A DNA stretch of 64,000 bases from Rhizobium sp. Root274 (GTDB lineage: Bacteria; Pseudomonadota; Alphaproteobacteria; Rhizobiales; Rhizobiaceae). The translations under genes and the position numbers were made by a program. The number at the start of each line of letters is the position of its first letter. Positions within the stretch are counted from its first letter, which is position 1. The stretch spans positions 125,186-189,185 of the forward strand of contig NZ_LMJE01000001.1 of the NCBI RefSeq assembly GCF_001429245.1, given 5' to 3'. The notes under the pieces were generated by a model, which saw only the letters and a list, made by a program, of their open reading frames with translations, was not told where the DNA came from and searched no databases. Positions 1 to 64,000 of the stretch are shown here, one piece after another.

Positions 1-56
1 CGCCGCGCGGAACAAAAGTCCCGGACGCGTTGCGGTGCAGCAAAATTGGAAAATGA

Positions 57-758
57 TCAGGCCTGGATTTCGACGACCTTCCCGTCGATGAGTGTGACGC
101 AGCGATCCATCCGCCGGGCAATCTCGTGATTGTGGGTGGCAATCATCGCCGACAAACCGGACTGGCGCACCAGCGCCTCCAGCGCGGAAAACACGTAGGA
201 CGCCGTTTCCGGATCCAGGTTGCCGGTCGGCTCGTCGGCAAGCAGCACCAGCGGTGCATTGGCAACGGCGCGTGCGATCGCCACGCGTTGCTGCTCGCCC
301 CCCGACAGTTCCGCCGGGCGATGATCGGCGCGGTGGCCGACACGCATGTAATCGAGCAACTGCTTGGCGCGTTCGGCAGCTTCCTTGCGGGTCAATCCGG
401 CAATCAGCTGCGGCATCATCACGTTTTCGAGCGCCGAGAATTCCGGCAGCAGATGGTGAAACTGATAGACAAAGCCGACGGAGTTGCGGCGGATCGCGGT
501 GCGCTGTTCGTCCGGCAGCTCCTGGCAGGCGACGCCACCCAGCGTGACTTCACCAGCGTCGGGATGTTCCAGCAGGCCGGCCACATGCAAAAGCGTAGAC
601 TTCCCGGTGCCCGAGGGCGCAACAAGCGCCACAGTCTCACCGGTGCGCAGGGTAAAGTCCGCGCCTTTCAGGATCGAAAGCACGGTTTCGCCCTGGCCAT
701 AATGGCGGTCGATGCCGGCGAGAGACAGAACGATGTCGTTGGCCATCGGGATCGGCAT
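57..758 (-). CDS. lolD: Lipoprotein-releasing system ATP-binding protein LolD
   Basis: ABC-type ATPase of 233 residues that powers extraction of outer-membrane lipoproteins from the inner membrane together with the LolC/E permease. The sequence shows a Walker A (APSGTGKST, about residue 48), the ABC signature LSGGEQQR (about 152) and a Walker B ([12 protein letters not shown]). It starts two bases after the stop of the upstream permease gene, so the two are one transcriptional unit. A second in-frame ATG lies four codons further in (MANDIV) and could be the real start. Assignment to LolD rather than another MacB/FtsE-type ATPase rests on this neighbour. Confidence 0.93.
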
Positions 759-760
759 CC

Positions 761-2068
761 TTATTCGTATCGCAGGGCCTGGACGGGATCCAGGCGCGAG
801 GCCCGCCAGGCCGGGAAGATGGTCGCCATGAAGGACAGACTGAGCGCCATGACCACCACGGAGATCGTCTCGCTGACATTCATGTCTGCAGGGAGCTGGC
901 TGAGGAAATAGAGTTCGGGATCGAAGAGAACAGTGCCCGACACCCAGGAGAAGAACTGGCGGATGCTCTCGATGTTCAGACAGACGATGACACCCAGCAA
1001 AACTCCGGCGAAGGTGCCCGCCGTGCCAATCGCCGCCCCCGTCATGAAGAAGATGCGCATGATGGCGCCGGATGTCGCGCCCATGGTGCGCAGGATGGCG
1101 ATGTCGCTCGCCTTGTCCTTCACCAGCATGATGAGGCCGGAGATGATGTTGAGGGCTGCAACGAGCACGATCAGCGTGAGGATCATGAACATCACGTTGC
1201 GCTCGACCTGCAGGGCCGAGAAGAAGGTCTGGTTGCGCTGGCGCCAGTCGGTGATGAAGATCTGCCGCCCAGCCGCCTGTTCGACCAGCGGACGCAGCCG
1301 GTCGACGTCATCGGGGTTCTCGATGAACAGTTCGATCGACTGCACGATGCCTTCGACGTTGAAATAGAGCTGTGCTTCTTCGAGCGGCATATAGATGATC
1401 GAGGCGTCATATTCCGACATGCCGATCTCGAAGATGCCGGAGACGGGGTAGGATTTGACGCGGGGGTTGACGCCGAGGGGAGTGATATCGCCCTCGGGAG
1501 AGACCAGAGTAATGGTGTCACCTGCAGACAAGCCCAGTTGGGCCGCCATGCGGGAGCCGATCAGGACGCCCTGCCCTGCGGCAAAGCCGACCATGTCGCC
1601 CTGTCGAATGTTGGACGAGACGACCGAAAGTTTGGTCAGATCGTCCGGCCGGATACCGCGCACCAGCGCGCCGGTGCCAGCCCCTTCGCGGCCGGAGGCA
1701 AGCGTCTGCCCCTCGACGAGCGGCAGCGCCATCTTGATGCCCTGGACGGCACTGAAGCGGGTCGCAAGATCGGCATAGTCGTTCAGCGGCTGGTCAACCG
1801 GCTGGACGATCATGTGGCCGTTGATGCCGAGAATGCGGGAAACGAGCTCGGTGCGAAAGCCGTTCATCACGGCCATCACGATGATGAGGGTCGCGACCCC
1901 CAGCATGATGCCGATGAAGGAGAAACCGGCAATGACCGAGATAAAGGCTTCCTTGCGCCGGGCGCGCAGGTAGCGCCAGGCCACCATGCGCTCGAATCCC
2001 GAAAAGGCGCGCGCAGGCGAGCCTTTCGCGGATCCTGCCGTCTCGTTGCCAGCAGCCTTGCTCGCCAT
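761..2068 (-). CDS. lolC: Lipoprotein-releasing system permease LolC/LolE family
   Basis: Inner-membrane permease (435 residues from the chosen ATG) that partners LolD in lipoprotein sorting. It has the family layout: one N-terminal membrane segment (about residues 40-65), a large periplasmic MacB-like core domain and three C-terminal segments (near residues 290-320, 335-365 and 395-425). The start is set at ATG 2068 because AAGGAG lies about six bases upstream; a GTG two codons earlier is possible. Only one LolC/E-type gene is present here, as is usual in alphaproteobacteria, so it probably works as a homodimer. It lies 49 bases downstream of proS on the same strand. Confidence 0.9.
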
Positions 2069-2117
2069 GGTCACTCCTTGCCTTCAGGTCAGTTCGACAG
2101 CGTCAAAGCCATCGCGC

Positions 2118-3440
2118 TCAGGCGGTCAGCTTGTTGATCGCCGCCTCGATCGTCATCGTCTCACGGGCGCCGGTCTGGCGATCCTTGAGTTCGATTTCGC
2201 CTGATGCCACGGAGCGCGGCCCGGCGATGATCTGGACGGGAACGCCGATGAGATCGGCGGTCGCGAACTTGGTGCCTGCCCGGTCGTCCGTGTCGTCGTA
2301 GAGCACGTCCTTGCCGGCGGTCTGCAGCGCTGCATAGAGCGTTTCGCAAGCCTTGTCGCAGGCCTCGTCGCCGGCCTTCATGTTGATCACCACGGCATCA
2401 AAGGGCGCGACCGAAGCCGGCCAGATGATTCCGTTGTCGTCATGCGAGGCTTCGATGATGGCGGGAACAAGGCGTGTCGGGCCAATGCCGTAGGATCCCA
2501 TGTGGACAAGGTGCTCCTTGCCATCAGGACCCTGAACCTTGGCGCCCATCGGCTCCGAATATTTCGTGCCGAAATAGAAGATGTGGCCAACCTCGATGCC
2601 GCGTGCCGACAGGCGATCATTCTCGCCAATGGCGCCGAAAGCGACCTCGTCATGCATTTCCGAGGTCGCGGCATAGACCGAGGTCCACTCGTCGAAGATC
2701 TTCTGCAGGCCAGCCACGTCGTCGAAATCGGTATCAACCGAGGGGATGTCGAAGTCGACGAAGCTCTTGTGGCAGAACACTTCCGATTCGCCGGTGTCGG
2801 CGAGAATGATGAACTCGTGGCTGTGATTTCCGCCGATCGGGCCGGTATCGGCGCGCATCGGAATGGCGCGCAGGCCGAGCCGATCGAAGGTGCGCAGGTA
2901 GGCGACGAACATCTTGTTGTAGGAATGGATCGCGTCGGCCTGGGTCAGGTCGAAGGAGTATGCGTCCTTCATCAGGAATTCGCGCGAACGCATGGTGCCG
3001 AAGCGCGGGCGGATCTCGTCGCGGAACTTCAGCTGGATATGGTAGAGGTTGAGCGGCAGGCTCTTATAAGACTTGACCGACGAGCGGAAGATGTCCGTGA
3101 CCATCTCCTCATTGGTCGGACCATAGAGCATCGGACGGTCCTGCCGGTCCTTGATGCGCAGCATTTCCTTGCCGTAGTCCTCGTAGCGACCGCTTTCCTG
3201 CCAGAGCTCGGCCGACTGCAGGGTCGGCATGGAGAGCTCGATGGCGCCAGCGCGGTTCTGCTCTTCGCGGATGATCGCGTTCACCTTGTCGAGCACGCGC
3301 TTGCCGAGCGGCAGCCAGGAATAGATGCCCTGGCTCTGCTGGCGGATCATGCCCGTCCGCAACATCAGGCGGTGGGAGACGATTTCCGCTTCCTTGGGGT
3401 TTTCCTTGAGGATCGGCATGAAGTAGCGCGACAGACGCAT
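2118..3440 (-). CDS. proS: Prolyl-tRNA synthetase (short alphaproteobacterial form)
   Basis: Class II aminoacyl-tRNA synthetase that charges tRNA-Pro in the cytoplasm. The protein begins MRLSRYFMP and shows the catalytic core with motif 2 around [21 protein letters not shown] (split here by the 20-residue limit; core residues R and E) and a C-terminal anticodon-binding domain from about residue 340. At 440 residues it lacks the roughly 180-residue INS editing domain of the Escherichia coli enzyme, which is normal for alphaproteobacteria; misacylated Ala-tRNA-Pro must then be cleared by a free-standing editing protein, none of which is in this window. It leads the proS-lolC-lolD group. Confidence 0.95.
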
Positions 3441-3701
3441 AACGAATTCCAGACGGTTGACGATGCCGCGCGCCCGCGCGGAATCAGCGATTGAAGACGG
3501 ATATCAGGATGCGTTCATAGCCGGTTGGACTTCAGAAGAAAACCCGCAAGCAGGCGAGAGCCCGCTCGCCCACAGCCAGACACAAACCGCCTCCCGCTTT
3601 GCATGGAAAGCATGGTTCCAGGCCATCACATGACGCCGATGCGACAATTCCGCATACCAAAAATTTTTTGGGAGACTGTTACAATTCTGCAAGAATTGGG
3701 G

Positions 3702-3730
3702 GTGACAACGTCCATAGTTTGGGCTAGGTT
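3702..3730 (+). promoter_or_regulatory. Candidate sigma-70-type promoter of the sRNA gene
   Basis: A GTGACA box (3702-3707) and a TAGGTT box (3725-3730) are separated by 17 bases, on the opposite strand to the flanking genes, and the only downstream transcription unit is the candidate sRNA that ends in the terminator at 3884. The boxes are imperfect, so this is a moderate call. Confidence 0.35.
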
Positions 3731-3736
3731 CAGCCC

Positions 3737-3885
3737 ATAAAAGAGGCAGGGAGTTCAAATCTTTGCCATACTCGCGGTCAAGTCTTGGGAGGATCAGATC
3801 TTAGGCGCGCTCAGTCGCAGCCCCTTAATTGGTGAAGGATCACGCGATACTTTTGAACAAGGTCTTTCGACCTTGTTTTTTTTTG
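3737..3885 (+). ncRNA. Candidate trans-acting small RNA (possibly alpha-r9/Smr9C family)
   Basis: The 520-base gap between proS and the DUF1467 gene holds no convincing reading frame but does contain a promoter-like pair of boxes at 3702-3730 and a strong rho-independent terminator at 3858-3884 on the plus strand, defining a transcript of about 150 bases. In S. meliloti the alpha-r9 sRNA (Smr9C, about 149 nt) is, as I recall, encoded in the corresponding proS-adjacent gap; this recollection was not checked. The 5' end is estimated from the -10 box. The sequence after about 3770 contains an unpaired-looking GGGAGGAUCAGAUC stretch that could act as an anti-Shine-Dalgarno-like seed, which is speculation. 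Confidence 0.55.
3858..3884 (+). terminator. Rho-independent terminator of the candidate sRNA
   Basis: A perfect stem CAAGGTC / GACCTTG with a TTTC loop is followed by nine T residues. This is a textbook intrinsic terminator on the plus strand, where no protein gene precedes it. Confidence 0.88.
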
Positions 3886-3960
3886 CCCTTACGTCAGCCC
3901 TTGTGCCGCCAGCCATGAGATAGACGTGCTGGCAAGGTCGCCCCTTCTCGGCGGTCTTCA

Positions 3961-4236
3961 TTATTGCTGCACGAGGCCCGGTACGAATACCGGCAAGTCC
4001 TTGAACCCCCATCCGAAATAGGTTTCGGCCACAAACCAGGCGCCATAGATCGCAGCGGAGACCACCGTGGTCAGCAGCATTACGCGGCCCGCACGGAAGC
4101 GGGTGGGAGCGCTGGCAACAGTTCCCGGTACCACGGACTGATCCTCATCCTGCGTGCGCAGGCCGATCGGCAGGATGGCAAACAGGGTCAGCCACCAGAT
4201 GACGAAATAGACGGCGAGGCCCGAGAGGAATGGCAT
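3961..4236 (-). CDS. DUF1467 family small membrane protein
   Basis: A 91-residue protein of unknown function with two membrane segments (about residues 4-24, FLSGLAVYFVIWWLTLFAI, and about 55-78). Between them is a soluble loop with the family's conserved PIGLRTQ motif. The start is placed at ATG 4236, which has GGAGAACG just upstream and gives the usual family length; a longer frame to 4317 has no ribosome binding site. Same strand as mce and rnj upstream, so it is probably read from that direction. No function can be given. Confidence 0.82.
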   Translation of the reverse strand: MPFLSGLAVYFVIWWLTLFAILPIGLRTQDEDQSVVPGTVASAPTRFRAGRVMLLTTVVSAAIYGAWFVAETYFGWGFKDLPVFVPGLVQQ

Positions 4237-4364
4237 GGATCGTTCTCCGCGTTCAGGCCGCCCGATGGTCTCAGTGGGCGGATGGCTTCCTATAATGCCG
4301 GTGGCTCTCACAGACAAAGGCCAAAGCGTCGCATGACGGCAAAATGCGCGGTGAGCCGGCTCCT

Positions 4365-4769
4365 CTATACCTGTTCAAGCTCTATCAGCGTACCAAAGAA
4401 ATCTTTCGGATGGAGAAAGAGGACAGGCTTGCCATGGGCGCCGATCTTCGGCTCTCCGGAGCCAAGCACGCGGGCGCCGGCTGCGGACAACTGATCGCGG
4501 GCCGCGATGATGTCCTCTACCTCGTAACAGATGTGGTGCATGCCGCCGGCGGGGTTCTTGGCGAGGAACGCCGTGATCGGCGAATCTGCGCCGAGCGGCT
4601 CCAGCAGTTCGACCTTGGTGTTTTCAAGTTCGACGAAAACCACCGTCACGCCATGCTCGGGCAGCGCCTGAGCCTGCGATACGTGCGCGCCCAGCGTATC
4701 CCTGTAACTTGCAGTCGCGGCCGCGAGATCGGGTACGGCGATGGCGATATGATTGACTCGGCCCAGCAT
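4365..4769 (-). CDS. mce: Methylmalonyl-CoA epimerase
   Basis: Vicinal-oxygen-chelate enzyme (134 residues) that interconverts the R and S forms of methylmalonyl-CoA in the propionyl-CoA to succinyl-CoA route. It opens with the family pattern MLGRVNHIAIAVPDL, giving the first metal-binding His, and carries GGMHHICYEV (His) and a C-terminal GTLIELEQ (Glu) as the other ligands. The start ATG 4769 is chosen because GGAGG lies seven bases upstream; a frame starting at 4784 lacks this. It follows rnj on the same strand after 65 bases, an order conserved in rhizobia as far as I recall. Confidence 0.92.
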   Translation of the reverse strand: MLGRVNHIAIAVPDLAAATASYRDTLGAHVSQAQALPEHGVTVVFVELENTKVELLEPLGADSPITAFLAKNPAGGMHHICYEVEDIIAARDQLSAAGARVLGSGEPKIGAHGKPVLFLHPKDFFGTLIELEQV

Positions 4770-4834
4770 AACAACCTCCGGCATGGCTTCAGCTAACGTG
4801 GTACCAGCTTAAGCGAGGGGCCACGCGCCGTCTG

Positions 4835-6502
4835 TCAGACTTTGGTCAGGAACACGGTGACGACGGGCTTCTTGCCCCAGACCTCGTTTGCGGTCGAACG
4901 CACCGCGCGGCGGATCGCCTCACGGACTGTCGCCAAATCCTTGCGGCGGCTGCGCGGAATGCTTTCGACGGCGCCGAGCACGGCGTCATAGAGCGTATCT
5001 TCCATCGCCTCGCCCTCGAAATCATATTCGGGCAGGCCGATCGGCACGACATCGGGATCACCGAGGAAGTCGAAGCGGCTGTCGAGTACGACATTCACAG
5101 CGACATGGCCGACATAGGACAGCTTCTTGCGGTCGCCGATGCCCATTTCTTCCATGTCACCAAGCAGACGGCCATCCTTGTAAACCCGGCCGAACGGGGC
5201 CTGGTCTATAACTTCGGCAGGACCGGGCGCCAGACGCAGGATGTCACCATTGCGCACGCGCGGAACGGTCTTGATGCCGGCCTGCAGACCAAGTTCCCTC
5301 TGCGCGACCAGATGGGCTGCCTCACCGTGAACGGGGACCAGAATTTCCGGGCGCGTCCATTCATACATCTTCAGGAGTTCGTTCCGGCGCGGGTGACCAG
5401 AGACGTGAACGAGGGCTTCGGCGTCCGTCACGATATGGACGCCCTGTTCGACAAGGCCGTTCTTGATGTCCTGGATCGCCTTTTCATTGCCGGGAATGGC
5501 GCGGGAGGAAAAGACGACGGTATCGCCGGAGGTCAGCGCTACACTGCGCATTTCGTCGCGCGAAAGCTTGGCCAGCGCTGCGCGCGGCTCGCCCTGGCTA
5601 CCGGTCAGGATCACGACGACCTTGTCGCGCGGAATGAAGCCATATTCATCCTCGGCGATGAAGGGACGCAGGCCCTGCATGATGCCAATATCCTCGGCAA
5701 CTGCGGTGACACGCTTCAGCGAACTGCCGAGCAGTAGCACTTCGCGGCCGGCAGCTTCGGCTGCCTGGGCGATCGAGCGGATACGGCCGACATTCGACGA
5801 GAAGGTGGTGATCGCAACGCGGCCTTCGGCAGCCTCGATGATCTTGCGCAGGCCTTCGGACACCTCTTCTTCGGATGGGGAGACACCTTCGCGCATGGCA
5901 TTGGTGGAATCGCACATCAGGGCAAGAACGCCCTCGTCGCCGACTGCGCGGAAACGCGCTTCGTCGGTGAGCGGCCCCAGCGACGGGTTGTGGTCGATCT
6001 TCCAGTCGCCGGTGTGAACGAGGTTGCCGAGCGGCGTGCGGATGACCAGCGACATCGGCTCAGGGATCGAGTGGTTGACGCCGATAGCTTCAATATCGAA
6101 GGGACCGACATTGATCCGGTCGCCCTGCTTGAAAGGCGTGATCGGGATTTCGGCGCGCGAGCCTTCATAGTCGCGCTTGGCTTCGAGCATACCGGCGGTG
6201 AAGCCGGAGGCATAGACCGGCACGTTGAGGCCCGGCCAGAGGTCGTTCAGCGCGCCATAATGGTCTTCGTGCGCGTGGGTGATGATGATGCCCTTGAGGT
6301 TCTTCTTCTGCGACTTCAAGAAGCGCAGATCGGGCAGCACGAGGTCGACGCCCGGCAGATCCGGGCCGGCAAAAGTGACGCCACAATCGACCATGATCCA
6401 TTGGCGATTGGACGGCGGACCATAGCCGTACAATGCGAGGTTCATTCCGATTTCCCCTACGCCGCCCAGCGGCAGGAAAACCAGTTCGTCGTTCTTGGCC
6501 AT
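4835..6502 (-). CDS. rnj: Ribonuclease J
   Basis: Metallo-beta-lactamase/beta-CASP ribonuclease (555 residues) with 5'-3' exo- and endonuclease activity in RNA maturation and decay; in rhizobia it processes rRNA and mRNA. The zinc-binding motif HAHEDH is at residues 76-81, with a further ligand in GDWKIDHNP, and the beta-CASP block includes SGHPRRNEL and PVHGE. Full length for the family. It is 20 bases downstream of birA on the same strand and therefore probably cotranscribed with it. Confidence 0.94.
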   Translation of the reverse strand: MAKNDELVFLPLGGVGEIGMNLALYGYGPPSNRQWIMVDCGVTFAGPDLPGVDLVLPDLRFLKSQKKNLKGIIITHAHEDHYGALNDLWPGLNVPVYASGFTAGMLEAKRDYEGSRAEIPITPFKQGDRINVGPFDIEAIGVNHSIPEPMSLVIRTPLGNLVHTGDWKIDHNPSLGPLTDEARFRAVGDEGVLALMCDSTNAMREGVSPSEEEVSEGLRKIIEAAEGRVAITTFSSNVGRIRSIAQAAEAAGREVLLLGSSLKRVTAVAEDIGIMQGLRPFIAEDEYGFIPRDKVVVILTGSQGEPRAALAKLSRDEMRSVALTSGDTVVFSSRAIPGNEKAIQDIKNGLVEQGVHIVTDAEALVHVSGHPRRNELLKMYEWTRPEILVPVHGEAAHLVAQRELGLQAGIKTVPRVRNGDILRLAPGPAEVIDQAPFGRVYKDGRLLGDMEEMGIGDRKKLSYVGHVAVNVVLDSRFDFLGDPDVVPIGLPEYDFEGEAMEDTLYDAVLGAVESIPRSRRKDLATVREAIRRAVRSTANEVWGKKPVVTVFLTKV

Positions 6503-6522
6503 TCTTTCTTTCCGATCCAGTC

Positions 6523-7287
6523 TTACCCGAAAAACACGTCACCTGCGGCGATGGACAGAGTTCCAGCCGCGCTGTCGAGCAATAAAAGTCCCTTATCATC
6601 AATTCCAGAAAAGATACCTGAAATCGAACGATCCGGCAGGTTCACCGTTATTTTCTCGCCGATGCCGCAAGCGACCCGGCGCCAATGAGCCACGATCTCG
6701 CCAATCCCCCTGCCTTGGTCCCACAGCGACAGGGCATCGGCCATATTGACGAAGAGGCGGGCGAAAAGTTCCTCGGGCGAGATCGAGACACCCTGATCGG
6801 CAAGAGACGTCACCGGATATTGCGCCAGATCCGGCCGTGCCAGGATGTTGATGCCGATGCCGATGACCAAAGCCATTCGACCGTCGGGCAGTCTCTCCGC
6901 TTCCAGCAATATGCCGGATGTTTTCCGGCGATCGATCAGCACGTCATTGGGCCACTTGATATCGACCGTCTTGCCGCCCGGCGGCATGACGGACACGACC
7001 GTATCGTGAACGGCGAGCGCGACCGCAAGCGGCAGCGAGCCCAGTTCTTCCGTGGGCGCAAAATCAACCAGCAGCAGCGAGGAGTAGAGATTGCCGCGCT
7101 CCGATACCCATTCGCGTCCGCGACGGCCGCGGCCACCGGTCTGGCGTCGAGCGGTGATCCAGAGAAAACCGGAATCGCCCGCGCGAGCGCGGGCGAGTGC
7201 TTCGGTATTGGTGGACGATACTTCGTCCAATGGGACATGCCGAAAATCGTCGATCGAAATCCGGCGGGCCTTGCCGACGCCGCTCAA
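6523..7287 (-). CDS. birA: Biotin-[acetyl-CoA-carboxylase] ligase
   Basis: Attaches biotin to the carrier proteins of biotin-dependent carboxylases (254 residues). The catalytic core shows STNTEA, the biotin/ATP loop [12 protein letters not shown] and the KWPNDV motif (Lys contacting biotin). There is no N-terminal helix-turn-helix, so unlike the E. coli protein it is not a repressor. The only start with a full N terminus is TTG 7287, whose bases overlap the stop of nuoN (TTGA), suggesting translational coupling to the end of the complex I operon. Confidence 0.9.
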
Positions 7288-8729
7288 TTAAACAGCGTCT
7301 TTGCTGCCGCTTCCGCAGCCGTGCCCAGCGGTCCACCGAAGAGGACGTAGCCGACGACGAAGAGACCGGACAGGCCAAAGACCAGGCGCAGTTCGACGGC
7401 GGTCCGGGCAAACTCGCCCTTGGCTTCGTCGAACCACATCACCTTGACGATGCGCAGGTAGTAGAAGGCACCAATAACAGAGGCGACCACACCGATGATG
7501 GCAAGCGCATAGAGCTTGGCTTCGATGGCGGCGACAAAGACGAAGTACTTGGCGAAGAAGCCGGCAAGCGGCGGGATGCCGGCGAGCGAGAACATCAGCG
7601 CGGTCAGCACGAAGGCCATGAAGGGCCGCGTGGTCGAAAGGCCAGCGAGATCGTCGATGTTCTCGACATTGCCGCCTTCCTTCTGGCGCATGGCCATGAT
7701 GCAGGCGAAGGTGCCGAGCGTCATGACGAGATAGATCAGCATGTAAAGCAGGACGCCGGCGACGCCGGTGTCATTGCCAGCAGCAAGACCCACGAGCGCA
7801 TAGCCCATGTGACCGATTGAGGAATAGGCCATCAGTCGCTTGATGTTCTTTTGACCGATCGCGGCGACCGAACCGAGCACCATCGAGGCGATCGCGATGA
7901 AGACGACGATCTGCTGCCATTCCGCGAAGATCGGCAGGAAGGCGTCGATGACGATGCGGACCAGAATCGCCATGGCGCCGACCTTCGGGGCGGCCGCCAG
8001 GAAAGCGGTGACGGGTGTCGGGGCACCTTCGTAAACATCCGGCGTCCACATGTGGAAAGGAACGGCGGAAATCTTGAAAGCGAGACCGGCCAGAACGAAG
8101 ACGAGGCCGAAGATCAGACCCAGGCCCGGCTCACCCTGCGACAGAACGGCGGCGATCTGCTCGAAACCGGTATTGCCGGTGAACCCGTAGACCAGCGACA
8201 TGCCGTAGAGCAGCATGCCTGACGAAAGGGCGCCAAGGACGAAGTACTTGAGGCCGGCTTCGGTGGAGCGCAGGCTGTCACGGTTGATGGCGGCGACGAC
8301 GTAGAGGGCGAGCGACTGAAGTTCCAGCGCCATGTAGAGGGTGATCAGGTTGTTGGCCGAGATCATCAGCATGACGCCGAGGGTTGCCAGAACCAGCAGA
8401 ACCGGGAACTCGAACTTGTCGAGGTGGTCGTAGCGGGCATGGCCGACCGCCATGATCATCGCTGTGATCGAACCGATCAGCGCGAGGATCTTCATGAAGC
8501 GCGAATAGCCGTCGGCGATATAGGCGCCGTTGAAGGCCTGACCCGAGGGATCCGAGACGATCAGCCAGGCGCCCGAGAAGACGAGCAGTGCGACAGCCAG
8601 GCCCGTGACGACGTTGGTCGACCGATCGCCGGAAAACACACCGATCATGAGCAGCACCATGGCACCCACGGCCAGGATCAGTTCCGGCGTGACCAGATGC
8701 AGGCTTGCAATGAGAGTTTCAACGGTCAT
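7284..8729 (-). CDS. nuoN: NADH-quinone oxidoreductase subunit N
   Basis: Antiporter-like proton-pumping membrane subunit of complex I, with about 14 predicted membrane segments. The ion channel family region includes [32 protein letters not shown] and [11 protein letters not shown], each carrying conserved Lys/His residues of the proton path. Start placed at ATG 8729 (MTVETLI); a TTG two codons upstream is less likely. It ends the nuo operon and overlaps birA by four bases. Confidence 0.95.
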
Positions 8730-8747
8730 GTCCAAAGGATCCTGTCG

Positions 8748-10259
8748 TCAGTTCGCAGTCAGCGCCAGAGACTGGGCTGCTTGCAAGGCTGCGGAATAGT
8801 TGTTCACCAGATGATCGACGGAAGCCGCAGTCGCGTCGAGGATTGGTGCCGGATAGACACCGAAGAAGATGGTGAGGGCAATCAGCGGGTAGAGCACGAG
8901 CTTTTCGCGGGCGGAAAGATCGAGCAGGCTCTTCAGGCTTTCCTTCTCCAGTGCCCCGAAAATGACCCGGCGATAAAGCCAGAGCGCATAAGCGGCGGAC
9001 AGGATGACACCGGTCGCGGCGAAGAGTGCCACCCAGGTGTTGGCGCGGAAGACGCCGATCAGGGTGAGGAATTCACCGATGAAGCCCGACGTGCCCGGAA
9101 GGCCGACATTGGCCATGGTGAAGACCATGAAGGCCAGCGCGTATTTCGGCATGTTGTTGACCAGGCCGCCATAAGCCGCGATCTCGCGGGTATGGAGACG
9201 GTCGTAGATGACGCCGACGCAGAGGAAGAGTGCGCCGGAGACGAAGCCGTGGCTGATCATCTGGAAGATCGCACCCTGCACGCCCTGCTGGTTGGCGGCA
9301 AAGATCCCCATGGTCACGTAACCCATGTGGGCGATCGACGAATAGGCAATCAGCTTCTTGATGTCTTCCTGCATCATCGCGACTAGCGAGGTGTAGATGA
9401 TGGCGATGACCGACAGGGCGAAGACAAAGGGCGCGAAGTAATCCGAAGCGAGCGGGAACATCGGCAGCGAGAAGCGCAGGAAGCCGTAGCCGCCAAGCTT
9501 CAGGAGGATACCGGCCAGAATGACCGAGCCAGCTGTCGGTGCCTGAACGTGCGCGTCTGGCAGCCAGGTGTGAACAGGCCACATCGGCATTTTCACCGCG
9601 AAGGAGGCGAAGAAGGCGAGCCACAACCAGATCTGCATCTGCGGCGGGAAGTCATGCTGCAGCAGCGCCGAGATGTCGGTCGTGCCGGCTTCCCAATACA
9701 TCGCCATGATGGCGAGCAGCATCAGTACCGAGCCGAGCAGCGTGTAGAGGAAGAACTTGTAGGACGCGTAGACGCGGTCCTTACCACCCCAGACACCGAT
9801 GATGATGAACATCGGGATGAGGCCGGCCTCGAAGAAGACGTAGAAGAGCACGATGTCGAGCGAGACGAAGACGCCGAGCATCAGGGTCTCGAGGACGAGG
9901 AAGGCAATCATGTATTCCTTCAGGCGCTTCTCGACCGAGGTCCAGCTGGCGAGAATGCAGAAGGGCATGAGCAGCGTCGTCAGGACGACGAAGAGCACCG
10001 AGATGCCGTCGACGCCGACGCGGTAGGAGATGCCGGTCCCGAGCCAGCCATGCTCTTCGACCATCTGGAAACCGACATTGGAATTGTCGAAGTTGATCCA
10101 GACGAAGAGCGACACGACGAAGGTGAAGACCGTCGTCAGCAAGGACACGTTGAGGATATTGCGACGTCCGATAGCCGTGTCACCACGGGTCAGCAGAAGC
10201 AGAGCCACGCCAACCAGGGGCAAGAAGGTGACCGTCGAGAGAATGGGCCAATCGGTCAT
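8748..10259 (-). CDS. nuoM: NADH-quinone oxidoreductase subunit M
   Basis: Second antiporter-like proton-pumping subunit of complex I (503 residues). Key parts seen are [35 protein letters not shown] with the conserved Glu of membrane segment 5, [17 protein letters not shown], and [16 protein letters not shown] with the channel Lys/His. Its ATG shares one base with the stop codon of nuoL (TGATG), so the two are translationally coupled. Confidence 0.96.
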
Positions 10260-12256
10260 CAGAAGGAGCTCCCGAGCATCATCCAGGTAACAAGGGCCGC
10301 AATGCCGATCAGCATCGCGAAGGCATAGTGATAAAGGTAACCCGACTGCAGGCGCACAACGCGCTGGGTCAGGCCGCCGACAGCAGACGCAACACCGTTC
10401 GGGCCATAGGCGTCGATGGTGGCAACGTCACCCTTCTTCCACAGGAACCGACCAAGCGCCTTGGCCGAGCGGACGAAGAGGAAGTCATAGAGCTCGTCGA
10501 AATACCACTTGTTGAGGAGGAACTGGTAGAGGAGCCACTGGCTCTCTGCCAGCTTCTTCGGCATCGACGGGTTCTTGATGTACATGTACCAGGCGGTGGC
10601 GAAGCCGACGACCATGGCGACGAAGGGGCTGAGCGCCACCCAGGCCGGAACGTGATGGAATTCTTCCAGCAGTTCGTTCTCCGGCAGGGTGAACAGCGCG
10701 CCCTTCCAGAACTCCATGTATTCGTGGCCGTAGAAGAAGCCTTCGAAGACGACACCGGCAAAGACGGCGCCGATGGCGAGCAGGAAGAGCGGCAGCAGCA
10801 TCACCATCGGCGATTCATGCACGTGATGCATCACGTCTGCGGAAGCGCGCGGCTTGCCGAAGAAGGTGAGGAATATCAGGCGCCACGAGTAGAAGCTCGT
10901 GAACAGCGCGGCGATGACCAGCATCGAAAAGGCGAAGCCGGATACCGCCGAATGCGAGGCATAGGTCGCTTCGATGATGACGTCTTTGGAGAAAAAGCCA
11001 GCAAAGCCGAAAGGCGTGAACGGGATACCGACGCCGGTGATGGCGAGCGTGCCGAGCAGCATCATGTAGAAGGTCCACTTGATGTGCGGACGAAGCCCAC
11101 CCATGTGGCGCATGTCCTGCTCGCCGTCGACGGCATGGATGACCGAACCGGCGCACAAGAACAGGAGCGCCTTGAAGAAGGCATGCGTGAAGAGGTGGAA
11201 GATGGCCGCACCATAAGCGCCGACGCCGAGTGCCACGAACATGTAGCCGAGCTGCGAGCAGGTCGAATAGGCGATGACGCGCTTGATGTCGTTCTGCACC
11301 AGACCAACGGTCGCGGCGAAGAAGGCGGTGATCGCACCGACGACGGTGACCACAGTCAGAGCATCATGCGACAGTTCGAACAGCGGCGACATGCGGGCGA
11401 CGAGGAAGACACCGGCGGTCACCATGGTTGCGGCATGGATCAGAGCCGAGACCGGGGTCGGGCCTTCCATGGCGTCCGGCAGCCAGGTGTGCAGCAGGAA
11501 CTGTGCCGACTTACCCATGGCGCCCATGAAGAGCAGCAGGCAGGCGCCGGTCAGTGCGTGGCTCCGGTCGAGCTGCATGCCGAAGAGGTTGAGCACCACT
11601 TCCGGCGAACCTGCACCTTCAGCCGGCAGATAGGACTGGGCCGAGGCGAAGATCGTCTCGAAATTGATCGAGCCGAACATCACGAAGACGGCGCCGATGC
11701 CGAGGATGAAGCCAAAGTCGCCAACGCGGTTGACGATGAAGGCCTTCATGGCGGCAGCCGATGCGGACGGCTTCTTAAACCAGAAGCCGATCAGCAGATA
11801 CGAGGCCAGACCCACGCCTTCCCAGCCGAAGAACATCTGCAGCAGGTTGTCGGAGGTCACCAGCATCAGCATGGCGAAGGTGAAGAGCGAGAGATAGGCG
11901 AAGAAGCGCGGCCGATGCGGGTCGTGGTGCATGTAGCCGATCGAATAGAGGTGAACGAGGCAGGAGACCGAGTTCACGACGATCAGCATGACAGCGGTCA
12001 GCGTGTCGACGCGCAGCGCCCATTCGACATCGATGCCGCCCGACTGGATCCAGCGCAGAACGGGGACCTTGATCACTTCATGGGCTTCGTGGCTGAGCGC
12101 GACCTGGAAGAAGGCGACCCAGGACAGAAGCGCCACGATGATCATCAGACCGGTGGTCACGTATTCCGACGCCTTGGCGCCGATCTGGCGTCCAGCGAGG
12201 CCGGCGATCAGCGCGCCAAGCAGAGGAAGAAAGACAATAGCCTTGTAGATGAGCAT
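10259..12256 (-). CDS. nuoL: NADH-quinone oxidoreductase subunit L
   Basis: The largest and most distal proton-pumping subunit of complex I (665 residues). It has the antiporter core ([53 protein letters not shown]) and the long C-terminal extension that forms the lateral helix along the membrane arm, here from about residue 510 to the end ([14 protein letters not shown] is the usual family block). Lies seven bases downstream of nuoK. Confidence 0.96.
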
Positions 12257-12263
12257 AGCCGTG

Positions 12264-12572
12264 TCAGCCCTTCATCATGTTGACGTCTTCGACGGCGATC
12301 GAGCCGCGATTACGATAGAAGACCACCAGGATGGCGAGGCCGATCGCGGCTTCCGCTGCAGCCACCGTCAGGATGAACAGCGCGAAGACCTGGCCGACAA
12401 GGTCGCCGAGGAAGTGCGAGAAGGCGATCATGTTGATGTTGACCGCGAGCAGGATCAGTTCGACCGACATCAGGATGACGATGACGTTCTTGCGGTTCAG
12501 GAAGATACCGAAGACGCCCAGGGTGAAGAGCAGTGCACTGACCGTCAGGTAGTGGGAAAGACCGATTTCCAT
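12264..12572 (-). CDS. nuoK: NADH-quinone oxidoreductase subunit K
   Basis: Small membrane subunit of complex I (102 residues, the usual length) with three membrane segments, about residues 5-25, 29-50 and 60-85. Segments 2 and 3 carry the buried Glu residues needed for proton transfer ([22 protein letters not shown]). It sits between nuoJ and nuoL, as in all nuo operons. Confidence 0.96.
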
Positions 12573-12601
12573 AATTTACGTTCCTTGACCTCGTGCTCGC
12601 T

Positions 12602-13216
12602 TCAGATGCCCTGGCCCGACTTGACCTTGACCACCTTGACGGCAGTTTCGGGCGTGCGGGCGACCTGGGCCGAGATGTCCTGGCGCTTGATGTTGGTGCG
12701 GTGACGCAGGGTCAGCACGATCGCGCCGATCATGGCGACGAACAGAACCAGGCCTGCGATCTGGAAGAAGAAGACATAGTCGGTGTAGAGCACGTCGCCC
12801 AAAGCCTGGGTGTTCTGGCGCTCCGTGATCGCCGGGATCGGCTGAGTGATCGCGTTCTGGGCTGCCGGGCTGATGACGCTGCCGCCGATGACGACGATCA
12901 GTTCGACCGCGACGATCAAACCGATCAGCGCGGCGACAGGCGCATGCTTTGCAGCGCCGGCACGCAGTTCGGTGAAGTCGATGTCGAGCATCATCACGAC
13001 GAAGAGGAAGAGGACCGCAACCGCGCCGACATAGACGACGAGAAGGATCATCGCCAGGAACTCAGCGCCCGTGAGCAGCAGAAGTGCCGCCGCGTTGATG
13101 AAGGTCAAAATGAGGAACAGGACCGAATGGACCGGGTTCCGTGCCGAAATCACCATGAAGGCCGAAGCCACCGCGATGAAGGCGAAGAGATAGAAAAAGA
13201 GAGCCTGAAGACCCAT
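12602..13216 (-). CDS. nuoJ: NADH-quinone oxidoreductase subunit J
   Basis: Membrane subunit of complex I (204 residues) with five membrane segments in the first 170 residues. The conserved segment 3 pattern LAMILLVVYVGAVAVLFLFV is visible; it contains the pi-bulge region used in coupling quinone reduction to proton pumping. The C-terminal 30 residues are soluble and basic. It follows nuoI after a 146-base gap, the longest gap in the operon. Confidence 0.95.
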   Translation of the reverse strand: MGLQALFFYLFAFIAVASAFMVISARNPVHSVLFLILTFINAAALLLLTGAEFLAMILLVVYVGAVAVLFLFVVMMLDIDFTELRAGAAKHAPVAALIGLIVAVELIVVIGGSVISPAAQNAITQPIPAITERQNTQALGDVLYTDYVFFFQIAGLVLFVAMIGAIVLTLRHRTNIKRQDISAQVARTPETAVKVVKVKSGQGI

Positions 13217-13271
13217 GGTGGTGCCTTTTCATCTTCCCCCGGACGTGGGCCCTGCCCCGTCGCCCGATAAG

Positions 13272-13348
13272 GCATGGCCGGTATCCCCACCGGCATGCCC
13301 GTTACAAAATCTGATTTGTCCTGGCGAAGGCGGATGTCCCGCCAGGAC
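13272..13348 (-). repeat. Two hairpins in the nuoI-nuoJ gap
   Basis: The 146 bases between nuoI and nuoJ contain two strong inverted repeats: GCATGGCCGGT / ACCGGCATGC (13272-13298, one bulged base) and GTCCTGGCG / CGCCAGGAC (13318-13326 with 13340-13348, nine perfect pairs). Neither is followed by a T run on the minus strand, so a terminator is unlikely. They could mark an mRNA processing or stability site, or be a copy of a chromosomal palindromic repeat family. Confidence 0.5.
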
Positions 13349-13362
13349 GTGATCCGGAGGGA

Positions 13363-13851
13363 TCAGCGATACGGTGCGTCGATCGCGATGTTGCGCGCGA
13401 TTTCGCGTTCCCAACGGTCGCCGTTGTCCAAGAGGCGCGCCTTGTCGAAGTAGAGCTCTTCGCGTGTCTCGGTGGCGAACTCGAAGTTCGGTCCCTCGAC
13501 GATCGCATCGACCGGGCAGGCTTCCTGACAGAAACCGCAATAGATGCACTTCACCATGTCGATATCGTAACGCACCGTGCGGCGGGTGCCGTCGTTGCGG
13601 CGCGGGCCGGCCTCGATGGTGATGGCCTGGGCAGGACAGATCGCTTCGCACAGCTTGCAGGCGATGCAGCGCTCTTCCCCGTTGGGATAGCGGCGCAGCG
13701 CATGTTCACCGCGAAAGCGCGCCGAGACCGGGCCCTTTTCGAACGGGTAGTTGATCGTCGCCTTCTGCTTGAAGAAGTAGCGCATCGACAGGAAAAACGC
13801 GCCGACGAACTCCTTGAGGAAGAGCGAATTGATAGCCTGTGCAATTGCCAT
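13363..13851 (-). CDS. nuoI: NADH-quinone oxidoreductase subunit I
   Basis: Peripheral-arm subunit of complex I carrying two [4Fe-4S] clusters (N6a and N6b) on the electron path to quinone. The two ligand sets are [12 protein letters not shown] and [16 protein letters not shown]. The start is taken at ATG 13851, which has GGAG eight bases upstream and gives 162 residues, the usual length; a TTG four codons earlier would overlap that ribosome binding site. Confidence 0.96.
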
Positions 13852-13890
13852 CTTATTCTCCAATGCAGCTGAGGTTGCGATCGGGCGTCA

Positions 13891-14934
13891 TCACGCCCAA
13901 CCCATCAGCTTCAGCACGAATGCGGTAATGACCACCATGGCGAGCGAGAGCGGAAGGAAGACCTTCCAGCCGAGACGCATCAACTGGTCATAGCGGTAGC
14001 GCGGGACGAACGCCTTCACCATCGCGAAGAGGAAGAAGACGAAGCCGGCCTTGAGAACGAACCAGATGAAGCCCGGCACCCAGTTCAGGATGGCGATATC
14101 CACCGGCGGCAGCCAGCCTCCAAGGAAGAGGATGGTGGTGAGCGAGCACATCAGAACGATCGCTGCATACTCGCCAAGCATGAACATCATGTACGGCGTG
14201 GAGCCATACTCGACCATGAAGCCGGCAACGAGTTCGGATTCCGCTTCCGGCAGATCGAAGGGCGGACGGTTGGTTTCTGCCAATGCCGAGATGAAGAAGA
14301 CCACGAACATCGGGAAGAGTGCCAGCCAATGCCAGTCAAGGAAGGAGGCCGGCAGGCCGAGACGTGTTCCCAGACCATCGGTCTGCGCCATGACGATGTC
14401 CGACAGGTTCAACGAGCCGACGCAGAGCAAGACGGTGACGATGATGAAGCCCATCGAGACTTCGTAGGACACCATCTGGGCCGCAGAGCGCAGCGCACCG
14501 AGGAAGGGATACTTCGAGTTCGAAGCCCAGCCACCCATGATGATCCCGTAGACTTCGAGCGACGAGACGGCGAAGACGAAGAGGATGCCGACATTGATGT
14601 TGGCGATCACCCATCCGGCATTGACCGGGATGACGGCCCAGGTGGCGAGCGCCAGAGTTACGGCAACCAGAGGCGCCAGTAGGAAGACGCCCTTGTTGGC
14701 GCCGGCCGGGATAATCGGCTCCTTGAAGACGAACTTCAACAGGTCGGCGAAGGACTGGAACAGACCCCAGGGACCGACGACGTTCGGACCACGGCGCAGC
14801 TGGACAGCCGCCCAGATCTTGCGGTCGGCCAGAAGGATATAGGCAATGAACACCAGAAGGCAGACGAGCAGAAGCAGCGACTGACCGACGATGATGGCCG
14901 CAGGCCAAACATAGGTGGAAACGAAATTATCCAT
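13891..14934 (-). CDS. nuoH: NADH-quinone oxidoreductase subunit H
   Basis: Membrane subunit of complex I (347 residues, about eight membrane segments) that forms the quinone chamber at the junction with the peripheral arm. Conserved stretches seen are ERK-like [31 protein letters not shown], and the acidic loop [20 protein letters not shown] that is the hallmark of the family. Its ATG lies 12 bases after the stop of nuoG. Confidence 0.96.
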
Positions 14935-14946
14935 GGTCTCCTGCCC

Positions 14947-17028
14947 TTACTCTGCCGCTGCCTTGAAATTGTTGCGGGCCAATGCGGAGCATTCGGCCAT
15001 GACGGCCGAAGCACGCGCGATCGGGTTCGTCAAATAGAAGTCTTTGACCGGCGACGCAAACACAGACTTGCCCAACTTGCCCGGTTTTTTCGCCAGTGCA
15101 GCAATATCTGCAACCGCACCCGGTGCAACCTCATCGATTTCGCCGAAATGCGGGAAGGCTTCGTAGAGCTTCACGCGCAGCTGGGCGAGCGAATCAAAGG
15201 GCAGCTTCTTGCCGAGCACGTCCGAAAGTGCGCGCAGAATCGCCCAGTCTTCGCGGGCCTCGCCCGGCGCGAAGCCGGCACGGTTGCCCATCTGGACGCG
15301 GCCTTCGGTGTTGACCCAGGTGCCCGACTTCTCGGTATAGGTCGCGCCCGGCAGGATCACGTCGGCATAATGCGCGCCGTTGTCGCCATGGCTGCCGATA
15401 TAGACGACGCACTTGGCGGTCTTGGCGGAGAAGTCGAGTTCGTCGGCGCCGAGCAGGAAGACGACGTCGAGCGACGACAGCATCTGGCCGGCAGCAACAG
15501 CCCCCTGCCCCGGCACAAAGCCGAGATCGAGTGCGCCAACGCGCGATGCAGCCGTGTGAAGAACGGAGAAGCCGTTCCACTCGTCGGTCAGCGCGCCAAC
15601 ATCCTGAGCAAGCTTGGCAGCATTGGCGAGGACGGCCGCACCGTCAGCGCCGGAAAGCGCACCCTGGCCGATGATGATCAGCGGGTTCTTGGCAGCCTTC
15701 AGCGTTTCGGCGAAGCTGTTCTTGCCGGAGACGAGATCCGAGAGCGTCTCGGTTCCTGCGCCCAGGTAGTCATAGGGATAACGAAGATCGCCGCCTTCGC
15801 CAATCAGGGCGATCGGCAGGCCACCACGGCGCCAGCGCTTGCGAATGCGGGCATTGAGAACGGCCGCCTCGTAACGCGGGTTGGCGCCGACGATCAGGAT
15901 CGCATCGGCAGCTTCGATGCCTTCGATGCTGGTATTGAAGAGATAGGTCGAGCGGCCGAGCGACGGATCAAGTGCCGTCCCATCCTGGCGACAGTCGGTA
16001 TTCGAAGAGCCGAGCGCGTTGACGAGCGTCTTCAGCGCGAAGATTTCCTCGACGGAAGCGAGATCGCCGGCGACGGCACCGATCTTGTCGCCAGAGGTAG
16101 AGGCAACGGCTGACTTGATCGCGGCAAAGGCTTCCGCCCAGCTCGCGGGCTGCAGACGTCCGTCCTTCTTCACATAGGGGCGGTCGAGACGCTGGGTCTT
16201 CAGGCCATCCCAGATGAAGCGGGTCTTGTCGGAGATCCACTCTTCGTTGATCTGTTCATTGACGCGCGGCATGATGCGCATGACTTCGCGGCCACGCGTG
16301 TCGACACGGATGGCGGAACCGAGCGCGTCCATGACGTCGATCGATTCGGTCTTCCCCAGTTCCCACGGACGAGCGGTGAAGGCAAAGGGCTTGGAGGTCA
16401 GCGCACCGACCGGGCAGAGGTCGACAACATTGCCCTGCAGCTCAGAGGTCATCGCCTGCTCGAGATAGGTCGTGATCTCGGCGTCTTCCCCACGGCCGAT
16501 CAGGCCGAGCTCGGCAATGCCTGCGACTTCGGTGGTGAAGCGGACGCAGCGCGTGCAGTGAATGCAGCGGTTCATCACGGTCTTGACCAGCGGTCCGATA
16601 TACTTGTCTTCGACGGCGCGCTTGTTCTCGGTGTAGCGCGAACTGTCGATCCCGAAGGCCATGGCCTGGTCCTGAAGGTCGCATTCGCCGCCCTGGTCGC
16701 AGATCGGGCAATCCAGCGGATGGTTGATCAGCAGGAATTCCATCACGCCTTCGCGGGCCTTCTTGACCATCGGCGTGTTGGTGAAGACTTCCGGAAGTTC
16801 ACCGTTCGGGCCGCCGCGCACGTCGCGCACGCCCATGGCGCAGGAGGCTGCCGGCTTTGGCGGGCCACCCTTCACTTCGACCAGGCACATCCGGCAATTG
16901 CCGGCAACCGACAGTCGTTCATGGAAACAAAAGCGCGGGACTTCGGCGCCGGCTTCCTCGCACGCCTGCAACAGCGTGAAATGATCCGGAACCTCGATCT
17001 CTTTACCGTCGACCTTCAGCTTTGCCAT
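14947..17028 (-). CDS. nuoG: NADH-quinone oxidoreductase subunit G
   Basis: Iron-sulfur subunit of the NADH-oxidising arm of complex I (693 residues). The N terminus is ferredoxin-like with a [2Fe-2S] set ([15 protein letters not shown], then CAMG), followed by the His/Cys set for cluster N5 ([14 protein letters not shown]) and a [4Fe-4S] set (CIHCTRC ... CPVGAL). The rest is a molybdopterin-oxidoreductase fold without cofactor. Length matches the alphaproteobacterial/mitochondrial form, not the longer E. coli one. Confidence 0.96.
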
Positions 17029-17165
17029 ATTCGCCTTCCTGCCTCACGCTTTCGCGCATCTCCGGATGCCTTTCGGCTCCCACCGGCGACCTGCCACTTC
17101 TTGGCGCGTCGCCCGTTCATTTCCCTCAAGTCCGGCACGCGCCCCAGCGCCGCCGAACCGTAAAT

Positions 17166-17942
17166 TCACTTGCCGGTGCGGACCTTGCCACCGAGCAGAC
17201 GTTTCGCCTGACCGGTCCAATCATCCCGCAGCGTCCGTCCGTCCAGCCCGAGCTCACTGTCGAGTGCGGCGAGCGCTTCCGGTTCCAGCTCTGCGATCTG
17301 CTGAAAGCCGGAGATCCCCCTGCCCTTCAGCATCTGTTCCAACTTCGGCCCGATGCCGTCGATCCGCTTCAGGTCGTCGGCCTTGCCAGCCTTGCGGGCC
17401 GGCGCTGCCTTGACCGTCTTCTCCGGCGTCTCTGCCTTGGCAACCTTGACCGCCTTTGTTGCGATCTTTTCTGCCGGGCGTTCCTCCGTCTTTGTCTTCG
17501 CAGCAGCCTTCGCCACCGGCTTTGACACTTCGGGCTTGGCCTTTGCTTCCGCCTTCGCACCGAGCTTCGGCTGCGCCTTCACCGGGTTAGCCTTTGCCAC
17601 CCTCGGCTTCGCCGCCGCCGGAGCGGCCTTCATTGGTTCGGTCACCACATCCGGTGTTAGGACCGGCTCTGGCTGCGGGGCCGGCTCTTTCACGGCACTC
17701 GCTTCCTTCGCCTTGCGCTCGTCTTCCAGCTGCCGCGCCAAATCTCCGGTCAGTTGCATGGCCCCCTGCAGGGAGCCGAGAAAAAACCGGCTCATCTGGG
17801 CTGCCATGCCGAAGCCGAAGGCCGTGGCAGCGGCCAGAGCGGCCGCAGGGTTCATCAAAGGATCGCTCGCGTCGGACACAGGAGGCACGTCAGCCGGATC
17901 GCCCGGCCGGCCCTTCCCGTCATTGTCCGAACCGCTCGCCAT
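17166..17942 (-). CDS. Helix-hairpin-helix protein inserted in the nuo operon
   Basis: A 258-residue protein between nuoG and nuoF, not a core complex I subunit. It has an N-terminal hydrophilic stretch, a hydrophobic Ala-rich segment (about residues 30-50), a low-complexity Lys/Ala/Pro linker (about 75-185) and a C-terminal helix-hairpin-helix module (about 189-255, GIGPKLEQMLKGRGI then RDDWTGQAKRLLGG). This module is 32/64 identical, without gaps, to the tail of NuoE in the same operon. Function unknown; a role in assembly or stability of the NADH-dehydrogenase arm is a guess from the context. Confidence 0.85.
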   Translation of the reverse strand: MASGSDNDGKGRPGDPADVPPVSDASDPLMNPAAALAAATAFGFGMAAQMSRFFLGSLQGAMQLTGDLARQLEDERKAKEASAVKEPAPQPEPVLTPDVVTEPMKAAPAAAKPRVAKANPVKAQPKLGAKAEAKAKPEVSKPVAKAAAKTKTEERPAEKIATKAVKVAKAETPEKTVKAAPARKAGKADDLKRIDGIGPKLEQMLKGRGISGFQQIAELEPEALAALDSELGLDGRTLRDDWTGQAKRLLGGKVRTGK

Positions 17943-17954
17943 TCCTATCGGTCC

Positions 17955-19259
17955 TTATTCCGCCGCTTCCATGACCACGCCGTGGGCGATTGCATTGCGG
18001 GTGTACTGGTCGATACGCGCTTCGATTTCCGGACGGAAGTTGCGGATCAGGCCCTGGATCGGCCAGGCAGCTGCGTCACCCAGAGCACAGATCGTATGGC
18101 CTTCCACCTGCTTCGAAACCTGCAGCAGCATGTCGATCTCGCGCTTCTGGGCATTGCCCTTCACCATGCGTTCGACCACGCGCATCATCCAGCCGGTGCC
18201 TTCGCGGCACGGCGTGCACTGGCCGCAGCTCTCATGCTTGAAGAAGGCCGCGATGCGCCAGATCGCCTTGATGATGTCGGTCGACTTGTCCATGACGATC
18301 ATGCCGCCGGTGCCGAAGGACGACTTCACTTCTCGCATGCCGTCGAAGTCCATGATCGCATCGGCCATGTCTTCGCCCTTGACGACCGGGCAGGATGCGC
18401 CGCCCGGGATGACCGCGAGGAGGTTATCCCAGCCGCCACGAATACCGCCGCAATGGGTTTCGATGATTTCGCGGAAGGTCAGGCCCATAGTTTCTTCAAA
18501 TGTGCAGGGCTTGTTGACGTGGCCGGAGACCATGAACAGCTTTGTGCCGACATTGTTCGGACGGCCAAACGACGAGAACCAGGCACCGCCGCGACGCAGG
18601 ATGGTCGGGGCAACGGCGATCGATTCGACGTTGTTGACCGTGGTAGGGCAGCCGTAGAGGCCCATGTTCGCCGGGAACGGGGGCTTCAGGCGCGGCTGGC
18701 CCTTCTTGCCCTCGAGGCTTTCGAGCAGTGCCGTCTCTTCGCCGCAGATGTAAGCGCCGGCGCCGTGATGGACGTAGACGTCGAAATCCCAGCCGCACTT
18801 GTTGTTGGTGCCGAGAAGGCCAGCGTCATAGCATTCGTCGATCGCGCGCTGCAGTTCTTCGCGCTCGCGCATATATTCGCCGCGCACATAGATATAGGCC
18901 GTGTTGGCGCCCATGGCGAAACCGGCGATGACGCAGCCTTCGATCAGCGTGTGCGGATCGTGGCGCATGATCTCGCGGTCCTTGCAGGTGCCGGGTTCCG
19001 ACTCGTCGGCATTGACGACGAGGTAGTGCGGGCGACCGTCCGATTCCTTCGGCATGAAGGACCACTTGAGACCGGTCGGGAAGCCGGCACCACCACGACC
19101 ACGAAGGCCGGACGCCTTCATCTCGTTGATGATCCAGTCCCGGCCCTTTTCGATGATCTGCTTGGTACCGTCCCAATGACCGCGCGACATCGCCCCCTTC
19201 AGGGACTTGTCCTTGAGGCCATAGATATTGGTAAAGATGCGATCCTGATCCTTCAACAT
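17955..19259 (-). CDS. nuoF: NADH-quinone oxidoreductase subunit F
   Basis: NADH- and FMN-binding subunit of complex I (434 residues). It shows the glycine-rich nucleotide motif [12 protein letters not shown] (about residues 65-76), the FMN region around [13 protein letters not shown], and the cluster N3 ligands [14 protein letters not shown] plus a later Cys in [14 protein letters not shown]. Length and motifs are complete. Spaced 12 bases from the helix-hairpin-helix gene and 11 from nuoE. Confidence 0.97.
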
Positions 19260-19270
19260 ATCCTAACCCC

Positions 19271-20404
19271 TTAACGCGGCTTCTTGCCGAAGACCTTGAT
19301 GTATTCCGCTTCGCCGCCCTTGGCGAGCGCCTTGGCCTGCTTGACCCAGTCGTCCCGCTCGATGCGGCCGGAGAACTTGAGGTAGCTATCGACCCATTCG
19401 CGCTCCGCCTTCTTCCACTTGGCGATCTGCTCGAAGGTGTAGATGCCGAGGCCGTTCAGCGTGGCTTCGATCTTCGGACCGACGCCCGAGATCATTTTCA
19501 GGTCGTCGGGCGTTGCCGGACGTTCAATACCCGCCGGACGGTTCTTCTCATCCAGGGTTACGGCGGAAGATGCGACCGGGGCGGCAGCCGTTTCCTTTAC
19601 AGGGCGCGCCGTATCGGCAGCATCGCCCTTCACCTTGAGGTTTTCAGCAGCACCCTTCTTGTCGGTCGCAGGCGTCTTCAGCTTCGGATCCGTGACCGGC
19701 GTATCGGTGACCGGACGACCTGCATTGGCCGGCGGCACCGAGGCCTCTGCGGCGGCAGCCGGAGCCGGCGCATCTGCAAAGCGGATCGGCTCGATGGCGT
19801 CGGTGAGCGTGACAGGACCACCGACCGGGGCGGAGAAAATACGATCAACCTGCGGACCCGGCTTGATGTCGGAGCCCTTGCCTGCGGCGAAACGATCGAT
19901 GATGTGCTCGAGCTGGGTCGGCGTCAGATCTTCATAGGCGTCCTTGAAAATCATGACCATCGGTGCGTTGACGCAGGCGCCCTGACACTCGACCTCTTCC
20001 CAGGACAACGTACCGTCGGCATTCTGATGCAGCGGTTCCGGATGGATCTTCGACTTGCAGACATGGATCAGATCTTCCGCGCCGCGCAGCATGCAGGGCG
20101 TGGTACCGCAGACCTGGATATGGGCGCGGGTGCCGATCGGCTTCAGCTGGAACTGGGTGTAGAAGGTCGCGACCTCAAGGACGCGGATGAAGGGCATGTC
20201 GAGCATTTCGCCGACATACTCGATCGCTGCCTTGGTGACCCAGCCCTCCTGCTCCTGCGCGCGCATCAACAGCGGAATGACCGCCGATTGCTGACGGCCC
20301 GCCGGATACTTGCGGATGGTGGCCTCAGCCCAGGCGATGTTTTCCGCATTGAAGGAAAACGCTGCGGGCTGGAATTGCTCTTCGGCTAGTCGACGAACGG
20401 ACAT
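19271..20404 (-). CDS. nuoE: NADH-quinone oxidoreductase subunit E with helix-hairpin-helix tail
   Basis: Carries the [2Fe-2S] cluster N1a of complex I; ligands are CGTTPC and CQGAC in the first 150 residues (thioredoxin-like domain). At 377 residues it is about twice the length of the E. coli protein: after residue 210 comes a Pro/Ala/Thr-rich linker, then a helix-hairpin-helix module (about 300-365, [15 protein letters not shown] and [14 protein letters not shown]). The same module ends the separate protein at 17166-17942. Such tails are common in rhizobial NuoE; their role is unknown. Confidence 0.95.
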
Positions 20405-20422
20405 ACTTCCTCACGCCTTGTC

Positions 20423-20668
20423 TCAGTTTATGGAACCACACCGCGTATTCGTCACATTGGCGAATTCGCAGGCATAGGCCGACTTGTCTTTCTGCAGAAA
20501 CACGAAGAGTTTCGATCCCGTCCAGGACGAACTCTTGATTTCGTAGCCCTGCTCGATCAGCTTGGCCATCGACACGGTCGCCTTCGTCGAAACGGCGTCA
20601 TTGTCCTGCGCCCCCACGGAAGTGGCGGCGGTGAGACAGAGCACGGTTGCGGCGAAAGCTCTCAACAT
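20423..20668 (-). CDS. Small secreted protein between nuoD and nuoE
   Basis: An 81-residue protein with a clear signal peptide ([20 protein letters not shown], cleavage expected before Gln21). The mature part is about 60 residues with the segment IKSSSWTGSKLFVFLQKDKSAYACEF (first 20 residues diagnostic), and two Cys near the C terminus that could form a disulfide. The start ATG shares one base with the nuoD stop (TGATG), giving tight translational coupling. It is not a known complex I subunit; I do not recognise a characterised family. Confidence 0.78.
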   Translation of the reverse strand: MLRAFAATVLCLTAATSVGAQDNDAVSTKATVSMAKLIEQGYEIKSSSWTGSKLFVFLQKDKSAYACEFANVTNTRCGSIN

Positions 20669-21858
20669 CAGCGGTCTACTTCTCCGAACACGATGTCGAG
20701 GGAGCCGAGGATGGCGGATACGTCTGCCAGCTGATGGCCACGGCACATGAAGTCCATGGCCTGCAGGTGGGCATAACCAGGCGCACGGATCTTGCAGCGG
20801 TAAGGCTTGTTGGTGCCATCGGAGACGAGATAGACGCCGAATTCGCCCTTGGGAGCTTCAACGGCGGCATACACTTCGCCTGCCGGCACGTGGTAACCTT
20901 CGGTGTAGAGCTTGAAGTGGTGGATCAAGCCTTCCATCGAACGCTTCATCTCGCCACGCTTCGGCGGCACGACCTTGCCGTCCAGCGACGAAACCGGACC
21001 GGTCTTGGCATCGCCCAGCAGACGATTGACGCACTGCTTCATGATCTTCACCGACTCGCGCATTTCGAACATGCGGATCAGGTAACGATCGTAGCAGTCG
21101 CCGTTCTTGCCGACCATGATGTCGAAGTCGAGATCGGCGTAGCATTCGTAAGGCTGCGACTTGCGCAGGTCCCAGGCAGCGCCCGAGCCACGCACCATGA
21201 CGCCCGAGAAGCCCCAAGCCCAGCAGTCTTCGAGGCTCACGACGCCGATATCGACGTTACGCTGCTTGAAGATGCGGTTGCCGGTCAGAAGGTCGTCGAT
21301 GTCATTGAGCTTTTCCGGGAACTGGTCGCACCACTTGCCGATATCCTCGACGAGGTCATGCGGCAGATCCTGGTGAACGCCACCGGGACGGAAATAGGCG
21401 GCGTGCATGCGCGCACCGGAGGCGCGCTCATAAAACACCATCAGCTTCTCACGCTCTTCGAAGCCCCAGAGCGGCGGCGTCAGCGCACCGACGTCCATGG
21501 CCTGCGTGGTGACGTTCAGAAGATGCGAGAGGATACGGCCGATTTCCGAGTAGAGAACGCGGATCAGCTGGCCTCGGATCGGGACCTGGATGTCGAGCAG
21601 CTTCTCGACGGCCAGCGAATAGGCATGCTCCTGATTCATCGGCGCGACATAGTCGAGACGATCGAAATAGGGCAGCGCCTGCAGATAGGTCTTGGTCTCG
21701 ATCAGCTTCTCGGTCCCACGATGCAGCAGGCCGATATGCGGATCGACGCGCTCGACGATTTCACCGTCAAGTTCGAGCACGAGACGAAGAACGCCGTGCG
21801 CCGCCGGATGCTGCGGGCCGAAGTTGATGTTGAAGTTGCGGACGTTGTGTTCGTTCAT
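20668..21858 (-). CDS. nuoD: NADH-quinone oxidoreductase subunit D
   Basis: The 49 kDa-type subunit of complex I (396 residues) that forms, with NuoB, the quinone-binding site near cluster N2. Conserved parts include [15 protein letters not shown], the [14 protein letters not shown] loop and the C-terminal [11 protein letters not shown]. The start is ATG 21858; a GTG seven codons upstream overlaps nuoC and is unlikely. nuoC and nuoD are separate genes here, unlike the fused gene of enterobacteria. Confidence 0.96.
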
Positions 21859-21875
21859 GGTCCCTGCCCTTCCGC

Positions 21876-22478
21876 TCACTTGGCCGCTTTTTCATCGCCG
21901 GGCAGCACGTAGTCCGTGCCTTCCCAAGGCGAGAGGAAGTCGAAGCTGCGGAATTCCTGCTTAAGTTCGACAGGCTCGTAGACGACGCGCTTGGCCGAGT
22001 CGTCGTAGCGAACCTCGACGAAACCGGTTGTCGGGAAATCCTTGCGCAGCGGATGCCCTTCGAAACCGTAGTCCGTCAGGATGCGGCGCAGGTCCGGGTG
22101 ATCGGTAAACAGGATGCCGTACATGTCCCAGGTTTCGCGCTCGAACCAGTCGGCGCCCGGGAATACCGGGCAGGCGGACGGCACCGGCTTGAACTCGCCG
22201 GTTGCGACCTTGATGCGGATGCGCAGGTTCTGACGCGGCGACAGCAGGTGATAGACCACGTCGAAGCGGTCTTCGCGCTTCGGATAGTCTGCCCCGCAGA
22301 TGTCGATCAGGTTGACGAAGCCGCACTGGACGTCGTCGCGCAGGAAGGTCAGGAGCGGGATCAGGTTCTCGGACTTCGCCGTCAGCGTCAGTTCGCCGAA
22401 GCGGATCTCGCTTGAAGCGATGAGGGCACCACGCACCTCTGCGAGGTAGGATGCCAGCTCGTTCAGGGCTTCACTCAT
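21876..22478 (-). CDS. nuoC: NADH-quinone oxidoreductase subunit C
   Basis: The 30 kDa-type subunit of the connecting module of complex I (200 residues, no cofactor). The diagnostic C-terminal block [20 protein letters not shown] followed by [17 protein letters not shown] is present. It lies 18 bases after nuoB and 17 before nuoD. Confidence 0.96.
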
Positions 22479-22496
22479 GTTATCAGTCCCTTCGCC

Positions 22497-23078
22497 TTAC
22501 CGCTCGATCGTTCCGGTACGCCGGATCTTCTTCTGCAGCAGGAGCACGCCGTAAAGCAGCGCTTCTGCCGTGGGGGGACAGCCCGGCACATAGATGTCGA
22601 CCGGCACGACGCGGTCGCAACCGCGCACGACGGAATAGGAATAGTGATAGTAGCCGCCGCCATTGGCACAGGAGCCCATCGAGATGACGTAACGCGGCTC
22701 GGGCATCTGGTCGTAGACCTTACGGAGCGCGGGGGCCATCTTGTTGGTCAGCGTACCGGCAACGATCATCACGTCGGACTGACGCGGGCTTGCGCGCGGC
22801 GCAAAACCAAAACGCTCGGCGTCGTAACGCGGCATGGACAGCTGCATCATCTCAACGGCGCAGCAGGCCAGACCAAAGGTCATCCACATCAGCGAACCGG
22901 TGCGAGCCCAGTTGATCAGCTCGTCGGTCGAGGTGACGAGAAAACCCTTGTCGGCGAGCTCATTGTTGATCTCGCCGAAGAAACGGTCATCGCTGCCGAT
23001 GGGCTTGCCCGTATTGGGGTCAATGATGCCCTTGGCCTGCGGAGCCACCATCGTGGCGTCGGACTGGATCACTCCCAT
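22497..23078 (-). CDS. nuoB: NADH-quinone oxidoreductase subunit B
   Basis: Carries [4Fe-4S] cluster N2, the last electron carrier before quinone (193 residues). Ligands are seen in [10 protein letters not shown] (two adjacent Cys), [10 protein letters not shown] and [11 protein letters not shown]. The start ATG 23078 lies inside the last codons of nuoA (10-base overlap), giving the usual length; an ATG seven codons upstream is in frame but would overlap nuoA further. Confidence 0.96.
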
Positions 23079-23434
23079 TCGAGCGCCCCCTTCTTCCATT
23101 CATAGATAAAGCCAATGGTGAGAACACCAAGGAAAACCATCATCGACCAGAAGCCGAACCAGCCAACAGCACTGAAGGACACTGCCCAGGGGAACAGGAA
23201 GGCGACTTCGAGGTCGAAGATGATGAAGAGAATCGACACCAGGTAGAAGCGGATGTCGAACTTCATGCGCGCATCGTCAAACGCGTTGAAGCCGCACTCA
23301 TAGGCCGACAGCTTCTCCGAATCGGGCGCCTTGTAGGCCACGGCGAAAGGCGCCACGAGAAGCGCGATGCCGATGACGAGGGAAATACCGATAAAGATGG
23401 CGATCGGAAGGTAGGAACTGAGCAGTTCAGTCAT
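23069..23434 (-). CDS. nuoA: NADH-quinone oxidoreductase subunit A
   Basis: Small membrane subunit of complex I (121 residues, three membrane segments at about 10-33, 62-84 and 92-112). The family loop [20 protein letters not shown] is visible, with its conserved Cys. It is the first gene of the nuo operon. Start chosen at the second of two adjacent ATGs (23434), seven bases from AGGG. The 230 bases upstream, up to the tRNA-Asp gene, should hold the operon promoter, but I could not choose one candidate with confidence. Confidence 0.95.
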
Positions 23435-23667
23435 CATATCACCCTGCTTGTCTCTAATGCCACGAAGCATTTAGGGCGGAGCCGACAAGCCGAAAGAGAG
23501 TTGCAACGAGCCGTGGTTAGCGCAGGCGGACAGCCAGCGCAAGTCCAGCGGAAGCCTTTTCACTCGATACCGAAGGGCACCTTACCAGCGGGTAAAAAGC
23601 CTGTCGCGTGCAATCCGCATCGCGGTGCACAAAGACAGTGGGTATCGACAGTTTTTCGGTTAGAAAG

Positions 23668-23744
23668 TGGCGCGAGTGACGGGGCTCGAACCCGCGACCT
23701 CCGGCGTGACAGGCCGGCACTCTAACCGACTGAGCTACACCCGC
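23668..23744 (-). tRNA. tRNA-Asp (GTC)
   Basis: A 77-base cloverleaf read on the minus strand from GCGGGTGTAGCTCAGTCGG to an encoded CCA. The anticodon loop CCTGTCACG gives GTC, hence aspartate. The acceptor stem GCGGGTG / CACTCGC pairs with one wobble. It differs from the copy 64 bases away at one D-loop base (TCGG against TTGG). Confidence 0.97.
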
Positions 23745-23808
23745 GCATTGTCGTGGGCATCACCCACAGCGACCGTTAAGACACGGCCTTGACTTGATAT
23801 TCTTGGAA

Positions 23809-23885
23809 TGGCGCGAGTGACGGGGCTCGAACCCGCGACCTCCGGCGTGACAGGCCGGCACTCTAACCAACTGAGCTACACCCGC
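23809..23885 (-). tRNA. tRNA-Asp (GTC), second copy
   Basis: Second 77-base tRNA-Asp on the minus strand, with the same anticodon GTC and encoded CCA. It is separated by 64 bases from the first copy and is probably cotranscribed with it, since both point towards nuoA. Confidence 0.97.
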
Positions 23886-24223
23886 GCATTTCCAAAAAGG
23901 GGATCAAGTGAACCCCGGCGACCGGGCTTGCCCTGTCGTTGAGCGGCTCTCTACGGGGTTCATCTGGAGGTGTCAAGCAGGTTTCAAGACAAAACCATGA
24001 CCGGCCGAAATTTATCCCCGGCCCCTCAAGACCCCTCCTCGCCTCCCCTCTTCTCGCGACACCACGCCGCAGGCGCATTTGCGGGATTCTCAAACGTTTT
24101 CCACACGCCAATGCACGGGCCTTCGCAAAAAAACAAAAAATTCCGAGAAAAACTCTTGCGGAAATTCTGCGATCCGCATAGATCACGGCCACCGACGCGG
24201 CGGACATGATCCGGTCAGCGCAC
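23886..24223. other. Intergenic region between tRNA-Asp and tRNA-Val
   Basis: About 340 bases with no convincing gene. It must contain the promoters of the leftward tRNA-Asp pair and the rightward tRNA-Val. Short frames here have no ribosome binding site and run into the tRNA genes. An A-rich stretch at 24128-24150 is the only compositional feature. Confidence 0.6.
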
Positions 24224-24299
24224 GGGCGATTAGCTCAGTTGGTAGAGCGCCTCGTTTACACCGAGGATGTCGGGAGTTCGAGTCTCTCATCGCCCACCA
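24224..24299 (+). tRNA. tRNA-Val (TAC)
   Basis: A 76-base cloverleaf on the plus strand from GGGCGATTAGCTCAGTTGG to an encoded CCA. The anticodon stem CCTCG / CGAGG encloses TTTACAC, giving anticodon TAC (valine). Acceptor stem GGGCGAT / ATCGCCC is perfect. Confidence 0.97.
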
Positions 24300-24390
24300 T
24301 TTTCCTTCACTCACTTTGATCGGGTCACGCTGTGTGTTGGCACAGTGCTCGTGACTATCCGACGCTCGATGGCCGGGAGCCTTCAGAACG

Positions 24391-24422
24391 AAAAACGGGC
24401 AGAGCCTTTCGGTTCCGCCCGT
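24391..24422 (-). terminator. Terminator of the CASTOR/POLLUX-type gene
   Basis: On the minus strand a hairpin with outer stem ACGGGC / GCCCGT and a GAAA-type loop is followed by TTTTT, 26 bases beyond the stop codon of the channel gene. Two internal mismatches weaken the stem, but position and T run fit an intrinsic terminator. Confidence 0.7.
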
Positions 24423-24447
24423 CGAGTACGTCATACTGCGTTTGGCG

Positions 24448-26349
24448 TCAGTCCTGCGCCAGCACAATCACCATATCATCCGCAGTATATGCCATCAGCT
24501 CCGAGCGATTCGGATTGACGGTGACCCCGCCGAGGTTGCGGTGATCCGCGTCTCCGGCGCGTTGGCGGCGGTGACCGATTGCGATTTCACCGCGGCGGAG
24601 GGCGGCGAGCGCGACTGTGTAGAAGTTCACCGGCTGCGAAATATCTACATAGTCACTCATTGGGCGCATGTAGATCTCCGAACCTTCGACATCGAGAAGT
24701 TCATCGAAGATCGCCGCCATGAACTCGTTTTCCGAGGCCTGGGCGAGCATCAAGCTCACCAGCTTGTTGCTGACGACGAAATCATCGGCTCTCGTCACCT
24801 CGGCCAGCTCACGATTGCGGACATCGGTCATCTCGCTCACCACGTTGATATGCAGGCCGGCGCTTTCGGCGATCTTGCGTAAGTGCAGCAGCGTGATCAG
24901 CGTGCGCGTGTCGGCCGACTGCGTGGCCATGTGATCGCTATAGCCCAACACCAGCACGTGGTCGTAGGACGGGATATCCAGTGCCTCCAGCGCGGTCTTG
25001 CTGCTGGTGTCGATTACCCGGTGCTGGACGGTCATGTTGTCGTTGGGCAGCGTCAACGCCGCGATGTCCGTCTCGAATTCCAGTGTATTGGCCGCGATCG
25101 TCAGCACCGATCCTGGCGCCACGTAGCGGCCAAGCTCGGTCGCAATCAGGGGGCCCCGGCGGTTCCAGCCCAGCACCAGCGTTCGTTCCGGCTGAAGATC
25201 ATGCCGGACGGGCGGGCGGATGGCAGACTGGGCGAATTGCGGGGCGCCTGACGAAGTCTGGATGGAGGCATCGTCTTCGGCGATGATGACGAGGCGTTCA
25301 CCGGCCGCAATGACGCGATTCGGTGAAGGGTTGAGGTGGATCCGCCCCTCGACGTCACAGACGCCGATCAGCGTGCTCGTCTCGTAGGACATGACGGCGG
25401 TGCCGAAGGGCTTGCCCTCCAGCTGCGGCTGGGGAAGCGTATAGATCTCGCAGCCGTCAAAATCGAGCAGCTCCGTGTAGACAGCGGACAGGCCCGACTG
25501 GCGGCTGGTGTGGACGACGATGCGCGAGATCAGGTCGTCGGCGAGGACGAGCTGCATTTCCTTGCCACCGACGATGCGGGCGACCTCGGTGTTCTGCGCC
25601 TCGCGGATTTCAGCTGCAATCTTGTAAGGCTCAGATCGGCGGCCGGGGTCGTTGACCAGGGCCAGAACCGATTTGATCACCTGCGAATCGGGGTCCTCGT
25701 CTTCCGGCGAAAGAACGATGATCGAGCGCGAGGCATGGGGATTGACGATGGCGAGGTCGTAGAGATCGGTCGGATCGCCGCTGCGGCAGATGATCTTGGT
25801 GTTCTTCAAGTCCCCCACCTTGGTCGCGATCTCGTCTTCCATCTCGACCTTGTCCTTGTTCGCCATGATGACGATTCGCGGGCGCTTGCGGCTCTGATTG
25901 GCGATCACCAGTTCCGAAATGACGTCGAAGATCGAGGACGACCAGTTGAGGATGATGGTGTGATCGCTTTCGAGCACGCGGGAGCGGCCCTTGCGCAATT
26001 CGTCGAGCTTGTTTTCCAGGCCCGAGCTGATGACACCGATCAAGGCGGAGAAGACGAAGATGCCGGCGAGCGTGACGACAAGGGAAACGGTGCGGAAGGA
26101 CCAGCCCATGTCGCCGCCCATGGTGCCCGCATCCATCGTGCGCATCAGCGATTCCCAGGCGCCCTCGATGAAACCCACGGGTTCTCCACCTTCGGGCGCA
26201 ATGCCGGTGATGGCGAGGAACAGGGCAGCGAGGATAATGACGACGAGAGAAATAAGGCTCAGCCAGCCGATCAGCGCAATTGCACCGCCAGCCATGCTCT
26301 TGTCGAACTCGTAGCGCAGGCGCGCGCGCCAAGGGGAACGGGTCTTCAT
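24448..26349 (-). CDS. CASTOR/POLLUX-type ion channel with RCK-like domains
   Basis: A 633-residue membrane protein related to the plant CASTOR/POLLUX (DMI1) channels and to RCK-gated potassium channels. There are two N-terminal membrane segments (about residues 22-48 and 88-110) flanking a pore-like region ESLMRTMDAGTMGGDMGW (about 66-84); the typical TVGYG filter is absent. Two tandem nucleotide-binding-like (RCK/TrkA-N) regions follow, starting near VLESDHTIILNWS (about 125) and RTLVLGWNRRGP (about 390). Bacterial members exist widely; the physiological ion is not established here. Single-gene unit with its own terminator. Confidence 0.85.
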   Translation of the reverse strand: MKTRSPWRARLRYEFDKSMAGGAIALIGWLSLISLVVIILAALFLAITGIAPEGGEPVGFIEGAWESLMRTMDAGTMGGDMGWSFRTVSLVVTLAGIFVFSALIGVISSGLENKLDELRKGRSRVLESDHTIILNWSSSIFDVISELVIANQSRKRPRIVIMANKDKVEMEDEIATKVGDLKNTKIICRSGDPTDLYDLAIVNPHASRSIIVLSPEDEDPDSQVIKSVLALVNDPGRRSEPYKIAAEIREAQNTEVARIVGGKEMQLVLADDLISRIVVHTSRQSGLSAVYTELLDFDGCEIYTLPQPQLEGKPFGTAVMSYETSTLIGVCDVEGRIHLNPSPNRVIAAGERLVIIAEDDASIQTSSGAPQFAQSAIRPPVRHDLQPERTLVLGWNRRGPLIATELGRYVAPGSVLTIAANTLEFETDIAALTLPNDNMTVQHRVIDTSSKTALEALDIPSYDHVLVLGYSDHMATQSADTRTLITLLHLRKIAESAGLHINVVSEMTDVRNRELAEVTRADDFVVSNKLVSLMLAQASENEFMAAIFDELLDVEGSEIYMRPMSDYVDISQPVNFYTVALAALRRGEIAIGHRRQRAGDADHRNLGGVTVNPNRSELMAYTADDMVIVLAQD

Positions 26350-26528
26350 CAGGATGCTTCCGAAAAATCGCAGGAATGGAAAGAGTGCCTCGCAATGGCA
26401 AGGCTTCGGTTAACATTCAACGGAATAGCAAGCCACCAATTACGGTTGCCCCTATAAAAGTTCGAGAGACGCGGGGATGGGTTAGGACGTGGTTATTATG
26501 GTCCGCCCTCCCCCTTCGTTCGCACACG

Positions 26529-26558
26529 AAAAGGCCCGCGACCGGAGGGGCGCGGGCC
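26529..26558 (-). terminator. Terminator of the DHDPS-family gene
   Basis: On the minus strand an eight-pair stem GGCCCGCG / CGCGGGCC is followed by TTTTCG, 27 bases after the stop codon of the gene at 26585. Confidence 0.85.
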
Positions 26559-26584
26559 AAATCTCATTCGTGACGACGAAAGGC

Positions 26585-27487
26585 TTACTTGCCGCCGATC
26601 GGACGGGTCGCTGCGGCCTTCTCGACCATGGCGGTCACCTCGGCGCGGCGCGCACCTTCGAGCGGCATGCGGGGCATGCGGACGCGTTCGGAGCCGCGGC
26701 CCATGATCTGTTCGGAGAGCTTGATCGACTGAACGAGGTCATGTTCGGCATCGAGATGCAGGAGCGGCATGAACCAGCGATAGATGCGGCGCGCTTCCAT
26801 CCAATCGCCACGGTCGGCAGCAGCGACGAGCGCCACCGATTCGGCCGGGAAGGCGCTGGTGAGGCCGGAGACCCAGCCCTTGGCGCCGAGCATCAGGCCT
26901 TCGAGGGCCACATCGTCGAGACCTGCAAAGATGTCGTAGCGATCACCGAAGGCGTTGAGCAGGTCAGTGAAGCGGCGCGGATCGGGCGCGCTTTCCTTGA
27001 CGGCCTTGATGTTCTTCACGCCGTCGAGCGCCTGGAGCACTTCCGAGCCGATGTTGACGCGGTAGGCCGGCGGGTTGTTGTAGAGCATGATCGGCAGGCC
27101 GGTTGCTTCGGCAACCGTCTTGAAATGGGCGACGAGTTCATGGGGCTTGGGCACATAGACCATGGCCGGAAGGACCATCAGACCATCGGCGCCAATGTTT
27201 TCCGCATCGCGGGCATAGGCTGCGGCGCGGCGGGTGTCGAATTCGGAGACGCCCGTCACAACCGGTACGCGGCCGTTCACGACTTCCACGGCAGCCTTCA
27301 GGATCGTGCGCTTTTCTTCCGGGTCGAGCGAGTTGTTTTCGCCGCAGGTGCCCATGACGATCAGGCCGTTGACGCCGTCGTTGACGAGGGCATCGAGCAC
27401 GCGCTGCGTCGCGTCAATATCGACGGACAGGTCTTCATGGAATTGAGTCGTTGCGGCGGGGAATACGCCGTGCCAGCCGGTGGTCAT
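26585..27487 (-). CDS. Dihydrodipicolinate synthase family lyase/deaminase
   Basis: A 300-residue class I aldolase-fold enzyme that acts through a Schiff base. The family pattern is seen in GTCGENNSLDPEEK, the Tyr of LPIMLYNNPPAYRV, and the Schiff-base Lys in NIKAVKESAPDPRR. The start ATG 27487 has GAGGAGCT upstream; the longer frame to 27577 is not supported. It is not likely to be the lysine-pathway DapA: it sits with an M24 peptidase and a GntR regulator, which suggests a catabolic role. A HypD-like 1-pyrroline-4-hydroxy-2-carboxylate deaminase of hydroxyproline breakdown is one candidate, by inference only. Confidence 0.8.
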   Translation of the reverse strand: MTTGWHGVFPAATTQFHEDLSVDIDATQRVLDALVNDGVNGLIVMGTCGENNSLDPEEKRTILKAAVEVVNGRVPVVTGVSEFDTRRAAAYARDAENIGADGLMVLPAMVYVPKPHELVAHFKTVAEATGLPIMLYNNPPAYRVNIGSEVLQALDGVKNIKAVKESAPDPRRFTDLLNAFGDRYDIFAGLDDVALEGLMLGAKGWVSGLTSAFPAESVALVAAADRGDWMEARRIYRWFMPLLHLDAEHDLVQSIKLSEQIMGRGSERVRMPRMPLEGARRAEVTAMVEKAAATRPIGGK

Positions 27488-27527
27488 GGGAAGCTCCTCT
27501 TGAGTGGGTGCATTTTTAATATACAAA

Positions 27528-27537
27528 TTGTCGACAA
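27528..27537. promoter_or_regulatory. Candidate GntR-family operator
   Basis: The perfect 10-base palindrome TTGTCGACAA lies 41 bases upstream of the DHDPS-family start, inside an A/T-rich stretch. Palindromes of the form TTGT-N2-ACAA are typical targets of FCD-type GntR regulators such as the one encoded at 28833-29570. The pairing with that regulator is inferred. Confidence 0.45.
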
Positions 27538-27607
27538 GGCGCAAGAGCCGTGTTTCACCAGCGCCAATCAGGTGCAACCGCGCTGGTCTTTGAGAGATAG
27601 TGCCGGC

Positions 27608-28750
27608 TCAGGCGAAGGGGTCCGCTGGCCCCCGCGCCGGCTGGGTAAACCACTGCGGCCCCTCCTCCGTCATGTGGATATGATCCTCCAGGCGGATGCC
27701 GTAGCGATCGGGGAAGACGATCATCGGCTCGTTGGAAAAACACATGCCGGGCTTGAGCAAGGTCTGGTTGGCGCGGACGATGTAGGGTTCCTCGTGAATT
27801 TCGAGACCGAGACCGTGGCCGGCGCGATGGGGCAAACCGGGCAGCTGGTAATCCGGCCCAAGACCATGGCGGCCAATTTCGGCACGTGCGGCATCGTCGA
27901 GGCTGCCGCAGGTGGCACCAAGTTTGGCAGCCTCGAAGACCGCCTGCTGGGCCTGACGTTCGATGGCCCAGTGGCGAGCGAAATCCGGCGTCGGCTCGTC
28001 AAGCACATAGGTGCGGGTGAGATCGGAATGATAGCCGTCGATGCGGCAGCCGGTATCAACAAGGATCACGTCGCCCGGCGTATAATGCTGTTCGCCCTCG
28101 GCGCCATGCGGAAGCGACGTGGCAACCCCGAAGGAAACGATGCAAAAGCTCGATCCGGCCGGGGCTCCCAGCGCCCGATGCTCGGCATCGATAAAACGCA
28201 CGACCTCCGATGCGGCAATGCCCGGGCGGATGAAGGCATGGGCGCGGCGATGGACTTCGAGGGTGAGATCCATGGCGTATTGGATGATCGCAATCTCTGC
28301 CGGCGATTTGCAGAGCCTGAGGTCGCGTACAAGGCGCGTGCCGTGCACAAGGCGCTCTGCCCCGATCACGCGGGTGAGCGCGTGATAAACGAAAAGCGGC
28401 AGGGCATCGTCGAGGGCGAGCTTTCCACCCTGCGGAAGCAGCGCTGAAACCACGGCAGCACTATCTTCATCCTCCTGCCAGATGGCGATCTCCCCCTCCA
28501 GCCGCGGCAGCGTTTCAACCCGGCTCTGCTCGAAACCAGGCACGATGTAGACCAGCCGGTCGGCCAGCACGACGGCGCCGACCAGGCGCTCGCTCTGGTG
28601 CCAGACGAGGCCGGTGAAATAGCGCAGGCTCTCCGTGGAGCCGAGAAGCACAGCCGAGACGTTCGCCTCGGTCATGGCCTTGCGGAGAGCGGCAAGCCGC
28701 TGCTGGCGCTCGGCATCGGAGATTACGGGTGGGCGGGTTCTGATGGTCAT
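27608..28750 (-). CDS. M24 family metallopeptidase (Xaa-Pro dipeptidase-like)
   Basis: A 380-residue protein with the two-domain layout of prolidase/creatinase enzymes: an N-terminal creatinase domain (to about 150) and a pita-bread catalytic domain. All five metal ligands are visible: Asp in VDTGCRIDGYHSDLTRTY (two), His in HRAGHGLGLEIHEEP, Glu in FSNEPMIV and Glu in GIRLEDHIH. It therefore should be active, probably on Xaa-Pro or a related amide. The start ATG 28750 has AGGAC upstream. It lies between the lyase and the GntR gene, all on the same strand. Confidence 0.85.
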   Translation of the reverse strand: MTIRTRPPVISDAERQQRLAALRKAMTEANVSAVLLGSTESLRYFTGLVWHQSERLVGAVVLADRLVYIVPGFEQSRVETLPRLEGEIAIWQEDEDSAAVVSALLPQGGKLALDDALPLFVYHALTRVIGAERLVHGTRLVRDLRLCKSPAEIAIIQYAMDLTLEVHRRAHAFIRPGIAASEVVRFIDAEHRALGAPAGSSFCIVSFGVATSLPHGAEGEQHYTPGDVILVDTGCRIDGYHSDLTRTYVLDEPTPDFARHWAIERQAQQAVFEAAKLGATCGSLDDAARAEIGRHGLGPDYQLPGLPHRAGHGLGLEIHEEPYIVRANQTLLKPGMCFSNEPMIVFPDRYGIRLEDHIHMTEEGPQWFTQPARGPADPFA

Positions 28751-28832
28751 GTCTTGTCCTTGGATGGCATGCACGAAACCGGGCCTTCGGCCGGTTCAGG
28801 ATGGGGACTGGCCGGCGCGCGACCAGAGGCGC

Positions 28833-29570
28833 TCAGAGGCCGGTGATGGCGGTCGCCTTGGTAAAATCGCGGGCGACATAGTCCTGGATCTGCCGGACGA
28901 TCTGTTCGCCATGGGCGATCGCCAGGCGATCGGCCTCCTCGGCATCGCCGGCGCGGATGGCCGCAATCATCGCCTCGTGTTCCTCCACGTAACGCTTCGG
29001 CAGACGGTCGTCGAAGGTGGAGTAGTAAAGCCTCAGGATACGCCGGCCCTCGTCGAGCAGCCGGGTGAAGAAGCCGGTATAATAGGCATTGCCCGCACGC
29101 TCGGCGATGGCGACGTGAAAGTCGCGGTTCGCCTCGATCATGGCGAAAGCGTTCTGCGCCTCGACTGCTGCCGCGAAGTCCCGCTGGCGCTCCGTGATGA
29201 CCTGCATCCAGGCGTCCCCTTGCCGGAGCGCCGCCCCGCGCGTCGTGACGCGGTACATCAGGCAGAGCGCCTCGAAATAGGTCGGCAGGCTGGAAAAATC
29301 GATCGTCGCGACGATCGTGTTGCGATTCGGGAGCGTGGTGACGAGGCCATCCGAGGTCAGCCGCAGCAGGGCCTCGCGGATCGGGGTGCGGGACATGCCA
29401 AATCGCTCGGAAAGGCGGGTCTCGTCGAGCGGACTGCCGGGCGCCCGCTCCATCGACAGAATTTCGTGGCGTAGCGCCTGGTAGACACTTTCCGTGCCGG
29501 AGCCACGGGTGCGCGGTCCCTCGCCCGTCGTTTTGTCGGTGGACGGGCCGCCGTCGTTTTCTTCGCTCAT
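28833..29570 (-). CDS. GntR family transcriptional regulator (FCD subfamily)
   Basis: A 245-residue repressor-type regulator. A winged helix-turn-helix lies at about residues 27-95 (SRTPIREALLRL is the recognition helix), and the rest is an all-helical FCD ligand domain with the metal-site His residues in NRDFHVAIAERAGN and near EEHEAMIAAI. It is 82 bases upstream of the M24 peptidase on the same strand and is the likely local regulator of that peptidase and the lyase. Ligand unknown. Confidence 0.88.
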   Translation of the reverse strand: MSEENDGGPSTDKTTGEGPRTRGSGTESVYQALRHEILSMERAPGSPLDETRLSERFGMSRTPIREALLRLTSDGLVTTLPNRNTIVATIDFSSLPTYFEALCLMYRVTTRGAALRQGDAWMQVITERQRDFAAAVEAQNAFAMIEANRDFHVAIAERAGNAYYTGFFTRLLDEGRRILRLYYSTFDDRLPKRYVEEHEAMIAAIRAGDAEEADRLAIAHGEQIVRQIQDYVARDFTKATAITGL

Positions 29571-29699
29571 GCCATCATCCCGTCTGCTTGCTCATCGGCG
29601 CCGCTCGTGCGCAATCTGCATGCAAGACAGCCCTGAACCGATGCCAAGTCAAGGCGGCAGCCTCTCCGAGAAGCTGCCCCTTGGCGATATCACCGGAAT

Positions 29700-30713
29700 T
29701 CACGCCAGCTCGGCGCGCGCCTCAAGATACCACTCGACGAAAGCCCTGACGCCTTCTTCAAGCCGTGTCGACGGCGTGTAGCCTGTCAGCGCCTGCATCA
29801 GCGCTGGGCTCGCAAAGGTGCGCGGCACATCGCCCTGCTGCATCGGCAACATCTGGCGTTTGGCCGGGCGGCCGATCGCCTTTTCGACGATGTCGACGAA
29901 ATCGAGCAGGTTTTCCGGCTGACCGCCGCCGATGTTAACGACGCGGAACGGTGCCTGGCGCGACAGGGTTTCGACGCGGTCATCCGCCACACGATTGGAT
30001 TCGTCCGGGGCCACATGTGACAGGCGGATGATCGCCTCCACCAGATCTTCAACATAAGTGAAGTCGCGGCTCATCTGGCCCTGGCCATAGATCTCGATCG
30101 GCTGATCGTTGAGGATCCTGTCGACGAACTTGAACAGCGCCATGTCCGGACGGCCCCAGGGGCCGTAGACCGTGAAGAAGCGGAAGGCGGTCGTCGGGGT
30201 CTTGTGGAGATGGGCGTGGCTATGGGCGATCAGTTCCATCGACTTCTTGGTCGCCGCATATATGGTGAGCGGCTCATCGGTGCGGTCGGTCTCGTGGAAC
30301 GGCACCGTCGGGCTCGCGCCATAGATTGATGAGGTCGAGGCCAGCATCAGGTGCTTCACCTTGTGGCGCTCGGCCAGATCGATGATGTTCCACGAACCCT
30401 GAACATTGGAGCTCAGGTAGGATTGCGGATTCTCGATGCTGTAGCGAACGCCGGCCTGGGCCGCGAGATGGACGATGATCTCGGGATTGGCCTTGGCAAC
30501 CGCCCCTTCAAGGGCTGCCCGATCCTCGAGCATGGCGATCACGGGCGTGAAAGCCGGATATTGCGCAAGGGCTGCATGGCGCATGTGCTTGAGCTTGACG
30601 TTGTAGTAGGGCGTCACGCCGTCGAAGCCTACAACCTCGTGGCCCTCCGCCAGAAGGCGACGGGCCAGATGGAAGCCGATGAAGCCGGCCGTGCCGGTGA
30701 TGAAATAGCGCAT
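29700..30713 (-). CDS. lpsL: NAD-dependent epimerase, UDP-glucuronate 4-epimerase type
   Basis: A 337-residue short-chain dehydrogenase-fold epimerase that probably converts UDP-glucuronate to UDP-galacturonate for surface polysaccharide. It shows the Rossmann motif [13 protein letters not shown] at the N terminus, the substrate region ASTSSIYG, and the catalytic YAATKKSME (Tyr and Lys). The start ATG 30713 is one base past the ugd stop, so product of Ugd is passed to the next enzyme of the same transcript. The longer frame to 30761 lies inside ugd and was not used. The symbol follows S. meliloti usage for this enzyme type. Confidence 0.82.
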
Positions 30714-30714
30714 G

Positions 30715-32031
30715 TCAGGCCTTCGCCTTCCGCTTGCCGACGGGGAAATGGGCAAAGCCATATTTCGCCATTTCTTCCGACTTGTAGATATTGCGCAGGT
30801 CGACGATGACCGGCACCTTCATCTCCGTTTTCAGGCGGCGGAAGTCCAGCGCCCGGAACTCGTCCCATTCGGTGACGACAACCACGGCCTCGGCACCGGC
30901 TGCGACCTCGTAGGGGTTCTTGCCATAGACGACGGGCCCCAGCATTGACCGGGCTGCTTCCATGCCTTCGGGATCGAACACATGCACGTCGGCACCGCCA
31001 TCGAGGAGCGCCTGCACGATCGTGATCGAAGGCGCGTCGCGCATGTCGTCGGTGTTCGGCTTGAAGGTGAGCCCGAGCACAGCGATCTTTTTGCCGCGGA
31101 CGGAACCACCACAGGCGGCGATCACCTTGCGGCCCATGGCGCGCTTGCGATTGTCGTTGATGGCAACCGTCGTCTCGATCAAACGCAAGGGGCTGTCGAA
31201 ATCTTGGGCGGTCTTGACCAGCGCCAGCGTGTCCTTCGGGAAGCAGGAGCCACCATAGCCGGGGCCGGCATGGAGGAACTTGTCGCCGATGCGCTTGTCC
31301 ATGCCGATGCCCTTGGCAACCTTCTGCACGTCGGCGCCGATCTGCTCGCAGAGGTCGGCAATCTCGTTGATGAAGGTGATCTTCATCGCCAGGAAGGCGT
31401 TGGCCGCGTATTTGATCAGTTCGGACGTGCGGCGTTCGCAGAAATAGAGCGGCGCTTCGTTCAGATAAAGGGGGCGATACACTTCGCGCATGATGTCGAT
31501 GGCGCGTTCGTCTTCCGAACCGATGACGATCCGATCAGGGCGCTTGAAGTCGGAGATTGCAGCGCCTTCGCGCAGGAATTCCGGATTGGAAACGACTTTG
31601 ATGTCCTTTTCCGGAAACTCTTCCCGGAAGATGCGCTCGATCTCGTCGCCCGTGCCGACGGGCACGGTGGACTTGGTGACGACCACGGTGAAGCCAGTGA
31701 CGGCAGCTGCGATCTCGCGGGCAGCGGCATAGACATATGAGAGGTCCGCATGGCCATCGCCACGGCGCGAGGGCGTGCCGACCGCGATGAAGACGACATC
31801 GGCATCGGCGACCGGCTGTGCGAGATCCAGCGAGAAGCTCAGACGTCCGGCCTGCCGGTTATGGGCAATGATGGCATCGAGGCCAGGCTCGAATATCGGG
31901 ACTTCGCCCCGTTCCAGTGCCTCGATCTTGTCTGCGGACTTGTCCACGCAGATCACCTGATGGCCAAAATCCGCCAGGCAGGCTCCCGAGACCAGGCCAA
32001 CATAGCCCGAACCAATCATTACAATGCGCAT
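30715..32031 (-). CDS. ugd: UDP-glucose 6-dehydrogenase
   Basis: Oxidises UDP-glucose to UDP-glucuronate with two NAD (438 residues). It has the N-terminal NAD motif [19 protein letters not shown] (about 5-23), the catalytic Cys in [15 protein letters not shown] (about residue 260), and the C-terminal UDP-binding domain ([18 protein letters not shown]). It is the first gene of a two-gene unit with the 4-epimerase, supplying uronic acid sugars. Often called rkpK or exoF-like ugd in rhizobia. Confidence 0.94.
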
Positions 32032-32245
32032 TCAACACCTATCGTTCTAGCGTCACTCATCAAGCCGCCCCTTCCCGGTTCCCACATGGAACATCGGATG
32101 CGACACGAAGATGACGAACCGCCGAGCGGGCGCCCGGTTCGCCGGGCACGGAGATAAACTTGCACAGGCAGGGAAAACCTGCCGCTGCTGCAGAGAGGGA
32201 ACTACCCTTGGCAGCGGCGACAGTCAAAGAAAATGCGCGCAGGAA

Positions 32246-33574
32246 TCAGGCTGGTGCGGAGAGGTTTTCCCGCAGTCTCTTGTGCTCCGCTTCATCGAGC
32301 GAGAAATTCCACATGATGGCGATAGCGGCGAGCTTTGGCAGGATCGGCAGGAAGGCGTAGAGCATGCCCAGGGCCTCGATCGCCTGAGGCGTCTGGATAA
32401 CGCCCTGATCACCGCTGAAGCCTGCAAGATCGAGCAGCGGAAAGACAATGCCGGCCGAGAGCGCGACGGAAAACTTCGTGACGAAACTCCAGGCGGCGAA
32501 GTAAAGGCCGGACCGCTGCTCGCCGGACGCAACCGTGTCGTTATCCACCACATCGGCCTGAATGGCCGGCGGCAGAGTGAGATCGAAGCCCAGCAACAGA
32601 CCGGTCGCCACGCAGACCGCTGTGAAGGGGATGACATCACCTTCCCCGAGGAAGCCGGCGACGGAAAAGATGGCGCAGGCTGCGAGCATGGCAAGGCACC
32701 ATGCTCGGTGCTTGCCAAACCGGCGGGCCATCGCAACGGCAATCGGTACGCCGGCCACAGCGCACAGAAAATAGGTAAATAGCAAAGGACCTTGCAGCTC
32801 CGGTGCACCCAGACACTTGCCAACGAAGTAGATGAAGAGCGAGGCCGGCACGGCATTGGCAAAACTGTTGAGGAGGAAGGCGGAGACCAGACGCAGAAAG
32901 GGTCCGTTGCGGCGGAGATGGGCCGCTCCCTCTCTCAGGGACAGGCGCCGCGTCGACAGGTCTGAGGGTTCCGGCACCATGGTCACGGCAATTATCGCGG
33001 CAATCGGCAGCACGATGGCGATGAAAACGGCCAGCCAGGCAAGGCCGTGGAAACCGGTTGCCGAGTTCAACCCACCGAGAAAGGGCAGCGTGATCGCCAG
33101 CAGCGAGCCGATCAGCGTGGCGCTCTCACGCCATCCCGACAGGCGCACCCGCGCCTGATAGCCGGTGGCGAGCTCCGCTCCCCAGGCGGTGTAGGGCAAA
33201 AGAGACCAGGTGGCACCGAGTGAGAGCGCCGTTCCCCACAAAGCGAGGTACAGGATACCCGCATCAGAGGGTGGCCAAAACAGCATGAACGCCGAAAAGG
33301 CAGTCAGCGGGATCGACATCGCAAAGAAGAAGCGGCGGCGGCCATAGCGCGAGCGCACGCGGTCGGAGAGCCAACCGAAGAGCGGGTCGGTGACGGCGTC
33401 GACCATCCGGATTGCCAGCAACAGGGCACCGATTGCGGCGAGCGAAATGCCGAAATTGTCGGCATAGAAACTGGGCACCACGATATAGAAGGGCAGCGCG
33501 ATCGCGGCGAGCGGCAGGGCCGGCAGAGCGTAGAGCGCCAGACGGCCGTTTCCCGGTTCGTCATGATGGGTCAT
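32246..33574 (-). CDS. MFS transporter, GPH (melibiose permease-like) family
   Basis: A 442-residue inner-membrane protein with about 12 membrane segments. The first cytoplasmic loop DPLFGWLSDRVRSRYGRRR matches the glycoside-pentoside-hexuronide:cation symporter signature, as does the start region. Substrate is unknown; sugars or uronides are typical for the family, and the adjacent uronate genes (ugd, epimerase) may or may not be related. The start ATG 33574 has CAGGAG nine bases upstream. Confidence 0.82.
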   Translation of the reverse strand: MTHHDEPGNGRLALYALPALPLAAIALPFYIVVPSFYADNFGISLAAIGALLLAIRMVDAVTDPLFGWLSDRVRSRYGRRRFFFAMSIPLTAFSAFMLFWPPSDAGILYLALWGTALSLGATWSLLPYTAWGAELATGYQARVRLSGWRESATLIGSLLAITLPFLGGLNSATGFHGLAWLAVFIAIVLPIAAIIAVTMVPEPSDLSTRRLSLREGAAHLRRNGPFLRLVSAFLLNSFANAVPASLFIYFVGKCLGAPELQGPLLFTYFLCAVAGVPIAVAMARRFGKHRAWCLAMLAACAIFSVAGFLGEGDVIPFTAVCVATGLLLGFDLTLPPAIQADVVDNDTVASGEQRSGLYFAAWSFVTKFSVALSAGIVFPLLDLAGFSGDQGVIQTPQAIEALGMLYAFLPILPKLAAIAIMWNFSLDEAEHKRLRENLSAPA

Positions 33575-33614
33575 GCGTGCTCCTGTTCAACGTTCTGGTC
33601 TCTTCCCGCCATGG

Positions 33615-33779
33615 TCAGGAGGCGGGAGAAACCTGGGACTTGCCCACACGCCGGCACCGCTCGGAACAATAGACGACCCGGTCCCAATCCCGCTCCCATT
33701 TCTTGCGCCAGGTAAATGGCCGGTTGCAGGCGGGGCAGGTCTTGGCGGGCAGTTCGCTTTTGCGGATCATTTTGGGCAT
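33615..33779 (-). CDS. DUF2256 family small zinc-binding-type protein
   Basis: A 54-residue protein beginning [20 protein letters not shown]. It has the DUF2256 pattern: CPxC, then [19 protein letters not shown] and a second Cys pair (YCSERC), so four Cys are spaced to bind one zinc ion. This small family is often encoded next to cryptochrome/photolyase genes in other bacteria; none is present here. It lies 40 bases upstream of the MFS gene on the same strand. The function is unknown. Confidence 0.85.
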
Positions 33780-33909
33780 GGAAGATTTGTCTGGTTTCTC
33801 CTCACCACTTCGCGCAGTATCCGGATTTGGATCACAAAGCCCTGTTGAAGCTTGCCACCCCCTGCCCCAATTGCTAGCTCACAGGCACAATCACGGGAGA
33901 GACTTTTAC

Positions 33910-34896
33910 ATGAGACAGCATTCCTTCGGCCGCACGGAATTCACCGTCAGCGATATCGGCTTCGGCGCCTGGCAGATCGGTGGTTCCTGGGGCGAGGTTT
34001 CAGAGGCTGATGGCCGGGCCGCGCTCAATGCCGCACTGGACGCCGGCATGACCTTCGTCGACACCGCCGACGTCTATGGCGACGGGCGCTCGGAGAAGAT
34101 CATCGCCGACGTCTTGAAGGCACGCGGCGGCGCACGTCCGATGGTGGCGACAAAGGCCGGGCGCCGGCTCAATCCGCATGTTGCCGATGGCTATACCAAG
34201 GCGAATGTCGAGGGCTTCATCGACCGCTCGCTGCAGAACCTCGGCGTCGAGACGCTCGATCTCGTGCAGCTGCACTGCCCGCCGACCGAAGTCTATTACC
34301 GCCCGGAGATGTTCGAGGGGCTCGAAGAGATCCGCAAGGCCGGAAAAATCAAGCATTACGGCGTGTCGGTCGAAAAAGTCGAGGAAGCCCTGAAGGCGAT
34401 CGAATATCCGGGAGTCACGTCGGTGCAGATCATCTTCAACATGTTCCGCCAGCGCGCCGCAGGCCTGTTCTTCCAGGAAGCCAAGCGCCGCAACGTGGCG
34501 GTCATCGCTCGTGTACCGCTCGCGAGCGGTCTGCTCTCGGGCAAGATCACGGCTGCGACCCAGTTTGCGGCCGAGGACCATCGCAACTTCAACCGCAATG
34601 GCGAGGCTTTTGATGTCGGCGAGACCTTCGCGGGCGTGCCGTTCGAAACAGGACTCGCAGCCGTCGAGGAGATCCGCAAGCTGGTGCCGGAAGGGGCTTC
34701 CATGGCGCAGTTCGCGCTGCGCTGGATCCTGATGCACGAGGCCGTTACGGTGGTGATACCCGGCGCCCGCAATGGCGAGCAGGCCAAGGCCAATGCCGCC
34801 GCCTCCGATCTTCCGGCGATCTCGGCGGATGTGATGGCGGCAGCCAAGGATACCTATGACCGACTGATTGCACCGCATGTGCATCACCGCTGGTAA
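33910..34896 (+). CDS. Aldo/keto reductase
   Basis: A 328-residue TIM-barrel NADPH oxidoreductase. The catalytic tetrad is visible: Asp and Tyr in DTADVYGDGRSE, Lys in VATKAGRR and His in VQLHCPP; the C-terminal cofactor site is VVIPGARNGEQAKANA. The start ATG 33910 has GGGAGAG eight bases upstream; the longer frame has no support. Physiological substrate unknown; related proteins reduce sugars or small aldehydes. It is transcribed on its own, convergent with the phytase-like gene. Confidence 0.88.
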   Translation: MRQHSFGRTEFTVSDIGFGAWQIGGSWGEVSEADGRAALNAALDAGMTFVDTADVYGDGRSEKIIADVLKARGGARPMVATKAGRRLNPHVADGYTKANVEGFIDRSLQNLGVETLDLVQLHCPPTEVYYRPEMFEGLEEIRKAGKIKHYGVSVEKVEEALKAIEYPGVTSVQIIFNMFRQRAAGLFFQEAKRRNVAVIARVPLASGLLSGKITAATQFAAEDHRNFNRNGEAFDVGETFAGVPFETGLAAVEEIRKLVPEGASMAQFALRWILMHEAVTVVIPGARNGEQAKANAAASDLPAISADVMAAAKDTYDRLIAPHVHHRW

Positions 34897-34925
34897 GCGG
34901 CACGGAGAAACTGTCTCAAACGAAA

Positions 34926-34955
34926 AGAGGCCGGGTGAGCGATCACCCGGCCTCT
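34926..34955 (-). terminator. Bidirectional terminator between convergent genes
   Basis: A perfect 12-pair stem AGAGGCCGGGTG / CACCCGGCCTCT with a six-base loop lies between the stop codons of the aldo/keto reductase and the phytase-like gene. On the minus strand it is followed by TTTTCG, so it mainly ends the leftward transcript, but it can serve both. Confidence 0.88.
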
Positions 34956-34980
34956 CTCGTTCACTGCTATGATCTGACGA

Positions 34981-37179
34981 TCAGTTGGTGCCTTGCAGGT
35001 TCACTTCCCAGAACAGGGTTTCGCCGGAGGAGTCATCCACGCCGTCATTGTCGGTGACCGCAAAGGCCTTGCCGCTCGCGTCGAAAGTGAAGCCTTCGAG
35101 CTTGTCGACGACATAGCCGTTGGTTGCAGCCTTCAGGTCGGGCAGGAAATCATGCACTTCGTGCTTGGTGATGACAGGCAGCGCTTCGCCGATCTTGGCC
35201 GGCTTCAGGTCGGCGATATCGACCGAATAGAGCTTCTTCAGCTTGGCATTGTCGCCAACCTGGTTGTCGCGCTCGACGATATAGAGTTTGCCGTCATGGG
35301 CAGAGATTTCGGAAAGGCCGACCCAGCCTTCACCAGCCTTTTCCAGCGGATAGTGCACGGCGCCCCATTCCTTGGACTTCGGGTTGTAGGACAGGAGCTT
35401 GACAAGCCCTTTGTCGTCGTCACCCCATTCGCGCTGCACCGCCATCCAAAGCGTCATGTCGTCGCCGGTGCCGACGCTGGTGATGCCTTCCAGGCCGAAG
35501 CGGGTCTGGCCGGCCAAGAGTTCGACCGGGAAGCCGATCTCGGCCTTGATCTCACCCTTGTCGTCGACATTGTAGATGCCATGGCCGACGAGCTTGGCCG
35601 GATCGCCTTCGGAGGCGAGCCAGAAGCCGCCCTTGCCGTCCAGCGTGATGCCTTCGATGTCGAGCTTCTGGGCAGCCTGACCGCCACGGGTGACCGGTAG
35701 GGCCTTGGTGATGACCGCCGGCTTTTGGCTGGCGTTGACTGTGAAGATCGTCGGCTGGGCCGAATAGAAGCTGTCGTTGACGGCGTAAAGCTGGCCGACC
35801 TTTTCGGCATCGCCGACGAGACCCGAGAGCGCACCCCAGCCGATCGGCGCGCCGTCGACGATGTCCGAGCGGAGCATTGGATAGGCGGGCATGCCTTCCG
35901 CCAGTTGATAGAGCATCACATGCGAACGCACGCCGCCGTCTTCGCCGAGATCGAGCTCATTGGCGGTGGCAAGCAGATTGCGGCCCGGGATGGCAACGGC
36001 GCCCTCAGGCGAAATGCCCGACGGCAGCAGCTGAACGAGTTCCGGATCGGCGCCCGTGTCCTTGTAGACGGCGGCGATCGAGCCACGCTCGGAGAGCACG
36101 AAGAAATATTTCTGGTCGCCGAAGGTTGCGGCTTCCAAACCTTCGAGTTCGACGCCCTTGGATTTTGCGCGTTTGTCGGGGAAATGGCCGATCTGGGCAA
36201 TGGCGAGTTCGAGCGACGGACCGGACTCGTAAATTTCCTTGCCGGTCTTGTCGAAGATGGTGAAGCTGCGCGAGCCGCCCTTCCAGTCGCCTTCGTTGGC
36301 GATGACGATGCGGTTGTCGTCCAACCACTTCACCGCATCCGGCTCGCGAGCCACGCCTTCCTTGCTGCCGGTAAACTTCAAGGCGCCATCGGACTTCGTG
36401 TCGATGCCTGCCAGATCCACCTTGCCGGCGGAGAAATGCGCCTTCAGTTCGCCGGTCTTGCCGTCGACGATGGCGATGTGGTTGTTTTCCTGCAGCGTCA
36501 CGGCGATCTCGCCGAGGCTGTTGATCGCGACGAATTCCGGCTCCGGATCTTCGGGGGCGATTTCGGAAAGGCCTGTCAGGGCGACGTGCTTGATCGTGGC
36601 GCAATCGACAACACCGTCCTTCAGCGATGCGATGACCAGGTCACCGGCGGGCATCTGCGGCAGGTCGCCGTCATTGACGTCTTCGTCGCGCTCGTTTTCG
36701 ATCGCAACGGCCACGAAGCTCTTGTCATTGGAGACGGCAACCGAGTCGGGCTGGCCGCCGAGATCGCAGCTCGTCTCGATTGCCTTGGTCGCGATATCGA
36801 CGACAACAAGCTTGCCCGAGGGATTGGCCTTGTTTTCGGAGGTGTTGACGCCGGCGAGGACCTTGGCACCAGCAACGGCAACTGACGTAGGCTCACCACC
36901 TATCATCAGCGCGCCGGCAGCCTTCGGGGCCTTGGCATCCGTGATGTCGACGAAGCCGATCGCGCCCAGCGGGCTGTCGGAATAGATGAGTGTGTTGCCG
37001 TCTTCCGTCGCCGTCACGATTTCAGCGGAGGTCGTCGACAGCTTGTCCTTGTCGGACGGAAGATTGCTGGCGACCGGGAAGGCCGCGATGCGGTTGAAGA
37101 CCTGCTCGGCTACGGCCGGCATGGCGACCGATGCCAGAAGTGCGGCAGTTACGGCCGCGCGTGTAAGACCTGATGTCAT
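34981..37179 (-). CDS. Secreted esterase-like/phytase-like protein
   Basis: A 732-residue exported protein with a clean signal peptide (cleavage after about residue 24, AVA-EQVF). The first half resembles a beta-propeller of repeated VAVAGAKVLAG / SVAVSNDKSFVAV blades, and the second half is the phytase-like domain (esterase-like activity of phytase family) with DIEGITLDGKGGFWLASEG and GLEGITSVGTGDDMTLW. It probably acts on phosphorylated compounds in the periplasm or outside. A Pho box 54 bases upstream supports induction under phosphate starvation. True phytase activity is not shown by the sequence. Confidence 0.82.
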   Translation of the reverse strand: MTSGLTRAAVTAALLASVAMPAVAEQVFNRIAAFPVASNLPSDKDKLSTTSAEIVTATEDGNTLIYSDSPLGAIGFVDITDAKAPKAAGALMIGGEPTSVAVAGAKVLAGVNTSENKANPSGKLVVVDIATKAIETSCDLGGQPDSVAVSNDKSFVAVAIENERDEDVNDGDLPQMPAGDLVIASLKDGVVDCATIKHVALTGLSEIAPEDPEPEFVAINSLGEIAVTLQENNHIAIVDGKTGELKAHFSAGKVDLAGIDTKSDGALKFTGSKEGVAREPDAVKWLDDNRIVIANEGDWKGGSRSFTIFDKTGKEIYESGPSLELAIAQIGHFPDKRAKSKGVELEGLEAATFGDQKYFFVLSERGSIAAVYKDTGADPELVQLLPSGISPEGAVAIPGRNLLATANELDLGEDGGVRSHVMLYQLAEGMPAYPMLRSDIVDGAPIGWGALSGLVGDAEKVGQLYAVNDSFYSAQPTIFTVNASQKPAVITKALPVTRGGQAAQKLDIEGITLDGKGGFWLASEGDPAKLVGHGIYNVDDKGEIKAEIGFPVELLAGQTRFGLEGITSVGTGDDMTLWMAVQREWGDDDKGLVKLLSYNPKSKEWGAVHYPLEKAGEGWVGLSEISAHDGKLYIVERDNQVGDNAKLKKLYSVDIADLKPAKIGEALPVITKHEVHDFLPDLKAATNGYVVDKLEGFTFDASGKAFAVTDNDGVDDSSGETLFWEVNLQGTN

Positions 37180-37232
37180 GGGGGAACCTCCTGTTGCCGA
37201 AGAATGGAACAGGAGGCTTTTGCGTCACCCGG

Positions 37233-37250
37233 ATTACAGGCACATGACAA
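37233..37250 (-). promoter_or_regulatory. Pho box (PhoB binding site)
   Basis: On the minus strand TTGTCAT-GTGC-CTGTAAT gives two 7-base repeats with a 4-base spacer; against the consensus CTGTCAT-N4-CTGTCAT it has 12 of 14 matches (12 of 14 repeat positions). It lies 54 bases upstream of the start codon of the phytase-like gene, the usual place for a PhoB site that replaces the -35 element. Confidence 0.7.
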
Positions 37251-37259
37251 TCATCCGCT

Positions 37260-38159
37260 TCAGCCCGGAGCTGTCTCGCGCCTTGCTTCCCGAAGCATCA
37301 GAAACAGTGAAGCGCCGAGAATGAGCAACGCGCCGAGCCAGAGATAACCGCTCGGGGCGTAACCGAAGACCAGCCAGCCGGCAAAGACGTTGAGCGGCAG
37401 CTTCAAATCATCGAAGGGCTGAACATAGGCGGCATCGGCGGCGTTGTAGGCGAGCGTCAGGAGGTACTGGCCAATGGCCGTCAGCAGACCGGCGGCAAGC
37501 AACAGCCAGAGTGCCAGGCCTTCCGGCACGGCAAAGCCGGAGGCCGCAGCCAGACCCGCATTGATCGGCGTCAGCAGAACGAGCAGCCAGACGGTCACCG
37601 TCTCCGGCGCCTCGTAATGCGTGAGGTTCTTCATGATGAGCGAGGAGCCGCCCCAGAGCAGCGCCGAGAGGACCGGCAGGAGGGCTGCCAGCGTGAATGT
37701 GTCCGACCAGGGCTGGAGGATGATCATGGCGCCGGTGAAACCGGCCAGCGTCGCCAGCCAGCGGTCGCGACCGACGGTCTCGCCGAGAAACAGGCGTGCC
37801 CCGATGATGATGAAGAAGGGTGAGGTCATGACCAGAGCAATCGCCTGCCAGATCGGTACGGTCGCAAGCCCCGTCACCCAGGCCTGAACGCCGAAGGCGG
37901 CGAGCAGGACGCGCAGGATGTGGCGGACGGGATAAGCCGTCTTCATGGCGCGCAGGCCGAGGCGAACGAGCAGAGGCAGCGAGAGGATCAGTGCAAAGCC
38001 GTATTGCCAGAAAGCTGTTGAGGCGGGTGGGAAGTGGAGCGTCATGGCCAGCCACTGGGTCACGACGTTCAGGGCGGCAAACGCGATGCCGGCGAGAACC
38101 ATATAACCGGCGCCGATCACGGCGCGGGAACGCAGAAGCGTTGCGGAACTCTGATTCAT
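37260..38159 (-). CDS. ribN: RibN-type riboflavin transporter (EamA/DMT family)
   Basis: A 299-residue inner-membrane protein with ten membrane segments in two EamA repeats. The DMT family covers many substrates, but the FMN riboswitch directly upstream identifies this as a riboflavin (flavin) importer of the RibN type described in Rhizobium leguminosarum. Start ATG 38159 follows an AAGGA ribosome binding site eight bases away, which is itself buried in a hairpin (38168-38184). Repression by FMN is expected. Confidence 0.88.
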   Translation of the reverse strand: MNQSSATLLRSRAVIGAGYMVLAGIAFAALNVVTQWLAMTLHFPPASTAFWQYGFALILSLPLLVRLGLRAMKTAYPVRHILRVLLAAFGVQAWVTGLATVPIWQAIALVMTSPFFIIIGARLFLGETVGRDRWLATLAGFTGAMIILQPWSDTFTLAALLPVLSALLWGGSSLIMKNLTHYEAPETVTVWLLVLLTPINAGLAAASGFAVPEGLALWLLLAAGLLTAIGQYLLTLAYNAADAAYVQPFDDLKLPLNVFAGWLVFGYAPSGYLWLGALLILGASLFLMLREARRETAPG

Positions 38160-38167
38160 GTCTCTTT

Positions 38168-38184
38168 TCCTTTTTCCAAAAGGA
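38168..38184 (-). promoter_or_regulatory. Hairpin that sequesters the ribN ribosome binding site
   Basis: On the minus strand TCCTTTT-GGA-AAAAGGA forms a perfect seven-pair hairpin whose right arm contains the AAGGA Shine-Dalgarno sequence of ribN, ending eight bases before the ATG. It is a plausible expression platform for the upstream FMN riboswitch acting on translation. No intrinsic terminator is seen in the 138-base leader. Confidence 0.55.
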
Positions 38185-38297
38185 CCAACACAAATCAGGA
38201 CAGACGAGGACGACGAGGCCCTTCCCCGGATGGGGTTAAGCCACACGCAGCAGTGACGCCGACCGGAGCTCCGGTTGAAGCATCGCCACCTGACCTC

Positions 38298-38450
38298 GTT
38301 CTCTTTCATCCGGACTATACCGTCGGCTCCGGATTCACACCGGATCTGCTGACCCCAACCTCCTCCGTTTCCGGCAAGAATGACAGGCGCTCGCGGGCTT
38401 GGGGCCTTCCCCCTTACCGCCGGTGGGGAATTGCACCCCGCCCTGAGAAC
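38298..38450 (-). promoter_or_regulatory. FMN riboswitch (RFN element)
   Basis: On the minus strand the element opens with GTTCTCAGGGCGGGGTGCAA and closes with CCGGATGAAAGAGAACG; the terminal helix pairs GTTCTC with GAGAAC. The conserved cores CCCCACCGGCGG, GTCAGCAGATCCGGT and GAGCCGACGGTATAGTCC are all present in order, so the assignment is firm. It controls the flavin transporter 138 bases downstream. Confidence 0.97.
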
Positions 38451-38511
38451 GAATTGCCGGAAGACCCGGCATGACAGAGATAAGACAGAGTTTGCTGCAG
38501 CGCAAGATAAC

Positions 38512-38538
38512 AAAAAAGCCCGGCACGAGGCCGGGCTT
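38512..38538 (-). terminator. Terminator of hupB
   Basis: On the minus strand a stem AAGCCCGGC / GCCGGGCTT is followed by TTTTTTG. It lies about 50 bases after the hupB stop and just upstream of the FMN riboswitch, so it separates the two units. Confidence 0.9.
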
Positions 38539-38590
38539 CAGAGATGTCAGCTGACCATCGGCACCGAAGGGTGGCGACGGTCACGACGGA

Positions 38591-38866
38591 TCAGCTGTTG
38601 ACAGCGTCCTTCAGGCCCTTGCCGGCCGTGAACTTCGGAACGTTGCGAGCCGGGATATCGACTTCAGCGCCGGTGGACGGGTTACGGCCCTTGGAGGCTT
38701 CGCGACGGGCGACGGTGAAGGCGCCGAAGCCAGCGAGACGAATGTCGCCGCCGTTCTTCAGCTCGGCCTGGACCGTTTCAAAAACGGCATCAACGGCAGA
38801 GGCGGCGTCAGCCTTGGTCAGGCCAGCCTTCTCGGCGACCGCGGATACGAGTTCGTTCTTGTTCAT
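38591..38866 (-). CDS. hupB: DNA-binding protein HU
   Basis: Histone-like dimeric nucleoid protein of 91 residues. It begins MNKNELVSAVAEKAGL, has the dimer core and the DNA-bending arm with GRNPSTGAEVDIPARNVPKF, all typical. Start at ATG 38866 with AAAGGGTGG upstream. It follows lon on the same strand after about 200 bases, the order found in many proteobacteria. Confidence 0.96.
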   Translation of the reverse strand: MNKNELVSAVAEKAGLTKADAASAVDAVFETVQAELKNGGDIRLAGFGAFTVARREASKGRNPSTGAEVDIPARNVPKFTAGKGLKDAVNS

Positions 38867-39000
38867 GTTTCCACCCTTTCTGATTGGTATGAAACGACTC
38901 AAATGATTAAGTCGGGCGGAGAATACGAATGCTTCTGCCCTTCGCAACTCAAAAGCACCTGAAAGGCCCGGAAAACAAGCCGTTTAAGCGTGTTTTCACA

Positions 39001-39031
39001 AAAAAGGCTGGCATATTTGCCAGCCTTTTTT
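39001..39031 (-). terminator. Terminator of lon
   Basis: AAAAGGCTGGC / GCCAGCCTTTT is a perfect stem with an ATATTT loop flanked by A and T runs on both sides. It stands 42 bases after the lon stop codon and can end transcription in both directions. Confidence 0.92.
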
Positions 39032-39072
39032 GCGGATTTGGAGCTTTATGGCTCAACCATGGCAAAATCGCA

Positions 39073-41490
39073 TCAATGCGCGATGGTTGCCCCGGTTTCG
39101 TCGGTGGTGTCCACCGTCCCGATTGCCGGTGTTTCGACGGTGCCGTCCCACTCGATCGGCTCGGGCACACGGATCAGCGCGTGTCTAATGACCTCGCCCA
39201 TACGCGAGACCGGAACGATCTCCATGTTGTTCTTCACATTGTCCGGAATGTCAGCCAGATCCTTGGCATTCTCTTCCGGGATGAGAACCTTCTTGATACC
39301 GCCACGAAGCGCTGCGAGCAGCTTTTCCTTCAGGCCACCGATGGGAAGCACGCGACCGCGCAGGGTCACTTCCCCGGTCATCGCGATATCCTTCGAGACC
39401 GGGATGCCGGTCATGATGGACACGATGGCGGTTGCCATGGCGATACCGGCGGACGGGCCGTCCTTCGGTGTTGCGCCTTCCGGCACGTGGACGTGAATGT
39501 CCGACTTGTCGAAACGCGGGGGTTCGACGCCGAAATCGACAGCGCGCGAGCGGACATAGGATGCCGCCGCCGAAATCGATTCCTTCATCACTTCCTTCAG
39601 GTTGCCCGTGACCGTCATACGGCCCTTGCCGGGCATCATGACGCCTTCGATCGTCAGCAGTTCGCCGCCGACTTCGGTCCATGCGAGACCCGTGACAACG
39701 CCGACCTGGTCCTCGCCCTCGGCTTCGCCGTGGCGGAAGCGGGGAACGCCCAGATATTCGTTGATGTTCTCGGCCGTGACCGCCACCGACTTGACCTTGC
39801 CCTTGATGATCTCGGTCACCGCCTTGCGGGCGAGCTTCATCAATTCGCGCTCGAAGGAGCGAACGCCGGCTTCGCGGGTATACTGCTGAATGATCGCCAG
39901 GATCGCACCATCCGTCACGGAAAACTCTTCCGGACGCAGGGCATGTTCCTTGATCGACTTCGGCAGCAGGTGACGCTTGGCGATCTCCAGTTTTTCATCT
40001 TCCGTGTAACCGGCGATGCGGATGATCTCCATGCGGTCCATCAGCGGACCCGGGATGTTCAGCGTGTTGGCGGTCGTCACGAACATAACGTTCGACAGGT
40101 CATATTCCACTTCGAGATAGTGGTCCATGAAGGTCGAGTTCTGTTCCGGATCCAGCACCTCGAGCAGAGCCGATGACGGATCACCACGGAAGTCCATGCC
40201 CATCTTGTCAATCTCGTCGAGCAGGAAGAGCGGGTTGGACTTCTTGGCCTTCTTCATCGACTGGACGATCTTGCCGGGCATCGAGCCGATATAGGTGCGG
40301 CGGTGACCGCGGATTTCCGCTTCGTCACGAACGCCACCCAACGCCATGCGCACATATTCGCGGCCGGTCGCCTTGGCGATCGACTTTGCGAGCGAGGTCT
40401 TGCCTACGCCCGGAGGACCAACGAGGCAGAGGATTGGGCCCTTGATCTTCGTCGCTCGCGCCTGAACGGCGAGATATTCGACAATGCGCTCCTTGACCTT
40501 GTCGAGGCCGAAGTGGTCCTCATCGAGAATCTTCTCGGCAGCGTTGAGGTCGATCTTAACCTTTGACTTCTTGTTCCAGGGCAGGCCGAGCAGCCAATCA
40601 AGATAGTTGCGCACGACGGTGGCTTCCGCCGACATCGGGCTCATGTGGCGCAGCTTCTTCAGCTCGGCATCGGCCTTTTCCTTGGCTTCCTTCGAAAGCT
40701 TGGTCTTGGCGATGCGCTCTTCCAGTTCGGCCATCTCGTCACGGCCGTCTTCGCCGTCGCCGAGTTCCTTCTGGATCGCCTTCATCTGTTCGTTCAGGTA
40801 GTATTCGCGCTGCGTCTTCTCCATCTGGCGCTTGACGCGCGAGCGGATGCGCTTCTCGACCTGAAGAACGGAGATTTCGCCTTCCATGAAGCCGAGCGCC
40901 TTTTCCAGACGTGTCTTCACGCTCACCGTTTCCAGCATCTCCTGCTTCTCGGTGATCTTGATGGACAGGTGCGAGGCAACCGTGTCGGCCAGCTTCGAGT
41001 AGTCCTCGATCTGGCTTGCGGCGCCGACGACCTCGGGGGAGATCTTCTTGTTGAGCTTAACGTAGTTTTCGAACTCGGAAACCACCGAGCGCGACAGAGC
41101 CTCGATCTCGACGGCATCTTCATCGGGTTCGGCCAGGATGCGAGCCTTGGCTTCATAATAATCTTCGCGGCCGGTGTAGCTGTCGATCCGGGCACGGGCG
41201 CGGCCTTCGATGAGGACCTTCACGGTGCCGTCGGGCAGCTTCAGGAGCTGCAGGACGTTGGCAACGGTGCCAACTTCATAAATGGCTGTCGCCGCCGGAT
41301 CATCGTCGCTCGCATTGATCTGCGTGGCCAGCATGATCTGCTTGTCCGAACCCATCACCTCTTCCAGAGCGCGAATGGATTTCTCACGGCCCACAAACAA
41401 GGGGACGATCATGTGCGGAAACACAACGATGTCGCGCAGCGGAAGCACCGGATAGGTGTTCGCCTCGTTTGTCGATGACGTATTCGTCAT
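39073..41490 (-). CDS. lon: ATP-dependent protease Lon
   Basis: Homohexameric AAA+ serine protease (805 residues) that degrades misfolded and regulatory proteins. It shows the N-terminal substrate domain ([20 protein letters not shown]), Walker [14 protein letters not shown] (about 355), and the Ser-Lys active site ([12 protein letters not shown]; Ser about 677, with Lys in the [11 protein letters not shown] block). The start ATG 41490 has AAAGGAATTGA upstream; the longer frame to 41547 was not used. An RpoH-like promoter lies about 80 bases upstream. Confidence 0.96.
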
Positions 41491-41571
41491 TTCAATTCCT
41501 TTCAAACATCCCGGGGAACCGGGACCTGATGACCGACCCAAAGGCATCGGTCATGTTCTTGCTCCTCCAAC

Positions 41572-41600
41572 AAGTGGAGTCGCGAAACCGTCAATTCAAG
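41572..41600 (-). promoter_or_regulatory. Candidate heat-shock (RpoH) promoter of lon
   Basis: On the minus strand CTTGAA (41595-41600) and CCACTT (41572-41577) are separated by 17 bases, with the lon start 82 bases downstream. CTTGAA is the usual RpoH -35 element; the -10 match is partial. lon is a classic heat-shock gene, which supports but does not prove the call. Confidence 0.4.
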
Positions 41601-41860
41601 CCTGCCTGGCTGGTCCGTCGCAAATCTGTGACGGGATGATGACGCTTTCCCTCGACCCACATCCTAGAACGCGGACCTGAAGCGAGGCGTGTGTGGTCTG
41701 CGACCGCAAAAATGGTCGCCCCGGCCATCGCATGAAGGGAAGAACGGATACGCAAATACCGATACGCAACAGAATCCAGGCGGCATGTCACCCGATCTGT
41801 TCTACTCCAACCGTCCACAGAGACAACAGCAGACACGGTAAATTCAGAAAAGATCACTCT
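41601..41860. other. Intergenic region between clpX and lon
   Basis: About 260 bases without a supported gene. It includes a direct repeat GATACGCAA (41747-41755 and 41761-41769, 14-base spacing) and a short hairpin GCGACC / GGTCGC near 41700-41719. A frame of 100 codons on the minus strand lacks a ribosome binding site and runs into the clpX terminator. Confidence 0.5.
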
Positions 41861-41890
41861 AAAACGAAAGAGCCCGCCAAAGGCGGGCTC
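41861..41890 (-). terminator. Terminator of clpX
   Basis: On the minus strand a perfect nine-pair stem GAGCCCGCC / GGCGGGCTC with a TTT loop is followed by TTTCGTTTT, 28 bases after the stop codon of clpX. Confidence 0.9.
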
Positions 41891-41917
41891 CAACTGACTT
41901 TGTCTTGGCCGATGATC

Positions 41918-43195
41918 TCACGCCGAGGCGTTGGCTTTTTCTTCCTGACGATCCGCGTAAATGTAAAGCGGGCGGGAATTGCCGTTGACGACATCGTCGG
42001 AGATGACGACTTCGCGAACGCCGTCGAGTTCCGGCAGTTCGAACATCGTATCGAGCAGGATCTTTTCCATGATCGAGCGAAGGCCGCGGGCGCCGGTCTT
42101 GCGGGTAATCGCCTTGCGGGCAATCTCGCGCAGAGCGTCCTCGTGGAAGGTCAGTTCCACGTCTTCCATCTCGAACAGGCGCTGATACTGCTTGACCAGC
42201 GCGTTCTTCGGCTCGGACAGGATCTGGATCAGGGCGTCCTCATCGAGATCCTCGAGCGTTGCCAGAACCGGCAGACGGCCAATGAATTCCGGAATGAGGC
42301 CGAACTTGACCAGATCTTCCGGCTCCAGTTCACGCAGCACTTCGCCAACGCGGCGATCGTCTTCCGCCTTCACCGTTGCGCCAAAACCGATCGAGGTCTT
42401 TTCGCCGCGGGCAGAGATGATCTTGTCGAGGCCGGCAAAGGCACCACCGCAGATGAACAGGATGTTCGTGGTGTCGACCTGCAGGAATTCCTGCTGCGGA
42501 TGCTTGCGGCCACCCTGCGGCGGAACGGAAGCAACCGTGCCTTCCATGATCTTCAGAAGCGCCTGCTGTACGCCCTCGCCCGACACGTCGCGCGTGATGG
42601 ACGGGTTGTCCGACTTGCGGGAGATCTTGTCGACTTCGTCGATATAGACGATGCCGCGCTGGGCGCGCTCGACATTGTAATCCGCCGACTGAAGCAGCTT
42701 CAGGATGATGTTTTCGACGTCTTCACCGACATAACCGGCTTCGGTCAGGGTCGTTGCATCGGCCATGGTGAAGGGTACATCGATGATGCGGGCGAGCGTC
42801 TGGGCAAGATAGGTCTTGCCGCAACCGGTCGGGCCGACGAGCATGATGTTCGACTTCGCAAGCTCAACGTCGCCACCCTTCGAGGCATGCGACAGGCGCT
42901 TGTAATGGTTGTGCACCGCGACCGAGAGGATCTTCTTGGCCTGTTTCTGGCCGATCACGTATTCGTCGAGGATCTTGATGATGTCCTGCGGCGTGGGAAC
43001 GCCGTCACGGGACTTGACCATCGAAGACTTGTTCTCTTCGCGGATGATATCCATGCAGAGTTCGACGCATTCATCGCAGATGAACACCGTCGGTCCGGCA
43101 ATCAGCTTCCGGACCTCGTGCTGGCTCTTGCCGCAGAAGGAACAATAAAGGGTATTCTTGGAGTCACCGCCGTTGCTTCCGCTGACCTTGCTCAT
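41918..43195 (-). CDS. clpX: ATP-dependent Clp protease ATP-binding subunit ClpX
   Basis: AAA+ unfoldase that feeds substrates into ClpP (425 residues). The N-terminal zinc-binding domain has CSFCGK and CDECVELC; Walker A is [12 protein letters not shown] (about 120) and the pore loop and sensor regions follow ([19 protein letters not shown]). Start ATG 43195; the frame continuing to 43255 has no ribosome binding site. clpP lies 289 bases upstream on the same strand; a GC-rich hairpin (about 43450-43475) sits in that gap. Confidence 0.97.
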
Positions 43196-43484
43196 GTCTT
43201 TATCCTTCCAGCACGCCGCGCTACCGCCTGGTTGCGGCAGGGCGGTCACTCTCACTGTCCGGTTCCAGCCGCCGCCTTGGGCTGAAACCTCTTCCGATCC
43301 GGAGCTACTAGCCGATCCACACAGAACGGATCGGCGGCAACGAAAACTCCCAGTCTCGGCAGACTATGTCACAAACGTTCAACATAGCCTTAATCCATAC
43401 TATTAGCGCTTTCCCGGCGACTTTAAACCCCCGGCGCCTTCACTTCCTGCGGCGCCAGCAAAGGCGCCGCATCGCGGGATGGCG

Positions 43485-44120
43485 TCAAGCTGACGGTGCA
43501 ACGCCTTCCATCTCGACGCGCGAGGTCAAAATACGGTCGATCAGACCCCATTCCTTGGCTTCGCTCGATTCCATGAAGTGGTCGCGATCCAGCGTGTTCT
43601 CGACCTCGTCATAACTGCGGCCGGTGTGCTTGACGTAAACCTCGTTCAAGCGACGCTTCATCTTAATAATGTCACGAGCATGGCGTTCGATGTCGGAAGC
43701 CTGACCCTGGAAGCCGCCCGAGGGCTGATGCACCATGATGCGAGCGTTCGGGGTGGCGAAACGCATGCCCTTCTCGCCAGCGGCGAGCAGCAGCGAGCCC
43801 ATGGAGGCTGCCTGGCCGATGCACAGCGTCGACACGGCCGGGCGAATGAACTGCATCGTGTCGTAGATCGCCATTCCGGAGGTTACGACGCCGCCCGGCG
43901 AATTGATGTAAAGGGCGATTTCCTTTTTCGGGTTCTCGGCTTCGAGGAAAAGAAGCTGAGCGCAGACAAGCGAGGCCATTGTGTCCTCGACCGGGCCCGT
44001 CAGGAAGATGATCCGCTCCTTCAGCAGGCGGGAGAAGATATCGTAGGAGCGCTCGCCGCGATTGGTCTGCTCCACGACCATCGGCACCAGAGCCAGGGCG
44101 GTATCAACGGGATTTCTCAT
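43485..44120 (-). CDS. clpP: ATP-dependent Clp protease proteolytic subunit ClpP
   Basis: Serine peptidase subunit that forms the double heptameric proteolytic chamber (211 residues). The catalytic triad is in [10 protein letters not shown] (Ser), MVHQPSGG (His) and the Asp of TLDRDHFM region. An RpoH-like promoter lies 68 bases upstream. It is probably the first gene read before clpX, which has its own spacing of 289 bases. Confidence 0.96.
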
Positions 44121-44479
44121 ATCGGTCCTTTTCCAGCCTCACCCCGGCACGTCAGCACCGGGAATCACGTAAAATCTGTCAACCCCTACATAGAGTGTCC
44201 GCACCCTGACATTCAAGACACGAGCAAGGGATATCCTTAACGCCTGCCAGCGACCGAACGGCCCTGCTCCGGCTGTTTTGCCCGAGCCGCGCGGCTCGTG
44301 CTGCTTAGACTTGTCGACGATGCACAAGAAACCTCTAACATGGTGAAAATTCTCTTTTTCCTCGCGGTCACGAAGACCTGGACTTGCTGCAATCCACAAG
44401 GTCACCGTAGGAAGTGCTTAACCCGGCTGCGCCATTGTGGAGCCCGTGGGCCCAGGCTCCATTATTTGGGATATTGATC
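44121..44479. other. Divergent region between clpP and the diguanylate cyclase gene
   Basis: About 360 bases. The left part contains the clpP promoter; the rest is the leader of the rightward gene. It contains the palindrome GAGCCGCGCGGCTC (about 44284-44297). If the cyclase starts at the GTG at 44414 instead of 44480, the region is shorter. No other gene is supported. Confidence 0.5.
44188..44217 (-). promoter_or_regulatory. Candidate heat-shock (RpoH) promoter of clpP
   Basis: On the minus strand CTTGAA (44212-44217) and TCTATGT (44188-44194) are separated by 17 bases, matching the alphaproteobacterial heat-shock promoter pattern well. The clpP start is 68 bases downstream. A sigma-70-like TTGACA lies just after it and may be a second start. 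Confidence 0.5.
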
Positions 44480-45733
44480 GTGATCGACGTGAAGACGGCG
44501 TTTCTGCTTTGGGTGATCCAGGCGGGCACGCTTGCGATTCTGCTTATTGCCATTTGGCTGCACGGGCGGGATCAGCGGCATTTCCTCTGGTTCGGCATCG
44601 GTTTTGCCGTGCACGCTACGGGACTCGGCCTCGTCGGTGCGCGTGGCAACATTCCCGATTTCGTGTCTATTTACGTTGCCAACATCACCTCGCTTCTCGC
44701 GTTCAGCGCATGGGCTGCAGCCGTCTCGGCGCTGGATCGACGGCGCGCGCCGGTTGCCGCATGGCTGCCACCCCTGATCTGGATTGCCGGCAATCTCTTG
44801 CCCCATATCCGTGAAACCTTCGCTCTGCGGGTATCGACCTATAACCTCGCCGCGGCCACCGGCTTTTTATCCCTTGCGGTTCTGATCACGAAGGCAAGCT
44901 TCAGTTCACGCCGCTACCGCATCATGCTGTCGGCAATCTGGACCGCGCAGGCGATGTCGAGCCTCACCTTCGGGATCTTTGTCATCTTCCACCAACCTGA
45001 AGGCTTCCAGGACAACACGCTTGGACTGTGGATGGGAACAGTCGCCCTTGTCGGCTTCATCACGGCGATCGTCATCCTCGCAAAGATGCTGATGGACCGG
45101 TCTGAAGAGCGCCTGCAGTCGCTGGTGCGAACCGATCCCTTGACGGGCGTCCTTAATCGCCGCGGCTTCTGCGAAGCCTATCAGCGCATTCAGGACGCAG
45201 CCCCCTCGCCGGCTCTGGCGCTGCTGGTCTTCGATCTGGACCACTTCAAGCAGGTGAACGATGAACACGGGCATCAGGCGGGCGATCAGGTCCTGCTGGA
45301 ATTCTCAGCTCTTTGCCGATCGCTTCTACCGCAGCGGGCTGCGTTCGGACGCACCGGCGGCGAAGAGTTTGCCGCCGTCCTGGCGATTTCCGAACCCCGG
45401 GATGCGGCTCTCTTTGCCGAGACGGTGAGGATGGCGCTCGCCGAAAAAGCCATATCGACAGAACTCAAGCCCCTCAGCATTACAACCAGCATCGGCATTG
45501 CGGTCAGCCCTCTTGCCGGTGCAAAGCTGGAACAGCTGATGTCTGACGCCGACAGCGCGCTTTATGTTTCGAAGAGTGAGGGCCGGAACCGGACATCGGT
45601 GAAGGCCGGCGCGCGTATCGTGACCGTTCCGACGGCGCGTTCGGAGACGGGCGTCGTGGTCGATGAGCAGGTGGACCGCCAGGTTGCGATCCTGAAAAGG
45701 ATTGCCGCCGTCGCAACCTTACTGGACAGCTGA
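44480..45733 (+). CDS. Diguanylate cyclase with N-terminal membrane sensor
   Basis: A GGDEF-family enzyme that makes cyclic di-GMP. The first half has about six membrane segments, then the catalytic domain from TDPLTGVLNRRGF, with metal residues in FDLDHFKQVND and the active GGEEF signature in GRTGGEEFAAV. The usual inhibitory RxxD I-site five residues upstream of GGEEF is absent (RAAF instead). The start is uncertain: GTG 44480 is preferred because GGGA lies eight bases upstream, but GTG 44414 is also possible. No cyclic di-GMP phosphodiesterase domain is present. Confidence 0.85.
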   Translation: MIDVKTAFLLWVIQAGTLAILLIAIWLHGRDQRHFLWFGIGFAVHATGLGLVGARGNIPDFVSIYVANITSLLAFSAWAAAVSALDRRRAPVAAWLPPLIWIAGNLLPHIRETFALRVSTYNLAAATGFLSLAVLITKASFSSRRYRIMLSAIWTAQAMSSLTFGIFVIFHQPEGFQDNTLGLWMGTVALVGFITAIVILAKMLMDRSEERLQSLVRTDPLTGVLNRRGFCEAYQRIQDAAPSPALALLVFDLDHFKQVNDEHGHQAGDQVLLEFSALCRSLLPQRAAFGRTGGEEFAAVLAISEPRDAALFAETVRMALAEKAISTELKPLSITTSIGIAVSPLAGAKLEQLMSDADSALYVSKSEGRNRTSVKAGARIVTVPTARSETGVVVDEQVDRQVAILKRIAAVATLLDS

Positions 45734-45783
45734 CCATCGCCAAGGCATTGGCGCAACAGTCACCATCGCATAAACAGGTTATC

Positions 45784-47028
45784 ATGACCGAGCTTTCCTT
45801 CCTCACCATTGATCCAGCCACCCGTCGCGTCTCGCTCGACGCCCGTGATCCCGCTTTCTACGGCGATCCGAACCGGGCCTATGCGGCTTTGCACGCGAAC
45901 TGTCCGACCTTCTACTGGGAGGAACAGAAGCAGTGGTTCTTCACCGGTTATGACCATGTAAACGCGCTTTTGCGCGATCGTCGCTTCGGCCGGCAGATCC
46001 TGCACATCGCAACGCGCGAAGAACTCGCGATGCCGGAGCCGGCAGCGCATACCCGCCACTTCGACAAGGCAGAGGAGCATTCGCTGCTGGAGATCGAGCC
46101 GCCGGAGCACACGCGGTTGCGGACACTGGTCAACCGGGCCTTCGTCTCCCGCCATGTCGAGAAGATGACGCCGGAGATCGAGGACCTCGCGAACCGGCTG
46201 ATCGATGGCTTCGAAAAGGATGGGAAGACAGAGCTTCTGTCGACCTTCGCCGACATCATCCCGGTCACGATGATCGCCCGCATGATCGGCATTCCCGAAG
46301 AGATGGGGCCACAGCTTCTGAAATGGAGCCATGACTATGTCGGCATGTACATGTTCAAGCGGACCCGCGCCGACGAGGAGGCGGCCGACCGCTCAGCCAA
46401 GGAATTTGCGGATTACGTGCGTCAGGTGATCGCCGAGCGGCGGGCAGAGCCGCGCGACGATCTGTTGAGCCACATGATCCACACCGAGCATAAGGGACAG
46501 TTCCTGACTGAGGACGAGCTGATCTCCACGACCATCGTACTCCTGAATGCCGGCCACGAGGCGACCGTTCACCAGATCGGCAATTCGGTTCGGGTCATCC
46601 TCGACAGCGGGATCGATCCGGCGACGCTGTTCACTGACGAAAAGACCATCGAACGCACGGTCGAGGAGACGCTCCGCATCTGCGCGCCCGTGCATATCTT
46701 CCAGCGCTGGTGCCTGGAGCCTTGCGAGATCGACGGTGTCTCCTTCAAGCGTGGCGACAAGGTGAGCCTCATTCTGGCAGCCGCCAATCTCGATCCGCAG
46801 AAGTTCCCGGATCCGCTGACGTTCAAGCCGGCCCGCGATGAAGGGGCGAACCTCTCTTTCGGTGCCGGCATCCATTTCTGCATCGGGGCGCCGCTGGCAA
46901 GGCTTGAACTCAACATCGTTCTGCCGCTGTTGTTCAAGCGGCTGCCGGGACTGAAGATCGCGCAGATACCCACAGTCAAAGACGTCTATCACTTCCACGG
47001 GCTTGAGCGGCTCGACCTCACCTGGTGA
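45784..47028 (+). CDS. Cytochrome P450
   Basis: A soluble bacterial heme monooxygenase of 414 residues. The heme-binding loop FGAGIHFCIGAPLAR places the thiolate Cys at residue 366; the I-helix motif AGHEATVH (in place of the usual AGxxT, with Glu-Ala-Thr) and the K-helix ExxR (EETLR) are present. Substrate is unknown and no ferredoxin or reductase gene is next to it. It begins 51 bases after the cyclase and overlaps the convergent WYL regulator by 11 bases at its end. Confidence 0.9.
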   Translation: MTELSFLTIDPATRRVSLDARDPAFYGDPNRAYAALHANCPTFYWEEQKQWFFTGYDHVNALLRDRRFGRQILHIATREELAMPEPAAHTRHFDKAEEHSLLEIEPPEHTRLRTLVNRAFVSRHVEKMTPEIEDLANRLIDGFEKDGKTELLSTFADIIPVTMIARMIGIPEEMGPQLLKWSHDYVGMYMFKRTRADEEAADRSAKEFADYVRQVIAERRAEPRDDLLSHMIHTEHKGQFLTEDELISTTIVLLNAGHEATVHQIGNSVRVILDSGIDPATLFTDEKTIERTVEETLRICAPVHIFQRWCLEPCEIDGVSFKRGDKVSLILAAANLDPQKFPDPLTFKPARDEGANLSFGAGIHFCIGAPLARLELNIVLPLLFKRLPGLKIAQIPTVKDVYHFHGLERLDLTW

Positions 47029-48001
47029 GGTCGGACGCCTCACTGTAACGGGCGATCAGGCTTTTAACCGCCCGATGCATGGCGGCGCGCAATTCCGGCG
47101 GATCGATGACCTCGACCTCCGTTCCAAGCTTCAGCATCTCGGAGACGGCCATGCGTTCCTGCGCCACCGGCAGGCGGACAGTGCGCCAGCCCTGTTCGTT
47201 AGGTTCACCGATGAACTCGAGATTGGTGCGCACGTAAGGAGGGGACATGTGTTCTACCTCCTTCAGCCCCCAGCCGGAGAGCCGGACAACTGCCCAATTG
47301 GGGTAGAGTTCGCGTTCGAGCCGTCGAGTGTTGTCGTCCCAGTATGCCGCAAGGTCGAAGGTTTTCGGCCAGTCAAAGTGTTCATCGGTGACGATCAGAT
47401 CGAGGACACGCGAAATGCGATAGGTGCGCGGTGTGTCGTCGACACGGGCGACGAGATACCAGGCGCCACCCTTAATGACGATACCGAGCGGTTCCGCCAC
47501 CCTGTTCTTCTCCGCCTTCCACGAACGGTAGCGCATGCGGATCCGCTTGGAGTTCCAGACGGCATCGGCAATGGCTTGAAGGTAGACCGGCTGTTCGCCC
47601 TCGGCGAGCCAGGTCGGTGCATCGAGGTGGAACTTCGACTGCATGCGCCTCGCACTCTCCCTCAGGTCCTCGGGCAAGGCCGCGGTCAGTTTTTTCTGCG
47701 CGCCGGCCATCAGCGACCCAAGACCGAGATCGGCAGCGGCACCGGGAATACCGGACAAAAACATCGCCTCCGCTTCCGCGGAAGACAGTCCGTTTAGGCG
47801 GACACGGTAGCCGTCGAGAAGCCTGTAACCGCCATCCGAACCGCGCTCGCTGTAGACGGGAACGCCGGACAGAGAGAGGGCGTCGATGTCTCGATAAATA
47901 GTGCGGACCGAAACGTCATTTTCGGCAGCCAGCGCTTCCGCCGTCACCAGTCCCTTCGCCTGCAGTGTCGTCAGGATGTTGATCAGCCGGCTAGCGCGCA
48001 T
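47018..48001 (-). CDS. WYL-domain transcriptional regulator (YafY family)
   Basis: A 327-residue regulator with an N-terminal HTH_11-type winged helix (ALAAENDVSVRTIYRDIDAL, residues about 22-41) and a C-terminal WYL domain that binds small ligands or nucleic acid (GGAWYLVARVDDTPRTYRIS). It is divergent from the glutathione transferase gene, a common pairing for this regulator type, and the 117-base gap between them contains three ACCTGAC-like half sites. It probably regulates that gene and itself. Confidence 0.87.
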   Translation of the reverse strand: MRASRLINILTTLQAKGLVTAEALAAENDVSVRTIYRDIDALSLSGVPVYSERGSDGGYRLLDGYRVRLNGLSSAEAEAMFLSGIPGAAADLGLGSLMAGAQKKLTAALPEDLRESARRMQSKFHLDAPTWLAEGEQPVYLQAIADAVWNSKRIRMRYRSWKAEKNRVAEPLGIVIKGGAWYLVARVDDTPRTYRISRVLDLIVTDEHFDWPKTFDLAAYWDDNTRRLERELYPNWAVVRLSGWGLKEVEHMSPPYVRTNLEFIGEPNEQGWRTVRLPVAQERMAVSEMLKLGTEVEVIDPPELRAAMHRAVKSLIARYSEASDLTR

Positions 48002-48013
48002 AAGAAAATCCTC

Positions 48014-48057
48014 GTCAGGTGCAGTAACCTAGACCAACCTGACACAATCTGACAGGT
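48014..48057. promoter_or_regulatory. Candidate operator with three ACCTGAC-type half sites
   Basis: In the divergent gap, GTCAGGT (48014-48020) is the inverse of ACCTGAC (48037-48043), and a further inverted copy TGACAGGT lies at 48050-48057; the last two also form CTGACA direct repeats spaced by ten bases. The likely binder is the adjacent WYL regulator, but this is inferred from position only. Confidence 0.4.
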
Positions 48058-48118
48058 ATGGTCGCATAGTCTCTCTTCATCGCCCTATGGCGGCATCTTT
48101 TCGAAAGGGAGACTTTCA

Positions 48119-48778
48119 ATGCACAATGACCAACAGATCACCCTCTTCTACTCGCCTCAGACGCGGGCCACCGGTGCGCGCGTGCTACTGGAAGAGCTTG
48201 GCGTTCCCTACACGCTCCGTGTGCTCAACATGAAGGTGGGCGAACAGCGCCAGCCGGCCTATCTCGCGATCAACCCGCTCGGCAAGGTACCGGCGGTCGA
48301 GGTCGACCGCACGCTCGTCACCGAACAGGGTGCGATCTACCTCTATCTCGCCGATCTCTTTCCTGAGGCGGGTCTTGCCCCAGCACTGACCGATCCGGAC
48401 CGCGGCGCCTATGTCCGCTGGCTGTTCATCTATGGCAGCTGCTTCGAACCCGCGGTGGTGGACCGATACATGAAGCGGGAGCCGGCTTCTTTCAACGAGA
48501 CCCCCTATGCCAGTTATGACCTGCTGATCGACATGCTGGAGGGCGCCTTGAAGAAAGGCCCATACCTTCTCGGTGACCGCTTCACGGCAGCGGACCTCCT
48601 GTGGGGGATTGCGCTGCACTGGACCACAATGTTCGGTCTCGTCGAGGCCCGCCCCGCCTTCCAGGCTTACATGGAGCGGATCAACAGCCGCGAGAGCATC
48701 CAGAAGGTCTCGGCGGAGGACATCACCATGGCGGCCGAGCACGAGGCTGCAGCGGCCCGGATGAAGGCTGCGAGCTAG
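48119..48778 (+). CDS. Glutathione S-transferase family protein
   Basis: A 219-residue protein with an N-terminal thioredoxin-like domain (glutathione site around NPLGKVPAVEV and TEQGAIYLYLADLFPE) and an all-helical C-terminal domain from about residue 90 (DRFTAADLLWGIALHW). No substrate can be named. It has AAGGGAG upstream and is divergent from the WYL regulator that probably controls it. Its stop codon overlaps that of the convergent cupin gene by three bases. Confidence 0.87.
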   Translation: MHNDQQITLFYSPQTRATGARVLLEELGVPYTLRVLNMKVGEQRQPAYLAINPLGKVPAVEVDRTLVTEQGAIYLYLADLFPEAGLAPALTDPDRGAYVRWLFIYGSCFEPAVVDRYMKREPASFNETPYASYDLLIDMLEGALKKGPYLLGDRFTAADLLWGIALHWTTMFGLVEARPAFQAYMERINSRESIQKVSAEDITMAAEHEAAAARMKAAS

Positions 48779-49119
48779 AGCCTGATGACATAGTCCTTAC
48801 GAGTCGTTTCAAGAACTTCCCAGGTTCCCTTGAAGCCGGGTCTGAGGATCAGGCGGTCGCCTGCTTTCAGGTCAACTGGGTCTCCGCCATCCTCGGTGAC
48901 GACAGAGTGGCCTTCGAGAATGTGGAAGTATTCCCACTCATCATAGGAGATCCGCCACTTGCCAGGCGTCGACTGCCAGATGCCGGCATAGATGCCGCCC
49001 TCCGCCTCTTCGATATTCCAGGTGGTGAAGCGCGGATCGCCGGAAATCAGGCGGTCCGGGGCAGGAGCCCCCTCCTCCGGCGTGACGGCGGTGGGATCGA
49101 AAGGCAGGGACAGGGTCAT
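48775..49119 (-). CDS. Cupin domain protein (DUF861/cupin_3 type)
   Basis: A 114-residue single-domain cupin of the type found near amino acid and purine metabolism genes. The DEWEYFHILEGHSVVTEDGG stretch is the cupin_3 core with metal-binding Glu/His residues, followed by LKAGDRLILRPGFKGTWEV. Lies downstream of metZ on the same strand with a hairpin in between. No specific reaction can be assigned. Confidence 0.8.
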   Translation of the reverse strand: MTLSLPFDPTAVTPEEGAPAPDRLISGDPRFTTWNIEEAEGGIYAGIWQSTPGKWRISYDEWEYFHILEGHSVVTEDGGDPVDLKAGDRLILRPGFKGTWEVLETTRKDYVIRL

Positions 49120-49137
49120 CGTGATCTCCGAATGGCA

Positions 49138-49163
49138 AGCGGCGGTGTACCGACACCGCCGCT
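49138..49163 (-). repeat. Hairpin between metZ and the cupin gene
   Basis: AGCGGCGGTGT / ACACCGCCGCT is a perfect 11-pair stem with a four-base loop, 13 bases after the metZ stop. There is no T run, so it may act as a partial terminator or an mRNA 3' stabiliser of metZ rather than a full terminator. Confidence 0.6.
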
Positions 49164-49175
49164 CGTTTCAATTCA

Positions 49176-50462
49176 TCAAGCCTTGGCCAGCGACTGCTCA
49201 AGGTCGGCGATGATGTCTTCCGGATCCTCGATCCCGATCGACAGGCGCACGACATCCGGCCCAGCACCGGCTGCGATCTGCTGCTCTTCGGACAGCTGGG
49301 CATGGGTGGTCGAGGCGGGATGGATGATCAGCGAGCGGGTATCGCCGATATTCGCCAGATGCGAGAAGAGCTGCAGCCCCCCGACCAAAGCCTTGCCGGC
49401 TTCCAGCCCACCCTTGATGCCGAAGGTGAAGACCGAGCCTGCGCCCTTCGGCGAGTAGCGCTTCTGCAGCGCGTTGTTCGGATCGCCGGGAAGGCCCGCA
49501 TAGTTGACCCAGGCGATCTTCGGGTGGTTCTTCAGCCAGGTCGCCACCTTCAGCGCATTGTCGCAGTGGCGCTGCATGCGCAGCGGCAGGGTCTCGATGC
49601 CGGTCAGGAGCAGGAAGGCATTCATCGGGGCAATGGCCGGACCGAGGTCACGCAAGCCCAGCACGCGGCAGGCGATGGCAAAGGCAAAATTGCCGAAGGT
49701 CTGGTGCAGGACAACGCCGGAATATTCCGGGCGCGGGGTGGAGAGCATTGGATACTTGCCCGGCTTGGCCGACCAGTCGAAGGTACCACCATCGACGATG
49801 ACGCCGCCCATGGAATTGCCGTGGCCGCCGAGGAACTTGGTGGCGGAGTGCACGATGATGTCGGCGCCGTGCTGCAGCGGGCGGATCAGGTAGGGGCTTG
49901 CCATCGTGTTATCGACGATCAGCGGCAGGCCGTGGCGATGGGCAATCTCGGCAATTGCTTCGATATCGACGAAGGTGCCGCCGGGATTGGCGAGGCTTTC
50001 AATGTAAACAGCCTTGGTGCGATCATCGATCTGCGCCTCGAAGCTTGCGACGTCGGCGGGATCGGCCCAGCGAACGTGCCAGTCGAAATTCTTGAAGGCA
50101 TGGCCGAACTGGTTGATCGAGCCGCCATAGAGCTTCTTAGCCGCGACGAAATTGTCGCCCGGCTGCATCAGCGTGTGGAAGACGAGGAGCTGCGCGGCAT
50201 GGCCGGAGGCGACGGCGAGCGCTGCCGTGCCGCCTTCAAGCGCTGCAACGCGCTCTTCGAGAACGGCCTGCGTCGGGTTCATGATGCGGGTGTAGATATT
50301 GCCGAACTGCTTCAGCCCGAAGAGGGCGGCCGCATGGTCTGAATCATTAAAGACGAAGGCTGTCGTTTGGTAAATCGGCGTGATGCGCGCGCCGGTCGTG
50401 GGATCAGGCTGGGCGCCGGCGTGAACGGCAAGCGTGGCAAAACCCGGATTGGTGTCCGACAT
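49176..50462 (-). CDS. metZ: O-acetylhomoserine sulfhydrylase / aminocarboxypropyltransferase
   Basis: A PLP-dependent enzyme of 428 residues that makes homocysteine (or methionine) from O-acetylhomoserine and sulfide or a thiol. The PLP lysine is in HSATKFLGGHG (about residue 210), with the family's YTRIMNPTQAVLEERVAALE at about 57-76. The length and N-terminal FATLAVHAGAQPDP favour the MetY/MetZ group over cystathionine gamma-synthase. No SAM riboswitch of a known type was found upstream, where a promoter is visible. Confidence 0.9.
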   Translation of the reverse strand: MSDTNPGFATLAVHAGAQPDPTTGARITPIYQTTAFVFNDSDHAAALFGLKQFGNIYTRIMNPTQAVLEERVAALEGGTAALAVASGHAAQLLVFHTLMQPGDNFVAAKKLYGGSINQFGHAFKNFDWHVRWADPADVASFEAQIDDRTKAVYIESLANPGGTFVDIEAIAEIAHRHGLPLIVDNTMASPYLIRPLQHGADIIVHSATKFLGGHGNSMGGVIVDGGTFDWSAKPGKYPMLSTPRPEYSGVVLHQTFGNFAFAIACRVLGLRDLGPAIAPMNAFLLLTGIETLPLRMQRHCDNALKVATWLKNHPKIAWVNYAGLPGDPNNALQKRYSPKGAGSVFTFGIKGGLEAGKALVGGLQLFSHLANIGDTRSLIIHPASTTHAQLSEEQQIAAGAGPDVVRLSIGIEDPEDIIADLEQSLAKA

Positions 50463-50496
50463 GTTATGGATCCTCCCTTAAGCTGGACTGCGGCGG

Positions 50497-50524
50497 ATCA
50501 TAGTCAGTCGGGGGCAGTTGTCAG
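50497..50524 (-). promoter_or_regulatory. Candidate promoter of metZ
   Basis: On the minus strand CTGACA (50519-50524) and TATGAT (50497-50502) are separated by 16 bases, about 35 bases upstream of the metZ start. The -10 box is strong; the spacer is one base short of the ideal. Confidence 0.5.
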
Positions 50525-50568
50525 CCTGCAATATTCCAATCTCAACCGCGGCGTGAGCATAAACATCC

Positions 50569-50582
50569 TTGATCGAGGTCAA
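50569..50582. promoter_or_regulatory. FixK/FNR-type binding site (anaerobox)
   Basis: TTGATCGAGGTCAA matches the FNR/FixK consensus TTGAT-N4-(A/G)TCAA at all fixed positions. Its centre is 58 bases before the ATG of the DUF6455 gene. Placed at -41.5 it predicts a start near 50617 with a -10 at about 50604-50609 (CATGCT), so class II activation geometry fits. It is also about 45 bases upstream of the metZ -35 box on the other strand. Confidence 0.6.
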
Positions 50583-50633
50583 TGCAGGTGGCGCGCGGCG
50601 TGGCATGCTCTTCCTTATTGACGGAGAGCGCCT

Positions 50634-51065
50634 ATGACCCTGAACATCGCAGACCCGGTACGCCATACAATGCAACAGATCCTGTCCTGGTTCGCACAGG
50701 GCTTCGAAGCCTCGACAGAGGCCGATGTGCTGGCCAATCTCGATCAGGCCCAGATCGAGGCCCTGGCGGAAGATTGTGGCCTCAGCCCGCACCAATTGGT
50801 CGCGCTGGTGAAGGCCGGGCCGCATGCCGCCGACGAGATGCCGCAGGTCATGCGGGCCCTCAACATCGATCCGGACGAAGTCGACTACCAGATGCGCAAG
50901 CTGTTTCGAGACATGCAAATCGCCTGTTCGAACTGCCAGTCCAAGGATCAGTGTCGGCACGACCTGCAGGCCGGCACGATCGGCAAGACCTTCGTCGACT
51001 ATTGCAACAATGCAGAGAGCCTGAACGCTCTTCGCGCCAGTCCGGATCTTTTGATGGAGCGCTAG
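50634..51065 (+). CDS. DUF6455 family cysteine-containing protein
   Basis: A 143-residue cytoplasmic protein without signal peptide or membrane segment. It has five Cys (48, 98, 101, 107 and 124), and the last four, C-x2-C-x5-C-x16-C, could hold a metal or Fe-S cluster. The C-terminal half resembles the DUF6455 family. The upstream FixK/FNR-type box suggests expression at low oxygen. It has GGAGAG ahead of the ATG. Function unknown. A convergent CoA-binding gene follows after four bases. Confidence 0.78.
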   Translation: MTLNIADPVRHTMQQILSWFAQGFEASTEADVLANLDQAQIEALAEDCGLSPHQLVALVKAGPHAADEMPQVMRALNIDPDEVDYQMRKLFRDMQIACSNCQSKDQCRHDLQAGTIGKTFVDYCNNAESLNALRASPDLLMER

Positions 51066-51069
51066 CCGC

Positions 51070-51501
51070 TTACAGCCCGAGACGCGGCATTTCGATGGCC
51101 GGGCAGCGGTTCATCACGACCTTGATGCCGGCCGCTTCCGCCGGCTTCACGGCTTCGTCGTCGCGCACTGTCAGCTGGCCCCAGATGACCTTGGGCCGGC
51201 TTGGAAGAGCGAGCGTCTCTGATACGACCTCACCCAGATGTTCCGGTGCGCGAAACACGTCGATCATGTCGATCGCTTCCGGAATATCGGCCATGGTTGC
51301 ATAGACTGTTTGACCGAGAATTTCCTTGCCGGCTTGGCCGGGATTGACGGGGAAAACCCGGTAGCCTTTCGACATCAGGAAACGCATGACGCCGAAACTC
51401 GGGCGATCCGGCTTCGGCGAGGCGCCGAGCAGCGCGATGGTCTTGACGTTGCCCAAGATCTCCCTGAGGTAGTCGTTCGAATAATGGGTATGTTCCGCCA
51501 T
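51070..51501 (-). CDS. CoA-binding domain protein (YccU type)
   Basis: A 143-residue single Rossmann-fold CoA-binding protein. The nucleotide loop GASPKPDRPSFGVMRFL and the KGYRVFPVNP strand are diagnostic. The start ATG 51501 has GGAGG closely upstream. It is a clear paralogue of the protein at 52008-52469: both contain KGYRVFPVNP, ILGQ-VYA and VKVVMNR. No catalytic role is known for the family. The DUF6455 gene is convergent and four bases away. Confidence 0.85.
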   Translation of the reverse strand: MAEHTHYSNDYLREILGNVKTIALLGASPKPDRPSFGVMRFLMSKGYRVFPVNPGQAGKEILGQTVYATMADIPEAIDMIDVFRAPEHLGEVVSETLALPSRPKVIWGQLTVRDDEAVKPAEAAGIKVVMNRCPAIEMPRLGL

Positions 51502-51664
51502 CCCGACCTCCATTGCCACGTGCTTCACATCGCAGCACTAGATGGGATAGAGCGCGTCGACAACAAGACCGACTGCACTATGTTTCGTCAGGTGAAAGGC
51601 TTATCGCTCAAACCGGAACCCGCTGACTGAGCCAAGCGTTGAACCGCATTCAAGGAGGACCATC

Positions 51665-52000
51665 ATGCGTCTGAACCATATGATCATTCTGGTGGCAGCC
51701 ATTGGCGCGGCATCGCCTGCCGCCGCCATCTCACGCTACAACTCACAAAGCCTGACCTGCGCCGACGCCCGCCAGCGGGTGATCAATGAGGGCGCCGTCA
51801 TCCTGCGCTACCCGTCAAAGCGGGTCCCGGGTATGACGCTCTATGACCGTTACGTCACGCGCAACGCACAGTGCGACGACAACGAATATGCCGAACGCGC
51901 CTATGTTCCGACCCAGGATGAGCCACGTTGCCCGGTGCTGAGCTGTGAGCCCGTCAGTCCCTTGCCGGATCAGTTCTTCAAGCCGGTCATCCGCTTTTGA
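51665..52000 (+). CDS. Small secreted protein of unknown function
   Basis: A 111-residue protein with a signal peptide (cleavage around residue 22, AAA-ISRY) and four Cys in the mature part (CADARQRV, NAQCDDN, EPRCPVLSC), probably as two disulfides in the periplasm. Start ATG 51665 has AAGGAGG eight bases upstream. It is not a family I can name. It lies between two CoA-binding paralogues and is convergent with the second. Confidence 0.72.
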   Translation: MRLNHMIILVAAIGAASPAAAISRYNSQSLTCADARQRVINEGAVILRYPSKRVPGMTLYDRYVTRNAQCDDNEYAERAYVPTQDEPRCPVLSCEPVSPLPDQFFKPVIRF

Positions 52001-52007
52001 TCGCCGG

Positions 52008-52469
52008 TCAGGCCGCGTGCGCCGGTCCATGCGCATGGGTCAGCTCATAGACCAGCGGATATTCTGAGACGAGTGCGCGGTTCATCACGACCTTGACCCC
52101 TGCGGCTTCAGCCTTTGCGGCGGCCCGGTCGTTGCGGACGCCAAGCTGGCACCAGATGGCTTTCGGCCTGGGCTCCATGGCCAGGACTTCATCGACGATC
52201 GCGTCGAGATGGTCCGACTGGCGGAACACGTCGACCAGATCGATCGGCTCTTTGATGTCGGCAAGCGAGGCATAAACGGGCTGGCCAAGGATCGTGGAGC
52301 CCGCATGCAGCGGGTTTACCGGAAAGACGCGGTAGCCTTTGCCAAGCAGAAAACCGGAGATCCAGTGGCTTGGTCGATGGTCATTGGTGGAGGCGCCGAC
52401 CACCGCGACCGTGCGCGCACCTTTGAGGATCTCTGCGAGATAGCTGTTCAGATAGGTGTCGTGGTTCAT
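52008..52469 (-). CDS. CoA-binding domain protein (YccU type), paralogue
   Basis: A 153-residue Rossmann-fold CoA-binding protein, closely similar to the one at 51070-51501 (GASTNDHRPSHWISGFL, KGYRVFPVNP, VYASLADI, VKVVMNRALVSEYP). The glycine/hydrophobic fold and the spacing are the same. Its C terminus ends in a His/Ala-rich tail (THAHGPAHAA). Probably from a local duplication, with a secreted protein gene inserted between the copies. Function unknown. Confidence 0.85.
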   Translation of the reverse strand: MNHDTYLNSYLAEILKGARTVAVVGASTNDHRPSHWISGFLLGKGYRVFPVNPLHAGSTILGQPVYASLADIKEPIDLVDVFRQSDHLDAIVDEVLAMEPRPKAIWCQLGVRNDRAAAKAEAAGVKVVMNRALVSEYPLVYELTHAHGPAHAA

Positions 52470-52581
52470 GGACTTTCTCCTGCCCTTTCGGGCCGTTGAG
52501 CAAACCGTCCTTTATTCCCCGATCTCCTTATATCATCCACCGGTTAACGAGCATTATGCTCACCTGCTAAAATGCTTCCCA

Positions 52582-53013
52582 TCAGTCCGGCAGGACCACA
52601 TGACCGTGCTCGTCCAGCGGGAAGAAGGGATTGTGGGCGATTTCCCAGAGGTGGCCATCGGGATCCGCAACATAACCCGAATAGCCTCCCCAGAAGACCT
52701 TTTCCGGCGCCTTGACCAGAGTTGCTCCACAGGAGACGACGAATTTCACCACCGCATCCACGCCAATTTCGCTCGGGACGTTGTAGGCAAGGGTGACGCC
52801 GGAGAAGCCAGGAGGCGTGTTTTCGACGCGCGCATCCTTGGCCAGGTGTTCACGGGAAAACAACCCAAGGACTATTCCCTTGAGCTGTATGAACGTCACA
52901 TCGTCATTGGAAGCGGAAGATTTGGTCCAGCCGAGCCGCTGATAGAAATCGGTGCTGCGGGCGACATCCGCAACGCCCAGCGTGATCAAAGAAATGCGAC
53001 GCTCCAGGGACAT
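52582..53013 (-). CDS. VOC family protein (glyoxalase/bleomycin-resistance fold)
   Basis: A 143-residue protein of two beta-alpha-beta-beta-beta units. The N-terminal RISLITLGVADVARSTDFY and C-terminal YVADPDGHLWEIAHNPFFP are typical, with the likely metal-site Glu in WEIAHN. The exact reaction cannot be given. Start ATG has GGAGGTAATTC upstream. It stands alone on this strand before the long A/T-rich gap. Confidence 0.82.
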   Translation of the reverse strand: MSLERRISLITLGVADVARSTDFYQRLGWTKSSASNDDVTFIQLKGIVLGLFSREHLAKDARVENTPPGFSGVTLAYNVPSEIGVDAVVKFVVSCGATLVKAPEKVFWGGYSGYVADPDGHLWEIAHNPFFPLDEHGHVVLPD

Positions 53014-53302
53014 GAATTACCTCCATCTTGGGCGCCTGCCGATACGTTCGGTTTATGTTTTCATTATGTTCATGCACATATTAGCATCATGAGTTGCGCT
53101 CATGTTTTGACTGCAATCCTTCCCTTCGTAGTCAATATATCGGATAACCTGCCCTTTTCGCGAAGTATGGACAGGCCGCAACAGGCGCATTTTGTGGCAA
53201 TTGCAGTAAGCGGCGCGCCGAAAATGTGGGGTAAAATAGTACCCCACATCTAAGTCGTTGATTTATATTGGCTTTGCTGCACACCATTCAGCCCGCCTCA
53301 CC
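53014..53302. other. A/T-rich intergenic region upstream of rplM
   Basis: About 290 bases that are visibly richer in A/T than the flanking genes. It contains a perfect ten-pair inverted repeat (53224-53249) and no supported gene. A 64-codon frame on the minus strand has no ribosome binding site. The rplM promoter begins just after it. Confidence 0.5.
53224..53249. repeat. Perfect 10-pair inverted repeat upstream of rplM
   Basis: ATGTGGGGTA / TACCCCACAT with the loop AAATAG. There is no T run after it on either strand, so it is more like a binding site for a dimeric protein or a stable hairpin than a terminator. It lies 54 bases upstream of the rplM -35 box. Confidence 0.6.
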
Positions 53303-53331
53303 TTGACCGTTCCAGGACCTCCGATTATACA
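53303..53331 (+). promoter_or_regulatory. Promoter of rplM-rpsI
   Basis: TTGACC (53303-53308) and TATACA (53326-53331) are separated by exactly 17 bases, a strong housekeeping promoter. It leaves a leader of about 120 bases before the rplM ATG, in which an autoregulatory structure could form; none of the known L13-leader motifs is recognised. Confidence 0.75.
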
Positions 53332-53457
53332 GCCCACAAGAACGCAGCCCCTCGGGACCGCTTTCTTTTTTGTGCCGGTCACGGTGCGAAACAAGCAACA
53401 AAAAACGCCTGCGGATCCAGTCTCGGATCTCTCAGGATCACACGGAAAGAGACCTCA

Positions 53458-53922
53458 ATGTCTACCTTCGTTCAGAAGCCTGCAGAGGTGGAGAAGAAGT
53501 GGATCGTCATCGATGCCGAAGGGCTCGTTGTCGGCCGCCTCGCCACCATCATCGCCACGTATCTTCGCGGCAAGCACAAGGCCACCTACACCCCTCACGT
53601 TGATGATGGCGACAATGTCATCGTGATCAACGCCGAGAAGGTTGTCCTGACCGGCAAGAAGTATTCGGACAAGACCTACTACTGGCACACCGGTTATCCG
53701 GGTGGCATCAAGGAACGTACTGCCCGCCAGATCATCGAAGGCCGCTTCCCGGAGCGCGTTCTCGAGAAGGCTGTCGAGCGCATGATCCCGCGCGGCCCGC
53801 TCGGCCGTCGCCAGATGAAGAACCTGCGCGTCTATGCCGGCTCGAACCATCCGCATGAAGCTCAGCAGCCCGTAGTTCTCGACGTTGCCAAGCTGAACAG
53901 CAAGAACACAAGGAGCGCCTAA
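53458..53922 (+). CDS. rplM: 50S ribosomal protein L13
   Basis: Ribosomal large-subunit protein of 154 residues. It has the typical [19 protein letters not shown] and [12 protein letters not shown] blocks and ends with the basic [18 protein letters not shown]. Two bases separate it from rpsI, the conserved L13-S9 pair. GGAAAGAG precedes the ATG. Confidence 0.97.
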
Positions 53923-53924
53923 GT

Positions 53925-54389
53925 ATGGCCGATCTTTCTTCCCTGAAGGACCTTGCCCCGGCACAGGACGCAGCTCCGGCTCACGTCCGCAAGGTCGACT
54001 CGCTGGGTCGCTCCTACGCCACCGGCAAGCGCAAGAACGCTGTTGCCCGCGTCTGGGTCAAGCCGGGCACCGGCAAGATCACGATCAACGGCCGCGAATT
54101 CCGCACCTACTTCGCCCGTCCGGTCCTGCAGATGATCCTGCAGCAGCCGATCGTCGCAGCTGCCCGTGATGGCCAGTTCGACATCATCGCGACCGTTCAC
54201 GGCGGCGGTCTTTCCGGCCAGGCCGGTGCAGTTCGCCACGGTCTCTCGAAGGCCCTCACCTACTTCGAACCGGGCCTGCGCTCGGTCCTGAAGAAGGGTG
54301 GCTTCCTGACCCGCGACAGCCGCGTTGTCGAGCGTAAGAAGTACGGCAAGGCCAAGGCCCGTCGTTCGTTCCAGTTCTCCAAGCGTTAA
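53925..54389 (+). CDS. rpsI: 30S ribosomal protein S9
   Basis: Ribosomal small-subunit protein of 154 residues. A 25-residue Ala/Asp-rich N-terminal extension precedes the conserved core [18 protein letters not shown]; the C terminus ends in the invariant SFQFSKR that reaches the P-site tRNA. It is cotranscribed with rplM and ended by the terminator after it. Confidence 0.97.
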
Positions 54390-54415
54390 TCGCTGGATTA
54401 CCGGAAACGGAAATC

Positions 54416-54443
54416 AAGGCGGGGCTTCGGCTCCGCCTTTTTT
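54416..54443 (+). terminator. Terminator of rplM-rpsI
   Basis: AAGGCGGGGC / GCTCCGCCTT with a TTCG loop and one G-T pair is followed by six T residues, 27 bases after the rpsI stop codon. Confidence 0.93.
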
Positions 54444-54465
54444 GTTTCCCGCGCCTGGCGACTGC

Positions 54466-54501
54466 TTGACCAAGGTATCGCACGTTATAATTTGATCAAA
54501 T
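54466..54501 (+). promoter_or_regulatory. Promoter/operator of the agmatinase-family gene
   Basis: A consensus -10 box TATAAT (54486-54491) lies 14 bases after TTGACC (54466-54471), or 17 bases after a weaker TGCTTG. A perfect 12-base palindrome ATTTGATCAAAT (54490-54501) overlaps the end of the -10 box and is a likely operator. The binding protein is unknown. Confidence 0.45.
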
Positions 54502-54517
54502 CAGACCGGAGACGATC

Positions 54518-55471
54518 ATGGCCAGCAAATCGATCGACAACGCCTTTACCGCCACAGCGCTTCGTGGTGCGGCGACCGATCCGACCTATGCCGGCGTGCT
54601 CTCCTTCATGCGGCGCAAATATTCGAAAGTTCTCGATGACGTCGATGCCGTCGTCCTCGGCATTCCCTTCGATGCCGCCGTTTCGAACCGCCCCGGCGCG
54701 CGCTTCGGGCCGCAGGCGATCCGACGCGCCTCCGCCATCTTCGACAATGATCCGCAATATCCCTTTGCCCGCGATCTCTTCGAGCAGATGGCTGTCATCG
54801 ACTATGGCGACGTTCTGCTCGACTACGGCAATCATCAGGAGACACCGGCGCGGATCGGAACGCAGGCGGCCGAAATTCTGGCGTCCGGCGCCTATGTGCT
54901 TGGGCTCGGCGGCGACCATTTCGTTACATGGCCGCTTCTCAAAGCGCATGCCGCCAAGCATGGTCCGCTGGCGCTTGTGCATTTCGATGCGCATCAGGAC
55001 ACCTGGGATGATGACGGCCAGCGCATCGACCATGGTTCCTTCGTCTGCCGCGCTGTCCGCGAAGGCGTCATCGATCCCAAGGCCTCGATCCAGATCGGCA
55101 TCCGCACTGAGGCGCCGGAGGATTTCGGCATCCGGATCATTCCGGGTTACGAGGTCGAGGATCTGAGCGCGCAGGCCATCGCAGACCAGATCCTCGCCCA
55201 TGTCGGCAACAGACCCTGTTACCTCACCTTCGACATCGACTGCCTCGATCCGGCCTTTGCGCCGGGCACCGGCACACCGGTCGCGGGCGGCCCGTCTTCG
55301 GCCAAGATGCTGTCGGTGCTGCGCAAGCTCGGACCCCTCGATATCCGCGGTTCTGACATCGTCGAAGTGGCGCCAGCCTATGATCATGCCGATATCACCG
55401 CCATTGCCGGTGCAACGGTCGCGATGTATATGCTTGGTCTCCGGGCCGAGCGGCTGGCCGCCTCCCGTTAA
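54518..55471 (+). CDS. speB: Agmatinase family ureohydrolase
   Basis: A dinuclear manganese enzyme of 317 residues that removes urea from agmatine or a related guanidino compound. All metal-binding motifs are present: GGDH (residues 131-134), DAHQD (157-161) and DIDCLDPAFAPGTG near 240. The family also includes other ureohydrolases, so agmatine as substrate is the likely but not the only choice. It is followed by argC on the same strand. Confidence 0.87.
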   Translation: MASKSIDNAFTATALRGAATDPTYAGVLSFMRRKYSKVLDDVDAVVLGIPFDAAVSNRPGARFGPQAIRRASAIFDNDPQYPFARDLFEQMAVIDYGDVLLDYGNHQETPARIGTQAAEILASGAYVLGLGGDHFVTWPLLKAHAAKHGPLALVHFDAHQDTWDDDGQRIDHGSFVCRAVREGVIDPKASIQIGIRTEAPEDFGIRIIPGYEVEDLSAQAIADQILAHVGNRPCYLTFDIDCLDPAFAPGTGTPVAGGPSSAKMLSVLRKLGPLDIRGSDIVEVAPAYDHADITAIAGATVAMYMLGLRAERLAASR

Positions 55472-55542
55472 CAAACTGAATCATATGGCGGATAAAGTGA
55501 TTCCGCCGGACCTTCCAACTTCCTGATTTTGTGGACAAAGAC

Positions 55543-56475
55543 ATGAGCGCGAAAATCTTCATCGATGGCGAACACGGAACCACGGGACTGCAGATCCGCA
55601 CCCGCATGGCCGGCCGCCGCGACGTCGAGCTCCTGTCGATCCCGGAAGCGGAACGGCGCAATTCCGCGATGCGGGAAGACCTGCTCAACAGCGCCGACAT
55701 TGCTATCCTTTGCCTCCCGGACGACGCCTCGAAAGAGGCCGTCGCCATGCTCTCGGGCAACAACATGGTTCGGATCATCGATACCTCGACCGCCTTTCGT
55801 GTGGCGGAAGACTGGGCCTATGGTTTTGCCGAGATGGACAAGGCACAGGGCGCGAAGATCAAGGCCGCCCGTAAAGTCGCCAATCCCGGTTGCTATCCGA
55901 CGGGGGCCATCGGCCTCATCCGTCCGCTCCGCGACGCCGGCATCCTGCCCGACGGCTATCCGGTCAGCGTCAATGCGGTCTCCGGCTATACCGGCGGCGG
56001 CAAGCAGCTGATCGCCCAGATGGAAGACTCCGCTCATCCGGAGCATCTGGCCGCCAACAATTTTCTCTACGGCCTGCCGCTCAAGCACAAGCATGTGCCG
56101 GAAATGAAAATCCATGGCCGGCTTGACCGAGCCCCCCTCTTCGCCCCCTCCGTCGGCCGATTTGCCCAAGGCATGATCGTGCAGGTGCCTCTGTTCCTTG
56201 ACGACCTCGCGTCGGGGACGACGATTGAGAGCATTCACGCAGCCCTCGTGGCACATTACGCGGGTCAGGACATCGTCACCGTTGTACCGCTCGCCGAGAG
56301 CGCCAAGCTGCCACGGGTCGATGCCGAAGAACTGGTTGGGCAGGACACGATGAAGCTCTATGTCTTCGGCACCGAAGGCGGAGCTCACGTCAACCTTGTC
56401 GCGACACTCGACAATCTCGGGAAGGGAGCCTCAGGGGCTGCCGTGCAGAACATGGACCTGATGCTGTCGGCCTGA
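55543..56475 (+). CDS. argC: N-acetyl-gamma-glutamyl-phosphate reductase (short, type 2)
   Basis: Third step of arginine biosynthesis (310 residues). The NADP motif is near the N terminus ([17 protein letters not shown]), and the catalytic Cys is Cys117 in [12 protein letters not shown]. The length is that of the short alphaproteobacterial type. Start ATG 55543 is chosen over GTG four codons upstream. It is 71 bases after the ureohydrolase. Confidence 0.93.
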
Positions 56476-56499
56476 GGCAGCCTGATCTGGGAGGATGTC

Positions 56500-56889
56500 A
56501 TGCTCGATCATATCGGTCTGTCCGTGGCCGACTATCCGAAGTCCAAGGCATTCTACGACGCGGTGATGCCGACCATCGGCGCTACCTGCTGCATGGTGGT
56601 GACGGCGGAAGAGACCGGCGGGACCTATGAGGGCGCCGGCTACGGGGTCCACGGAAAGCCAAGCCTCTGGATCGGCACGGGTGGTCGCACTCGAGGGTCG
56701 ATGCATGTCGCTTTCGTCGCGGAGAGCCGGGCGGCGGTGGACGCGTTCTACGCGGCTGCAATGGCGGCGGGTGCAACGGACAATGGTCCTCCCGGCATCC
56801 GCGCCCATTACCATCCGAATTACTATGGCGCCTTCGTGCTCGATCCCGACGGTCACAACGTGGAAGCCGTCTGTCACAAGCCTGTCTGA
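56500..56889 (+). CDS. VOC family protein
   Basis: A 129-residue glyoxalase-fold protein opening with MLDHIGLSVADYPKSKAFYD and ending in VLDPDGHNVEAVCHKPV; metal ligands of the family are likely His4 and Glu in NVEAV. It belongs to a group related to glyoxalase/bleomycin resistance proteins with no defined substrate. It starts 25 bases after argC. Confidence 0.83.
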   Translation: MLDHIGLSVADYPKSKAFYDAVMPTIGATCCMVVTAEETGGTYEGAGYGVHGKPSLWIGTGGRTRGSMHVAFVAESRAAVDAFYAAAMAAGATDNGPPGIRAHYHPNYYGAFVLDPDGHNVEAVCHKPV

Positions 56890-56990
56890 GCCTAAGGATG
56901 ACTGTTGCCAGCTGCTGAACGCTTCGTCAGGCAGACGTGATATCGTCTGCTCTTCCAGACACGGTTATAGTGCGCCCAAAGAGAGGTGCC

Positions 56991-57821
56991 ATGACAGAGC
57001 AACAGCGTTTTCCCGTTTACTTCATCCCCCATGGTGGTGGCCCGTGGCCGTTCATGGAATTTGCAAAGGACGAACAGGGCCGCAGGCCGTGGGACGACCT
57101 CGGCCACTTTCTGCGTAGTTTGGCAGACGAGGTGGGACGCAGGCCGAAGGCGATCCTGGTTGTGTCTGGTCACTGGGAAACGGAGCCCGTGCCGACGCTG
57201 AGCAGCGCCGAACAGCCGGGCATGCTCTACGACTATTACAACTTCCCGCCGCATACCTACGAGCTGTCTTACCCCGCGCCCGGCTCTCCCGCCCTTGCGG
57301 CCCGAGCCCGCGCCCTGCTTGCCGCTGCCGGGATCGACAGCGCGGAGAATGCCGAGCGCGGCTATGACCATGGCGTCTTTATTCCGCTTATGCTCGCCTA
57401 TCCGGATGCCGATGTCCCGGTCACCGTGATGTCGCTCAAAAATACGCTGGACTTGGAAAGCCATGTGGCGATCGGCCGGGCGCTGGAGCCGCTGCGCGAC
57501 GAGGACGTGCTGATCATCGCCTCCGGCATGAGCTACCACAACATGCGGCAGTTCCGGCAGGCTGACCCCGGCCATGTGCAGGAAGCAATCCGTTTTGATG
57601 CCTGGCTGAAAGAGGCCGTGGAAAATGAAAGCCCGGATGAACGGGTTTCGCGTCTGGCGACGTGGGACCAAAACCCGGATGCGCTGGCCTGCCATGTGCC
57701 GGATCATGACCATCTGGTGCCGCTGTTCGTCGCGGCCGGCGCCGCCGGCGCTGACGCCGGACGGCAGGTTTTTCAGGGACATTTCCTCGGCAAGCCCTAT
57801 TCGGGCTTCCGGTTCGGTTGA
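56991..57821 (+). CDS. Class III extradiol ring-cleavage dioxygenase family protein
   Basis: A 276-residue member of the LigB/DODA (YgiD) group. The conserved His in PHGGGP near the N terminus, SGHWET (His about 61) and DHGVFIP (His about 125) form the expected metal site. Whether it cleaves a catechol is not known; family members act on DOPA and other catechols. Start ATG 56991 has GAGAGGTG upstream. It converges with ctaA, one base between the stop codons. Confidence 0.82.
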   Translation: MTEQQRFPVYFIPHGGGPWPFMEFAKDEQGRRPWDDLGHFLRSLADEVGRRPKAILVVSGHWETEPVPTLSSAEQPGMLYDYYNFPPHTYELSYPAPGSPALAARARALLAAAGIDSAENAERGYDHGVFIPLMLAYPDADVPVTVMSLKNTLDLESHVAIGRALEPLRDEDVLIIASGMSYHNMRQFRQADPGHVQEAIRFDAWLKEAVENESPDERVSRLATWDQNPDALACHVPDHDHLVPLFVAAGAAGADAGRQVFQGHFLGKPYSGFRFG

Positions 57822-57822
57822 C

Positions 57823-58926
57823 TTAGTCGCGCACTTCCATGGCGATCGGGCGCGGTCGCTCGCCATAGAAGCCGCGCAGATGGGCTACGGCGAAGGCGAG
57901 CACGCTCAGCGCCATGCCCTGATGCGTCAAGCCCGCATGCAGCTGTACCTGGCTCAAGAGCGTCACGATACCAATCGTCGCCTGCAGACAGACCAGGGCG
58001 AACATCAGCACACTACGGCGGGCATGGGTGGACTGGGGGGCTGCCCGCAGACACTGGATCATGTGGAACAGCGCGATGGCAAAGAGCACATAGGCGCCAA
58101 CGCGGTGGACGAACTGCACCGTCTTCGGGTTCTCGAAGAGGTTGATCCAGGCGGGCGCCTGGACGAACAGGCCCTGGGGCACGATCGCGCCATCCATCAG
58201 CGGCCAAGTGTTGTAGCTGAAGCCGGCGTCGAGGCCGGCGACGAGCGCGCCGAGATAGATCTGGAAGAAGGTCATGGCGAGCAGGACGCCTGCCACCAAG
58301 CGGGCTTTCGGCGTCGGCGAGGCATCCTCACTGTGAGGAGCGAGGCTTCGCATGATCCAGACGCAGCTCGCAAAAATGAAACAGGCCATCATCAGATGCG
58401 TCGCCAGACGATACTGGCTGACATCGACGCGTTCGCTGAGGCCGGACGACACCATCCACCAGCCGATGAAGCCCTGCAAGCCACCGAGCGCCAACACGCC
58501 GACCAGCGGTAGCCGAAGCCCTGGTTCGATGCGGCCTTTCACCCAGAAATAGAGAAGCGGCAGCGCGAAAATCATGCCGATCATGCGGGCGAGCAGCCTA
58601 TGCGCCCATTCCCACCAGAAGATGAACTTGAACTCGTCGAGGCTCATGCCCTTGTTGATCTGCTGATATTGCGGGATCTGGCGGTAGAGCTGCAATTCCT
58701 CTTCCCATTCCTCGACGGTCAGCGGCGGAATGACGCCGTGGATCGGCTTCCACTGGGTGATCGACAGGCCCGAGTCGGTGAGGCGCGTCGCGCCGCCCAC
58801 CAAAACGAGACAGAACAGCGTGAAGACGACGAGGCCGAGCCAGATGCGGATGGCGCGACGGTCGCTATCCACCTTGGCAATCTGGGTGCGGATTTGGGTT
58901 TCGGTTCCGATCGTCGCAGCTGTCAT
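57823..58926 (-). CDS. ctaA: Heme A synthase (CtaA/Cox15)
   Basis: Hydroxylates the C8 methyl of heme O to make heme A for the aa3-type cytochrome oxidase (367 residues). It has eight predicted membrane segments and the conserved heme-ligand His residues in [37 protein letters not shown] and [17 protein letters not shown]. The mitochondrial Cox15-type length and the paired His pattern match alphaproteobacterial enzymes. Confidence 0.94.
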
Positions 58927-59047
58927 TCGTCAATCCTCTTTTCGCCCGTTGATTTGCATCACTCCGGTGTGCAAAACAAGCCCGCCGGTTTGCGGCAAGC
59001 GGTCGCGTCAAAAGATGACGGGCCAGTCCTAAAAGAGAGGCGTGCCA

Positions 59048-59257
59048 ATGCGGCCATCCTTGCGCTCCTTCATCGGAACGATCGCCATCATCGTCATCGT
59101 TTTGCTCTATGCGCTGCTGGCGACGACGATTGCGTCGGCCACGCTGGCTGAGGCTCCGTGGTGGGGTCACCTCCTCTACTTCGTCCTGTCCGGCGTCCTG
59201 TGGATCGTGCCAGCCATGCTGATCATCAAATGGATGGCGGGACCGGCGCGCAAGTAG
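59048..59257 (+). CDS. DUF2842 family small membrane protein
   Basis: A 69-residue protein with two membrane segments (about 6-28 and 38-60) that matches the DUF2842 pattern (PWWGHLLYFVLSGVLWIVPAM). Start ATG 59048 has AGAGG upstream; a GTG two codons earlier is possible. It is divergent from ctaA and found next to it in many rhizobia. The function is unknown. Confidence 0.82.
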   Translation: MRPSLRSFIGTIAIIVIVLLYALLATTIASATLAEAPWWGHLLYFVLSGVLWIVPAMLIIKWMAGPARK

Positions 59258-59383
59258 GTCACCTTTACCAGCTGTTTACCGCGTTCCGGTTCGATCGACC
59301 GGAAATGGCCTTCCGATAACCGTTTCTTGCAGAACCCGGCGCTAGCTTCGGCTCGGGCGCAGGCAAACGGACGGGAGACCCGC

Positions 59384-60667
59384 ATGCGGGAACTGACATC
59401 GAAGACCATGACTGTCTTTGCAGGGCAGATGGCCAGTCCGACCTCTGTCGTGCCGAGCCGTCCCACCGATGTGCCTACAAGCACCAGTGGCGACCCGCGC
59501 CTTTCCATCGCCGTCCACAACGACATGAAGGCGGTGGAGCGTGTCTGGCGCCAGCTGGAGGCCGACACCTGGAACTCGATGCATCAGGCTTTCGACTGGT
59601 GCTATGCCTGGGTCCAGACACATGACAACCCGGTCGCGATTGTTGAGGGCAAGATCGACGGCGTTCTCGCCTTCATCCTGCCGCTCGAAATCGAGAGCCA
59701 TACCATGGTGCGCACGGCGCAGTTCATCGGCAGCGCCTTCACCAATTACAATAGCGGACTCTTCACCGCCGATTTTCGCCGCCGGGCCGCACACCTGCCG
59801 CTGTCGATCCTCAGCCATCAGCTGGCGCTAGCCCTTAACGGACGAGCCGACATTGTCAGGCTCACCCATGTGCCGCTCGACTGGCGTGGCGAGCGACATC
59901 CGTTCAGCGACCTGAGTTCTGTCAAAAACCCGAATTCCGCCTTCCAGGTTCGGCTCGGGCCGGACATGGAAGCGACGATCGCGCCCCTCAACGCCAAGGC
60001 ACGGCGCAAAAAATTTCGCTCCCAAGTTCGAAAGCTGGACGCCGTGGGCGGGTTCGAACATGTGCGGGCCACCAGTACGAGCGACAAGACCGCGCTTCTC
60101 GACACCTTCTTCCGGCAAAAGGCAGCCCGTTTCGCGGCTCAAGGGTTGCCAAATGTCTTCCAGGCTGCCGAGACGCAAGCCTTCTTCCATATGGCGCTTG
60201 AGATCGATCGAGGCGGGAACGACGTGCCGCTTGAATTGCACGCGCTGCGGCTCAAGGGTGAGCATGCCGGCAAGATCGCTGCGATCGCAGGTCTCTCGCG
60301 CAAGGGCGATCATGTGATCTGCCAGTTCGGCTCGATCGATGACACACTCATGCCCGAGGCGAGCCCGGGCGAGTTGCTGTTCTGGCTGATGATCGAGCGG
60401 GCCGCGCTTACCGGTGCTGCCGTCTTTGATTTCGGCATCGGTGACCAGGACTACAAGCGGCGCTGGTGCCGAAACCCGACGGAGCATCACGACCTGATGA
60501 TAGCCATCACGCCGCTTGGTCGGCTGGCGGAATGGCTGCTCAAGGGAATGACCCGTGCGAAAGCCGGGATCAAGAACAATGCCACGCTTTACTCCACCCT
60601 TCAGCGCATCCGGGCTCTTGGCTCGAAAAGCCCCGTGCCCGTCGCCCCTGTCAGCGACGAGCCGTGA
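59384..60667 (+). CDS. CelD/BcsL-type GNAT acetyltransferase
   Basis: A 427-residue protein with a GNAT fold of the Acetyltransf_6/FemAB-like type, a group linked to cellulose and exopolysaccharide acetylation (acetyl transfer to a sugar precursor). The core includes WNSMHQAFDWCYAWVQTHD near the N terminus, LNAKARRKKFRSQVRKLD near the middle and FDFGIGDQDYKRRWCRN near the C terminus. Start ATG 59384 has GGGAG upstream. It ends 13 bases before the convergent polysaccharide co-polymerase, placing it in the surface polysaccharide locus. Confidence 0.83.
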   Translation: MRELTSKTMTVFAGQMASPTSVVPSRPTDVPTSTSGDPRLSIAVHNDMKAVERVWRQLEADTWNSMHQAFDWCYAWVQTHDNPVAIVEGKIDGVLAFILPLEIESHTMVRTAQFIGSAFTNYNSGLFTADFRRRAAHLPLSILSHQLALALNGRADIVRLTHVPLDWRGERHPFSDLSSVKNPNSAFQVRLGPDMEATIAPLNAKARRKKFRSQVRKLDAVGGFEHVRATSTSDKTALLDTFFRQKAARFAAQGLPNVFQAAETQAFFHMALEIDRGGNDVPLELHALRLKGEHAGKIAAIAGLSRKGDHVICQFGSIDDTLMPEASPGELLFWLMIERAALTGAAVFDFGIGDQDYKRRWCRNPTEHHDLMIAITPLGRLAEWLLKGMTRAKAGIKNNATLYSTLQRIRALGSKSPVPVAPVSDEP

Positions 60668-60680
60668 GCGCTTGCGCCGA

Positions 60681-62939
60681 TCAGGCCGCCCTACGGCGCG
60701 GGCCATTGACCTTCGGACGGACCGACATCAAGACCAGATCGTCATAACCGACCTCCTGGAAGGCGCGCATGATATCCGCGAGTTCCCGGGCATCCGGTTC
60801 AGGTGCCGAGAGGATGATCTCGTGTTTGCCGTTGCGGCTGAGCCGGGCCAGACCATTGGCTTCCGCCGGACCGCATTCGACCAGAACGAGATCATAGGCA
60901 TCGGCCAGAGCGTCCACGATCATCGAGAGCCGGTCGGCACCCCGCATGGCCTGGCGCACGTCCGCATTGCCCTGCGGAATGATGTCGGCCGTTGAGCTCC
61001 GGTCGGGATGGATACAATCGGCAAAGGCCGCTTCGCCGGTCAAGAGATCGGTAATGCCGGGCAAATCGGCCCAGGCGGTCATCATCTGGCTCGGCCAGGC
61101 AGAGCCCGTCATGTCGATCAAGACAACGCGCCGCCCGCGGCCCGCCACTTCGCGCGCCAACGTCACCGTGCCAGCGGATCCGTCATCGCCCGAGGGAGAG
61201 ATCGCGAAAGCCGCGCGGGTACCCTGCTCCAGCAGGTAATCGGCAACGGAAGCCGCAGAAAATTCGTCTTCGCCTTGATCAGCCGTTTCGCCGGCGTCAA
61301 CCGGATCGGCCTCGTCCTCATCCGTTTCTTGCCCGTCGACAGCAGCCTCATCCGTCTCTTCGGTCAGATCCAGCAGGCTTGCCGGCTTTGCCGGGGCTGG
61401 TGCAACGGCGGGTGAAGTTGCAGGCGCGAGGACCGCGGCCGGTGCGACGTCATCAGCGAGATCCGCCTCGGCGGCGGCGTGCATATCCTCGTCCTCAAAT
61501 TCCACGTCGCGTTCATGGTCGCGCGCGTAAGACCCGGCAGCGGGGCGCAAGGCGCGGCCGCTGAACAGCTCCATCAGCATGACGATCACGCAGGACAGGA
61601 TGAAGGTGGCAAGCGCCGAGACGATCGTCATCGGCAGGATCTTGGGGAAGCTCGCTTCCTGCGGCGGGACGGCGCGCGAGATGACGCGGGCGTCGGCGGG
61701 GCTTGAATCCTTGTCGAGGCGTGATGAGGCTTCGCGGTAGCGCGCCAGATAGGTTTCCAGCAGCTGACGCTGGGCGGCCGCTTCGCGCTCAAGGGATTTG
61801 AGCCCGACTTCATCCTCACCGGCGCGCGCGGTGTCGGCTTTGACGCTGTTCATCTGGGCAATCAGCTGCGTCTCGCGCTCGCGGGCAACAGCTGCTTCGT
61901 TCTCGAGGCCAGCAGCAACCTTCAAGGCTTCGGCACGGATCTGTTCACGCAGGCCGGCCAGCTGAGCACGCAGAGACTTCATCTGCGGGTGCCCGTCGAG
62001 CAATCGCGTCGACAGATCGGATATTTGCGCCTGAATCTGCGATTCGGCTGTGCGCAGGCGCTGGATCGATTCCGAGCGACTGACGGCATCGATGGTATCC
62101 GTCGACTTCCCTGCCTTGATGGCGGCCTTGAGGTTCTCGGCGGTCGCTTCGGCATTGGCCCGTTCGCCGCGCACGCGAGCAAGTTCGGTGGATATGTCCG
62201 AGAGCTGCTTGCTGCTGAAGGACTGGTCGGAGCCGAGCGACATCAAGCCGGCATTGGAGCGATACTCCGCCACCTTCTGCTCAGCCTCTCGGACCTTCTC
62301 CCGCAAATTGGCAATTTCGGTTTCCAGCCAGCGGACGGCTTCGGAATTGCTGTCGAGCTTGGCGCCGCTCTGCAACGAGCGATAGACGTCCGTGATCGCA
62401 TTGGGCACGTCGGCGGCCAGTTGTGGATCCTTGGACGCGAATTCGATCCCGATCACCCGGGATTTTTCGACCTGATAAACGGACAGTTTTTCCTTGAAAG
62501 CCTTCAGGACCCGCTCTTCCGGCGGAAGGTCTAGGGGATTCTTTGTAAGACCGAACAGGACGAGAAAATCGGTGATGGCAGAGGGGCTGGATTCGGGATC
62601 GAATTCCGGCCGCTCATGCAGATTGAGGTCCCGGGCCACCTGCTTGATCAGGTCGACCGACTGCAGCAACTGAACCTGGCTGACGACATTCAGTTCGTCC
62701 GGCATCGGTTCGACCGTCGATGCGTTCGGGCCGGATGCTGAAAAACTCGGCTCGCGCGGCTCGATCAGCAGCATGGCATTGCTTTTGTAGGTGGGCGCGA
62801 TCGCGTGCGCGCCGACGAAAGCCAGCACGCCGACCAGTGCCGTCGTGGTCAGGATGATCCCTTTCCGCTGCCACACGGCACGGAAAAACTGCGCCAGGTC
62901 GATATCGACGTCCTGCTGATCACGGTCCAAACTCGGCAT
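60681..62939 (-). CDS. Polysaccharide co-polymerase with degenerate BY-kinase-like domain
   Basis: A 752-residue Wzz/Wzc-type inner-membrane protein. It has an N-terminal membrane segment (about 30-52), a periplasmic coiled coil with the GNVR block (about 60-430), a second membrane segment (about 440-465), an acidic/Pro-rich linker, and a P-loop-like domain from residue 579. The Walker A position reads SPSGDDGSAGTVT with no Lys; the A' motif is VVLIDMTG; the B motif ends YDLVLVECGP (Glu for Asp). The C-terminal Tyr cluster is missing. It therefore likely controls chain length without tyrosine kinase activity. Start ATG 62939. Confidence 0.87.
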   Translation of the reverse strand: MPSLDRDQQDVDIDLAQFFRAVWQRKGIILTTTALVGVLAFVGAHAIAPTYKSNAMLLIEPREPSFSASGPNASTVEPMPDELNVVSQVQLLQSVDLIKQVARDLNLHERPEFDPESSPSAITDFLVLFGLTKNPLDLPPEERVLKAFKEKLSVYQVEKSRVIGIEFASKDPQLAADVPNAITDVYRSLQSGAKLDSNSEAVRWLETEIANLREKVREAEQKVAEYRSNAGLMSLGSDQSFSSKQLSDISTELARVRGERANAEATAENLKAAIKAGKSTDTIDAVSRSESIQRLRTAESQIQAQISDLSTRLLDGHPQMKSLRAQLAGLREQIRAEALKVAAGLENEAAVARERETQLIAQMNSVKADTARAGEDEVGLKSLEREAAAQRQLLETYLARYREASSRLDKDSSPADARVISRAVPPQEASFPKILPMTIVSALATFILSCVIVMLMELFSGRALRPAAGSYARDHERDVEFEDEDMHAAAEADLADDVAPAAVLAPATSPAVAPAPAKPASLLDLTEETDEAAVDGQETDEDEADPVDAGETADQGEDEFSAASVADYLLEQGTRAAFAISPSGDDGSAGTVTLAREVAGRGRRVVLIDMTGSAWPSQMMTAWADLPGITDLLTGEAAFADCIHPDRSSTADIIPQGNADVRQAMRGADRLSMIVDALADAYDLVLVECGPAEANGLARLSRNGKHEIILSAPEPDARELADIMRAFQEVGYDDLVLMSVRPKVNGPRRRAA

Positions 62940-63135
62940 CACACACTCCCGGGGCTTTATCCGCGCAACCGTAAAGGATCATGGTAACTCAAGGGTTAAT
63001 TGCAGGGGGTGCAACCTGACGCCTTCCCTCCTCCCGCCGTAGGGTGAAATGCGGGGTCAGCCGTTTACCGGGCATTAACCCTAACCGTTCGATAACGAGA
63101 CAACGAAACGGGTTCAATCGGGGGCGCGACTGCGC

Positions 63136-63711
63136 ATGGCCATGGTGGGGAAACACGCGATACTTCTGGTCGCAGGCGCACTTCTGTCCGCCAGCCTGGC
63201 TGGTTGCGCCGGTTATCGCCCTGCGCCGAAGGTCTTTCATGAAGCGACCATCCAGCCCTATCGCCTCGACAGCGGCGATCGGCTGCGGGTCACCGTCTTC
63301 GAACAGCCGAGCCTGACGAATACCTACACCGTCGACCAGGCCGGCTACATTGCCTTCCCGCTGGTCGGGCAGGTTGCGGCGCGCGGCGCGACACTGACCC
63401 AGCTCGAAGGCGTGCTCGCCCAGAAGCTGAAGCAGGGTTATCTGCGCGACCCTGATGTCACCATCGAGATCGACCGCTATCGCTCGATCTTCGTGATGGG
63501 GGAGGTCGGTCAACCGGGTCAATATGCGTATGTCCCAGGCATGACCATCCTCAACGCCATCGCCGTGTCCGGCGGCTTTACAGGCCGTTCGAACCAGCGT
63601 GACGTGGACGTAACGCGCAAGATCAACGGTCAGATCATCACCGGCCGCGTGCCGATCACCGATCCCATCCTTGCAGGCGACACCGTCTACGTACGCGAAC
63701 GGCTTTTCTGA
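63136..63711 (+). CDS. Polysaccharide export lipoprotein (Wza-like)
   Basis: A 191-residue outer-membrane export lipoprotein. It has a lipoprotein signal peptide with lipobox ASLAGC (Cys24), a Poly_export domain (YRLDSGDRLRVTVFEQPS, about residues 38-115) and a SLBB region (SIFVMGEVGQPGQYAYVPG, about 118-165). It is shorter than E. coli Wza, as in other rhizobial loci, and divergent from the co-polymerase gene. The start is at 63136; a second ATG two codons in is possible. Confidence 0.88.
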   Translation: MAMVGKHAILLVAGALLSASLAGCAGYRPAPKVFHEATIQPYRLDSGDRLRVTVFEQPSLTNTYTVDQAGYIAFPLVGQVAARGATLTQLEGVLAQKLKQGYLRDPDVTIEIDRYRSIFVMGEVGQPGQYAYVPGMTILNAIAVSGGFTGRSNQRDVDVTRKINGQIITGRVPITDPILAGDTVYVRERLF

Positions 63712-63714
63712 TCG

Positions 63715-64000
63715 ATGTCAGACAAGCGGCCGCTGCGCATCGTCCATTGTTTTCGATCTCCGGTGGGCGGCATCTTTCGTCATGTCCGCGATCTCGCCGA
63801 ACATCACAGTCAGGCCGGTCATCACGTCGGCATCGTCTGCGACAGCTCCACCGGCAGCGAGCACGAAGACAAGCTTTTCGCGCAGATCATGCCCTATCTG
63901 GCGCTCGGGCTGGAGCGCCTGCCGATCCAGCGCTCCGTCAGTCTCAGCGATCTGGCGGCTTTAAAGAACTGCTACAATCATATCAAGGAATTGCGGCCTG
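63715..64000 (+). CDS. Glycosyltransferase, N-terminal part (cut by window end)
   Basis: The first 95 residues of a GT-B-type glycosyltransferase (group 4-like) that runs off the right edge. It starts with RIVHCFRSPVGGIFRHVRDL, the typical nucleotide-sugar transferase N-terminal motif with GG and HVRDLA, followed by GHHVGIVCDSS. It begins three bases after the Wza-like gene, so it belongs to the same operon. Confidence 0.82.
   Translation, partial: MSDKRPLRIVHCFRSPVGGIFRHVRDLAEHHSQAGHHVGIVCDSSTGSEHEDKLFAQIMPYLALGLERLPIQRSVSLSDLAALKNCYNHIKELRP

Follow-up and report, generated by a model that had tools for sequence, protein, structure and literature searches.

A recurring helix-hairpin-helix module at the ends of NuoE and of a separate nuo operon protein in Rhizobium sp. 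Root274

The complex I (nuo) operon of Rhizobium sp. Root274 encodes a helix-hairpin-helix (HhH) module twice, once at the C terminus of NuoE and once at the C terminus of a separate protein. The original prediction was that the two may form a pair that binds RNA, DNA or each other and helps assemble the NADH-oxidizing arm. The locus therefore raises the question of whether the module is a special part of complex I or a domain with wider use, and this was addressed starting from the window, i.e., the whole 64,000-nucleotide stretch of DNA analyzed here. Pieces of the answer already carry database names (NuoE with its tail, L21, S2 and PhaH); a literature search covering open-license papers found none that unites these hosts.

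Two copies of one module in the nuo operon

The features considered here, all on the minus strand, are:
14947..17028, minus: nuoG, downstream of the separate gene (Pfam)
17166..17942, minus: separate module-bearing protein, 258 aa, between nuoF and nuoG; same position in relatives
17169..17387, minus: C-terminal module of the separate protein, residues 186-258
17388..17696, minus: Ala/Lys/Pro linker of the separate protein, residues 83-185, net charge +12
17697..17858, minus: N-terminal Gly/Ala-rich hydrophobic helix of the separate protein, residues 29-82
17955..19259, minus: nuoF, between both module genes (Pfam)
19271..20404, minus: nuoE, 377 aa, 2Fe-2S core, linker and C-terminal module (PF01257 at residues 27-172; NF009040 over residues 2-377)
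19274..19513, minus: NuoE C-terminal module and end peptide, residues 298-377, aligned core 300-363
19514..19879, minus: NuoE linker, residues 176-297, low complexity, net charge 0 from residue 181

The coordinates first given for the two module genes (17166-17942 and 19271-20404, minus strand) are correct. In BLASTP, NuoE residues 300-363 aligned without gaps to residues 189-252 of the separate protein with 32 identities in 64 positions (E = 2e-16), exactly reproducing an earlier count by hand; a 65-residue segment likewise gave 32. Chance similarity was ruled out, since 20,000 shuffles of one module segment reached at most 14 identities (mean 4.9). The tethered look of the modules, each on a low-complexity linker, was also borne out. 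The modules had further been placed outside the minimal 14-subunit complex, which holds for the NuoE tail, an extra, but not for NuoE itself, which is one of the 14 core subunits of complex I. When the whole genome was searched with a four-module profile (E up to 10), the two module sites of the nuo operon were the only strong places (at 1.9e-39 and 1.5e-34), and two further stray places had E values of only 0.4 and 2.2. The ribosomal protein L21 of this genome has no module tail (open frame of 105 aa).

The N-terminal helix of the separate protein is conserved among relatives around NLMAHPxA..GxGxASQ..G, and a single-sequence model, of low confidence (mean pLDDT 57), placed a helix at residues 32-82. 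Comparison of this model with a viral library yielded nothing useful. No consistent match emerged when the N-terminal regions of 17 relatives were searched against family models and the PDB. Between nuoD and nuoE, the window also encodes a small 81-residue protein whose start resembles a signal peptide (20426-20668, minus strand), and a hypothetical protein occupies the same nuoD-nuoE position in Sinorhizobium meliloti CP090106. PADLOC detected nothing.

Family assignments and predicted fold

NuoE matched the NCBIfam model NF009040 (PRK12373; NADH-quinone oxidoreductase subunit E, 400 positions) over its entire length, tail included, with 579.5 bits against a cut-off of 514; the model names the whole subunit and is silent on the role of the tail. 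Among Pfam models, HHH_5 (PF14520) matched the separate protein's module best (E 2e-5 to 4e-4), and its gathering score of 27 bits was missed both by the whole protein (21.3 bits) and by the module alone (25.2 bits). In NCBIfam, both window proteins also matched the end regions of ribosomal proteins L21 (PRK12278) and S2 (PRK12311) with E values of 1e-12 to 1e-20; these tails are the same module, with the ribosome as host instead. The matches to the module in the PDB were 8yy9 chain O and 9wqv chain a, and 9wqv was absent among the 60 listed of 62 NuoF-like sequences.

An AlphaFold2 model of the module, built from 37 aligned sequences of the window and of named relatives, had a mean pLDDT of 77, with values mostly of 84-88 in residues 11-70 of 79. 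The model contains the HhH feature of helix, GxG hairpin and helix: short helices flank a GxGP hairpin (GIGP), followed by a second hairpin, GR..R, and a last helix, W..QA. Both hairpins are among the best-conserved parts across 144 modules (separate-protein numbering: G196 100%, G198 99%; second hairpin: G235 92%, R236 95%, R239 90%, W242 99%), and the second is often lost in L21 tails (R236 50%, R239 46%). Foldseek found no match for the model in the PDB at E <= 0.001. With VIA-align, Z was at most 7.8, a value that can mean a common arrangement only, and the weak matches were to the DNA polymerase theta helicase, Hel308, RadA, the NusA C-terminal repeat and Y-family polymerases. Because they cover nucleic-acid-related domains as well as the NusA repeat, the fold leaves the choice between DNA or RNA and a protein partner undecided.

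Distribution across nuo operons

The module was searched for in 61 Rhizobiaceae genomes, one per genus, and 57 of them carry it among the matches listed. NuoE was found in 58. Both the tail and the separate gene are present in 27 of these, the tail only in 20, the gene only in 6 and neither in 5, so the two occur independently (Fisher p = 1). Counts were made by genome, as the nuo operon of one genome (G043) is split over two contigs, with both copies present, and another (G055) is represented by two nearly identical contigs; second nuo clusters of weak similarity, one each in G045 and G029, were excluded from the operon counts. The first start codon in frame was used, so the protein lengths of relatives are upper bounds. 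Two of the 11 genomes whose NuoE has no tail are small (2.0 and 1.1 Mb; G005 and G006).

Among the separate ORFs in the surveyed nuo loci, 32 of 34 lie between nuoF and nuoG, as does the separate gene in the Rhizobium and Peteryoungia loci of the named relatives and in S. meliloti. In S. meliloti, NuoE has about 276 aa, and the module is found on the separate gene only. One of the other two sits at a contig end after nuoF. The last, in G010, is between nuoE and nuoF and encodes a Cys-flanked two-helix hairpin resembling protein-O (see below). A module gene between nuoE and nuoF was also seen at six loci (L131, L133, L134, L135, L136 and L141), from an alphaproteobacterial metagenome-assembled genome (MAG), Gemmobacter, two Paracoccus, Salipiger and Roseobacter. 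Module genes thus recur within nuo operons, in varied slots and with varied N-terminal anchors. A tblastn search of plasmid records gave four matches only, all from Sinorhizobium. CP090106.1, a 3.7-Mb record titled S. meliloti plasmid pSymB, bears the nuo operon and, judging by its length, looks like the chromosome, perhaps mislabeled.

The solved structure of complex I from Paracoccus denitrificans has a NuoE of 239 aa, whose match to Root274 NuoE stops at Root274 residue 211, indicating that this NuoE has no tail. The structure contains neither the NuoE tail nor the separate protein, and the available part of the paper describing it names only NDUFS4, NDUFS6, NDUFA12 and PIMT as extra subunits. 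Together with the 11 of 58 genomes with tailless NuoE, this enzyme shows that complex I as such does not require the tail.

Other hosts of the module

Hosts outside the main nuo loci were read at 60 sites among the matches listed, where 61 module ORFs were sorted by keyword; at least six listed sites were left out of this count (in G033, G049, G031 and G059, and two in G055). Among the matches listed, the 61 ORFs comprise 15 L21, 10 LivG, six S2, four Dpp/Opp double ATPases, two PntA, one cytochrome c1 and 23 others, two of the last being the split nuo operon of G043. For L21, S2, LivG, Dpp, PntA and cytochrome c1, Pfam verified the host in a single example apiece. Among the others, it identified an additional Dpp fusion, three ABC ATPases whose module is N-terminal, an AcrB-type pump and an alpha/beta hydrolase bearing two modules. 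Many of the rest, as read from their sequences, start with one membrane-like helix, and some have two modules; the proteins at L199, L200, L205, L232 and L267 combine a membrane helix with two or three modules in tandem. Proteins bearing the module tail face the cytoplasm.

In a class-wide draw, the module was present in 13 of 142 genomes (E <= 1e-6), and in a phylum-wide draw in 42 of 200; 39 of the 42 belong to that class and the remaining three to a single other family. By sequence, the domain is common to many unrelated alphaproteobacterial proteins and moves between host genes. Two further ORFs came from elsewhere. One, from a Chitinophagales MAG outside the Proteobacteria (L137, 3946-6189), ends in the module and is presumably a glucan branching enzyme; the other (L128, 5521-6282) is a phasin-like protein with a module on a contig labeled Oceanobacillus, where the label or the assembly may be wrong.

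Kinship and constraint of the tails

Among the matches listed, the closest counterparts of the window's NuoE tail are other NuoE tails (85%) and Dpp tails from other genera (up to 82%), and its identity to the module of its operon neighbor is only 47%. For the separate module, the highest identity to others of its kind is 60%, and that to the NuoE tail 47%. A local duplicate pair private to the window was rejected, as the two modules are not nearest kin by identity or in the tree. In Gemmobacter tilapiae (L133), the nuoE and protein-O modules do look like a local copy (SH-aLRT 93).

The module tree was built from 71 columns and 162 rows; nine of its 159 inner branches were starred, and most forks are weak. 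With that limit on the forks, four Dpp tails fell at four places within the NuoE-tail cluster. In one genome (G039), the tails of cytochrome c1 and NuoE are sisters (SH-aLRT 96), with 85% identity by profile columns and 83% raw; the same cytochrome c1 tail is at most 68% identical to the other 46 NuoE tails. The module of this cytochrome c1 (L166, 1957-3288) follows the C-terminal membrane helix and a Lys-rich linker. The Dpp tails inside the NuoE cluster and the sister tails of G039 point to copying of tails from host gene to host gene.

Compared with eight relatives, the NuoE module had a dN of 0.005-0.080, against 0.005-0.159 for the catalytic core, and was equal to the core in one comparison and lower in seven. 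Its dN/dS was 0.03-0.18, below the core in seven of the eight. On these estimates, the NuoE tail is evidently under strong purifying selection. The module of the separate protein changed faster (dN 0.054-0.321, dN/dS 0.18-0.28 with eight relatives), and its linker faster still.

Relation to protein-O and PhaH

Entry 8yy9 is the RC-LH1 complex of Dinoroseobacter shibae, and its chain O was named protein-O (PMC12079452). It matched the NuoE module with an E value of 8e-21 and the separate protein with 4.8e-15. According to that report (PMC12079452), the protein-O gene lies between nuoE and nuoF, only a membrane hairpin is visible in the map, the module end faces the cytoplasm, and the end domain resembles the ends of NuoE and other proteins, its function being termed obscure by the authors. 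Protein-O is like the separate protein in having a C-terminal module, a long flexible link and a gene within the nuo operon. It differs in its two-helix membrane hairpin with a disulfide and in being bound to a photosynthetic complex (PMC12079452), and in its slot between nuoE and nuoF, the Root274 gene being between nuoF and nuoG. The separate protein contains no cysteine and lacks the two Cys-flanked transmembrane helices seen in protein-O; its single stretch of moderate hydrophobicity has a best 19-residue mean of 1.31.

Genes like that of protein-O, encoding a two-helix hairpin and a module, lie between nuoE and nuoF at L133-L136 and L141. Their presence in Paracoccus, Gemmobacter, Salipiger and Roseobacter nuo loci indicates that protein-O is not tied to the photosynthesis gene cluster. 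To our knowledge, Paracoccus species are not phototrophs, and relatives in Paracoccus nuo operons raise the question of whether protein-O serves photosynthesis only.

The second comparison is with PhaH, a phasin of Caulobacter crescentus, for which a review (PMC13052382) cites Salinas et al. 2023 (10.1111/mmi.15124). According to the review, the HhH end of PhaH binds DNA without sequence preference and its N-terminal end binds granules; PhaH ties storage granules to the nucleoid, and granules are disorganized without it (PMC13052382). The PhaH model NF045508 matched the separate protein (E 7.6e-21) and NuoE (E 1.2e-17), both below its cut-off. Like PhaH, the separate protein joins an N-terminal anchor through a linker to a C-terminal HhH end, but its N-terminal region is unlike that of PhaH.

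Discussion

The module has the look of a general-purpose docking handle, not of a part peculiar to complex I. The reading we tentatively favor, at a little under an even chance, is that of a flexibly linked, mobile docking domain of the two-hairpin HhH type that probably attaches machines to nucleic acid. Such a tail would keep large cytoplasm-facing machines loosely bound to a common scaffold in the cytoplasm, with nucleic acid the likeliest candidate. Complex I would be linked to the scaffold through the NuoE tail, and the separate protein would be anchored to a membrane or granule by its N-terminal helix, with its module reaching the scaffold. The tail would then position complexes and take no part in NADH oxidation or electron transfer. 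Against a nucleic-acid tether stand the five of 58 Rhizobiaceae genomes without either copy and the 11 without the NuoE tail. The modules are also about neutral (median net charge +1 in NuoE, -1 in the separate protein), and the linkers range from -33 to +18 across NuoE and are acidic in S2 (median -14), which is a poor fit to a universal DNA tether. The weakness of the structure matches and the frequent loss of the second hairpin on L21 count against it as well.

A protein target is nearly as likely as nucleic acid. The module could be a protein-protein docking domain that recognizes itself, further copies or a single shared protein partner and thereby gathers the proteins that carry it, a reading we regard as quite possible. 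The near-neutral modules and widely varying linker charge agree with it, as do the proteins with two or three modules in tandem and the likeness of the fold to SAM domains (Z 4-5) and to the NusA C-terminal repeat (Z 6.7, 25-26% identity). The latter repeat binds the C-terminal domain of the RNA polymerase alpha subunit. We know of no protein partner of the module, and the HhH end of PhaH argues the other way, since it is reported to bind DNA (PMC13052382).

A role for the separate protein as a PhaH-like phasin, linking PHB granules to the nucleoid and present in the nuo operon only as a passenger, is improbable. The layout of N-terminal helix, linker and HhH end is the same, and the PhaH model matches over residues 59-249; however, the score is 75.3 of the 250 bits required (74.9 in the genome search), and the N-terminal helix matches no phasin family, with one Phasin_2 match at E 0.73 and none to PhaH among 17 members. 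In Rhodobacterales, the same slot region of the operon is occupied instead by a two-helix membrane protein.

The part of the original prediction that survives is the shared module, with nucleic-acid binding as one option by analogy with the PhaH tail (PMC13052382), and the two modules may still bind each other; the dedicated pair that assembles or stabilizes the NADH-oxidizing arm is not supported, and we consider it distinctly improbable. Its attraction lies in gene order. Both genes are in the same operon, and the separate ORF starts 12 bases past the nuoF stop codon, with a purine-rich stretch ahead (read by eye); the gene is kept between nuoF and nuoG in the named Rhizobium relatives and S. 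meliloti, and the space between nuoE and nuoF holds a module gene in loci of Paracoccus, Gemmobacter, Salipiger and Roseobacter. Against this, the tail and the separate gene occur independently across rhizobial nuo operons, and the two modules evolve at very different rates, whereas the members of an obligate pair should keep closer pace with each other. The NuoE tail is closer to Dpp tails than to its supposed partner, which on the NuoE side is the outcome named beforehand as refuting the pair, and the P. denitrificans enzyme has a tailless NuoE, with neither module among the extra subunits named in the accessible part of its description. Modules that serve complex I only are likewise contradicted by the related tails on L21, S2, LivG, Dpp ATPases, PntA, cytochrome c1 and other proteins. 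Neutral passengers spread by recombination of repeat-like linkers would account for patchy presence and host switching but are highly improbable given the dN/dS of the NuoE module over eight comparisons and the strong conservation over 144 modules.

Returning to the docking domain, the pieces together suggest one tail reused on respiratory, transport, translation and storage machines. In its broadest form, which we consider unlikely to hold in full, one mobile domain would wire complexes I and III, transhydrogenase, nutrient transporters, ribosomes, storage granules and photosynthetic cores of Alphaproteobacteria to a common scaffold, probably the nucleoid; lineages would swap tails between respiratory complexes, with the sister tails of G039 as an example, and the nuo operon would encode a tailed enzyme together with a freestanding anchored tether. 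If the module is a tether, it would offer a direct way to test the placement of respiratory complexes relative to DNA or ribosomes.
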